Below are positions 1-35,597 of a stretch of 35,597 nucleotides of DNA, one piece after another. The notes under the pieces were generated by a model. The model was not told the origin of the DNA. It searched no databases and saw nothing but the letters and a program-made list of their open reading frames with translations. Origin of the DNA: a virus; the IMG/VR virus record IMGVR_UViG_3300024239_000268, positions 1 to 35,597 of that record; one strand, 5' to 3'. Position 1 is the first letter of the stretch; the number at the start of each line of letters is the position of its first letter. A program made the position numbers and the translations under genes.

Positions 1-17
1 TCATAGGTTTGGTAACT
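1..17. repeat. Left end inverted repeat, probable transposase-binding site
   Basis: TCATAGGTTTGGTAACT at 1-17 is the exact reverse complement of 35408-35424. A second, inverted half copy (CCAAACC, 22-28) can pair with GGTTTGG at 6-12, giving 7-bp arms around a 9-base loop. Mu-family ends carry several transposase sites in opposite orientation at the two ends; this fits, but only one full copy lies inside the window on this side. Confidence 0.65.
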
Positions 18-96
18 CCTGCCAAACCAGTGGGGATTGGGGACACCCCTAGAAAGCACCCCGTGAATGGCCCCGCAAGCCCCCATTAAGGGACGC

Positions 97-639
97 TTAA
101 GGCCGGCAAAGACGGAGCGCAACGGCCAGATCCTTGCCGAGGTTGTAGAGGTGCAGGCCAATTGAATAGATCCAGAGCACGCGGACCTTGGACCGGAGCA
201 CAAGGGGTAGACGGAACCGCCCGAAAACGATGCGCACCGGTTTTCCGTCGTGCCTGACGACGTGGTCAAGAACCCCAGATGACGGATCGGTACTCTGAGC
301 AGACCAGTCATCCCACAGGATATCGGTCCAGGACTTTGGGTCTGGGGATATGACCATGTCTCGCAAAACAACGCCTCGGCACCCTCCCTTGCAGACAATG
401 GAGGCCTGACGACCTCCATGGAGTTCCAGCAGACTCACCGTCACGTCCTCACACTTCCGATTTAGATCAAGGGCATTTTCACGGCCGCCAACGACCACGC
501 CTCCGGTGAATGAGCAGCTGATGCAGTGCGAGATCTTCAAGGTGTCGTCGTAGGACGAAGGATCGGCGGGGACTACCTGAAGGTTGGAGACACTGATGCC
601 GACTTGGTCGGCATAGGAGGTGAAGTTCACGTCAGGCAT
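97..639 (-). CDS. Unknown protein with beta-helix-like stretch, last late gene
   Basis: A 180-residue protein that I do not recognise. It has no signal peptide. Residues about 35-95 alternate short hydrophobic strands with turns and Asn/Asp/Gly (for example NALDLNRKCEDVTVS, then GCRGVVLRDMVIS). This is the pattern of a right-handed parallel beta-helix, as in tail-spike and pectate-lyase folds. The last 35 residues are basic and hydrophobic. It follows the giant tail-tip gene by 32 bases on the same strand, so a tail-fibre accessory, fibre chaperone or receptor-interacting role is plausible but unproven. It is the promoter-distal gene of the late operon, a spot where phages often carry accessory genes. 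Start ATG at 639. Confidence 0.6.
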   Translation of the reverse strand: MPDVNFTSYADQVGISVSNLQVVPADPSSYDDTLKISHCISCSFTGGVVVGGRENALDLNRKCEDVTVSLLELHGGRQASIVCKGGCRGVVLRDMVISPDPKSWTDILWDDWSAQSTDPSSGVLDHVVRHDGKPVRIVFGRFRLPLVLRSKVRVLWIYSIGLHLYNLGKDLAVALRLCRP

Positions 640-671
640 AGTTCATCGGTGAGTTATCGGTCATACGGAGT

Positions 672-3600
672 TCATCCTGAAACCTGGGTAACCGCCCTTA
701 ACTGGACGAAGAACCTGAGCGATCCGCTGGGGATTGAGCCTCCAGGCACGGCATCAAAACGGACTACGGCATTGGTCGCTGTGCTTCCAGCATTGTCGAA
801 GTCGTAGCTCGCCTCGGCACCGGGCCACCCCATTATATCAATACGGCCGGTGTCAGGCTTAGCCGAGAACCCGTAGCCAGTGATGTCCACGTTTACGTAG
901 GTCGGGTTTGCCCCTGCAAAGGTATGCACGAGTGATGCCTCATATTCCGCCCAAATCTGGGTCCGCTTTGTCGCACTCGCCGGCTTGATCCCGATACTCC
1001 GAACGATCGTGTTGATAGGGATGTAGAATCCGGCCGCATCAATGGTGGCTACAACAGTGCTGTCGCACTGGAGGGTAAACCCGCGCCATGTAGCATTGGC
1101 CGTATACGAAAACGTGCCTGTGCCTGCATTCGCAGCGGTAGCCGTGTTGGCCTTGTAGGACGCGGAAAACTGCAGATTTCCATTCTGGACGGTCAGCCCC
1201 GCCGAGTACTTGAACCCGGAGGTTGTAATGTGCTGGTTCGAAGAGATCTTCAAATATCCAGCATCCTGTAGGACCGTGCCCCCGCTATAAGACGTGGCAT
1301 TGGCTCCAAACTCGACCATGTTCGTGGTGGGCGCCGCCACTCCTCCATCTGCATACAAGATGGTGTTATTCCCTATGGCGTTCGTTGGAAGGTTCAGCGC
1401 ACTGTCCCTCACAATCTTGAACCGCCCAACGGTCATAAGGTCACCGAACACCCGGAACCCATTGGTTGCATCGTAAGCGAAGCCGTTAACGCCGGGCACC
1501 CCGAGCGACATGCGGGGTGCACCTCCGTTATGGTCCATCCACCAACCTGTCCCTGTATTGTAGTCGGTTTGACCGGAGGAGAAGTACCCTCCTGTGCTGA
1601 TCGTGAATTGCTTCGCCCAGGCGCTGATTGCCTTAAGGGCAATGGCGTCAATCGTGCCATCCAGAAGGATGTTTCCTGAGAGATATTTTCCGACAGCCAC
1701 CCACGATGAACCATTATAGACACGAGTCTCAGAGAATCCTGCCGTGGTATTATATAGAGTCACCACATCGAGGTTCTGAGGAGTAAGCCCTGACGCAGTG
1801 ATTGCCGTAACGGCCTGCGCGTCCACCCAGCTTGTGCTGGCAGTGCTGGCGGCCTTGCTCACGCTGCCACGAGCACCCGCTGCGCCAGTGCCACCAGTCG
1901 CTCCGTCCACGGTGACGGTCACGATGGTTTCGCCGATCAGCGTTGTTGTGCCACCAGCAAGGTACTGACGACAGCGAAGCGCCTTCACCGTGCTTCCGCT
2001 CGGGGTGTAAGCCTTGCTGCTCTCGTTCTCCGCGCTCGTGTACTTGTCCGTAAAGGCGCTGCCATCCGTGGACTCGGAAATGATGAAGCGCCCGGCGTAA
2101 GCCGCCAGTGCGGCTGCACCTGTTTTGCTGTAGCCACTGAAGGTTACAGTCGAAGGCGTGAACACACCAGCTTGCGACTTATTTAGCGAAGCCACGCTCG
2201 ACCAAAGGCTGTACGCGGTGGCGTCAGTTCCGTTTGATCCATTGGTGATGACGGGGACCGTATTTCTGTCGAGAATGTTGGTGTATCCCGAATCGCTATA
2301 CAGCTCGACGCGCACGGCGGCGTACGTGCTGATCGGCGTGTAGCTTATGGAGCTATTCGGGCCTCCAGATGTGCGCAGCGTCCACGTCGTGCCTTGTAGC
2401 GACCAAATGCGGTAGTACCCAAGATAGCTGCTCTGTACGCCGAGCAGCTGTTGCCAGAACTGGATCGACATTGCCCCCATGCCGTACACCCACGCGTTGA
2501 CGCTGGGGACGATAAGGTACACGGTAGGCGTGGTGCCGTTTGTGCCATTGGTCCCATTTGTGCCATTCGCCCCAGGGCTACCTGCCTTCGCCTTGGTGAC
2601 GGTGAAACGCTTCGTTTGCGTGGGCCACCCGCTGCGAGTGACCGTCCATGTTACATAGCCTACGTCGGCGGTCAGGCTTGTGATGGTGACCGTGCGATTG
2701 GATGGTGCGCCGCTTAGGGTGCCAGCACAGTTGGTGAAGACTGCGGAAAATGCCCAAGAGGCGCTGTCATCGGTCGCCCCCTTTATCACGCTGCAGGTGG
2801 CCACAGCCCCGGCGTAGGAAATCACCGATCCGGCACTGTCTGCAGGCACTGCGGTTGTCTCATTATCAAGAACTGCGATGACTGCATCGTTGCCATTGGC
2901 TCCATTGGGCCCGCTGGCTCCGGTAGATCCATCCAATACAACAGGGACCGTCACTTGGTCCACAAGCGTCACAGTGCCCCCTGCCATATAGAGGCTCACA
3001 CGAAACTGGGTAATGCCTGCGGTCGGAGTCCATGTGTAGCTGGTCTGATCGCTGGATGACGTGTATCGAGTAGTCCAGGTTGTGCCGTCAGGAGTATCCT
3101 CGATCTTGAATCGGCCGGCATAGGCTGCAGGCGCACCAGCCCCCACTGCAAATAGAGCACTGAAAGTCATCGAGGCAGGTGTATAGGCCCCTGCCTCCGA
3201 TCGCTTGAGCGGAGCGATCGCTGAGAGCCAATATGACGTCGAAGGGGCCCCTGTTGCTCCATCGAGGGCCACAGGCACGATGACTTGATCAAGGAGCGTC
3301 GTCGTACCACCAGCCAAATAGAGGCTCACGCGGAACTGGGTAATGCCGGCAGTCGGGGTCCATGTGTATGCGGACTGGTTCGCGGCCGACGTGTACCTGG
3401 TAGTCCAGGTTGTGCCGTCCGGAGTATCCTCGATCTTGAAGCGTCCAGCGTATGCAGCCGGTGCTCCTGAACCAATCGCGCTGAATGACTGCAACGCGAC
3501 CGTGGCAGGCGTATAGACTCCAGCGATTGACTTTTTCAGGGGAGCAACAGCTCCAAGCCAGTATGATGTCGAAGGAGCGCCCGTCGGACCATCAATGACA

Positions 3601-6398
3601 ATAGGCACCAGGTACTCGTCGACCAGGGCGCTGGTACCACCAGCCAAATATAGACGCGCACGGAGGGCTTTGATGCCTGCAGTTGGCGTCCTGGTAATTG
3701 AGCTTTCGTCCGCCGCTGATGTGTAAACGTTGGCCCACGTGGTGCCGTCTGTCGTCTCCGCAACGATCCAGCGGCCGCCATAGGCTGCAGGTGCGTTGTC
3801 TCCAGTTTTTGAGAGGGCGGAGAACCCAACAGTGGCCGGCGTATATGCACCAGCCTGGCTCCGGTTGATTGCACCAGCAGTGGCAGTCGCCCAATAGGAC
3901 GTTGACGGGGAGCCTGCGTCACCTGTTGCCCCGGTCGCACCATCATTGGCCACAGTCACCATGGTTTCCCCGAGCTGCGTTGAGAAGGCGGAGCTTTGGT
4001 AAAGCTGAACCCGGATCGCCTTGATCCCAACGCTGGGCGCCCTGGTCACGGATTGCGCGGCGGCGGACGACGTATGGACGAGCGTCCAATTCACCCCGTC
4101 ATAACTCTCGTACACCTTCCACCAGCCAGCAAACGGCCCGACTTGTCCTAGGCCGCTCGCACTCATGGCAAACACCGTCACAGTTGCGGGCACATACACG
4201 CCAGCCACAGACCGGTTGATTGCTCCCGTGCTGGCATAACACCACCACGCTCCGCCGTCTTCACCATCGGTGCCGCCTGGACCAACAGGACCCATAGGCC
4301 CGGATGGGCCGTCAGGCCCCCTGAAGCGAAGCGCAGTGCCCCATGCCCCAGAGTTCATGCGTTGGCGCATGAAAATATCCGCGGCCTCATTATAGTCGCT
4401 GTGCCAATCGGTCCCGTTCGCGCTGTACTGGAGCTCGATGTCGGTATCGATCACATCATCGGCCGAGGGCCAGTGGTAGCCCCACGTGGTCCAGTTTTCA
4501 TCGGCCTGCAGCCCCGCATCAAATGCGAGGTCCGGGGAGTATGCCAGTGATCTGGAGTACGGGCGGAAGCGAAACCAACCGGGAGCAGCGGAGCGCAAGA
4601 GGCCAATGAACTCAGCATGATAAAGCCGAACCAGGCTGCTGCGCTGGATCACCCATCCCTCGTACCGGTAGAATGCGTCGGGGAAGGATGCCCCATTGCT
4701 GGTGTCGAAGGCCGCCGCGGACGTCCCTAGGCGGCCGCGGAGCACAGTGAGATTCCAGGTATCCGCTGCGGCAAGGGCGATCGAGGAGATCGAGCAAATC
4801 TCAAGGTGCAGTTTCCCGTTGATCTGAAGGAGATCTCCAGTCGTGGGGTCCTTGCGAAGGAGTACCAGCAAAAGCGTGTCATCGGCCGCCTCTGTCGGTG
4901 TGGCGCCGGCGCCGTCAGCCAGGAGCCAACGCTCCCGGTCAGCCTTGGAGCCATTTCCGAAGACGGGGAATGTCTTCACCTGCACCGTAGTCGCCGCGGC
5001 CGCTATTGAGGCCGGAAGGCTCACAGGAAGGGCAAAGCCAGGCGCCGTGCCAATGACGGGGAATGATCCGGATGACACGTCGTGGTCATACATGACATCC
5101 AGCCCGATAAGGGAATCGTCAGACCTCACGCCCAGGACTGTGATGCTCGGCCCTTCCCCGCGATCGGGAGGAACAGAGAAAATCCGCTGGTAGTAGATAG
5201 GAGCGAGAACCAGATCTTCGACCACAGGGACAGACGTCGGCGGCGTGAACGGCACCGGTGTGGCCTGGGGCTCGGAGATGAACTCCAGCCTGATTGTGCC
5301 CTTGGGCTTGATGCGCCGCTTCATGCACCTCACGAGGAGTGCACTGCCTGAGCCGCCTGGGATGGTGTCGATGTCGATCCGGAAGTAGTCGCCCTCTCGG
5401 ATGAGCTTCCCCTTGGACCTGCGCACCGTGCGCATGCCAGACAGGGAGCCGCCGCGACGCTGACGCATATACTCCTTAGCGACGCGGTCCGCCTGGTCGA
5501 CGTTTGTGATGTCAGTCCTGGACAGGTTCTCAGTCTTGGGCTGCAGCGCGTCCCGAGACGCAGCCAAATCAGGAACCCTCTTGGAGCTCTTTTTGAAAGA
5601 CCTCGAAGCGTCGGTGTACTCGATGGTGACGTCGGTCGGCAGGTCATCCAAATCCCCGGAGTCATTCTCTGGCTCCTCGACCAGATCATTTGCCGTGATG
5701 AGCGGGAGCGTCGAAACATCGGAGGGAGGGATCCAGCGCTTCAGTTCGACGAGACCTGCCGGGGTGCGGCGCGCGTAGATCTGGGCAGCCGTCCCCATCC
5801 GCTCAAAAATCGATCGCAAAGAGGACTGGCTAGTGAGCAGCGGAGAAACCGCATGAAGGCTGCGCTGATCGGCCGTGTCCAGGCTGTCGGCGACTGCCTG
5901 CCAGCTCGCCGCATCCAGGCGACTGTTGGCCCAGCCAAGCCCCGTCGCTGCGGTGATCAGCTCGGCCGCAAACGCCACCATGTTTGCCTGGTTGTTCGCA
6001 TCGAGGAGCGCTGGAGCGCCGGTGACGATCGACTGGTTGGCTCGGCGCCGCAAAATAAACTCGAAGTTCGGGCACGTGGTGCGTTCGCGGCCCAGCAGGC
6101 CCTTGTAGACGATGTAGCACTGGCCAGCGTATGAGGGATGACTCTCGTAGGAGGCGAGAACCGACGACACCGGCTGCCCCGGCATGCCCCAATAGACCTC
6201 AAAGGAGCCCCACGATGCCACCGCGATCGTGTCCGGACCGGTGCCGGTACGCAGGAGCGGACCCGTCCAGATCGTCTTGTTATCGGCGATGATCATGTCG
6301 ATGGCGTCCGCCGGCCCCTCGCACAGGCGGATCAGGATCGTGCCGAAGTAGTCGTAGCTCTGAGAGGCTGAGCCTCCGCTTTTTCCACCGCTGCTCAT
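672..6398 (-). CDS. Tail-tip/central fibre protein with tandem repeats (host specificity)
   Basis: A 1908-residue structural protein expected at the tail tip, where it contacts the host. The N-terminus (SYDYFGTILIRLCEGPADAI) is typical of siphoviral tip proteins of the lambda J / GTA gp15 type. Residues about 210-380 resemble the Phage-tail_3 region. A collagen-like Gly-X-Y run lies near residues 695-716. It is followed by about 110-residue tandem repeats (motifs STSYW, AYTPA, AAYAGRF, DGTTW, TPTAGI, LAGGT, DGATG), interrupted by a different Ig-like segment and another Gly/Asn run (GANGTNGTNGTNGT). The C-terminal 350 residues look like a fibre tip. It is the largest gene of the window, in the usual place after the NlpC/P60 gene. 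Repeat gain or loss would change fibre length or receptor binding. Confidence 0.85.
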   Translation of the reverse strand: MSSGGKSGGSASQSYDYFGTILIRLCEGPADAIDMIIADNKTIWTGPLLRTGTGPDTIAVASWGSFEVYWGMPGQPVSSVLASYESHPSYAGQCYIVYKGLLGRERTTCPNFEFILRRRANQSIVTGAPALLDANNQANMVAFAAELITAATGLGWANSRLDAASWQAVADSLDTADQRSLHAVSPLLTSQSSLRSIFERMGTAAQIYARRTPAGLVELKRWIPPSDVSTLPLITANDLVEEPENDSGDLDDLPTDVTIEYTDASRSFKKSSKRVPDLAASRDALQPKTENLSRTDITNVDQADRVAKEYMRQRRGGSLSGMRTVRRSKGKLIREGDYFRIDIDTIPGGSGSALLVRCMKRRIKPKGTIRLEFISEPQATPVPFTPPTSVPVVEDLVLAPIYYQRIFSVPPDRGEGPSITVLGVRSDDSLIGLDVMYDHDVSSGSFPVIGTAPGFALPVSLPASIAAAATTVQVKTFPVFGNGSKADRERWLLADGAGATPTEAADDTLLLVLLRKDPTTGDLLQINGKLHLEICSISSIALAAADTWNLTVLRGRLGTSAAAFDTSNGASFPDAFYRYEGWVIQRSSLVRLYHAEFIGLLRSAAPGWFRFRPYSRSLAYSPDLAFDAGLQADENWTTWGYHWPSADDVIDTDIELQYSANGTDWHSDYNEAADIFMRQRMNSGAWGTALRFRGPDGPSGPMGPVGPGGTDGEDGGAWWCYASTGAINRSVAGVYVPATVTVFAMSASGLGQVGPFAGWWKVYESYDGVNWTLVHTSSAAAQSVTRAPSVGIKAIRVQLYQSSAFSTQLGETMVTVANDGATGATGDAGSPSTSYWATATAGAINRSQAGAYTPATVGFSALSKTGDNAPAAYGGRWIVAETTDGTTWANVYTSAADESSITRTPTAGIKALRARLYLAGGTSALVDEYLVPIVIDGPTGAPSTSYWLGAVAPLKKSIAGVYTPATVALQSFSAIGSGAPAAYAGRFKIEDTPDGTTWTTRYTSAANQSAYTWTPTAGITQFRVSLYLAGGTTTLLDQVIVPVALDGATGAPSTSYWLSAIAPLKRSEAGAYTPASMTFSALFAVGAGAPAAYAGRFKIEDTPDGTTWTTRYTSSSDQTSYTWTPTAGITQFRVSLYMAGGTVTLVDQVTVPVVLDGSTGASGPNGANGNDAVIAVLDNETTAVPADSAGSVISYAGAVATCSVIKGATDDSASWAFSAVFTNCAGTLSGAPSNRTVTITSLTADVGYVTWTVTRSGWPTQTKRFTVTKAKAGSPGANGTNGTNGTNGTTPTVYLIVPSVNAWVYGMGAMSIQFWQQLLGVQSSYLGYYRIWSLQGTTWTLRTSGGPNSSISYTPISTYAAVRVELYSDSGYTNILDRNTVPVITNGSNGTDATAYSLWSSVASLNKSQAGVFTPSTVTFSGYSKTGAAALAAYAGRFIISESTDGSAFTDKYTSAENESSKAYTPSGSTVKALRCRQYLAGGTTTLIGETIVTVTVDGATGGTGAAGARGSVSKAASTASTSWVDAQAVTAITASGLTPQNLDVVTLYNTTAGFSETRVYNGSSWVAVGKYLSGNILLDGTIDAIALKAISAWAKQFTISTGGYFSSGQTDYNTGTGWWMDHNGGAPRMSLGVPGVNGFAYDATNGFRVFGDLMTVGRFKIVRDSALNLPTNAIGNNTILYADGGVAAPTTNMVEFGANATSYSGGTVLQDAGYLKISSNQHITTSGFKYSAGLTVQNGNLQFSASYKANTATAANAGTGTFSYTANATWRGFTLQCDSTVVATIDAAGFYIPINTIVRSIGIKPASATKRTQIWAEYEASLVHTFAGANPTYVNVDITGYGFSAKPDTGRIDIMGWPGAEASYDFDNAGSTATNAVVRFDAVPGGSIPSGSLRFFVQLRAVTQVSG
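2915..4260 (-). repeat. Tandem ~330-bp coding repeats in the tail-tip gene
   Basis: Four successive units start near 4260, 3908, 3575 and 3245 (reading leftward). The last two are spaced exactly 330 bp (110 codons) and stay close at DNA level: the stretch starting at 3071 and that at 3401 differ by one base over about 40. Two more diverged units lie about 2550-1890, after an unrelated Ig-like insert. Each unit ends with a short Gly-rich collagen-like linker. In-frame duplication is the simplest origin. Confidence 0.85.
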
Positions 6399-6401
6399 GA
6401 G

Positions 6402-6602
6402 TTATTTCTTTCCGGGCTTGTCGGTTTTTGCCTGCTGGGCGTACTGCCCATAGATCGGGGATGCGAAGCGGCCGGCGAGCTTGACCTTGCCAGCGAAAAG
6501 GGGGAGCGGGACGTTCTCCTGTGCTGTGGACAGGGACTCGTCTTCGAGCGTGGTCTGGTCGACCTCGTCAGGGTTGGTGTCTTGTGAGGCGTTCTTAGCC
6601 AT
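6402..6602 (-). CDS. Small tail-tip-region protein
   Basis: A 66-residue acidic-then-basic protein with no signal or membrane segment. The middle (NVPLPLFAGKVKLAGRFASP) resembles a short conserved protein often found between the NlpC/P60 peptidase and the giant tip protein in siphophages; from memory these share a VPLxxxAGxxKxAxxxxSP pattern. It sits 3 bases from both neighbours, so it is clearly part of the tail-tip operon. Function is unknown; a small hub or assembly factor is likely. Start ATG at 6602. Confidence 0.7.
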   Translation of the reverse strand: MAKNASQDTNPDEVDQTTLEDESLSTAQENVPLPLFAGKVKLAGRFASPIYGQYAQQAKTDKPGKK

Positions 6603-6604
6603 GT

Positions 6605-7066
6605 TCAGTCGGTTTTAAGGGGGCGAAACACCGCATAGAGCCGCTTGTGCAGCGGCGGGGCATCATAGCGGGTGATATGTGCACCTGCGTGTTGCCAGGT
6701 CTGAAGCAGACGCTGCCCGGAAAGGGCGAGGCCGGCGTGATGTGCACCTACTCCGAACTTGAAGAGAAGAATGTCTCCGGCACGGATCTGCGCGGAATCC
6801 ATCTCGTCAAAGCGATCCGGCTTTGCCCTGAGCCACTCCGCCATCAGCGAGCCGGGAAAGTGCGTTGCGCGATTGAGGACGGCGTCGGGTATCTCCTCCT
6901 GCGAGATCGGGACGCCCGCTTCGGCGAGCACCGCCACGACCAGTCGATGACAGCTGGCTCCTCCGCGGGGTCCACAGATGGCACCGGCGGGAGCAAAGGG
7001 CGTCCCGACCCACCGGGCTGCGATGGCGTCGAGATCGACGTCCGCCTGTTCGAAGAAGGGGCTCAT
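6605..7066 (-). CDS. NlpC/P60-family tail-tip peptidase
   Basis: A 153-residue protein with the NlpC/P60 layout. The probable nucleophile Cys39 lies in GGASCHRLVVAVLAEAG, at the head of the long first helix. The likely catalytic His110 sits in GVGAHHAGLAL, and His126 follows in TWQHAGAH. In long-tailed phages and gene transfer agents this peptidase is part of the tail tip and cuts cell-wall peptides during DNA entry. It overlaps the upstream hub gene by ATGA (7063-7066) and precedes the giant tip gene, the same order as the GTA gp13-gp14-gp15 block. It is the only clear wall-degrading enzyme in the window. Confidence 0.85.
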   Translation of the reverse strand: MSPFFEQADVDLDAIAARWVGTPFAPAGAICGPRGGASCHRLVVAVLAEAGVPISQEEIPDAVLNRATHFPGSLMAEWLRAKPDRFDEMDSAQIRAGDILLFKFGVGAHHAGLALSGQRLLQTWQHAGAHITRYDAPPLHKRLYAVFRPLKTD

Positions 7067-9048
7067 TTCTTACCTCCACCAGTTGCGCCTTGTTTGATCG
7101 CGACGAACGAAGGATTCGTTGCGGGCTTGCGTGGGGCACCGCCGAACACATCGGCGGGAACCGGGGCGATGCATGACTCCCAGGAATTGCTGCAGGATGG
7201 ATACAAAGTCACCTGCTCTCCGACGGTAAGACCGGGGAACAGGGCCATGTCCAGGGTGACGTCGACCATGTTGCTGGAAGACGCAGTGGAATCAGCGATA
7301 CTGTACGTTGGGGATCCGGCGCCGGGTGTAGCCCTGGACATCCAGCCATTGGCGAAGGCATGCACCAGGGCAGAGGTTGCCAGCTGGACGCGGACCGTCG
7401 TGCCGGAGACGATGCTCACGAGCGTGCCGACCTTTGCCTTGGTTGCTGGATTGACCGGGCAGCCAGGGCCGTACACGACCCAGGAGCATGTCGGACTATC
7501 GAGCCGCCGCGGCACATTCAGGTCGAATGCTTTCCCTTCTCCCTTGAGGGGAACGTCGAGGATCCGGCCCACGCTTTTCGCCGATCGCGCGTACCCTTTC
7601 CAGAGGTAGTCCACGGTCCCGTCTTCGACATCCCACTCCTTCAAGACGACCGTGAGTTGCTGCCCACGTCGCGGAATGAGGAGCCGCATGAACGGGTTTC
7701 CCTCCCAGGAGTCGCAGGAGAGTCTGCAGGTGCCATCATCGAGATTTATCCCCGTGGAGATCTCGTCCCAATCGATTTTCACCGCGGTGTATGTGGTACC
7801 GTTGACCAGCACGTCCGCCTCATAATTGGTCCAGTTCCAGACACCGCCGACCTGGTCGGTCACCTCGAAGAGCTGTACCGGAGAACCGACGTCTCCATAG
7901 GTGGTCCCGTAAACTTCGCCCGCCGGTGCGCTGTAGCTGGGCGGAAGCTCAATCAAAGAGGTCTGGCAGGTCCAGTACGCGCTCGATGACCAATTGACTG
8001 TGATGTCATCGCCGAGGAAACGCCCCAGGAGGAGCCACTGCAGGCTGATGTCCTCCATGCGCATGTCTCCAGGAGGCGAATTGAGGGTGAGGTTGTTGCC
8101 GTTGATCGCGGTGATGGAGCGAGCGACCGTGATGCCGCTGAAGTGAGAGAGCGCGACGTAGGGGTGTCCGTTGAGGGCGGCGGCATCGAGCACAGAGATG
8201 ACACTACTGGCCGCAGTCGGAGAGGCGGTGAGCCTGGTCGGCGCCACGATCGATGGAAACCACAGAGGGCGGACGGCGCCGGCGCACACGTGAAAGGTCG
8301 CGACGAAACGCGCGAACGAGTCGGCATCGCGACCGGTGAACATGGCCTTGAGAGTGCGGCGGGGTGTCTGCGGATAGAAGGTCTCGACGGGCGCGCGGCC
8401 GAAGCCCAAGGCCGTCCGGGTGATCGTCAGATCTACTCCGCAGGCATTCACAGCGCCGTAGTCCTCCAGGTAGAAATCAAGCAGCGGACGAGCCTGGCCT
8501 TGGATGAGCGGGCCATACGAGGGCGCGACCAAGGGCGTCACTGCATAGGCCACAGGGCCATTTTCGACGAAGGCGATCGCCGCGTCAAAGATCTCGGGCG
8601 TATCGAGGCCAGGGTCTGGGCTCTTTCCGAAGTAGCCCCACAGGAGCGGAGCGGTCCAGGCCGAGCTGCTCGGGGTAAACCCCGAAGGAGATGGGCTGGA
8701 GTGAACCTCCCACTTCGACCAGTCATCCTCCCAGGTGATCGTGAGGCCGCTGGAGAATCTGGCCGCAGTGCCCCATTGAATGGCAGCCGGCCAGAGCGGG
8801 CACAGGATCGGCCGCTGGAGCGGATCACGCACGGCCGCGAAGAATGACTTTGCCTGGCTGGCGCTCGTGTAGGGGCAAGAGTAGTCGAGCTTCAGGCGCA
8901 GGCTTGCGCCGAGAATGCGGCACTCCTCGATCTTGGTAAGGCTGTCGTGGCGCTCAGACAGGCGGGAGACCCCGACCTTGACGACACCCACGGGGCGGTT
9001 GGCCAGGAGATAGCACAAGGTTCCGCTGACGGTGGCAGAGAGGATCAT
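7063..9048 (-). CDS. Distal tail/hub protein with C-terminal BR0599 (DUF2163-like) domain
   Basis: A 661-residue tail protein. The N-terminal ~350 residues are beta-rich, look like a distal-tail module, and are not securely assigned. The C-terminal ~270 residues match the phage BR0599/DUF2163 type: a start like VQLFEVTDQ, then VLVNGTTYTAVKIDWDEI, then a Cys-containing SWVVYGPGCPVN motif, and a final Cys-rich SCSNSWESCIAPVP. In gene transfer agents the DUF2460 and DUF2163 proteins are separate; here both roles may sit on one chain. Such proteins form the hub between tail tube and tip. The gene overlaps the tape measure by ATGA upstream and the NlpC/P60 gene downstream. Confidence 0.75.
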   Translation of the reverse strand: MILSATVSGTLCYLLANRPVGVVKVGVSRLSERHDSLTKIEECRILGASLRLKLDYSCPYTSASQAKSFFAAVRDPLQRPILCPLWPAAIQWGTAARFSSGLTITWEDDWSKWEVHSSPSPSGFTPSSSAWTAPLLWGYFGKSPDPGLDTPEIFDAAIAFVENGPVAYAVTPLVAPSYGPLIQGQARPLLDFYLEDYGAVNACGVDLTITRTALGFGRAPVETFYPQTPRRTLKAMFTGRDADSFARFVATFHVCAGAVRPLWFPSIVAPTRLTASPTAASSVISVLDAAALNGHPYVALSHFSGITVARSITAINGNNLTLNSPPGDMRMEDISLQWLLLGRFLGDDITVNWSSSAYWTCQTSLIELPPSYSAPAGEVYGTTYGDVGSPVQLFEVTDQVGGVWNWTNYEADVLVNGTTYTAVKIDWDEISTGINLDDGTCRLSCDSWEGNPFMRLLIPRRGQQLTVVLKEWDVEDGTVDYLWKGYARSAKSVGRILDVPLKGEGKAFDLNVPRRLDSPTCSWVVYGPGCPVNPATKAKVGTLVSIVSGTTVRVQLATSALVHAFANGWMSRATPGAGSPTYSIADSTASSSNMVDVTLDMALFPGLTVGEQVTLYPSCSNSWESCIAPVPADVFGGAPRKPATNPSFVAIKQGATGGGKK

Positions 9049-12000
9049 GAGACGTAAGAGACGGTGTTGCGTGAAATTTCAGCGACGAGCTTGATGCCTT
9101 CGCGAGAGGCCATGGCCTGGAGGACTTGGGCTTTCATGTCCGGGGTCACGATCGTGACGTTGATGGGCTGCGGGGCACTCGCCGCGCCGAGTCCTCCTGC
9201 AGAACCGCTCGACGCACCAAGAGTGCTGGATCCCGCCGATGGCGAGACGGACGCGGATGTGTACGTGTCGGAGATCACGCCAGCAGAGGACAGAGCCTGG
9301 CCATTTGCTCCGATCGTAGACACCCACTCACCATTCTTCCATGTGTAGCCCTCCAGCGGCTTGTTTGACGCCATGATGCCGTTGTCACGCATCCAGCGCG
9401 TGGCGGCCTGATTCCAGAAAGGGTTCTTTTCGTCGTGTTGCCCCGCCTCAAGCAGCCAGCGAGGGGCGCCGAGCTTGCTCATGTGCTTGTTAAAGGTGCT
9501 TCCCCAAAAACCATTGGGCGAGATGAGGCGGGCTACAAAGCCGCCAAGGCTGTAGCCGTCCCTCAGATTGCCCGTCCCCAGTCCACGGCGCCGGCGTTTT
9601 TGCTCGAGGTAGGCGATCAGCGGCCCGTCTTCCTTGTCCCTGAGCTGCCAGGCAGGAGCCACCCACTCGTTGGCGTGGTACTTGTCTCCGAAAGGCGTGT
9701 GATCAGAGGAGCTCTGCGCGGTGTATCCACCGTCGTAGAACCCTTTCTTCATCAGCTTTGCTCCGGCTGCGACAACGGCAGCCAGGGCAGCGATCGCCAG
9801 GATGGGGCCGACATACGGGATGCTGGCCACAGCCGTCATGGCTTTGATACCAGCGAGCACCAGGTGGTAGCCCGTCTCCAGGAGAACGAGCGGGAGGCGG
9901 ATGGCCCATTGTGCGACGGATACGGCCGTCTTCGCCACCTCGCCAACAAAGTGGGCTGCTGTTCGGATTCCTACCTGGATCCCATGCCAGATGGTTTCTC
10001 CGAGCATAAGGGCCTTGCGGCCGATCGTTCCGAGCAAGCTTGATCCGGTCTTTGCGCCTTCGCCTGCAGCGTGGATTCCCACCTGGGCGCCGACGTTCGC
10101 GGCCGTCACGGCCGTCTCGCCAGCCCCGATCGCGCCACGTGCACCCGCGCCCACAGCAGCCTCGGCGGTTGCTGTTGTCTCAAAGACCCTCCGGACGTTG
10201 GCCATGACCAGGTGTTGCCACGCCCAGTCGACCAGCATCTGAGCGCCATTGCGCACAAAACTGGTATAGATGGAGTAGGACGCGGCCGCCAGCTTGTCGC
10301 GAGTCGACCCGCCCTGCAGGGCAATATCCCCGAGCGTGCTGCCCATGGTCCGGCGGATGTCATCGCTGGTCGTGATCCATAGCCTGGCACTCTGCTGTTG
10401 CAGAGTTCCGAGCTGGTTCATGGCGGCCGTGGTCGACGCGACGACCTGGTCGGCATAGGAGGAAGGATCCGGCCCCATGGATCCTACGGCATTGGTCGCA
10501 CCAACGACGTCCTGACCGGCCGCCCGGACACTCTGATCGAGGATCGCCTTTTCCTCGGGCGAGGACGCTGCTGCTCGGATTTCCTGAATCTTCCGGAGGT
10601 AGTCCTCTGCAGCCGCCGCAGACTGCTGCAGCAGCGCTCGGCGTTCGCTCCACTTTTCGGCGTCGCTGCGGGTGAAGTCGGAATCGAGCGCACTGAGCTT
10701 GCGATCGACCTCCATCTTCTGGTTCTCCAGAGCGAGCTTCGCGGCATCCATGGAGGCCTTGCGGGCCTCCTGCGCAGCCTTCAAGCGCTTCTCCTCGGCC
10801 TCCTTTGCAGCCTTCTTGGTCTGCTCAATCGACTTCTCCACCGCCAACCTGTCTTGATCGATGCGGAGGATGCTCGCATGCAGCTTGTCCAGGGCGGCCG
10901 CCCCGGCCTTCTCATCCTTGGCGGCCTCGGCCGCAGCCTGGTCGACCATGAACTGATCGTTGGCTGCGACCGCCTGCGCATCGAGCAGCTGCAGCTTCGT
11001 CTGATCGTCAGCCAGCGAGTACTTCAGATCCGAAAGCTGCTTTGCGTAAGTGTCGGCCTGTTCGTGCAGCACTTTGGCGATCGCCTGCGCAGCCTTAAGC
11101 CGGGCCTCGGCCGCATCTTTCTCCTGATTCGCAGCCACCGTCTTCTTGATGCCCTCGCTGTCCGCGCCCTTGATAAGATTCTGGAGGTCCTTCTGCCTCT
11201 GCAGCTGCTCTTCAGTGAGGCCGCGTACCTCCGGAGTGGACACGACGCTCTGCATCCCTGGTATCGCCGGATTTGCTACCACGTTGGTCGAGGCAGGTCG
11301 CAGCACCTGTGTCTTTTCTAAGGCGTTGAGCCCATCGAGCTCCTTTTGATAGACCGCCTTCTTGGCAGCGACTTCCTCCATCGAGCGGGAGCCCTGCAGC
11401 TTGACGACCTCCTCATGCCTTTTCGAGGCACGGCGATTGGCCGCCTCAATCTCCCGCTTGTCGGCCTCGATCATCGCCGCCTCGATTCCGGCGATGATCG
11501 CGGCACCAACGGCCAATCCTAGGCCGACAGGAAGAAGCTTCGCCAGGATTCCTGTGAGGTTTGACAAACTGAAGCCAAGATTCTGGACGAGCCCAGGCCC
11601 AAGCTTGAGAGTCCAATCTACGACCTTGTTGTCGAGGAATGACACCATCTTTGCCAGGGCGCCGGCCGGAGCGAGGATGGAGAGCGCCGCCCCGAACACT
11701 GCGCCAATGCCCGTCAGATCCAGCCCCTTGATGGCCGAGGCCGCCGTGTTTAGAACGGGCATGAGGCGTTCCAACGCGGACACAGCCATGCTCGTGAGCT
11801 TGACCTTGATCACCTCCAGGCGATCGCCGACGTCATCAAAGGTTTTCGCGTTGGCCTGCATTTGCTCGGCAAGCGTGCCGGCATCATCGGCCGCGTTGGC
11901 CAGAGCATTGCTGTCGCTGAAGAGCTGCAGGAGCTGCCCGCCTTCCCGCCCAAAAATCTGCATGGATGTGGCAGCCCGCTCCGCTGGGTCCTCAATCTGA

Positions 12001-12464
12001 GAGAACCCCTTCGTGAGCTCCTGGATTTGTTGCAGGCCGCTCATGCCCTTCAGTGAAGAGAGGCTGACTCCGAGCCGCTTGAAGGCGGCGATAGTGTCTT
12101 CACCCGCCTCATTCACGCCGCCCAGCGCCTTCTGCACTTTGTTGAGGGTCGGTCCGACCGACTCCGCTCCGAGACCTGCAGCGGTGAAGGCCTGGCGAAG
12201 CACGACGAGATCACGGACTGATTGCCCTGTCCTGGCTGACAGGTCGCTGAGCTCACCGCCGAGATTCAGCGCGGCCTTAAGCCCATACAATGCCCCGGCG
12301 GCCGCGCCGGCCATGGTCACGAACTTCCCCAGTCCCAGAGCATCGACGCTGCCCTTCGCCAACTCGGAATTGACGCCAGCGGCCCCGTCTCGAATGGACG
12401 TAAGTCCAGCGGTGACGGCGCCGGCGCCGGTAAGGCCAAGGACCAAGTTGACGACAGTGTTCAT
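9045..12464 (-). CDS. Tail tape measure protein
   Basis: A 1139-residue protein that sets tail length and travels with the DNA at injection. The N-terminus (LGLTGAGAVTAGLTSIRDGA) and the segment GELSDLSARTGQSVRDL through EDPAERAATSMQIFG are classical tape-measure motifs. A long Ala/Lys/Glu coiled-coil region covers about residues 430-640. Hydrophobic stretches occur near 310-330 and, near 860-915, around VGPILAIAALAAVVAAGAKL. The C-terminus is Gly/Ser-rich. It follows the tail assembly chaperone genes and precedes the hub gene, the standard order. By rough analogy with about 1.5 Å per residue, the tail would be of medium siphoviral length. Confidence 0.92.
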   Translation of the reverse strand: MNTVVNLVLGLTGAGAVTAGLTSIRDGAAGVNSELAKGSVDALGLGKFVTMAGAAAGALYGLKAALNLGGELSDLSARTGQSVRDLVVLRQAFTAAGLGAESVGPTLNKVQKALGGVNEAGEDTIAAFKRLGVSLSSLKGMSGLQQIQELTKGFSQIEDPAERAATSMQIFGREGGQLLQLFSDSNALANAADDAGTLAEQMQANAKTFDDVGDRLEVIKVKLTSMAVSALERLMPVLNTAASAIKGLDLTGIGAVFGAALSILAPAGALAKMVSFLDNKVVDWTLKLGPGLVQNLGFSLSNLTGILAKLLPVGLGLAVGAAIIAGIEAAMIEADKREIEAANRRASKRHEEVVKLQGSRSMEEVAAKKAVYQKELDGLNALEKTQVLRPASTNVVANPAIPGMQSVVSTPEVRGLTEEQLQRQKDLQNLIKGADSEGIKKTVAANQEKDAAEARLKAAQAIAKVLHEQADTYAKQLSDLKYSLADDQTKLQLLDAQAVAANDQFMVDQAAAEAAKDEKAGAAALDKLHASILRIDQDRLAVEKSIEQTKKAAKEAEEKRLKAAQEARKASMDAAKLALENQKMEVDRKLSALDSDFTRSDAEKWSERRALLQQSAAAAEDYLRKIQEIRAAASSPEEKAILDQSVRAAGQDVVGATNAVGSMGPDPSSYADQVVASTTAAMNQLGTLQQQSARLWITTSDDIRRTMGSTLGDIALQGGSTRDKLAAASYSIYTSFVRNGAQMLVDWAWQHLVMANVRRVFETTATAEAAVGAGARGAIGAGETAVTAANVGAQVGIHAAGEGAKTGSSLLGTIGRKALMLGETIWHGIQVGIRTAAHFVGEVAKTAVSVAQWAIRLPLVLLETGYHLVLAGIKAMTAVASIPYVGPILAIAALAAVVAAGAKLMKKGFYDGGYTAQSSSDHTPFGDKYHANEWVAPAWQLRDKEDGPLIAYLEQKRRRRGLGTGNLRDGYSLGGFVARLISPNGFWGSTFNKHMSKLGAPRWLLEAGQHDEKNPFWNQAATRWMRDNGIMASNKPLEGYTWKNGEWVSTIGANGQALSSAGVISDTYTSASVSPSAGSSTLGASSGSAGGLGAASAPQPINVTIVTPDMKAQVLQAMASREGIKLVAEISRNTVSYVS

Positions 12465-12482
12465 TTATGAGAAGGTAGGGAC

Positions 12483-12662
12483 GTGAAAGTTCACGAAGTA
12501 ATCTGGGCAGGCTCTGTGTTGGCGCTTATCGCGCTGCTAGCTCCCAGCATTGGCCCGATTGGCTACGCCATCTCGGCACTCTCCGGGCTACTGCTGGTGA
12601 TTGTGCTGATCCTCGGGGCGGCGGAACTGCTCACCCCGAGGTCAGGACCTAAGTCTCGCTGA
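12483..12662 (+). CDS. Small two-helix membrane protein encoded antisense to the tail operon
   Basis: A 59-residue reading frame on the plus strand from GTG 12483 to TGA 12662. It fills the ~185-base gap between the tape measure start and the chaperone gene end, where no minus-strand frame exists. Two hydrophobic helices (about 5-21 and 26-50, LSGLLLVIVLILGAAELL) are joined by a Gly/Pro turn, with a basic tail PRSGPKSR. Codon third positions are GC-rich, as in real genes here. The layout resembles a class II holin, but holin function is only a guess. It would need its own promoter; I see no convincing one. It may be a moron gene or a chance frame. Confidence 0.45.
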   Translation: MKVHEVIWAGSVLALIALLAPSIGPIGYAISALSGLLLVIVLILGAAELLTPRSGPKSR

Positions 12663-12927
12663 TTTCCAGGAGCTCCTCGTGGAGCTCCTTGTAGCGTTCG
12701 CCACCGGCGATCGCGGCGGAGAAACCACGTAGCATGGCCAGTTCTGACCTGGCCTTCTCTCGCACCGCTTCGTCCAGGAGCATCTTCAGACGCGCTCGGG
12801 TCAGCGTCAGGACGCGGGCAAACTCTCCTCCACAGACGCCGAGGAGGCAGGCGCGGCTGACAAGCTCGCTGAGTTCTTCAGCAGGGTGACGCTTGCCTCG
12901 TCGAGCAGAGCGAGCAATTTGCTGCAT
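12649..12927 (-). CDS. Tail assembly chaperone, -1 frame extension (GT-like)
   Basis: A reading frame open in the -1 frame relative to the preceding chaperone gene, overlapping its last ~120 bases and running on to 12649. In lambda-like tails the G gene is extended by programmed frameshifting to GT, which recruits tail tube protein to the tape measure. The tail part (KMLLDEAVREKARSELAML, then ERYKELHEELLEISET) is helical, as expected. I could not find a textbook X XXY YYZ slippery heptamer, so reinitiation at ATG 12927 is an alternative. Position between tube and tape measure genes supports the call. Confidence 0.55.
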   Translation of the reverse strand: MQQIARSARRGKRHPAEELSELVSRACLLGVCGGEFARVLTLTRARLKMLLDEAVREKARSELAMLRGFSAAIAGGERYKELHEELLEISET

Positions 12928-13232
12928 TTTGCGGCGGCGATGGGATCCGACTGAATGATCTCCATCGCCGGAGGAAAATTTTGCTCGATCGTCAGCTTCG
13001 AGAGCTTGCCGTAGCTTTTCGGCGTGAGGGTGTTTACCCAGGCAAGATCCCGGCCGCAGCAAAGCGCCACCACCTTGGGCACGTCATCGAGCGCGATTCC
13101 GTCGATGAACTTGTACAGGTCGATGATGGGCAGCTGGGCAACCGAGATCTCCTCCTCGCGCCCGTCCTGGTAAAGGACCGTGGCGGGCGTGGCATTGAGA
13201 GCGGCCTGGGTAGGCGTGACAGGTGTGGACAT
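12807..13232 (-). CDS. Tail assembly chaperone (gpG-like)
   Basis: A 141-residue soluble protein lying between the major tail protein and the tape measure, where siphophages keep their tail assembly chaperone. It begins MSTPVTPTQAALNATPATV. The body (REEEISVAQLPIIDLYKFID, then a helical LAWVNTLTPKSYGKLSKLT region) has the look of a small tail chaperone, and the C-terminus is low-complexity Ser/Ala. The frame stays open further upstream, but ATG 13232 is chosen because the extra upstream residues are basic shadow sequence. An overlapping -1 frame follows, suggesting the usual G/GT pair. No family was assigned by search. Confidence 0.65.
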   Translation of the reverse strand: MSTPVTPTQAALNATPATVLYQDGREEEISVAQLPIIDLYKFIDGIALDDVPKVVALCCGRDLAWVNTLTPKSYGKLSKLTIEQNFPPAMEIIQSDPIAAAKCSKLLALLDEASVTLLKNSASLSAAPASSASVEESLPAS

Positions 13233-13267
13233 GGCGTGATTTCTTGGATGCGGAGGGTTGAGCAAGG

Positions 13268-13969
13268 TCAGGCGGCCGCGTCGACCGACCAGGCGACGTT
13301 GCCCGCCTTGTTGGATTCGAACTTCAAGGTGGCCTTCGACCAATCACCGCCGAAGCCAAGCTTGCCGTCGCGAGTGATCGTGACCGGGAAGTCGGTCTCG
13401 GATTTGAGGGCGACCGTCGTCGTGTCGGTGCTGTGGGGGATCCAGACCGTGGCCAACGCGGTGGCGCGGCCGCTCAGAGCGCCAGCGAAGAGCTGGGGCA
13501 GGCGCTTCACCTCATCGAGCTGGGCGGTCCAGCGCTCGATGCGTTTGGTGATGGGGTTTGCAGCATTGCGCACAATGCCATCAAAGCCGGGACGCGGGAG
13601 CGGCTTGGTCTCCTGCTCCGGATCGTCCTCGAAGGAGGGAACCTCGAAGACCAGCAGGGGCTGAAAGACGCCAGCGGAGCCAGCCGCAGTGATGTTGATG
13701 GTCGCACCGCCGGGCGCTAAGGCGAGGTTGAAGGTGTCAGCATTGACCGGTTTCGCATAGTAGGTCGTTCCAGGCGTCAAACCGGTGAAGCCTGTACCAC
13801 TGACGTAGGTGACGGGAAGTCCGTCGGTGAAACCGTGGGCAGTGGAGGTGCACAAACCGCCGACAGCGGCGGTGACACCGGTCTTTGCCGGCGTGATCTT
13901 GAGTTGGATGACGGACAGGCCGTTGAGGATCGCCTTGGTCAGGTCGAACGGAGCACTGGGGATAGGCAT
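13268..13969 (-). CDS. Major tail tube protein with FCCH-like insert
   Basis: A 233-residue protein that probably polymerises into the tail tube. Place (after the terminator-like gene, before the chaperones) and the beta-rich C-terminal half (FPVTITRDGKLGFGGDWSKA) fit a siphoviral major tail protein. Residues about 38-98 (TSTAHGFTDGLPVTYVSG, then GLTPGTTYYAKPVNADTF) match a small beta-domain often inserted in phage structural proteins and annotated as ubiquitin-activating E1 FCCH-like. It may decorate the tail surface. A run of Asp/Glu/Gln and Pro (FEDDPEQETKPLPRPGF) follows it as a linker. Start ATG at 13969, 49 bases from the upstream gene. Confidence 0.75.
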   Translation of the reverse strand: MPIPSAPFDLTKAILNGLSVIQLKITPAKTGVTAAVGGLCTSTAHGFTDGLPVTYVSGTGFTGLTPGTTYYAKPVNADTFNLALAPGGATINITAAGSAGVFQPLLVFEVPSFEDDPEQETKPLPRPGFDGIVRNAANPITKRIERWTAQLDEVKRLPQLFAGALSGRATALATVWIPHSTDTTTVALKSETDFPVTITRDGKLGFGGDWSKATLKFESNKAGNVAWSVDAAA

Positions 13970-14018
13970 GATTGGATTGGATTTGAGTTATGGTTGCGGA
14001 AAAATCGTGTGCGTGGGC

Positions 14019-14546
14019 TCAGCCGTAGATGCCTACGCCCTTCTTGCCTGCAGCGGTGCGGAAGCTCTGGAACCAGCCTTTGCGGCCGGGATCCGAGTCA
14101 CCTTCCTTGGTGACACTCATCTCGTCGCCACCATCGGGTTCGAGGCAGACGTTATGGAAACCGAGGTGCTCGCCTGACAAAGCCTCCACGAGGAGATCAG
14201 CCAGGGCGATTGTGCCCGTGTTGTTGGCGCCACCGAAAACCGCGTCGACGCCAGTGAGCCGATCCGTGTCACAGATGAGGCAGGCGAACTCGACATACTT
14301 GCGGATGACCATCGTGCGGCCATCGACTTCGCGGACATAATCAGTCCGACCTGGGATGATGAAGCAGATACGCTGCTCCCTGGACACGAGGGTGTCAGCG
14401 AAGGCCTTGTCGATGTCGGCCGAGTCATACAGCTTCACTGCCTGGAAGAGCGGGCCGCTGGCGTCAGGTAGCTGCAGGCCCTCGATCAGGGTCCTCGCCG
14501 CCTGGAGGATCCCGAGCGTCGGGTGAAATGGAAGTCCGGTGGGCAT
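14019..14546 (-). CDS. Probable tail terminator / tail completion protein
   Basis: A 175-residue protein in the slot normally held by the tail terminator (lambda gpU-like), directly before the tube protein gene. N-terminal sequence GILQAARTLIEGLQLPDA followed by FQAVKLYDSADIDKAFADTL resembles the helix and strand start of this family. The C-terminus (GRKGWFQSFRTAAGKKGVGI) is basic. The terminator caps the tail and joins it to the head. Only one base separates it from the upstream neck gene, so it is part of the same transcript. The call rests mainly on position. Confidence 0.55.
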   Translation of the reverse strand: MPTGLPFHPTLGILQAARTLIEGLQLPDASGPLFQAVKLYDSADIDKAFADTLVSREQRICFIIPGRTDYVREVDGRTMVIRKYVEFACLICDTDRLTGVDAVFGGANNTGTIALADLLVEALSGEHLGFHNVCLEPDGGDEMSVTKEGDSDPGRKGWFQSFRTAAGKKGVGIYG

Positions 14547-14547
14547 G

Positions 14548-15114
14548 TCAGGAGAAAATGCGTGAGAGTGCGGTGCCGATCGCCACGGAGTAGGCTCCGG
14601 AGCGCGCCTCGATGGTACGGCGGATGAAGGCGCGCGCCGGCATCTTCACATTCCGCGTGTGTGTTCTGACCTGGATGACGCCGGTCGTCTTGCGCTTCGG
14701 AGCCTTGGTGCGGGAGATGCGGCCGGTGCGCGGATCAAGCACCGCTTGGGTGGCCGTGCCCTGGGCGTACTCATAGATGCGCCTGGTATGGGCCTTCACG
14801 GTGACTTTGCCCTCAAAGCCGAACTCATGGACGCCTGCATAGCCGACGTTGGTGCCGAGCGCTGAATGAATGCCACCACTCGTGACTACAGCTTTGCTTG
14901 CCCTGATGGAGCCGCGCAGCCGATTCGTAACCACGCCGAGGGTCTCGGGGCCCCGCCGGCTGAGCCGGTCGGCCTGGATGCGGCCAACGGTGAACATGTT
15001 CTCCCTGTCCAGAACTCGTGCGAGCTGTGTCCTGGCTTCCTCCGGCGCATGGGCCAGCTTCGCCAGGAGCTGCTGAGACTTCGGGTCGAGGGCGATCTGG
15101 ATGTTGATGCTCAT
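14548..15114 (-). CDS. Head-tail joining protein, HK97 gp10 / Mu gpG-like
   Basis: A 188-residue basic protein. The core (NRLRGSIRASKAVV, then ALGTNVGYAGVHEFG, then PARAFIRRTIEAR) is the signature of the HK97 gp10 / phage virion morphogenesis group: a Leu-Arg-x-Ser-Ile helix, the Y-A-x-x-H-E-F-G motif, and a closing PARAF(I)R motif. These proteins act at the neck between head and tail. The start is ATG 15114 (MSINIQIALDPK), overlapping the upstream connector by ATGA, although the frame remains open further up. A Lys/Arg-rich insert (KAPKRKTTG) precedes the last motif. Confidence 0.75.
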   Translation of the reverse strand: MSINIQIALDPKSQQLLAKLAHAPEEARTQLARVLDRENMFTVGRIQADRLSRRGPETLGVVTNRLRGSIRASKAVVTSGGIHSALGTNVGYAGVHEFGFEGKVTVKAHTRRIYEYAQGTATQAVLDPRTGRISRTKAPKRKTTGVIQVRTHTRNVKMPARAFIRRTIEARSGAYSVAIGTALSRIFS

Positions 15115-15722
15115 CGCAGCTGGATCCTCCGGTATGCCTGCAGCGTTTCCGCCACGTCGGGAGAAAAGTTCATGGTGACCAGGGCGGTGGCCTGCGGCAC
15201 GGTGTTGATCGGCGTGCCGAGCTTCGGGTACTTCGCCCAGGTGGATCGGCAGTGCTGCAGCCATGCGAGCTTCAGGTCGGCAGGCAGCGCTTCGGCCCCG
15301 GCCGGCATGACACCAGAGGCGTCTTCGGATGTATCAAACCAGTATCCGCCCGTGAAGGTCACCCGGACACGGGATAAGGCATCTCCGAGTTCAGAAGAGA
15401 ACTCCAGAAGCCCGGAAGCCGACGACCAGGTCGCAAGGCTGCTGGTGACATTCTCCCAGGGGGCGCTGGGCGTATCGCGGAACTCAACCAGGGCCACCTC
15501 CTCAAGCGGGTAGCGAGGGAGCACAAGGTGAGCACGGTCTGCCGAGAAGTCAGCAACGGCGCCGACTACACGCTCGAACTTCCGGTTGCAGGTCCTCTCA
15601 AAGGCCGCAGCCGTGCCACGGCCAATCGCCATGATCTGAGCGTCCCACGAGGTATCGGGGCGCAGCTGCTCGTTGAGCAGCCATGCCTTCAACTCCTTGA
15701 GATTTCCGAGTCCGAGATTCAT
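15111..15722 (-). CDS. Head-tail connector protein (gp6-like)
   Basis: A 203-residue protein starting MNLGLGNLKELKAWLL. Short helices with a conserved-looking AFERTCNRKFER segment, followed by a beta segment (LPRYPLEEVALVEFRDT) and a late helix (LPADLKLAWLQHCRSTWAKY), match the head-tail connector adaptor layout of HK97 gp6 / SPP1 gp15. It bridges portal and neck. The start at 15722 overlaps the stop of a tiny upstream frame (TGA and ATG sharing two bases), and its end overlaps the neck gene by ATGA. The frame is open far upstream, but that part is basic shadow sequence. Confidence 0.7.
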   Translation of the reverse strand: MNLGLGNLKELKAWLLNEQLRPDTSWDAQIMAIGRGTAAAFERTCNRKFERVVGAVADFSADRAHLVLPRYPLEEVALVEFRDTPSAPWENVTSSLATWSSASGLLEFSSELGDALSRVRVTFTGGYWFDTSEDASGVMPAGAEALPADLKLAWLQHCRSTWAKYPKLGTPINTVPQATALVTMNFSPDVAETLQAYRRIQLR

Positions 15723-15790
15723 TTGGTGATGATGGGCCGCGGCCGGGGCTGAGCCGGCGGCAGCGGCCGCTTGATGGTAGGAATGGACAC
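15719..15790 (-). CDS. Possible tiny proline-rich leader ORF
   Basis: A 23-codon frame from GTG 15790 whose TGA overlaps the connector start ATG. The product is Pro/Arg-rich (IKRPLPPAQPRPRP). It exactly fills the gap between the small membrane gene and the connector gene. It could serve mainly to couple translation into the connector gene, or be fortuitous. Confidence 0.3.
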   Translation of the reverse strand: MSIPTIKRPLPPAQPRPRPIITK

Positions 15791-15796
15791 GTCGAC

Positions 15797-15946
15797 TTAA
15801 TTGCCGAAGGCCTTGCCAACGGTGTTTGCCGCCTCCTTGGCAGCGTTTTTGAGGGCAATGGTGCGGCGGGCGTTGTTGGCGCCGCCAAACCAGCAAACGG
15901 GGCCAACGAGGGCCGCGGTAATCAGGACTGTGATGAGGATATTCAT
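15797..15946 (-). CDS. Small single-pass membrane protein
   Basis: A 49-residue frame from ATG 15946 to TAA 15797, between the major capsid and connector genes. An N-terminal hydrophobic helix (NILITVLITAALVGPVCWF, residues 2-20) is followed by a basic, amphipathic helix (ARRTIALKNAAKEAANTVG). Its strand, tight spacing and clean composition suggest a real gene. The function is not known. Small membrane proteins in a head module are unusual, so a lysis, inhibitor or superinfection role is possible. Confidence 0.55.
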   Translation of the reverse strand: MNILITVLITAALVGPVCWFGGANNARRTIALKNAAKEAANTVGKAFGN

Positions 15947-15974
15947 AGGGTTGGGTGGAGCCCAGAAGAGCTCT

Positions 15975-15998
15975 AAAAAGCCGCCCGGCGCCGGGGCC
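15975..15998 (-). terminator. Hairpin plus T-run after the capsid gene
   Basis: Read on the minus strand, a GC-only hairpin (GCCCC...GGGGC-type arms, 15982-15997) is followed by TTTTT (15979-15975), just past the capsid stop. This looks like an intrinsic, probably partial, terminator. It would let capsid mRNA end early while some transcripts read on into the tail genes. Only the sequence pattern supports it. Confidence 0.5.
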
Positions 15999-16024
15999 GA
16001 GCAGCTCGAAGAGCCATCCTGTGG

Positions 16025-17383
16025 TCAGGATGCGGCGGTGATCAGCGCGGCCGTCGCAGCAACGTCGGCATAGTCGAAATCGATCTCCTCCAGGAAGCGG
16101 GTCGCCAGCTGGTCGTTGGCGAAGAACACATGCTCGCTGGTGTCGATGCGCGGGGAGCCATGCTGGCCAAACCACCAGTAGTCCAGGGCGCCGAAGACAG
16201 CCAGGGGCTGGTCTGCGGCCGCCGCCGTGCCGTAGGGTGTCAGCACATCAGTCCAGACGATCGGATAACCGTCCAGGATGGCCGTGCCGTCGGGCAGACG
16301 CTGATACACGAGAGGCTCGGCCGTGGTGCGGAAGCCGGGCAGCGCCGTCTCCCAGGTCGAGTCCAGGTAGTAGGCGGACATGTTCGCAGAGAGGGCCGCC
16401 TTGTTGACCTTCGTGCGCAGCAAGCGGAAGTCCGCCAAGGTGGCATCGCTGGGCTTGGTCTTCGTCGTGGCAAGCACCACCGTCTTTGTGTTGTCTCGGG
16501 CGACCTTGACGATGCCCTTGACGTTCTCGTAGGTGGCGGTGCCATCGGCGAGGAAGCCCCAGAGGTCTTCCGCACGTGCAAACTCGATCGCACCGTAGCG
16601 AGCCAGGTACTGGCCCATCGGGACGATGCTCTGCTCATCGATCTCACGAGGCAGGCGGACGAGACCGCCGAGCTTGTGCGACTCCAGGCTGGCGAAGTCG
16701 ATGGTGGGCGACTTCTCACCGACCGCAGCCGACATTGCGATCGAGCCGAAGGCGGGACGCACACCGAAGCGAGGCGGACGGGCGACTCCCAGGCCGATCG
16801 GGTACGGGCTCATCTTGCGGCGCACCACGCCGAACTCGCTGATCAGTTCCTTAAGCTCAGTGCCGAACTGGACCGGGAGCGGGATGTCAGTCGTGGTGAT
16901 GGCCGCCTTGGGCGTGATGCCAAGGACCTGGCGAGCAACCGTGGCGAGACCTTCGCGCTGCACCGGCATCGTGGCGAGTGCTTCGAGTTTGCCGGACTTC
17001 TCGCAATGAAGGATGAACTGGGCCGCCAGGTGCTTGGCGCAGGCGTCCGAGACCTTACCGGGCTGTCGAATGCGCGGGGCGGAGATGATCTCGATTGAGG
17101 ACCTCTCGATGCCCAGGAGCTTCTGCTGCACCTCGGATACGACTGTGGTCAGCGCATCAGTGGCCTTGGTTTGGGCGGTTACCGACTTCTCGATCTCGTC
17201 GAGCTTGCCGAAGCGCTTGTTGAGATTGCCGAGGGACTCGCGCAGTTCCTTGTCAAGGTCACCCTCGACGACACAGAAGGCGAGCTGGACCGAGGGCATG
17301 CTGGCGCGCTTGAGCAGGTTCCAGGCGGTCACAAAGGTGACGGCCGCCAGAACGTTGAGGAGGAAGGACAGGTGCTTTTTCAT
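16025..17383 (-). CDS. Major capsid protein, HK97 fold
   Basis: A 452-residue HK97-type capsid protein. The N-terminal ~100 residues form a hydrophobic start (MKKHLSFLLNVLAAV) and a coiled-coil delta-like scaffold region (LDKELRESLGNLNKRFGKLDEIE). The protease next door probably removes it. The body has typical elements: an E-loop/N-arm region, SLESHKLGGLVRLPREIDEQS, a P-domain helix with DLWGFLADG, then YYLDSTWETALPGFRTT and VFGALDYWWFGQHG. The C-terminus is strand-rich (EHVFFANDQLATRFLEEIDF). ATG 17383 is chosen over upstream starts because the extra residues are Arg/Pro-rich shadow of the protease gene, and 17383 lies 4 bases after the protease stop. Confidence 0.9.
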   Translation of the reverse strand: MKKHLSFLLNVLAAVTFVTAWNLLKRASMPSVQLAFCVVEGDLDKELRESLGNLNKRFGKLDEIEKSVTAQTKATDALTTVVSEVQQKLLGIERSSIEIISAPRIRQPGKVSDACAKHLAAQFILHCEKSGKLEALATMPVQREGLATVARQVLGITPKAAITTTDIPLPVQFGTELKELISEFGVVRRKMSPYPIGLGVARPPRFGVRPAFGSIAMSAAVGEKSPTIDFASLESHKLGGLVRLPREIDEQSIVPMGQYLARYGAIEFARAEDLWGFLADGTATYENVKGIVKVARDNTKTVVLATTKTKPSDATLADFRLLRTKVNKAALSANMSAYYLDSTWETALPGFRTTAEPLVYQRLPDGTAILDGYPIVWTDVLTPYGTAAAADQPLAVFGALDYWWFGQHGSPRIDTSEHVFFANDQLATRFLEEIDFDYADVAATAALITAAS

Positions 17384-17387
17384 AGGA

Positions 17388-18101
17388 TTACAGGTGGGTT
17401 TGGATAGCCGCCATGAACGCCAACTTCGCCCGCCGGTTGGCTTCCACGGCGCCGGCGGGGGCATGTGCCGAGGGAACGGTCTTCGCGTTCGCAATCATTG
17501 CGGAAAATTGGTCGAGGTCCTGCTCTGTGAGGCAGCCGGCCTTATAGGCCTTCGCCAGGGCGTTCGGGTTGGCCCCGATCACGCACTGGGAGAGCTCGAT
17601 CTGCTCCTGCTCCAGATACACGACGCGCAGCTTCGCGGCGGTCGGGGCGTCTAGCTTGAGCTCGGAGATCGCCTGAACAAAGTCTCCCGGCGTTGCGTCC
17701 CACTTGCTGGCCATGCGCACGGGGACAAAGCCGACCGAGACGGCCTTCAGAAATTTGTCCCGCACCATGCGGAACGCCCAATCAGCCAGTGTACCCGGTT
17801 CGCGCGAGTAGCGGACGGTCTCGATGAGTTGGCCGCCTTCGAGCCTCCAGGACATGACCTGGCCGAGCAGCTTCGTGATGGAGCTGTAGTCGTGGCTGTC
17901 GACGAAGGGCGCGTTCTTTGCGAAATGCGTGAATCGCCAGCCGTTGACACGGACGATCTCCTGGTAGCAGTCGAGCGTCTCATCACTGGCGACGAATTCG
18001 ACCGTGCCGTCTGTCTCGCTGAGGACCTTCGAATCGACGGAGATTTCACGGCGGATGGGTTCGGTGAGCTTGGCGCGCTTGAGTAGTTCGGTGAGGTGCA
18101 T
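17388..18101 (-). CDS. Prohead protease, HK97 (S78) family
   Basis: A 237-residue serine protease that matures the prohead. The family hallmarks are visible: a strand EISVDSKVLSETDGTVEFVASD, then APFVDSHDYSSI with probable catalytic His70, and later KAVSVGFVPVRM with probable nucleophile Ser122. The second half (residues 130-237) is longer than the minimal protease and may act as a scaffold tail. It lies between the portal fusion gene (2 bases upstream) and the capsid gene (4 bases downstream), the standard order of HK97-type heads. In Mu itself, protease and scaffold are encoded by gene I; this phage uses the HK97 version. Confidence 0.88.
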   Translation of the reverse strand: MHLTELLKRAKLTEPIRREISVDSKVLSETDGTVEFVASDETLDCYQEIVRVNGWRFTHFAKNAPFVDSHDYSSITKLLGQVMSWRLEGGQLIETVRYSREPGTLADWAFRMVRDKFLKAVSVGFVPVRMASKWDATPGDFVQAISELKLDAPTAAKLRVVYLEQEQIELSQCVIGANPNALAKAYKAGCLTEQDLDQFSAMIANAKTVPSAHAPAGAVEANRRAKLAFMAAIQTHL

Positions 18102-18103
18102 GG

Positions 18104-20293
18104 TCAGGAGTCAGCCTTGGCGATCGAAACGCAGTGGCAGTTGATGACGTTGCCGGCGGAGCCGGAGGGGTCGCCGGGATGCATGAGCTGCTCTCCATCG
18201 ACGATGAAAGGTTCATCCACGGGCACGGTCTGCCCATTGGCTTCGGCGTGGGAGTCACGCACGTTGATGTTGCCGCTGGTGAGCCACTCTTTGTAAGGCA
18301 CACCTGCGTCCTGCATGGCCTGATCCCTGGCGACACCGTAACACACGGAGACTTCAGTCGCGGCGATCGTGCGGGCCCGGCCGTCGGCGATGCCGTTGAA
18401 GGCCGTACGCACGCGAGCTGCGACCTGGTCCATGGTCTCTCCGGAGTTCAGGCCATCCTCGATCGCGTTCTTCACAGACGCATGAATGGCGTCGCTTGCG
18501 TCGCCGAGCCTGTTCTCGCGGGAGCGCAGGAAGTCGATCGCCTTGGCCGGCGGATAGATGAAGGGATCATCCTTGCCCAGTTCGCTGAAGAGCTGCTGCC
18601 CCGCCTTGTCCAGGGCAGCCTTCTCCCGCTTGCGCATGACGGCCAGAAGGCCCGCCTTGAATTGCTCCTTGTCGAAGATGAGATCAGCCGCGGCCGCCTT
18701 GGTCACGGACTTGCCCTGCACCTTGCCGATGTTGGCCAGGGTCTGCTTGCGAGCTTCCATGAGCTCGCGACGTATTCCGCTCTCAAAGGCCTTGAGAGTC
18801 TCGATGCGCTGGGACATGTGGCTCTTCCAAAGCCGCACCTCCGCCTCGCTGCGCCCCTTCATGGCAATGCCAGGTTCCCCGTGGCAGTTGCAGGCGAACA
18901 CGCTGAATTCCTGGGATTGCTGAGCCGGCGCGCTGCGCTGGCAGGAGCGCTTGCGCGCCATCATCAGGAGCCGGATCTTCGCAACTTCAGGATCATCCTC
19001 CGTCTCCGCCAAGGCGGGATCTTCCTGCGCGTCGGTCGCGGGCTCACCGCCACCCTCGCCAACCGCAGCCACTGAGAACGGAAGGTAACCGACATCCCAA
19101 CCTGGGAACTCCTGCATGCCGATACCGAGAAGCTCATTCGCGTTGCGCATTGGCATGCCCACGCCCCACAGCCTGATTGCCGTCTCGATACGGCTGCTAC
19201 GGACCTCCCTGACCACAGGGTGATCATCCCAGTCAAGCTCGGCCATGAGCTCGATGCCGGTCATCCTCGAAGCCAATTGGGCAAGCACTCCGCAGATCTC
19301 CTTGCCCTGCGGCTGGCAGGTGCGCGAGATCAGCTGATAGTAGTCGCTTTCCTTGCCGATCGAATAGGAGGCCTTCACCTCGGCCATGCTGGGAGGCACA
19401 CCAAAAGCCACATAGACCTCTTGGTGAGACATGGACTTGCCAAGGTTCAGGTCGGTCGAAGCCGCACGCTCAGGCGGACGCTCCACTGTGATGTCGCCCG
19501 TGAGGAACAGATCCATGGCGACGCCGCGGCGCAGGGCGTTACGCTTCGCTCTGAGGTCTGCAGCGATCGACTCACGCTGTGCCTGGTCGACCACACCGCC
19601 CTTGCCGACAACGATGAAGCCCTGGTCGCCATTGTTGCGCATCAGGTCGCGGATATAGACACCCGTGCTGAAGGCCGCGTCCGCTGCGACAGAGGCGGCC
19701 TGCAGTGCGCCGACGCCGCGCCAGTCGTCATACGGGTTGAAGGCCTTCCAATGGAAGACCTGCTCAGGAACAAACACTTTGCGGCGGCCACCTGGGGCCA
19801 TGTATTCATAGCCCTGAATCTCGCCGCCCGCCACGATCAGCCGTACACGATCCGGATTGGGAACGAGGAACGGCGGCAGACTTGCTCCTGCACGCGCCGC
19901 GTTTGCCAGCAGCCAGGAGTCGTCGAGGCAGATGAAGAACTCTCCTTCGAGCGAAATCCAGGAAGACAGGTCTCTGAGCACACTGGACAGCGGCAGCCGA
20001 GGACGCACCCCGCCACGGATCGCCGGACCAAGGGCCGGCTTCGCCCACCAGGCCTGCAGCTTCGGATCAAGGTACTCCTCATCGCCTGCATAGAAGCGCA
20101 GGGGACGCCCCGAGATCTCTCCGGAGATGTGGTTGACCGCACTGCGAATCCAGGCCGACTGCGCGTAAGACTGCGAAAGCCTGTTCGTGGACTCAATCGC
20201 GGTGTCTCCACGCAGGAACGCGGAGGCGAATCCGGATGAGGCTTTGCCGGTGACCAGGGCGCCAATCGCGCGAATTCGTTCGCCGAAGGTCAT
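18104..20293 (-). CDS. Portal protein fused to Mu F-like head morphogenesis domain
   Basis: A 729-residue protein. The N-terminal ~400 residues are an HK97-family portal: SYAQSAWIRSAVNHISGEIS, a VFHWKAFNPYDDWRGVGAL motif, and a late SHQEVYVAFGVPPSM motif. The C-terminal ~180 residues are Mu F/SPP1 gp7-like: YKEWLTSGNINVRDSHAEAN, then GQTVPVDEPF, then the closing NVINCHCVSI. Between them lies a Cys/His patch (CNCHGEP) and a coiled coil. In most phages portal and F-like proteins are separate genes. The start is ATG 20293 because GGAGGT lies 6 bases upstream; the frame also stays open to a TTG at 20368. Confidence 0.85.
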   Translation of the reverse strand: MTFGERIRAIGALVTGKASSGFASAFLRGDTAIESTNRLSQSYAQSAWIRSAVNHISGEISGRPLRFYAGDEEYLDPKLQAWWAKPALGPAIRGGVRPRLPLSSVLRDLSSWISLEGEFFICLDDSWLLANAARAGASLPPFLVPNPDRVRLIVAGGEIQGYEYMAPGGRRKVFVPEQVFHWKAFNPYDDWRGVGALQAASVAADAAFSTGVYIRDLMRNNGDQGFIVVGKGGVVDQAQRESIAADLRAKRNALRRGVAMDLFLTGDITVERPPERAASTDLNLGKSMSHQEVYVAFGVPPSMAEVKASYSIGKESDYYQLISRTCQPQGKEICGVLAQLASRMTGIELMAELDWDDHPVVREVRSSRIETAIRLWGVGMPMRNANELLGIGMQEFPGWDVGYLPFSVAAVGEGGGEPATDAQEDPALAETEDDPEVAKIRLLMMARKRSCQRSAPAQQSQEFSVFACNCHGEPGIAMKGRSEAEVRLWKSHMSQRIETLKAFESGIRRELMEARKQTLANIGKVQGKSVTKAAAADLIFDKEQFKAGLLAVMRKREKAALDKAGQQLFSELGKDDPFIYPPAKAIDFLRSRENRLGDASDAIHASVKNAIEDGLNSGETMDQVAARVRTAFNGIADGRARTIAATEVSVCYGVARDQAMQDAGVPYKEWLTSGNINVRDSHAEANGQTVPVDEPFIVDGEQLMHPGDPSGSAGNVINCHCVSIAKADS

Positions 20294-20299
20294 GAGCGC

Positions 20300-20305
20300 A
20301 CCTCC
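20300..20305 (-). promoter_or_regulatory. Strong Shine-Dalgarno of the portal gene
   Basis: GGAGGT on the minus strand, 6 bases before ATG 20293. It is one of very few full Shine-Dalgarno sequences in the window and decides the start of the portal fusion gene. Confidence 0.7.
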
Positions 20306-20420
20306 AGACCCACCGAGAAGTGCTTTAATCCCATCATTAATGCCTCGAACGGCGCCGAAACGGGCCAAGACACTGGGTGAAGGCCGTTATGGCCGGAAAT
20401 CAAATTGGTGCGGCTCATGG

Positions 20421-21812
20421 TCAGCAAAGGGTGGAGGTGATGCCAACGGAGGCGGTTTTGCCGGCGTGCAGCGCGAGGGCGGCCGCCCAGAATCGATCGG
20501 CGTGGCCGTTCTTGCCGCGGTCGGCGGTGAAGCGAATGTTGCCCGAGGCCGTCGTCTCCTTCTTGATCGCACGCAGGTCCGAGCGGATCTGGGGTGTGTT
20601 GGGCACCCTGATCGTCTTGTCCTCGAAGGCGGCGCGCAGGGGGTAGGCCAGCTCCTCCTTCACCGGGCCGGTGAAGTGCACCTCTTCCACCTTGTATGTG
20701 CCGAAGCGCTGCTTTGCCCGCTCCGCGAACTGACGGCCGAGGCCGGTGCAGTCGATGCAGCAGCGGCGCACCTGGGGAAGCTGGAGAATGGCGTACAGTT
20801 CGGCCTCCTGGGCATCGAAGGTCTGTGCCTTCATCTCGATCACCCGGCGGGTATAGGCGACGTCGCCCAGGCGCTCGACAACCCAGATCACCGTCAGGTC
20901 GTGATCACGGCCCACGTCTACACCTATATAGAGCGCACCCTTGGCGGCCGTGAGGTCGGTCGCCCAGGTCTCATCATGGCGGTACTCGCAGGAGGCAATC
21001 AGGTCGTAGGAGAGGAAGGCCGCGTTGTCATCGGCGGGCTTGCACATGAACTCCTGCATGAAGCTTTCCTCGTCGGCGCAGCCGGCGCGGATGAAGTCGA
21101 AGTAGGCCGCCTCATCCATGCCCTGGCGGCGATCCTCCTTGGGGAGCTTGCACTGCAGCTTGTAGAGGAAGCCCGCGTCCAGGGCGTCTTGCAGGGTCAC
21201 CGTGTGCAGCGAGAGTCCCTTGGGGTTCTTCTTGTTCTTGGCCTCGTCGACGAGCTCGTTGAAGAAGTTGGCCGAGCCGCGGTGCGTGCTGATGACCTCC
21301 ATCGAGCCGCCCCACGTGATGCCAGGGTAAGCGATCGCCCAGAGCTTGCGCGGATCCGGGTGTAGCGCGAACTCGTCAAGGAGACGATCGCCGCGCTTGC
21401 CGGCCTGGGCGTCCGGGTTGCTCGACATGGAGTGCGCGCGCAGGCCGTTCGCGAAGGCGAGAACGTAGGCGGTGTGGCCGTCGTCGTCGACGACCTTCTC
21501 GCCGAGGTCCATGGCGCCAGCCTGAAGGATGGAGGAAAACTTCTTGCAGTCCTCAAGGAAGAGGCGGGCTTGCAGGTCATCTCGGCTGGAGATCCAGGCA
21601 TCGAGCTGGGCGTCGACCAGGCTCTTCCTGGAGACGAGTCGATACGAGCTCGACCAGGACATGCCGATCTGGCGCGCCTTCTCCATGACCTTGAGGCGGG
21701 AGCCGTCCTTCACCCACTTGCTCTGGTAAGAGAGCAGCAGGGTGTCGCGTGCAGGGAAGACCTTGCAGCAGCCGACGAAGTCCACGGGGACGTATGCGGG
21801 GCGAATGCTCAT
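20421..21812 (-). CDS. Terminase large subunit (Mu gp28-like)
   Basis: A 463-residue DNA packaging motor. The ATPase half has a variant Walker A (KARQIGMSWS, residues 45-54), where Gln-Ile-Gly replaces the usual Gly-rich loop, and a Walker B DRLLDEF with Asp146/Glu147. The nuclease half shows an RNase H-like pattern: GVDVGRDHD (Asp299), CCIDCTGLG (Asp354) and GHADRFWAAALA (Asp439). It cuts and packages DNA together with the small subunit and the portal. It overlaps the small-terminase gene by ATGA upstream, and a ~127-base gap separates it from the portal gene. In transposable phages this enzyme packages by headful from integrated copies. Confidence 0.9.
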   Translation of the reverse strand: MSIRPAYVPVDFVGCCKVFPARDTLLLSYQSKWVKDGSRLKVMEKARQIGMSWSSSYRLVSRKSLVDAQLDAWISSRDDLQARLFLEDCKKFSSILQAGAMDLGEKVVDDDGHTAYVLAFANGLRAHSMSSNPDAQAGKRGDRLLDEFALHPDPRKLWAIAYPGITWGGSMEVISTHRGSANFFNELVDEAKNKKNPKGLSLHTVTLQDALDAGFLYKLQCKLPKEDRRQGMDEAAYFDFIRAGCADEESFMQEFMCKPADDNAAFLSYDLIASCEYRHDETWATDLTAAKGALYIGVDVGRDHDLTVIWVVERLGDVAYTRRVIEMKAQTFDAQEAELYAILQLPQVRRCCIDCTGLGRQFAERAKQRFGTYKVEEVHFTGPVKEELAYPLRAAFEDKTIRVPNTPQIRSDLRAIKKETTASGNIRFTADRGKNGHADRFWAAALALHAGKTASVGITSTLC

Positions 21813-22357
21813 AGCAGTCCGGCCGCCTCCTCGATCTTGGCGAGGGTCTCCTTCGAGAGACCTCCCTTGGATTTCACCTCACTGAGCGCCGCCTTGGCGG
21901 CATCGCGCTTTTCCTGCCACTCCTGCGCCTTACGATCGGCCTCGGCGAGCTGGCTCTCCAGGAGCTTCGCGCGCTGGTCGCCGATGCGCAGGCGGGACAA
22001 GGCAAGCGACAGGGTGTTGCTTTCGTCCAGGGCGCCTTCGCCGTTGGCATCCAGGCTGAGCGCCTGGTCAAAGATTTTTTGGGACAGCACGGAGGCCGCC
22101 GCATCTGACAGGGACAGCCCGGACTTTGCCACCGTGGCCACCGTCTCGGCCATCTCACGCTTGGCCTTGAGCTCGGCCAAGTACTCGGAAAACGCCCCAT
22201 CCCTCAGGCGGGATGCACTCATGAGCGAGATCTCCACGCCAAACTCCTCCGCCAAGGCCTTCACGTCCTTGAGCAGGCAGCCCTTCAGCTGGGAGCATCT
22301 CTTGAAGAACTCCTGGAGCTGTTCGGGGGAAAGGGAGGTTTCGATTTTCGTGGGCAT
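21809..22357 (-). CDS. Terminase small subunit, Mu gp27-like (DUF3486)
   Basis: A 182-residue, strongly helical protein. Residues about 8-60 (LSPEQLQEFFKRCSQ, then ALAEEFGVEISLMSASRLRD) form a helix-turn-helix region typical of DUF3486/Mu gp27. The C-terminal third is a Lys/Glu/Ala coiled coil (AKLLESQLAEADRKAQEWQE). It should recognise the packaging site and hand DNA to the large subunit. The order winged-helix gene, gp27-like, gp28-like, portal copies Mu genes 26-29. It is preceded by ~160 bases of intergenic DNA with two hairpins. Start ATG at 22357. Confidence 0.8.
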   Translation of the reverse strand: MPTKIETSLSPEQLQEFFKRCSQLKGCLLKDVKALAEEFGVEISLMSASRLRDGAFSEYLAELKAKREMAETVATVAKSGLSLSDAAASVLSQKIFDQALSLDANGEGALDESNTLSLALSRLRIGDQRAKLLESQLAEADRKAQEWQEKRDAAKAALSEVKSKGGLSKETLAKIEEAAGLL

Positions 22358-22367
22358 TGAAATTATT

Positions 22368-22394
22368 CCCGGCGGGCCGCTGGCACCCGCCGGG
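22368..22394 (-). promoter_or_regulatory. Perfect 9-bp hairpin in the leader of the terminase genes
   Basis: CCCGGCGGG (22368-22376) and its exact complement CCCGCCGGG (22386-22394), with a 9-base loop, end 10 bases before the small-terminase start. The A/T-rich bases AATAATTTCA follow on the minus strand. It may control translation or be a protein-binding site. The 22358-22516 gap holds no gene. Confidence 0.45.
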
Positions 22395-22458
22395 GTTGTC
22401 GTGTCGAAATGGCCGTTATCCAGGCCGGGGAATTGGTGATGGTGTGAATTGCAGGAAA

Positions 22459-22485
22459 GGAGGGCGGCGCCGTCCGCCGCCCTCC
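22459..22485 (-). terminator. Strong GC hairpin between the wHTH and terminase genes
   Basis: An 11-bp perfect inverted repeat (arms 22459-22469 and 22475-22485, 5-base loop) lies just past the stop of the gene ending at 22517. On the minus strand TTTCC follows, a weak U-tract. It could be a partial terminator separating the lysis/regulatory part from the head part of the operon. Confidence 0.5.
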
Positions 22486-22516
22486 GGAACCTACAGGAGT
22501 CAGCTAACCAAGATGT

Positions 22517-22786
22517 TCAGAGCCCCTGCTCGGAGAGGATGGCCTGGCCGGCGGTGGTGATCCGCCAGCGCTTGGCGCCGAGCGGGGGCTCAAAGGGGAG
22601 CAACCAGGACTTGTCGGCGAGCGAGCGCAGCTCGATGGCCAGCTGCGGCGCCGTCATGTCGACATAGCCCTCGCGACGCATGAGAAGCAGGAGCTGCTCC
22701 TCGCTGATGCCGGTCGTACCTGCGCTGCGCAGGGTGGCCAGCAGGAAGGTCTGGACGTTGACTTGCTGGTATGGGGTCATGGTCAA
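22517..22786 (-). CDS. Winged-helix protein, Mu gp26-like position
   Basis: An 89-residue protein with a winged-helix pattern: a first helix (QQVNVQTFLLATLRSAG), a turn and helix (GISEEQLLLLMRREG), a recognition-like helix (MTAPQLAIELRSLADKSWL), and a wing (AKRWRITTAGQAILSEQG). Mu-like phages keep a similar small winged-helix gene directly before the gp27-like terminase gene (from memory, VpaChn25_0724 family). It may take part in DNA recognition during packaging or in late regulation. It overlaps the upstream membrane-protein gene by ATGA (22783-22786). Confidence 0.7.
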   Translation of the reverse strand: MTMTPYQQVNVQTFLLATLRSAGTTGISEEQLLLLMRREGYVDMTAPQLAIELRSLADKSWLLPFEPPLGAKRWRITTAGQAILSEQGL

Positions 22787-23151
22787 ATTAGTCCCTTGGT
22801 CTCCTTCAGGAGTCCGATCACACGTGTAGGGATGGCGTCTATGCGGTTGTTGGTCTCCTTGATCTCGTCGGTGAGATCCACGAGGTCCTTCCCGTGCTGC
22901 TCCATGGAGGTCTCGATCGCGCTGATGCTCTTGGCTTGGTCCTCCAACTTCTCGTAGATGGACTTCCTGGAAGTCGCATGGCGCTTGAGTTCTTCCCTGG
23001 TCTCCGTGCGATCGCGTTCGTAGTCGGTCTTGGCGACGAACTGGTCCTGCAGACGCGGTGTGCGAAGCGATTTGATCCCGACGAGGATCCCGATCAGGAA
23101 CCCGACGATGCCGAGAAATTCATAGAGTGAGGTTGGCGAAAACGTTCCCAT
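22783..23151 (-). CDS. Membrane-anchored coiled-coil protein, Mu gp25-like (DUF2730)
   Basis: A 122-residue protein. An N-terminal transmembrane helix (LGIVGFLIGILVGIKSL, residues 13-29) is followed by a long charged coiled coil (REELKRHATSRKSIYEKLED, then TDEIKETNNRIDAI). This is the layout of DUF2730/Mu gp25, which sits just before the winged-helix and small-terminase genes in Mu-like phages. The role is unknown; lysis or membrane anchoring has been suggested by context. ATG 23151 is chosen because the open frame upstream is shadow of the lipoprotein gene. Confidence 0.75.
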   Translation of the reverse strand: MGTFSPTSLYEFLGIVGFLIGILVGIKSLRTPRLQDQFVAKTDYERDRTETREELKRHATSRKSIYEKLEDQAKSISAIETSMEQHGKDLVDLTDEIKETNNRIDAIPTRVIGLLKETKGLI

Positions 23152-23170
23152 GAGCAGTGGCTGGTATGGT

Positions 23171-24022
23171 TCAGGAGGTGTGAGCGGAGTCGGAAAGAGT
23201 CTTGGCGCGGGCAGCGTCCGCGGCTTTGCGGCCGGCGCCGACCAGCACCTGGTGCAGCCAGTCCGTGTTGGCATCAAGCTGCGTGACGACCTTAGAGGCG
23301 GCGTCCTGGCCGATGAGCTTGTGCAGGCCGGAGAGCCCGGCGCCGACAGAGCCAAGCCCCATGCGGAGGTACAGGCTCAGGATGGTGAGGCCGACCACGA
23401 GCACACCGGCTCCGACGATCAGGAAGCGCTGGTTGCGCAGAGCATCTGCCATCTCGTTTTCGCGGATGAATGCCGCGGCGAGGTCATGGTCTTTCTTGCG
23501 CGTCGCCGCCTGTGCGTCGGCGAGCTTTTGCTCGAGCAAATTGATGCGTTCGCTGAGCTCTGAGTTGGCGGCCTCAATCGCGGCCTGGCGTTTCTCCGCG
23601 GCGGCGATCTTGGCGGCATCTCCGGAGCGCAGGTCGTTGACCAGGGCGATCAGCTGGGAGGACTCCGATGCGGTGAGCGGGTCGACCTGTCCGAGCAAGC
23701 CGAGCCCGCCCTGGACAAAGCGGCCGGCCAGAGCGGTGTCTGGCGACGGCGCCGCCTTGCCGAGCACCACGCCGGCCTTCGCGACTTCTAGGTGCGCCGA
23801 GTGCACAGCCTCGTCGCGCTTCTGGTCGACGGCCGCGACGGCCTTGTCCTCACGAACCTGAGCGGCCTGCTGGGAGGTGAGCGCATGCGCGGAGAACCAC
23901 GTCGTCGGGTTCCACCACTTCTTTCCGGTCGGAACGACGGAGCATCCGCCAAGTGCCACACAGGCTGCGAGGACAAGACACGCAGTGGTCAGATGACGGA
24001 GTATGGACGGATGCTCGTTCAT
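23171..24022 (-). CDS. Lipoprotein with internal membrane helix, candidate unimolecular spanin
   Basis: A 283-residue protein. The signal sequence ends in a lipobox, LGGC, with Cys27 followed by Ser, so lipidation and outer-membrane sorting are expected. The middle is charged and coiled-coil (SELSERINLLEQKLADAQA). A clear transmembrane helix follows at 200-219 (LIVGAGVLVVGLTILSLYL), with a ~63-residue tail. A chain tied to both membranes is the plan of u-spanins such as T1 gp11, which fuse inner and outer membranes in lysis. It is longer than T1 gp11 and has an extra cytoplasmic tail, so a different envelope role remains possible. It sits among small membrane genes in the expected lysis position. 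Confidence 0.6.
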   Translation of the reverse strand: MNEHPSILRHLTTACLVLAACVALGGCSVVPTGKKWWNPTTWFSAHALTSQQAAQVREDKAVAAVDQKRDEAVHSAHLEVAKAGVVLGKAAPSPDTALAGRFVQGGLGLLGQVDPLTASESSQLIALVNDLRSGDAAKIAAAEKRQAAIEAANSELSERINLLEQKLADAQAATRKKDHDLAAAFIRENEMADALRNQRFLIVGAGVLVVGLTILSLYLRMGLGSVGAGLSGLHKLIGQDAASKVVTQLDANTDWLHQVLVGAGRKAADAARAKTLSDSAHTS

Positions 24023-24025
24023 CGT

Positions 24026-24277
24026 TCAGAGCGTCGTCGGGGTGAAGTCGACGTAGAAGGCCTGGCCGGGCTTGTAGACGCCGAGCAGGGCCGGGTTGGC
24101 GATCAGCAGGGAGAACTCACCGGAGGGAGAGTACTTGGCGAAGGTGTTGTTCTCGTCGAGGCCGTCGGCGGGATACGGTCCATCCTGCTTGCAGACAGGG
24201 CGGAAGGTGACGTTTTCGCTGCCTTCGAAGACTTTTACTTCTCGGCAGACGACTTTTGCGCGCATGGGTTTGCTCAT
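24026..24277 (-). CDS. Small conserved-looking phage protein, unknown role
   Basis: An 83-residue beta-rich protein (MRAKVVCREVKVFEGSENV, then FAKYSPSGEFSLLIANPAL, then GKAFYVDF-like end GQAFYVDFTPTTL). The pattern of short strands ending in a YVDF-type motif resembles small hypothetical proteins that recur in transposable and other siphophages. There is no signal or membrane segment. It overlaps the upstream coiled-coil gene by ATGA and ends 3 bases before the lipoprotein gene. It may be a virion accessory or a lysis-cassette passenger; I cannot assign a function. Confidence 0.65.
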   Translation of the reverse strand: MSKPMRAKVVCREVKVFEGSENVTFRPVCKQDGPYPADGLDENNTFAKYSPSGEFSLLIANPALLGVYKPGQAFYVDFTPTTL

Positions 24278-24789
24278 TGCTGGGTGGGTTGGGTTGCGGT
24301 TGCGGAAAGGCGGCGAATCTCCGCCTGGAGAAGTTTTACCTGGGCCTCGGCTGAGGTGGCCCGCTTGTGCAGCGGCACCATATGCGCCTGCAGGGCGTCG
24401 TACTTCAGCTGTAGCTCGGCGAGCTTGCCCTGGAGGGATTCCCCCTGCTGCGCACCATCGAGAAGCTGCTGCTCCATGCGGCTGTACTGGCGCTGCAGCG
24501 CATCCAGCTTCTGCTCCGCAATGGACGGCTTCGGAACGGGTATCGACGCGGTGGATACAACCTCAGGCAGTTCATCGGCGTGCATCTTCGCAGCCGTGGT
24601 CGGCAGCGGGCGACGGTTCGAATCCAACTTCGCGGCGATAGACTCTGCCCAAACTTTCGCCGGGATCCGGGTGAAGACGACACCGGCATCCGTGGCCAGA
24701 TAGAGTCCAACCAGGTCGCGGGACGCAGCCGTCCAGGCAGCCCTGGCGTCGTAGCGGGCCACGACGTCGTTGCAGCGTGCCTGGCTCAT
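24274..24789 (-). CDS. Coiled-coil protein of unknown function
   Basis: A 171-residue protein that I do not recognise. The N-terminal half (residues 1-60) is mixed helix and strand (RDLVGLYLATDAGVVFTRIP). A Pro/Thr/Ala linker follows. The C-terminal 80 residues are a long heptad coiled coil (AEQKLDALQRQYSRMEQQL, then LQGKLAELQLKYDALQAHM). It has no signal peptide or membrane helix. ATGA overlaps on both sides tie it into the late operon. Its place upstream of the spanin-like gene makes a lysis or head-assembly role possible but unsupported. Confidence 0.6.
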   Translation of the reverse strand: MSQARCNDVVARYDARAAWTAASRDLVGLYLATDAGVVFTRIPAKVWAESIAAKLDSNRRPLPTTAAKMHADELPEVVSTASIPVPKPSIAEQKLDALQRQYSRMEQQLLDGAQQGESLQGKLAELQLKYDALQAHMVPLHKRATSAEAQVKLLQAEIRRLSATATQPTQQ

Positions 24790-25100
24790 CGGGCACCTCC
24801 CATCGCCGCGCCGGGATGTCCTTGCAGGACAGTGCCCAACGTGGCTTTGTCGGGAGTGTGAACACCGAAAATCAATTCTCCGAGAAACTGCGCGATGACA
24901 TGTACGAGCGAATCATCGCCTGGCTGATCTTGAGCCGGGAGGGCGACACCAAATTCCCGTTTGATCAGAAGGACCAGCTCTTCCACGCAACTCTCGTTGA
25001 AATGTACAACGAGGGAATTATCGGAGGAAGCCCTTGGCCGCCCCAGGCTCCTGAAGGCCGGTACGCAACGATTGGTAAGCCATATCTGAAGTGATCTCAT
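24786..25100 (-). CDS. Unknown small late-operon protein
   Basis: A 104-residue protein starting MRSLQIWLTNRCVPAFRS. A helical middle (FNESCVEELVLLIKREFGV) and a second amphipathic helix (DDSLVHVIAQFLGELIFGV) are visible. No family is recognised. The start at 25100 overlaps the upstream stop by ATGA and its own stop overlaps the next start by ATGA, which strongly supports translation of this strand. However, the opposite strand holds a 78-codon frame with more GC-rich third positions, so this locus deserves checking. No signal peptide is evident. Confidence 0.55.
   Translation of the reverse strand: MRSLQIWLTNRCVPAFRSLGRPRASSDNSLVVHFNESCVEELVLLIKREFGVALPAQDQPGDDSLVHVIAQFLGELIFGVHTPDKATLGTVLQGHPGAAMGGAR
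24858..25094 (+). CDS. Antisense ORF nested opposite an unknown late gene
   Basis: A 78-codon plus-strand frame from GTG 24858. Its product reads like a real small protein (MYERIIAWLILSREGDTKF, then ALVEMYNEGI-like helix TLVEMYNEGIIGG), and two thirds of its third codon positions are G or C, more than on the minus frame. No promoter is apparent, and GGGAG lies too close to the GTG for a normal ribosome site. It lies fully inside the minus gene 24786-25100. At most one is likely to be the main product. Confidence 0.3.
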   Translation: MNTENQFSEKLRDDMYERIIAWLILSREGDTKFPFDQKDQLFHATLVEMYNEGIIGGSPWPPQAPEGRYATIGKPYLK

Positions 25101-25330
25101 TGCGGTGACCTCCGATTTTCCTGCCCCTGCTGGAGGCGCCGCGACCGGACGATCGCCCGCTTCAAGTGCATGGCGACGGTCAGATGTTCGTCCCAAAGCC
25201 TGACTGTTGCCCAGAACTCCCCATCTTGGGGCATCCGGCGCATCGTAGGTTCGAGGTTTGCAGCAGCCTCGTCATGGCAGTGCGCAATCCGCAGCACCCG
25301 CCTCTCCAACACTGACAGCCTGCTGCTCAT
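25097..25330 (-). CDS. Unknown small protein, helical
   Basis: A 77-residue basic, helical protein (SRLSVLERRVLRIAHCHDEA, then WDEHLTVAMHLKRAIVRSRR). I do not recognise it. There is no membrane segment. ATGA overlaps join it to both neighbours, so it is translated with them. Its length and charge would fit a small structural or regulatory factor, but nothing in the sequence says which. Confidence 0.55.
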   Translation of the reverse strand: MSSRLSVLERRVLRIAHCHDEAAANLEPTMRRMPQDGEFWATVRLWDEHLTVAMHLKRAIVRSRRLQQGQENRRSPQ

Positions 25331-25917
25331 CGCTTCCCCTCCTGAAATACTGCAGGCTCACAGCAGAGCAGGGGTTGGTTCTCACAGCGTGATGCACCAA
25401 TGGCCACCGTTGTGCCATCGGTGAACTCTAGGAACATCTCCGCAAGATGACCGCGCAGGACAACGCCCTTGACCGTTTTGCCTAACAGAAGCCCGGCCAG
25501 TGCCGTGAAAGCATGCCTGTAGAGTTTCATGCCCTCCTCGACGACGGGCTCCTGCCCGGCGAGGTGTAGCATGCTCGGGGTCGGGTCGCCTAATCGTTGC
25601 CCCTGGATAAAGCAGAAATCGAAAACTGAGTTCTGGCTGGAATCCCGATAAAACAAAAGGTACGCCGCCGGGGCAAACAGCACATCGCGAAAGCGATCAT
25701 GGTCTCGGGCATAATGCTCCAGCCATGCTTCGCTCTTCCACCCCGAGGCGCCAAAACCACCCACAAAGAAGCCAGTGGAATCAGGGCCGCTGGCCAGGTC
25801 GACGCCAGTCCACCCGCCCTGCCCAGGGACGTAACGTTCACGACGACCGTCCAAATCGGAAACGGTCTTTCCGATTTGGCCTTCACCTTGGGCTTGTGCT
25901 GTTGAGGACTGCGTCAT
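25327..25917 (-). CDS. Unknown protein, first gene of the late operon
   Basis: A 196-residue soluble protein of unknown family. It shows a Gly/Asp-rich N-terminus (GQGGWTGVDLASGPDSTGFF), a central aromatic stretch (APAAYLLFYRDSSQNSVFDF), and a C-terminal beta part (VVLRGHLAEMFLEFTDGT, then a Cys pair QPLLCCEP). It is the first gene behind the intergenic region with the palindromes, and a hairpin surrounds its start codon, so its expression may be tightly controlled. In Mu the corresponding place holds the lysozyme gene, but no lysozyme or amidase motif is visible here. An ATGA overlap leads into the next gene. Confidence 0.6.
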   Translation of the reverse strand: MTQSSTAQAQGEGQIGKTVSDLDGRRERYVPGQGGWTGVDLASGPDSTGFFVGGFGASGWKSEAWLEHYARDHDRFRDVLFAPAAYLLFYRDSSQNSVFDFCFIQGQRLGDPTPSMLHLAGQEPVVEEGMKLYRHAFTALAGLLLGKTVKGVVLRGHLAEMFLEFTDGTTVAIGASRCENQPLLCCEPAVFQEGKR

Positions 25918-25926
25918 AAAACGCAG
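25909..25926 (-). promoter_or_regulatory. Hairpin presenting the start codon of the first late gene
   Basis: CTGCGT and ACGCAG (6-bp perfect arms) enclose the 6-base loop TTTATG on the minus strand, so ATG 25917 sits in the loop. It could be an RNA switch on translation or an operator half-site pair. A match of this quality could also arise by chance. Confidence 0.35.
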
Positions 25927-26068
25927 CTACCCTACAGGTTGCCATCTGAACTAAGTACCCTCCCGTCCCTCGTGTTCAGTGTGTTCGGCGATTTTCATCG
26001 CAACAACCAGGGAATGCCTAGCTTGCCGAGGCCGTAGATCTACCTCTGCCTCCACGCCCCCTTTCTTT
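25918..26068 (-). promoter_or_regulatory. Presumed late promoter region without a gene
   Basis: About 150 bases with no supported gene between the first late gene and the left palindrome. It holds a spaced inverted repeat CTGAAC (25946-25951) / GTTCAG (25974-25979), a direct repeat GTGTTC-AGT-GTGTTC (25972-25986) and a small dyad GCGAT/ATCGC (25988-26001). No clear -35/-10 pair is visible, as expected for an activator-dependent late promoter. Confidence 0.4.
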
Positions 26069-26094
26069 CAAATGGGCAGCGCGCTGCCCATTTG
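26069..26094. promoter_or_regulatory. Perfect 26-bp palindrome, copy 1 (core GGCAGCGCGCTGCC)
   Basis: A fully symmetric 26-bp sequence with core GGCAGCGCGCTGCC flanked by CAAATG/CATTTG. Copy 2 lies 64 bp away (centre to centre, about six helix turns) with the same core. It is either an operator for a dimeric regulator or a transcript hairpin ending the regulator operon. It is not followed by a T-run on the minus strand, which favours a binding site. Confidence 0.6.
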
Positions 26095-26131
26095 GCCGAT
26101 ATTGGGGGAGTCCTGTACAGTGGACACCCAG

Positions 26132-26159
26132 TCAAAGTGGCAGCGCGCTGCCACTTTGA
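26132..26159. promoter_or_regulatory. Perfect 28-bp palindrome, copy 2 (core GGCAGCGCGCTGCC)
   Basis: A fully symmetric 28-bp sequence with the same 14-bp core, flanked by TCAAAGT/ACTTTGA. Relative to copy 1 two arm bases differ (GT for TG) and both changes are mirrored in the other arm, so symmetry is kept. It lies 20 bases past the stop of the regulator gene ending at 26180. Confidence 0.6.
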
Positions 26160-26179
26160 ATCTCGTATGACATCACGGC

Positions 26180-26545
26180 CTAATCCCGGATAACAACCGG
26201 GAGTACGGCGCCGGGGGTGACAGGCTTCCCTTTGAGCAGGCTATCGACCAGCCCCTGTACATCCATAAACGTCTGAGTCGGATGGACATTATTGATGACG
26301 CCTCCATGAGTAGCCACCATTGCGTGCCCACTTGCATGGATTGAATCTCCGGCAATAGCGCCGAGGGATCGAGTGAGAATGATGGCGGCTTGCTGCGGAG
26401 GGAGTGTCTCGGAGGAAGCCTCCGTCACCATATCCAGACACTGGCAAAGAAGGGCTATGACGTCCTTTTCGCTTCGTCCGATCAACTTCCCGAACCGCTG
26501 AATGCTCTTTTGCTGCCTAGCAGTCAGTACGGTATTCGATTTCAC
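26180..26545 (-). CDS. Unknown regulator-region protein with ATHGG motif
   Basis: A 121-residue protein. Residues 1-45 are helical and basic (TARQQKSIQRFGKLIGRSEK), possibly DNA-binding. Residues 69-84 (IHASGHAMVATHGGVI) share a motif with the C-terminus of the RHH protein encoded just upstream: I-x-A-S-G-x4-A-T-H-G-G-x-I. The last 35 residues are helix then strand (GLVDSLLKGKPVTPGAVLPV). The family is not known to me. It overlaps the RHH gene by ATGA and ends right before the palindromes. A co-repressor, anti-repressor or toxin/antitoxin-like partner is possible. Confidence 0.6.
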   Translation of the reverse strand: MKSNTVLTARQQKSIQRFGKLIGRSEKDVIALLCQCLDMVTEASSETLPPQQAAIILTRSLGAIAGDSIHASGHAMVATHGGVINNVHPTQTFMDVQGLVDSLLKGKPVTPGAVLPVVIRD

Positions 26546-26799
26546 TTCTTACGCTTGGTCTGCTTCTTAACAGGCTCGGGGATTGTCGTAATCGTGCCAC
26601 CGTGGGTAGCAATGTTGGAGCTTCCCGATGCTTTGATCACTCTTGCCGGAGTGATCAGCATTGAGCCTCCGGTCGCCATATCCATCCGGATCAAGTGGTT
26701 CACGTAAGCCGAAAAATTCATCCCGAGAGCAGCTGCACGCTGGACAGCTAGCTCGTTGAGCTCAGGGGGCATACTCACTGCAGCAGGTTTTCTAGCCAT
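26542..26799 (-). CDS. Ribbon-helix-helix repressor-like protein with ATHGG tail
   Basis: An 85-residue protein. Residues 5-42 form a ribbon-helix-helix domain (AAVSMPPELNELAVQRAAA, then GMNFSAYVNHLIRMDM) as in Arc/CopG-type repressors. A C-terminal extension holds IKASGSSNIATHGGTI (55-70), shared with the next gene, and ends in a Lys-rich tail (KKQTKRKK). It reads leftward, away from the early operon, from an AT-rich spacer with two inverted repeats. It is the best candidate for the lysogeny repressor (the role of Mu c), but it could be a Ner-like early regulator. ATG 26799; the frame is open upstream but across the operator region. Confidence 0.75.
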   Translation of the reverse strand: MARKPAAVSMPPELNELAVQRAAALGMNFSAYVNHLIRMDMATGGSMLITPARVIKASGSSNIATHGGTITTIPEPVKKQTKRKK

Positions 26800-26803
26800 G
26801 AGC

Positions 26804-26820
26804 GTATAAAAACTTTTTAC
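26804..26820. promoter_or_regulatory. Operator-like inverted repeat O1
   Basis: GTATAAA-AAC-TTTTTAC, one mismatch from perfect symmetry, 4 bases upstream of the leftward RHH gene start. It matches the perfect repeat at 26847-26863 in arm sequence and 3-base spacer. The centres are 43 bp apart, about four helical turns. RHH repressors typically bind such paired AT-rich dyads. Confidence 0.6.
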
Positions 26821-26846
26821 GGCGCGAGCGCAAGTTTTCGTTGACT

Positions 26847-26863
26847 GTATAAAATCTTTATAC
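26847..26863. promoter_or_regulatory. Operator-like inverted repeat O2, early promoter region
   Basis: GTATAAA-ATC-TTTATAC, a perfect 7-bp-arm inverted repeat ending 12 bases before the rightward RHH start. A TTGACT at 26841 just precedes it, but its spacing to TATACT is only 12 bases, so the promoter is not securely placed. The whole 26800-26875 spacer is AT-rich against the GC-rich genome. Confidence 0.65.
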
Positions 26864-26875
26864 TTTGTTCGACAC

Positions 26876-27058
26876 GTGAAATACAGGAAGCCAAAGAAGA
26901 CCATCCCAGCGGCTGTCAGGATCGAGTCTGATCTGTACGCCCATGCGATGAGGAAAGCAGAGGAAGATGACAGCAACTTCTCTCGATATGTGAGGCGTCT
27001 AATCAAGGCGGACCTGGAAAAGTCCGGGCTCTCAACACCGAAGCTCATGGTCCAATGA
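26876..27058 (+). CDS. Ribbon-helix-helix regulator, first early gene (Ner/Cro-like position)
   Basis: A 60-residue basic protein starting at GTG 26876. The RHH pattern is clear: strand TIPAAVRIESD, helix LYAHAMRKAEEDD, turn SNFSRY, helix VRRLIKADLEKSG. Arc/MetJ-type proteins of this size dimerise and bind operators through the strand. It is divergent from the leftward RHH gene and shares its control region. It occupies the place of Mu ner or a lambda cro, which shuts off the opposing promoter. Its start codon is GTG without a clear Shine-Dalgarno. An ATGA overlap couples it to the next gene. Confidence 0.75.
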   Translation: MKYRKPKKTIPAAVRIESDLYAHAMRKAEEDDSNFSRYVRRLIKADLEKSGLSTPKLMVQ

Positions 27059-27438
27059 ACCACTGCCACACAAAGCAGGAAATGGAATTGTGGCAGTTAC
27101 GCCTGGACTCGCGCTTCCCGCGTGTGCCGATGCTACGCCCCGATCAGGTGGCCGAGGGCCTCGGCTGTACCCCGAAGACCGTGCACAACCTGTTCGCTCC
27201 AGATGGACGCGCAGGGAAGCCCTGGGTCATGGGCATCGAATTCAACGGCCGCGGCGCTGGCAGCAAGACCGCCCGCCGCATCCCGCGCGAGAATGCCATC
27301 CTGTTCTGGGCTGCATCAGCCAATTACCGCCCCGACGACTTCCTTGCCATGCTAATGGACGTCGTCGACGGCCTCCATGCAAAGGAGCGCCTGCTCATAC
27401 AGCAACGTATCAACGAGCTCAATCGCCGCAGCATCTGA
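27055..27438 (+). CDS. Helix-turn-helix protein of the early operon
   Basis: A 127-residue protein. Residues about 26-48 (MLRPDQVAEGLGCTPKTVHN) form a helix-turn-helix of the MerR/excisionase type. A basic loop (GRGAGSKTARRIPRENAILF) follows, then a helical C-terminus (LLIQQRINELNRRS). The protein probably binds DNA and may control early genes or act as an excisionase-like cofactor. It overlaps the RHH gene by ATGA. No metal-binding or catalytic motif is seen. Confidence 0.6.
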   Translation: MNHCHTKQEMELWQLRLDSRFPRVPMLRPDQVAEGLGCTPKTVHNLFAPDGRAGKPWVMGIEFNGRGAGSKTARRIPRENAILFWAASANYRPDDFLAMLMDVVDGLHAKERLLIQQRINELNRRSI

Positions 27439-27453
27439 TTTTCATTCATCACC

Positions 27454-27801
27454 ATGGAATACACCATCGAAATGCTCCCGCAGGGGAAAGGCCGATTCTT
27501 GATCCAAGACAAATGGATCAGGTTTTCGGGATCGATCTTCTCTCTGTCATTTAATTACGACGATGTCTGCAAAGCACTCGCGCTGACTCCGTGTCCTACA
27601 CCACTCGACCAGCTCCCTCATTGGGTGTGCATCCCAGACGCTAGCGGGAGTCCTCAGGTAACCACGGGTGGGCTGTACTATCTCGCATACCATGCTCCTG
27701 CGAGCGCGCTCAAAGTGGACCTATTGGTCGAACTGCTGAGTACCAGATCCGACATGCTTTTTGGCTCCATCATTGCCCGGTCCTTCCTTCGCCTCTCATG
27801 A
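27454..27801 (+). CDS. Unknown early protein, degenerate Bro-N-like
   Basis: A 115-residue protein. The stretches SLSFNYDDVCKALAL and VTTGGLYYLAYHAPAS followed by LKVDLLVELL resemble the D-V-x-K-A-L and S-x-x-G-L-Y-x-L elements of Bro-N antirepressor domains. The match is weak and spacing is short. If real, it would bind DNA and act on the switch; otherwise it is simply unknown. No Shine-Dalgarno precedes ATG 27454, and the leader is T/C-rich. Its stop overlaps the next start (ATGA). Confidence 0.45.
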   Translation: MEYTIEMLPQGKGRFLIQDKWIRFSGSIFSLSFNYDDVCKALALTPCPTPLDQLPHWVCIPDASGSPQVTTGGLYYLAYHAPASALKVDLLVELLSTRSDMLFGSIIARSFLRLS

Positions 27802-28586
27802 CCACACATAACTCAGACATGGAGTTGGTCCGCGCCGGTGAGCTCAGTGCGAAGACCAAGAAACGCCTTAAGGACGTGTGCCAGGCAGTCACGGATGACC
27901 GCATTGCGGCCGCCTATGCGAAGACTGAATCCTCGCGTGTCGACTACATGACCAACGCCCTGCTGATGGGGATGCTCCTTCTCGGTAGGAAACAGGCTCT
28001 CAAACATGGACATTTTATGGCGTTTTCCGCCGCTGTCTGGGCCAAGCTGAACCCTGGAAAGGCACAACCGGAAGAGCACGCCGTAAAAAATTTCTGCCGC
28101 TCACTCCGCGACTACACATTTCTCGCTCAGCGCTTCATCTCTGACATTGAGCAGGACACTTTCGCTCCTGAGTACCGCGACCAGGTCGTGACCCCGCCAG
28201 CCGTCTCCACCGAGGACATCGTGACACTGGTGCGGACTGGTGAAGAAACCAATGCGATGATCGAGGCCATCAGGACCTTTGTCGCGGGAAGATCGAAGCG
28301 GCGAATGTTGATCGATTTTCGCAATGCCGAAACGGCGAGTGATGACGAGGCGGCCGCAGAGTCCGCCGAGGCGGAGAAGCGTAGGAGCAAGAAGCTGCCC
28401 GAACAGACTCCAGGCCAGATGGACTTCCTAAATGACATCCTAAACCCCATCCAGACCGTGGACACACTCATGGATGATATTGGCTTTGTGCGCCGGACGA
28501 ATCGCGAGTTCTGGACGAACCTGGCCAACAAGCTCGAATCGCAGGCCACGAAGGCCCGCGCCCTGGCAAAGGAGATCGCAAAATGA
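27798..28586 (+). CDS. Early protein of unknown role, DUF3102-like N-terminus
   Basis: A 262-residue, mostly helical, charged protein. The N-terminal half has ALLMGMLLLGRKQALKHGHF, which recalls the DUF3102 pattern (large helix, then K-x3-x-HG-x-F) found in phage and plasmid DNA-handling proteins. The C-terminal half is acidic then basic, with a coiled-coil end (FWTNLANKLESQATKARALA). It lies just before the transposase gene, with ATGA overlaps on both sides, so it is made in step with the transposase. A transposition accessory or replication-control role is likely. No catalytic motif is seen. Confidence 0.5.
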   Translation: MTTHNSDMELVRAGELSAKTKKRLKDVCQAVTDDRIAAAYAKTESSRVDYMTNALLMGMLLLGRKQALKHGHFMAFSAAVWAKLNPGKAQPEEHAVKNFCRSLRDYTFLAQRFISDIEQDTFAPEYRDQVVTPPAVSTEDIVTLVRTGEETNAMIEAIRTFVAGRSKRRMLIDFRNAETASDDEAAAESAEAEKRRSKKLPEQTPGQMDFLNDILNPIQTVDTLMDDIGFVRRTNREFWTNLANKLESQATKARALAKEIAK

Positions 28587-30739
28587 GCATCTATGAGCTC
28601 ACGACCATGGGCCCGCTCGCGCTGGCGACGCGCTCCTGCTCTGCGCTCAAACTCGCAGACGGGAGCCCCATGATTCTGGAGGTCCCGGCCTGCGACGCGG
28701 CGGAGTTCCTGCAAATTAACTCCGAAGATCGCGTCCGCGTGTCTGCACTGTGGCAGGCCTTCGCGCTGATCGGCCGCGCACGCACCGTGAAGACCGGCGC
28801 CATGGCGGCGGCAATGATGCACCGCCATGACGGCCGCGGCTGGTCCGCCAAAACCCTCATGGACCTGTTCCGTGCGTACCAAAACGGCGGATACAAGCCT
28901 GGCGATTTTCGCAAGCGTGGCGCCAAGTACTCGCCTGGGGATTGGCGTATCCTAGTCCGGGACTACGCGGGCAAGAACAAGACGCTTCCACCAGAGTTCA
29001 CGTCCTGGCTCACCGAACAGTGGGCACAGTTCCGCGGCCGCTCAGACTGCGTGCGTGCGCTGTGGCGGCACGTGGTTCAGGAGGTTTGGCTGAAGGGGAA
29101 TCCGGTCCCAGGCTACGGCACTGTGGACGACTGGAGCCGCACCACCGGTCGCGCCAGGCCGCATCCTTTGATGGCTCGTCCAGGCGAACTCCCCGACGGA
29201 TGGAGTGAGTCGACCTTCCGCCGCGCTCTCCCGAAGCGTAAGGCCACGCGCGCCCAGGTGGCCGGAGGATATCTGCCAGCCCACACGCACCAACCCGACC
29301 AGGTGCTCACGGATCGCAGCCAGCTCATGCCGCTGCAGTACGTGATCATCGACGACCACCGTGTCGATCGCAAGTGCCTGCACTTCTGCAATGGCCGAGG
29401 CGAGTTCGTGTATCCGCTGATCGTCGGCGCCGTGGATGCCTGCAGCGCCGTCGACACCGCTATCGTCGGAAAGCCGCGTGCGCTCAAACGCTCCGAGCAG
29501 GAAAACGCCGACGAGAAGTCGGTGCGAGAGGGTATCACCCAGGACATGACTCTCTTGGTTGTCGTCAACACGCTGCGGGAGCTGGGTCTGCCCAAGGGCT
29601 ACCCGATCACGTTCGTGCACGAAAAGGCAGCAGCCTGCTTCCCCGCGTGGGCTAAGCGATTCCTGCGCGAGGCCTACGGGGATCGGATTCAGTTCATGGC
29701 GACGGAGGCCTTTGAGGCCAGGATGATGCAGCACGGCTTTCGAGAGACCGGCGGTCAGCCCTACTCGAAGGCGCTGGTGGAAGTGCTCTGGCGCATCCTG
29801 GAGACCCAGCTGGCCAGGCAGCCCTTGGCTACGGGCCCCCGCTATGATGACACGCCTTCAGAGGTCAAAGAGGCCGAGAGCTACACCCTCAAGCTCCTAG
29901 ACAAGGTCGGTGGACTGGAGCAGGCCTTGGCCAAACTCTCCCTTCCCGCGCTCACCTTCGAGCAGGCCTATGATGGGGTCGTAAGCGCCCTGCGACTGCT
30001 CCGCTATCGCACGAACCACAAGCTGCAGGGCTTCGATCGCGTCCGCGAATGGCGCATGAGCCCGGCCGACAATTACAGGCCGATCGAGGAGCTCGGCACG
30101 CTCTCCCCTGAGGAGCAACTCCAGGTGCAGGACATCATCGAGCGTCTCGAATGCCCGGCGGAGCGCTTCGTGCGTCTCGCGCGCAATGTCGAGTTCGAGG
30201 CGGTCGATGAGAACCTGCTCACGTACATCTCGGGCACGCCCCGAAAAGTCAGCGTGCGAGACGGCAAGATCTCCCTTCGCTCGCAAGAGTTCGGCAACGA
30301 CACTCTCGTTTTCCGTGAGTCGAACAACCCGCTCCTCGATGAGGAGGCCGAAGGCTGCACCTACGACGCGGTGCTCTCGCCTGAGGGAGACCGGATCGTC
30401 CTGAGCAAGGACGACCGCATCCTTGGCTGTGTTTTCCGCCAGGAGCGCGTCAACCGCGCCGATCCACGCGCCCTGCGTCAGGAGCAGCTGCGCGTCAGGC
30501 AGGCGCGCATCGCCGATCGCGAGGCCTTCGCTCAGTATGCCCTAGGAGACACCAACACGGCCATGGAGCGCATGCGTCTCCAGAACGCGGCCGTCGTTGC
30601 GGAGGCCAGGGCCCTGCAGGGCGGCATGGCTGCGGCCGCGATCGAATCACCCAGGCGCGCGAACTCGAAGAAGGAGCCCAACGCCACCGACCTTCTCCTG
30701 GCTCGTGCAGCCAGGAACCACACAGAAGACGAAGGCTGA
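28583..30739 (+). CDS. Mu A-like transposase
   Basis: A 718-residue transposase that joins phage ends to target DNA. N-terminal helical DNA-binding regions (residues 1-240) include TLMDLFRAYQNGGYKPGDF and basic STFRRALPKRKATRAQV. The RNase H-like core starts at QYVIIDDHRVDRK with Asp258. The second acidic position appears as Glu347 (ITFVHEKAAACF) instead of Asp, and the last Glu is Glu400 (SKALVEVLWRILE). Spacing between the second and third residues (53) is close to that in Mu A (56). A beta-barrel and C-terminal Arg/Glu-rich helical tail follow, the part that contacts the MuB-like ATPase. It overlaps the preceding gene by ATGA and is followed 57 bases later by the ATPase gene. Confidence 0.9.
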   Translation: MSIYELTTMGPLALATRSCSALKLADGSPMILEVPACDAAEFLQINSEDRVRVSALWQAFALIGRARTVKTGAMAAAMMHRHDGRGWSAKTLMDLFRAYQNGGYKPGDFRKRGAKYSPGDWRILVRDYAGKNKTLPPEFTSWLTEQWAQFRGRSDCVRALWRHVVQEVWLKGNPVPGYGTVDDWSRTTGRARPHPLMARPGELPDGWSESTFRRALPKRKATRAQVAGGYLPAHTHQPDQVLTDRSQLMPLQYVIIDDHRVDRKCLHFCNGRGEFVYPLIVGAVDACSAVDTAIVGKPRALKRSEQENADEKSVREGITQDMTLLVVVNTLRELGLPKGYPITFVHEKAAACFPAWAKRFLREAYGDRIQFMATEAFEARMMQHGFRETGGQPYSKALVEVLWRILETQLARQPLATGPRYDDTPSEVKEAESYTLKLLDKVGGLEQALAKLSLPALTFEQAYDGVVSALRLLRYRTNHKLQGFDRVREWRMSPADNYRPIEELGTLSPEEQLQVQDIIERLECPAERFVRLARNVEFEAVDENLLTYISGTPRKVSVRDGKISLRSQEFGNDTLVFRESNNPLLDEEAEGCTYDAVLSPEGDRIVLSKDDRILGCVFRQERVNRADPRALRQEQLRVRQARIADREAFAQYALGDTNTAMERMRLQNAAVVAEARALQGGMAAAAIESPRRANSKKEPNATDLLLARAARNHTEDEG

Positions 30740-30796
30740 ACCCGCGCCAACGGATCCAGCCCTCTAAACACGCAACACCCACTGAAAAGTACCGCT

Positions 30797-31771
30797 ATGT
30801 CTGAGAAAATTGACACGAAAAACCATCCGGCCGTCAAGGCCTTGATCGCCCATCAGGAGCGACTTGGGGACAGCGATGCCGCATTCGCCAGGCGCTACCT
30901 GCGCGTCTCCTCGGCGTCATGGTCGCTGCTGCGAAGCGGCACCTACGGCGCGAAGGATCCCAGCTCGATGCTCGATCGCTGCGAGTCTGCGGTGCAGCTG
31001 CTCAACGACCAGGCCGAGAAAGCCGGTTCCGACGCCGGCCGCGGCAAGATCATCGACCTGCCCCACGTGCGCGCGGCGGTCTCGGCCGTGCGCGGCTGCC
31101 TCAACGAGGACCAGAACCGCCTGGTCGTGTACCTCGCCCCCAGCGGCGGCGGGAAGTCCGCCCTGACGCGCAAGCTGCGCGAGGTGTACCTCGCCGCAGC
31201 TGTCGTGGTCGAGGCCACGGAGAGCTGGCGCAAATCGTATTTCAACTCCCTAGCCGCGGTCGCCGAGGCCCTCGGCCTGGAGAAGGCGGGGCACCCGCGC
31301 GCGCTGGAGACCATCATCGTCGACTACCTGTCCAACACGTCCCGCATCCTGTGCATCGACGAGGGCCACTACTGCGGACCGGAGAGCCTGAACATGCTCA
31401 AGATGCTCCTCAACAAGACGGGCACGCGCGTCGTGCTCTGCGCGATCCCCCAGCTGTGGCGGCGCATGGAGGAGGCCGCCTATGAGGAGGTGCTGCAGCT
31501 GCGCCGCCGCACTGCCGCGAAAATCATCGTCAACGAGGTGTCGCGCTCGGATGCGCGGGCGTTCCTCCATGCACGGGTACCGGACTTCACCTCCATCGGT
31601 GACGCCGAGAAAGAGGCGGTCGCCCTGGTCTGCACCGCGGCCAACCGCTTCGGCCTCTACGACACCCTCAAACGCATCTGCATTGAGATGCACGAGGAGG
31701 CCGACGGCCACTCCATCAGCCTGGACGTCGTCAAAGCAGCAATCAGCCGCGTGGAGGCGCTCAGGTCATGA
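30797..31771 (+). CDS. Mu B-like AAA+ ATPase (target selection)
   Basis: A 324-residue ATPase. Walker A APSGGGKS lies at residues 114-121 and Walker B ILCIDEG at 184-190; sensor-like residues follow in TRVVLCAIPQLW. The N-terminal ~60 residues form a helix-turn-helix (GDSDAAFARRYLRVSSAS), as in Mu B, which binds target DNA. Mu B-type proteins coat target DNA, bring it to the transposase, and give target immunity. Directly downstream of the transposase gene, as in all Mu-like phages. Its stop overlaps the next start by ATGA. Confidence 0.9.
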   Translation: MSEKIDTKNHPAVKALIAHQERLGDSDAAFARRYLRVSSASWSLLRSGTYGAKDPSSMLDRCESAVQLLNDQAEKAGSDAGRGKIIDLPHVRAAVSAVRGCLNEDQNRLVVYLAPSGGGKSALTRKLREVYLAAAVVVEATESWRKSYFNSLAAVAEALGLEKAGHPRALETIIVDYLSNTSRILCIDEGHYCGPESLNMLKMLLNKTGTRVVLCAIPQLWRRMEEAAYEEVLQLRRRTAAKIIVNEVSRSDARAFLHARVPDFTSIGDAEKEAVALVCTAANRFGLYDTLKRICIEMHEEADGHSISLDVVKAAISRVEALRS

Positions 31772-32100
31772 GCACTACCTCAGGCCAGCTAACCTACGAG
31801 GCAGCCCTCAAGGCCGCCAAGGAGGGCACCATCATCGCCAAGGTACGTCGATCAGGCGACACCCACATCGCACGCATTGGGCAGGGTAAAAGCGCAGTCA
31901 CCGCATCCTCTACCACCCATCCCGCCATCGCCGCCATTGCAGCCATGAAAAAGTACCTGTATCCGTGGATAGCCAGTCGCTCCCTGATCGCGAGACAGAT
32001 CCCGAGACAGGATCGTCTCCCCGGACTTAAGCTCAAGGAGGACGAAGGTGTCAGCCACTGGCGCGTTGGCATGCCGGTAAGCGAAGGGGGTGTGCTGTGA
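31768..32100 (+). CDS. Unknown small early protein
   Basis: A 110-residue protein with no recognised domain. The N-terminus is helical (LTYEAALKAAKEGTIIAKV), followed by Ser/Thr/Ala-rich and basic parts (KSAVTASSTTHPAIAAIAAM). No signal peptide or clear membrane helix. ATGA overlap upstream with the ATPase and GTGA overlap downstream place it firmly in the early operon. Mu has several small 'semi-essential early' genes here; this is one of the same kind by position only. Confidence 0.5.
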   Translation: MSTTSGQLTYEAALKAAKEGTIIAKVRRSGDTHIARIGQGKSAVTASSTTHPAIAAIAAMKKYLYPWIASRSLIARQIPRQDRLPGLKLKEDEGVSHWRVGMPVSEGGVL

Positions 32101-32333
32101 GCTACAACCCGGACCTCCGTGCCTGGGCACAGCACCCATTGCCCTCCGATGCATCGGCAACTGAACGCCAAAGCCATCGTGACTTCAACGATCTGATCCG
32201 ACGCACGGAGACGCTCAGCGTCACACGCGGCCGCTTCAGCATTGGTCGTACCACCATGCTTCTTTCCGCCGCGTGCCTGTTCGGCGCCGGCTTCGTCACT
32301 GCCATCTGGATCGCCGCCTTGATCCGCTCCTGA
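32097..32333 (+). CDS. Small early protein with C-terminal membrane helix
   Basis: A 78-residue protein from GTG 32097, overlapping the upstream stop. The N-terminal 50 residues are soluble and polar. The C-terminus is a transmembrane helix (LLSAACLFGAGFVTAIWIAAL) that leaves only a few residues on the far side, the plan of a tail-anchored protein. In Mu-like phages an early membrane toxin (Kil) blocks cell division; that is a possible role, but no sequence similarity can be claimed. Confidence 0.55.
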   Translation: MSYNPDLRAWAQHPLPSDASATERQSHRDFNDLIRRTETLSVTRGRFSIGRTTMLLSAACLFGAGFVTAIWIAALIRS

Positions 32334-32343
32334 CCACCCCATC

Positions 32344-32622
32344 ATGACCTGGCAATATACACCCCACACCCAGCAGCCGAGGAAGCCTGTCCGCAACGAG
32401 GAGGATCCCGTCTTCGTCGTTCCGAACGGCCGCGGCGGCTATGCACTCCGGCTCGCCGCAACAACCACATTGATCGGTACGTTCTCCACCCCGGACGCTG
32501 CGGCCCGCTTCGCGAGGAGCCACTTCACCACAGTGCGAATCTTAACCGCGGCAGTCGCCGTAACCGAGCAAGCAGTGATCACCCCAATCTCCACCAAAGC
32601 TAACGCCCTAATCCATTCGTAA
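32344..32622 (+). CDS. Unknown small early protein
   Basis: A 92-residue protein. The middle (FVVPNGRGGYALRLAATTTL, then GTFSTPDAAARFARSHF) looks like a small alpha/beta fold in which a strand pair is followed by a helix. A hydrophobic C-terminal part (VRILTAAVAVTEQAVI) is too polar for a certain membrane helix. No family is recognised. It starts 10 bases after the previous stop without a Shine-Dalgarno and ends 2 bases before the Gam-like gene. Confidence 0.45.
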   Translation: MTWQYTPHTQQPRKPVRNEEDPVFVVPNGRGGYALRLAATTTLIGTFSTPDAAARFARSHFTTVRILTAAVAVTEQAVITPISTKANALIHS

Positions 32623-32624
32623 TC

Positions 32625-33176
32625 ATGGCCACCACCATCACTCAAATCACCATCGGCACCATCGAAACAAAGTGCCGTGACTACGCTTCCCGGCGAGCTC
32701 AGCTCGCCGACAGAAACGCCGAGTTCAAGGACGCCCTGCAGGCCGTCTACCGGACCTATCTTCCCCGTCTCAAGGCTGCCAGCGCCAGCTGCGCGGGCCT
32801 CGAAGCCGAGATCCGCGCGGACATCGAGGCCTCCCCTGAGCTGTTCCAGAAGCCCCGCACCCTGGTGCTAAATGGGGTGAAGTGCGGCTTCGCCAAGGGC
32901 AAGGGCTCCTTGTCCTGGGACTGCGAAGATGAGGACCTCGTGAAGCGCATCCGCAAGCAATGTGCCCAGGATCTGCAGGAGCTGCTCATCAACACCACCT
33001 ACAAGCCATCGAAGAAGGCACTCGAAAGCCTCCCGGCCGACGCGCTCAAGCGCCTCGGTATCTCCGTCTCTGACGCTGGCGACAAGGTCGTTGTCCAGAT
33101 CCCCGAAACCAACGTCGAAAAGTTCGTAAGCAAGCTCATGGACGAGCTGGTGAAGAACATCGAGGACGCTGGCTGA
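32625..33176 (+). CDS. Mu Gam-like host-nuclease inhibitor
   Basis: A 183-residue protein with the Gam pattern: an N-terminal long helix (AEFKDALQAVYRTYLPRLK), a following helix, and a beta hairpin (FQKPRTLVLNGVKCGFAKGK). A basic segment (DEDLVKRIRKQCAQDLQEL) and a helix-strand C-terminus (DALKRLGISVSDAGDKVVV) follow. Gam proteins bind DNA ends as Ku-like dimers and protect linear phage DNA from RecBCD/AddAB-type exonucleases. Its position in the early operon after A and B matches Mu. I am fairly confident about the family but have no search result. Confidence 0.7.
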   Translation: MATTITQITIGTIETKCRDYASRRAQLADRNAEFKDALQAVYRTYLPRLKAASASCAGLEAEIRADIEASPELFQKPRTLVLNGVKCGFAKGKGSLSWDCEDEDLVKRIRKQCAQDLQELLINTTYKPSKKALESLPADALKRLGISVSDAGDKVVVQIPETNVEKFVSKLMDELVKNIEDAG

Positions 33177-33199
33177 TATTGACCTCAATACATCCAGCC

Positions 33200-33664
33200 A
33201 TGCCAAAAATTGAGATCAACCAGGTCGCCGAGATCCTGAAGCGCAACAAGGCGGAGGCCGCGTTGTTGCGTGCAACTGTGGAGGAAATGAACCTCCTGGT
33301 CCGGGCCGAAGCCGAGGAGGAGAAGGCCCCGGCGGTCAAGAAGCAGTTCGTGATCATCGTATCCGACCCGGACAATCGGTTCCCCGACTATGACTTCGCG
33401 GGCTGGGTGGTCCAGATCCCAGACAACGACAGCCCCGTCACCACGATGGACCGCGTGATCAAGGCCGCCCACGAGTACAACACCACGAAGAAGGGGCGCC
33501 TACTGACAGTGAAATCCATCGGAGAAGCCATGGAGAACGTGCCCGCCAAGATCTTCAAGGAGACGGAGGTCTGGGTGAAGACTAAGACCCCGGTACTCGT
33601 GGTAAAATCCGACAACATCGTACCCCGCGTAAAGGTCGAGAAATCCGACGAGGACGACGAGTAA
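33200..33664 (+). CDS. Unknown early protein, acidic C-terminus
   Basis: A 154-residue protein of unknown function starting MPKIEINQVAEILKRNKAEA. Helical N-terminus with an acidic stretch (VRAEAEEEKAPAVKKQF), then a strand-rich middle (VIIVSDPDNRFPDYDFAGWV, then TMDRVIKAAHEYNTTKK) and a C-terminal acidic tail (VEKSDEDDE). The middle has the look of a small alpha/beta domain found in phage early proteins. It could be a Gam partner or an anti-host factor. ATG 33200 is chosen; a TTG further upstream (33179) is also in frame. Confidence 0.5.
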   Translation: MPKIEINQVAEILKRNKAEAALLRATVEEMNLLVRAEAEEEKAPAVKKQFVIIVSDPDNRFPDYDFAGWVVQIPDNDSPVTTMDRVIKAAHEYNTTKKGRLLTVKSIGEAMENVPAKIFKETEVWVKTKTPVLVVKSDNIVPRVKVEKSDEDDE

Positions 33665-33681
33665 TATAGACCAAAAGCCAA

Positions 33682-33706
33682 GCCTCCCTGCTCTATACAG
33701 GGAGGC
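33682..33706 (+). promoter_or_regulatory. Perfect 9-bp hairpin between early genes
   Basis: GCCTCCCTG (33682-33690) pairs with CAGGGAGGC (33698-33706) around a 7-base loop, 16 bases before the start at 33723. It may be a weak terminator or mRNA-stability element splitting the early operon; no T-run follows on the plus strand, so termination is doubtful. The 33665-33722 gap contains no gene. Confidence 0.45.
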
Positions 33707-33722
33707 AAAACACCCATTATAT

Positions 33723-34271
33723 ATGAACGTCGCACAGCGCAAAATCTACTTCGCCACTCTGTGGCCTGCAGCTTGCCGCGTTAATGGGTGGAATCGAAAC
33801 GACAATATCAAGCGCATTGCCGTACTTAACGATTGTATGCGTGCGATCGGTGCCCCCGCAGTAGAGTCCAGTTCAGAACTCGGACCCGATGAGGTCACCG
33901 CCCTATTTACTTACCTCAAATTCTTGGCCAACCAGGCCAGCCTGGAGCTGAGTGCCCGATGGCTTGACTGCCAGGAGGACTACGAGGCCTTCAACCGCGC
34001 CCGGCAAGCAGACTGGCACGAGTCTGAGACCTACGGCCGGGGCAAAAACAAGCTCGACCGTAACCGCTTTGCAGGCGCAACCAGCGCGCAGGGTGAGGCA
34101 CTCGACAGCTTCGACCCTGAAGCCATCCGCAAGCGCCACCTGACGATGGCCAATCGCCACAAGAAAAAGCTTCAGCGCGAAGGCCGGGAGACTGCCCTGC
34201 CGCAGGATAATCCTCAGTTGGTGGCATCATCGGTCGCCCCCTGCCAAGACTTCGAGGGCGACCCATTCTGA
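33723..34271 (+). CDS. GemA-like early protein (tentative)
   Basis: A 182-residue protein. The N-terminus (RKIYFATLWPAACRVNGW, then RIAVLNDCMRAIGA) begins like Mu gp16/GemA and related regulators: a lysine-containing helix, an aromatic pair, then a basic linker. A helical middle (EVTALFTYLKFLANQASLEL) follows, and the second half is highly charged and basic (RKRHLTMANRHKKKLQREG). Mu GemA alters host gene expression and DNA topology. The match is weak and mainly positional. No Shine-Dalgarno is seen before the ATG, which lies in an A/T-rich leader after a hairpin. Confidence 0.45.
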   Translation: MNVAQRKIYFATLWPAACRVNGWNRNDNIKRIAVLNDCMRAIGAPAVESSSELGPDEVTALFTYLKFLANQASLELSARWLDCQEDYEAFNRARQADWHESETYGRGKNKLDRNRFAGATSAQGEALDSFDPEAIRKRHLTMANRHKKKLQREGRETALPQDNPQLVASSVAPCQDFEGDPF

Positions 34272-34273
34272 GC

Positions 34274-34624
34274 ATGCAGTTCGGCCTCCAGTTTCGTCGC
34301 TCCGACGCTCCCGAGATCTCGAAGGAGGAGATTGATCTTCTCTCCGAGTACCTCGCCGGAAAAGGCTGGGTGAAGGCTGGAGTACTCATGGATGTGCTCA
34401 ACCTAGACGAACGCCGGATCCGGGCGATCGCCGAAGCCTCCGATGGCCTTATCATTTCAGGACCTGGTTCTCCAGGCTATCGGTTGATGACCGGCGTGGG
34501 AGATCAGAAGGAAGTCGACGAGGCCGCGAACCGGCTGGAGTCACAGGCGAACCGCATGCTCCTCAGAGCTGAATCGCTCAGGAGGCGCGCACGAAAGCTC
34601 ACTGCTCATGCCGGTAGCATATAG
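34274..34624 (+). CDS. Winged-helix DNA-binding protein
   Basis: A 116-residue protein. Residues about 15-75 form a winged helix (SKEEIDLLSEYLAGKGWVKA, then LMDVLNLDERRIRAIAEAS, then wing GLIISGPGSPGYRLM). The end is a basic coiled coil (LESQANRMLLRAESLRRRAR) that may dimerise the protein. Similar small winged-helix proteins in phages regulate late genes or replication. As the last early genes of Mu include the late activator mor, this is a candidate for the late activator here. It begins 2 bases after the previous stop. Confidence 0.6.
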   Translation: MQFGLQFRRSDAPEISKEEIDLLSEYLAGKGWVKAGVLMDVLNLDERRIRAIAEASDGLIISGPGSPGYRLMTGVGDQKEVDEAANRLESQANRMLLRAESLRRRARKLTAHAGSI

Positions 34625-35351
34625 AGTGAAGCCAGGCACAATGCCTGGATGCTCGAAATGCTCGATGGTTGGGGCGCCCCACCAGTCGCTCATCGAAAAG
34701 CCGTCCTGGGTGAGGGCGCCAAGGACGAGTCAGCGCGAACTCGCGAGGATCCGCTCGGCGCGCGAAGCCGATTTGGCAGAATCGATCGCCGCGTTGGTAG
34801 CCCAGGGCGGGAACCCTGCGGCCGAACGGCAACGGATCTTGCTCGAAGTTGTCGCCCGACACCCGGAAACCGGGTGGGAGTACTGGCTCTTGCGCGGGTG
34901 CGAGCACGCGAAGGCCCTGTGTGAATGGCCAACGCGGGAGACTGAGGCGATCGAGGCGACCTGGAGCGACATCTCGCTCAAGATGTTCCTCGCTTCAGCA
35001 GCCGATCGCATGTGGACACCCCTACGCATGGCGAAAGTTGCCAAGGCGCTCGGGTTTGAGGAGGGCGGAGACAGGCCGGCCCTGATGGCCTGCCCAAAGT
35101 GCGCTGAGACCCTGTTTGCCGATCGCGTTCGCCCGATCCTCACGGAATTGGGCACTGGACGTTGGCAAATCGCCGCTTCAGGAGGCTGCACACACATCCC
35201 GGACAGCGAAAAGAGCAGGGCAGACACCCCTCAGGAGCTTGCGGACAGGTGGAATGCCTGGGCAAACAAGAAGCTTGAGGATCGTTTGGCGACCGCTGAC
35301 CTGGCCGATGGGGTGAAGGGGAGCTTTGCGGCGGCGGTTGCGGCCCGATAA
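34608..35351 (+). CDS. Zinc-knuckle protein with Lar-like C-terminus
   Basis: A 247-residue protein. It shows two Cys-x2-Cys pairs (Cys15/Cys18 and Cys162/Cys165), later Cys194 in ASGGCTHI, and an end motif TPQELADRWNAWA. That C-terminal pattern resembles Lar/restriction-alleviation zinc domains, which end with a W-N motif; the second metal half is degenerate, so the call is tentative. The middle (residues 50-150) is helical with Trp-rich GWEYWLLRGCEHAKALCEW. It overlaps the preceding gene by 17 bases. ATG 34641, which keeps both knuckles, is an alternative start. As last gene before the end repeats it is a typical anti-host gene site. Confidence 0.55.
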   Translation: MPVAYRVKPGTMPGCSKCSMVGAPHQSLIEKPSWVRAPRTSQRELARIRSAREADLAESIAALVAQGGNPAAERQRILLEVVARHPETGWEYWLLRGCEHAKALCEWPTRETEAIEATWSDISLKMFLASAADRMWTPLRMAKVAKALGFEEGGDRPALMACPKCAETLFADRVRPILTELGTGRWQIAASGGCTHIPDSEKSRADTPQELADRWNAWANKKLEDRLATADLADGVKGSFAAAVAAR

Positions 35352-35407
35352 AGGGTCGATTTAGACGCCATTGAGGAGGCCTAAAAACAGGCTGGACCCC
35401 TCAAAAT

Positions 35408-35424
35408 AGTTACCAAACCTATGA
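35408..35424. repeat. Right end inverted repeat, exact mate of 1-17
   Basis: AGTTACCAAACCTATGA, the exact reverse complement of bases 1-17. A chance perfect 17-bp match at two ends of one window is very unlikely. Adjacent bases differ (T at 35407 does not pair with C at 18), so the repeat ends there on the inner side. Confidence 0.7.
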
Positions 35425-35448
35425 CGACGGGGCCATTTCCGGGCCCAA

Positions 35449-35461
35449 AGTTACCAAACCT
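35449..35461. repeat. Second right-end site (AGTTACCAAACCT)
   Basis: AGTTACCAAACCT, an exact 13-bp copy of the first part of 35408-35420, 41 bp further right in the same orientation. Repeated same-direction sites at one end are typical of Mu-type transposase binding arrays. Confidence 0.6.
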
Positions 35462-35521
35462 CGTCGCCCGTCAAAGAAACCACACCCCGCCTCGCTTTTC
35501 GCTCTGGGATTCACGCTTTTT

Positions 35522-35541
35522 AACGCCCGCTAACGGGTTTT
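35522..35541 (+). terminator. Terminator-like hairpin at the right end
   Basis: AACGCCCG-CTAA-CGGGTT arms followed by TTTT, on the plus strand, about 170 bases after the last early gene. It may end early transcription before the host. It is a short stem with one bulge, so moderate at best. Confidence 0.4.
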
Positions 35542-35546
35542 CAGCG

Positions 35547-35565
35547 GTTCCCAAACCAAATGACG
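35547..35565. repeat. Third, diverged right-end site
   Basis: GTTCCCAAACCAAATGACG compared with GTTACCAAACCTATGACG at 35409: one substitution and one small indel region, and the flanking ATGACG is also conserved. This suggests the element continues at least to here. Confidence 0.5.
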
Positions 35566-35597
35566 TCCATCACGAGGCTCTCATGAAAACTGAAATA

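Follow-up and report, generated by a model that had tools for sequence, protein, structure and literature searches.

In the lysogenic operon cI-rexA-rexB of phage lambda, the repressor is co-expressed with a membrane exclusion protein, and in phage P22 the small ribbon-helix-helix (RHH) repressors Arc and Mnt are found at the regulatory switch. In amyloid signalling, an NLR and an effector encoded by neighbouring genes share a motif of approximately 20 residues; ten bacterial families of such motifs have been described, including some with membrane-targeting Bell partners, and local alignment of neighbouring proteins is what first revealed some of the motif pairs (PMC7889193, PMC8086366, PMC12261475). 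Here we analyse a phage locus where two adjacent genes, the first of them at the position of the immunity repressor, encode proteins that share a short tag, and we compare it with the equivalent locus of related phages.

A B3-like transposable phage and its switch region

The window (the whole stretch of DNA analysed, 35,597 nucleotides, IMG/VR record IMGVR_UViG_3300024239_000268) belongs to a B3-like transposable siphophage, with terminase, portal, and transposase A and B genes and with divergent early and late modules. Its large terminase is 59–61% identical to those of StopSmel, Aussie, B3, Mwe-Yong1, and Lsp-JY19, its PHROG matches include a transposase and a DNA transposition protein, and it also encodes a Gam-like protein. 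A verrucomicrobial host is likely, since the closest prophage terminase (82% identical) is found in an Opitutae genome. Unlike the terminase, transposases A and B (28583–31771) matched nothing by tblastn among the collected phages; the early half of the window has thus diverged far more than the late one. As in B3, the early genes diverge from the repressor-plus-late genes. P0001 lies at the repressor position, occupied by helix-turn-helix (HTH) repressors in five syntenic relatives. The switch region contains the following features:

26542–26799, minus strand: P0001, 85-aa probable RHH protein at the immunity-repressor position, with a C-terminal tag (open reading frame, translation, and paralogy with P0003)
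26180–26545, minus strand: P0002, 121-aa partner protein without transmembrane segment (open reading frame; its start overlaps the P0001 stop, GTGA)
26804–26820, unstranded: operator-like dyad GTATAAAAACTTTTTAC, 17 bp (none expected by chance in a sequence of this length)
26847–26863, unstranded: operator-like dyad GTATAAAATCTTTATAC, 17 bp with perfect 7-bp arms (likewise none expected by chance)
26876–27058, plus strand: P0003, 60-aa divergent RHH protein at a Ner/Cro-like position, untagged paralogue of P0001 (sequence comparison)
27055–27438, plus strand: early HTH-type protein, with homologues that mark the equivalent switch position of related phages (tblastn: L176, 50%; L050; L055)

The GTGA overlap suggests that translation of P0001 and P0002 is coupled. 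No Pfam family matched P0001 above the cut-off; a single-sequence model places helices at residues 12–25 and 29–42, with the spacing of RHH proteins, and its fold matches (Arc, CdbA, and an antitoxin) are weak. P0003 is a clear paralogue of the N-terminal domain of P0001 (z 9.4; none of 3,000 shuffles reached the score) and stops where the tag region of P0001 starts. The two 17-bp dyads between P0001 and P0003 match each other, are found nowhere else in the window, and are good operator candidates. Downstream of P0002, two perfect palindromes of 26–28 bp (26068–26094 and 26132–26159) share a core, GGCAGCGCGCTGCC, present nowhere else in the window, and may be terminators or binding sites. A verrucomicrobial prophage (L176, 5621–6198) has a divergent RHH/RHH pair at its switch like that of the window, without tag.

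A short tag shared by P0001 and P0002

Residues 55–70 of P0001 (IKASGSSNIATHGGTI) and 69–84 of P0002 (IHASGHAMVATHGGVI) share the pattern I-x-ASG-x4-ATHGG-x-I, with 10 of 16 residues identical, exactly as the preliminary description of this locus had reported. Local alignment extends the match to approximately 19 residues, a refinement of the 16-residue motif:

26581–26637, minus strand: tag in P0001, residues 55–73, IKASGSSNIATHGGTITTI (local alignment and shuffles)
26285–26341, minus strand: tag in P0002, residues 69–87, IHASGHAMVATHGGVINNV (local alignment and shuffles)

The Smith-Waterman score of the two proteins (54) was reached by 4 of 20,000 shuffled pairs (Gumbel p ~2.6e-4), 300 shuffles gave at most 7 tag identities against the 10 observed, and pairwise BLASTP returned E = 7e-5. 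Corrected for the roughly 50 neighbouring gene pairs of a genome, the match stands at ~0.01, and the pair taken alone is suggestive; the case for tag pairing is carried by the comparative data presented below. At the DNA level, 31 of the 57 positions coding for the tags are identical and only 4 of the 10 shared residues use the same codon (a serine, for example, is TCG in one and AGT in the other); the two tags are therefore not a recent DNA duplication. Neither the window nor five related phage genomes contain the motif in any other protein. Their N-terminal halves do differ, as previously noted: that of P0002 is not significantly similar to the RHH domain, and homology between the two finds no support. 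Its low-confidence model has two helices with RHH-like spacing. The tag regions have very low confidence in these single-sequence models, too weak for judging the tag.

Searches with P0001 and P0002 as single proteins retrieved no relatives from the IMG/VR viral contigs or phage records searched, and P0002 matched no family above cut-off in Pfam, PHROGs, NCBIfam, or PADLOC. A scan of viral contigs with the motif as a DNA pattern gave 42 stretches, almost all non-coding or unrelated, which is the level expected by chance. In 387 genomes from the phylum of the Opitutae prophage, searches with P0002 and with the motif pattern also remained at chance level, with four pattern matches, about as many as the reversed control. 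The one related instance comes from an Alishewanella prophage (L173), where SIHTGNGSFVNYATHGSTIIN, with a single ATHG copy, is found in the gene directly 3' of an untagged repressor. Of all related partners other than the cognate one, this protein matches the P0001 tag best (5 of 400 shuffles family-wise); an HMM built from the two window tags alone did not recover it. The proposal that ATHGG marks a new motif family thus finds no support beyond the window phage and this distant phage. An unrelated phage protein (L038, 3631–4035; DASGTQHVATHGGTPTQAKEAAKAGNN...ALGWP), with a weak match to phrog_38816, has ASG-x4-ATHGG in common with the window, a match that looks convergent.

Matched tags at the immunity locus of related phages

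When all adjacent gene pairs of related phages were scored, further pairs of short tags emerged at the immunity locus. In approximately 20 related phages, the repressor has a Gly-rich tag at its C-terminus and the product of the following gene carries a tag that matches it, in spellings other than that of the window. The repressor of Pseudomonas phage B3 (ORF18) ends with GGISVTGDGNRTAGRDFHERKE (also given as ISVTGDGNRTAGRDFHERKE) and ORF20, the next large protein, begins with MNIEVTGSNNIVAGRDFIE. Two other loci pair QNFHSQVDQVAGRDVVNQ with QEFHGPVDQVAGRDIVNQ (L113) and MLNTGANAVQVGHAGGDVTV with MHNSGRNTVQVGSAGGNVTV (L263). In a Pseudomonas carbonaria prophage (L205, 3750–5415), the repressor carries two tags and each of the next two proteins carries one; one of these tagged partners has a Cys-rich segment and two transmembrane segments. 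The repressors of L196 (3246–3746) and L253 (2385–3185) also carry two tags, either different or repeated, among them VQIGG and VQVG stretches. PHROG 5825, of unknown function, covers the tagged partners of L224 (3525–4157) and L229 (3380–3754), with the tag apparently falling in its first 23 positions; a search with this PHROG in 321 genomes gave one match and was uninformative.

By eye, the tags fall into the classes I.V.G..NR.AGRD[FY], Q.F.G.V.QVAGRDI.N, and N.G....VQVG.AGG.V, with the ATHGG tag of the window as a fourth; class boundaries, like the gene calls on contigs, were set by simple rules. HMMs of the AGRD, VAGRD, and VQVG classes ranked neither P0001 nor P0002 above decoys (303 and 807 of 2,000 decoys). 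Because these models do not recognise ATHGG, the place of the window tag in the set rests on its position, its architecture, and its matching between neighbours. A resemblance between the P0001 tag and the repressor tag of L253 was rejected as not significant (30 of 400 family-wise). We also rejected a shared basic C-terminal tail as a feature of the family, tagged and untagged repressors being not clearly different in this respect. Scanning DNA for a pattern of two AGRD tags separated by 50–80 bases, without recourse to the terminase, added three two-gene tag pairs, of which two belong to phages whose terminases are only 27–36% identical.

We quantified the specificity of this matching on repressors chosen only by the similarity of their tag-free N-terminal (HTH) parts, with tagged and untagged repressors as seeds, the next gene being the longest open reading frame that begins close to the stop codon of the repressor. 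For the 52 distinct loci and the window together, the tag score between repressor C-terminus and next protein averaged 33.8 for cognate pairs versus 22.9 for non-cognate ones; none of 100,000 permutations reached the cognate mean (best 27.8). For the window, the cognate partner ranked first of 53, which places P0001 and P0002 among the matched-tag operons. The distribution of scores is bimodal, with approximately 20 loci having matched tags and the rest none. All pairs in which both sides could be called by class regular expressions, written after seeing the pairs, were class-matched, and tags on the two sides co-occurred strongly (Fisher p ~9e-10). Across 19 tagged pairs, identity between the two tags is 58% for protein and 61% for DNA, and only 41% of the shared residues keep the same codon. 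The match is thus kept at the protein level, and selection on the protein rather than recent copying is likely. Transmembrane segments were predicted, by a Kyte-Doolittle scan, in 16 of 20 tagged partners versus 11 of 32 untagged next genes (p 0.0018). They are a usual, not universal, feature of the partners: P0002, whose tag is internal (residue 69), lacks them, like 4 of the 20 other tagged partners.

Among the beetreviruses, B3 and Ps59 have both the repressor tag and the tagged partner, and both are absent in Fc02, H71, Fc22, H72, Ps56, and Ps60, where the next gene differs. RNA-seq of an Fc02 lysogen found a single transcript spanning the repressor and the next gene (PMC9936078), which supports the operon but not the tag because the Fc02 partner is untagged. 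More than half of the related repressors are untagged, so that the tag is not essential for lysogeny.

Possible role of the tags

The preliminary description had suggested that the motif could be an interaction element pairing the two proteins. This suggestion is supported by an independent comparison, the recurrence of neighbour-specific matched tags in approximately 20 related phages, and the earlier interpretation as a whole is partly supported. We propose, with a probability of roughly 55%, that P0001 is the immunity repressor, P0002 its co-translated partner, and the shared tags a homotypic docking element, because self-matching motifs produce neighbour-specific matching over many spellings. 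P0001 would serve this B3-like transposable phage as its lysogeny (immunity) repressor, with P0002 translated alongside. The C-terminal tag of P0001 and the internal tag of P0002 would pair, like strand with like strand, into a mixed beta-type complex. P0002 would thereby be held on operator-bound P0001, either modulating the repressor or being controlled by it. Since P0001 would dock P0002 and the tagless P0003 would not, the two opposing RHH proteins would get different partners. Other phages of the group probably use the same design in other spellings, usually linking the repressor with a small membrane protein that is made in the lysogen and plausibly acts in exclusion or in the control of induction; candidate outcomes are the tethering of a membrane exclusion protein, sensing, and the control of repressor release.

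Several other explanations deserve consideration. The tag could be the leftover of an old duplication or domain shuffling that brought the repressor tail to the next gene, and have no pairing function today. Both copies do lie in adjacent genes and local copying could spread such tails, but the residues stay matched while only ~41% keep their codon, and in the beetreviruses the tag never occurs without the tagged partner or the reverse, which makes this explanation rather unlikely. Simple coincidence between two low-complexity stretches rich in Gly and Ala is very unlikely: the pair differs from shuffled sequences (p 2.6e-4) and the matched-tag architecture recurs at the same position in related phages, despite the literal pattern occurring elsewhere only at chance level. 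The possibility, raised beforehand, that the motif would be found only here by chance thus holds for the literal ATHGG string and fails for the architecture.

An RHH protein followed by an overlapping downstream gene is also the layout of a toxin-antitoxin pair, with P0001 as the antitoxin and P0002 as the toxin, and there is a weak sub-threshold match to CcdA (E 0.19). This is improbable, given that searches of Pfam, PHROGs, NCBIfam, and PADLOC linked P0002 to no toxin family, that the locus, with its divergent paralogous RHH gene, is the immunity switch of the phage, and that a common tag would be unusual between toxins and antitoxins. The preliminary description had also considered a metal or ligand site around the conserved His, which is indeed kept in P0001, P0002, and the Alishewanella relative. 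In the alignment, the matched tags of other phages mostly have no fixed His or Cys, and such a site now seems highly improbable.

The recurrence of matched tags, differently spelled, in approximately 20 related phages suggests a general peptide "handshake" between repressor and neighbour. It seems to be previously undescribed; in the literature searched, of which coverage was partial, we found no matched repressor and partner tags in phages. More speculatively, and by analogy, many phage-specific self-pairing tags, possibly of amyloid type, might wire the repressor of transposable phages to a co-expressed and usually membrane-bound partner. Templated assembly might then couple the state of the repressor to the effector, and the diversity of tags might insulate coresident prophages from one another; we regard this extension as doubtful. 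If the tags pair, immunity repressors would gain a direct protein link to their partners, including that of the long-studied phage B3, exclusion and induction would become testable through these partner proteins, and the paired self-matching motifs of immune receptors would be extended to the control of phage lysogeny. The approximately 20 natural tag pairs provide a set for testing the specificity of binding.

Comparison with known systems

Like Arc and Mnt of P22, P0001 is a small and probably RHH-type protein at a phage switch, with weak fold matches to Arc, although the window phage is of a different type and we know of no tag match between the P22 repressors and a neighbouring protein. 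As in the lambda cI-rexA-rexB operon, the repressor is probably co-expressed with a partner; to our knowledge, no common tag exists there. Phage B3 is closer, belonging to the same phage group and having the same gene order, with a repressor (ORF18) whose C-terminal tag is matched in ORF20. It differs from the window in that its repressor is an HTH protein (XRE type), its tag reads VTG..N..AGRDF, and its partner has two transmembrane segments.

Pfam families of amyloid motifs (RHIM, PP, HET-s, and sigma) gave nothing above cut-off in ten repressors and partners of related phages, nor in P0001 and P0002, which were scanned too. By analogy, the nearest known kind is nonetheless the paired amyloid signalling motif. 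As in fungal NWD2/HET-S, bacterial BASS motifs with NLR/Bell pairs, and RHIM, a motif of approximately 20 residues is present in two proteins encoded by adjacent or overlapping genes. As in amyloid pairs, the spellings are many and matched within each pair, and the partner is often membrane-associated. The phage tags, known from sequence alone, differ in that the receptor side is a DNA-binding repressor and not an NLR. Those of the VQVG class even contain the VQVG/VQIG core of RHIM, whereas the tag of the window lacks the RHIM core and shares with these systems the layout of a short motif matched between neighbours.
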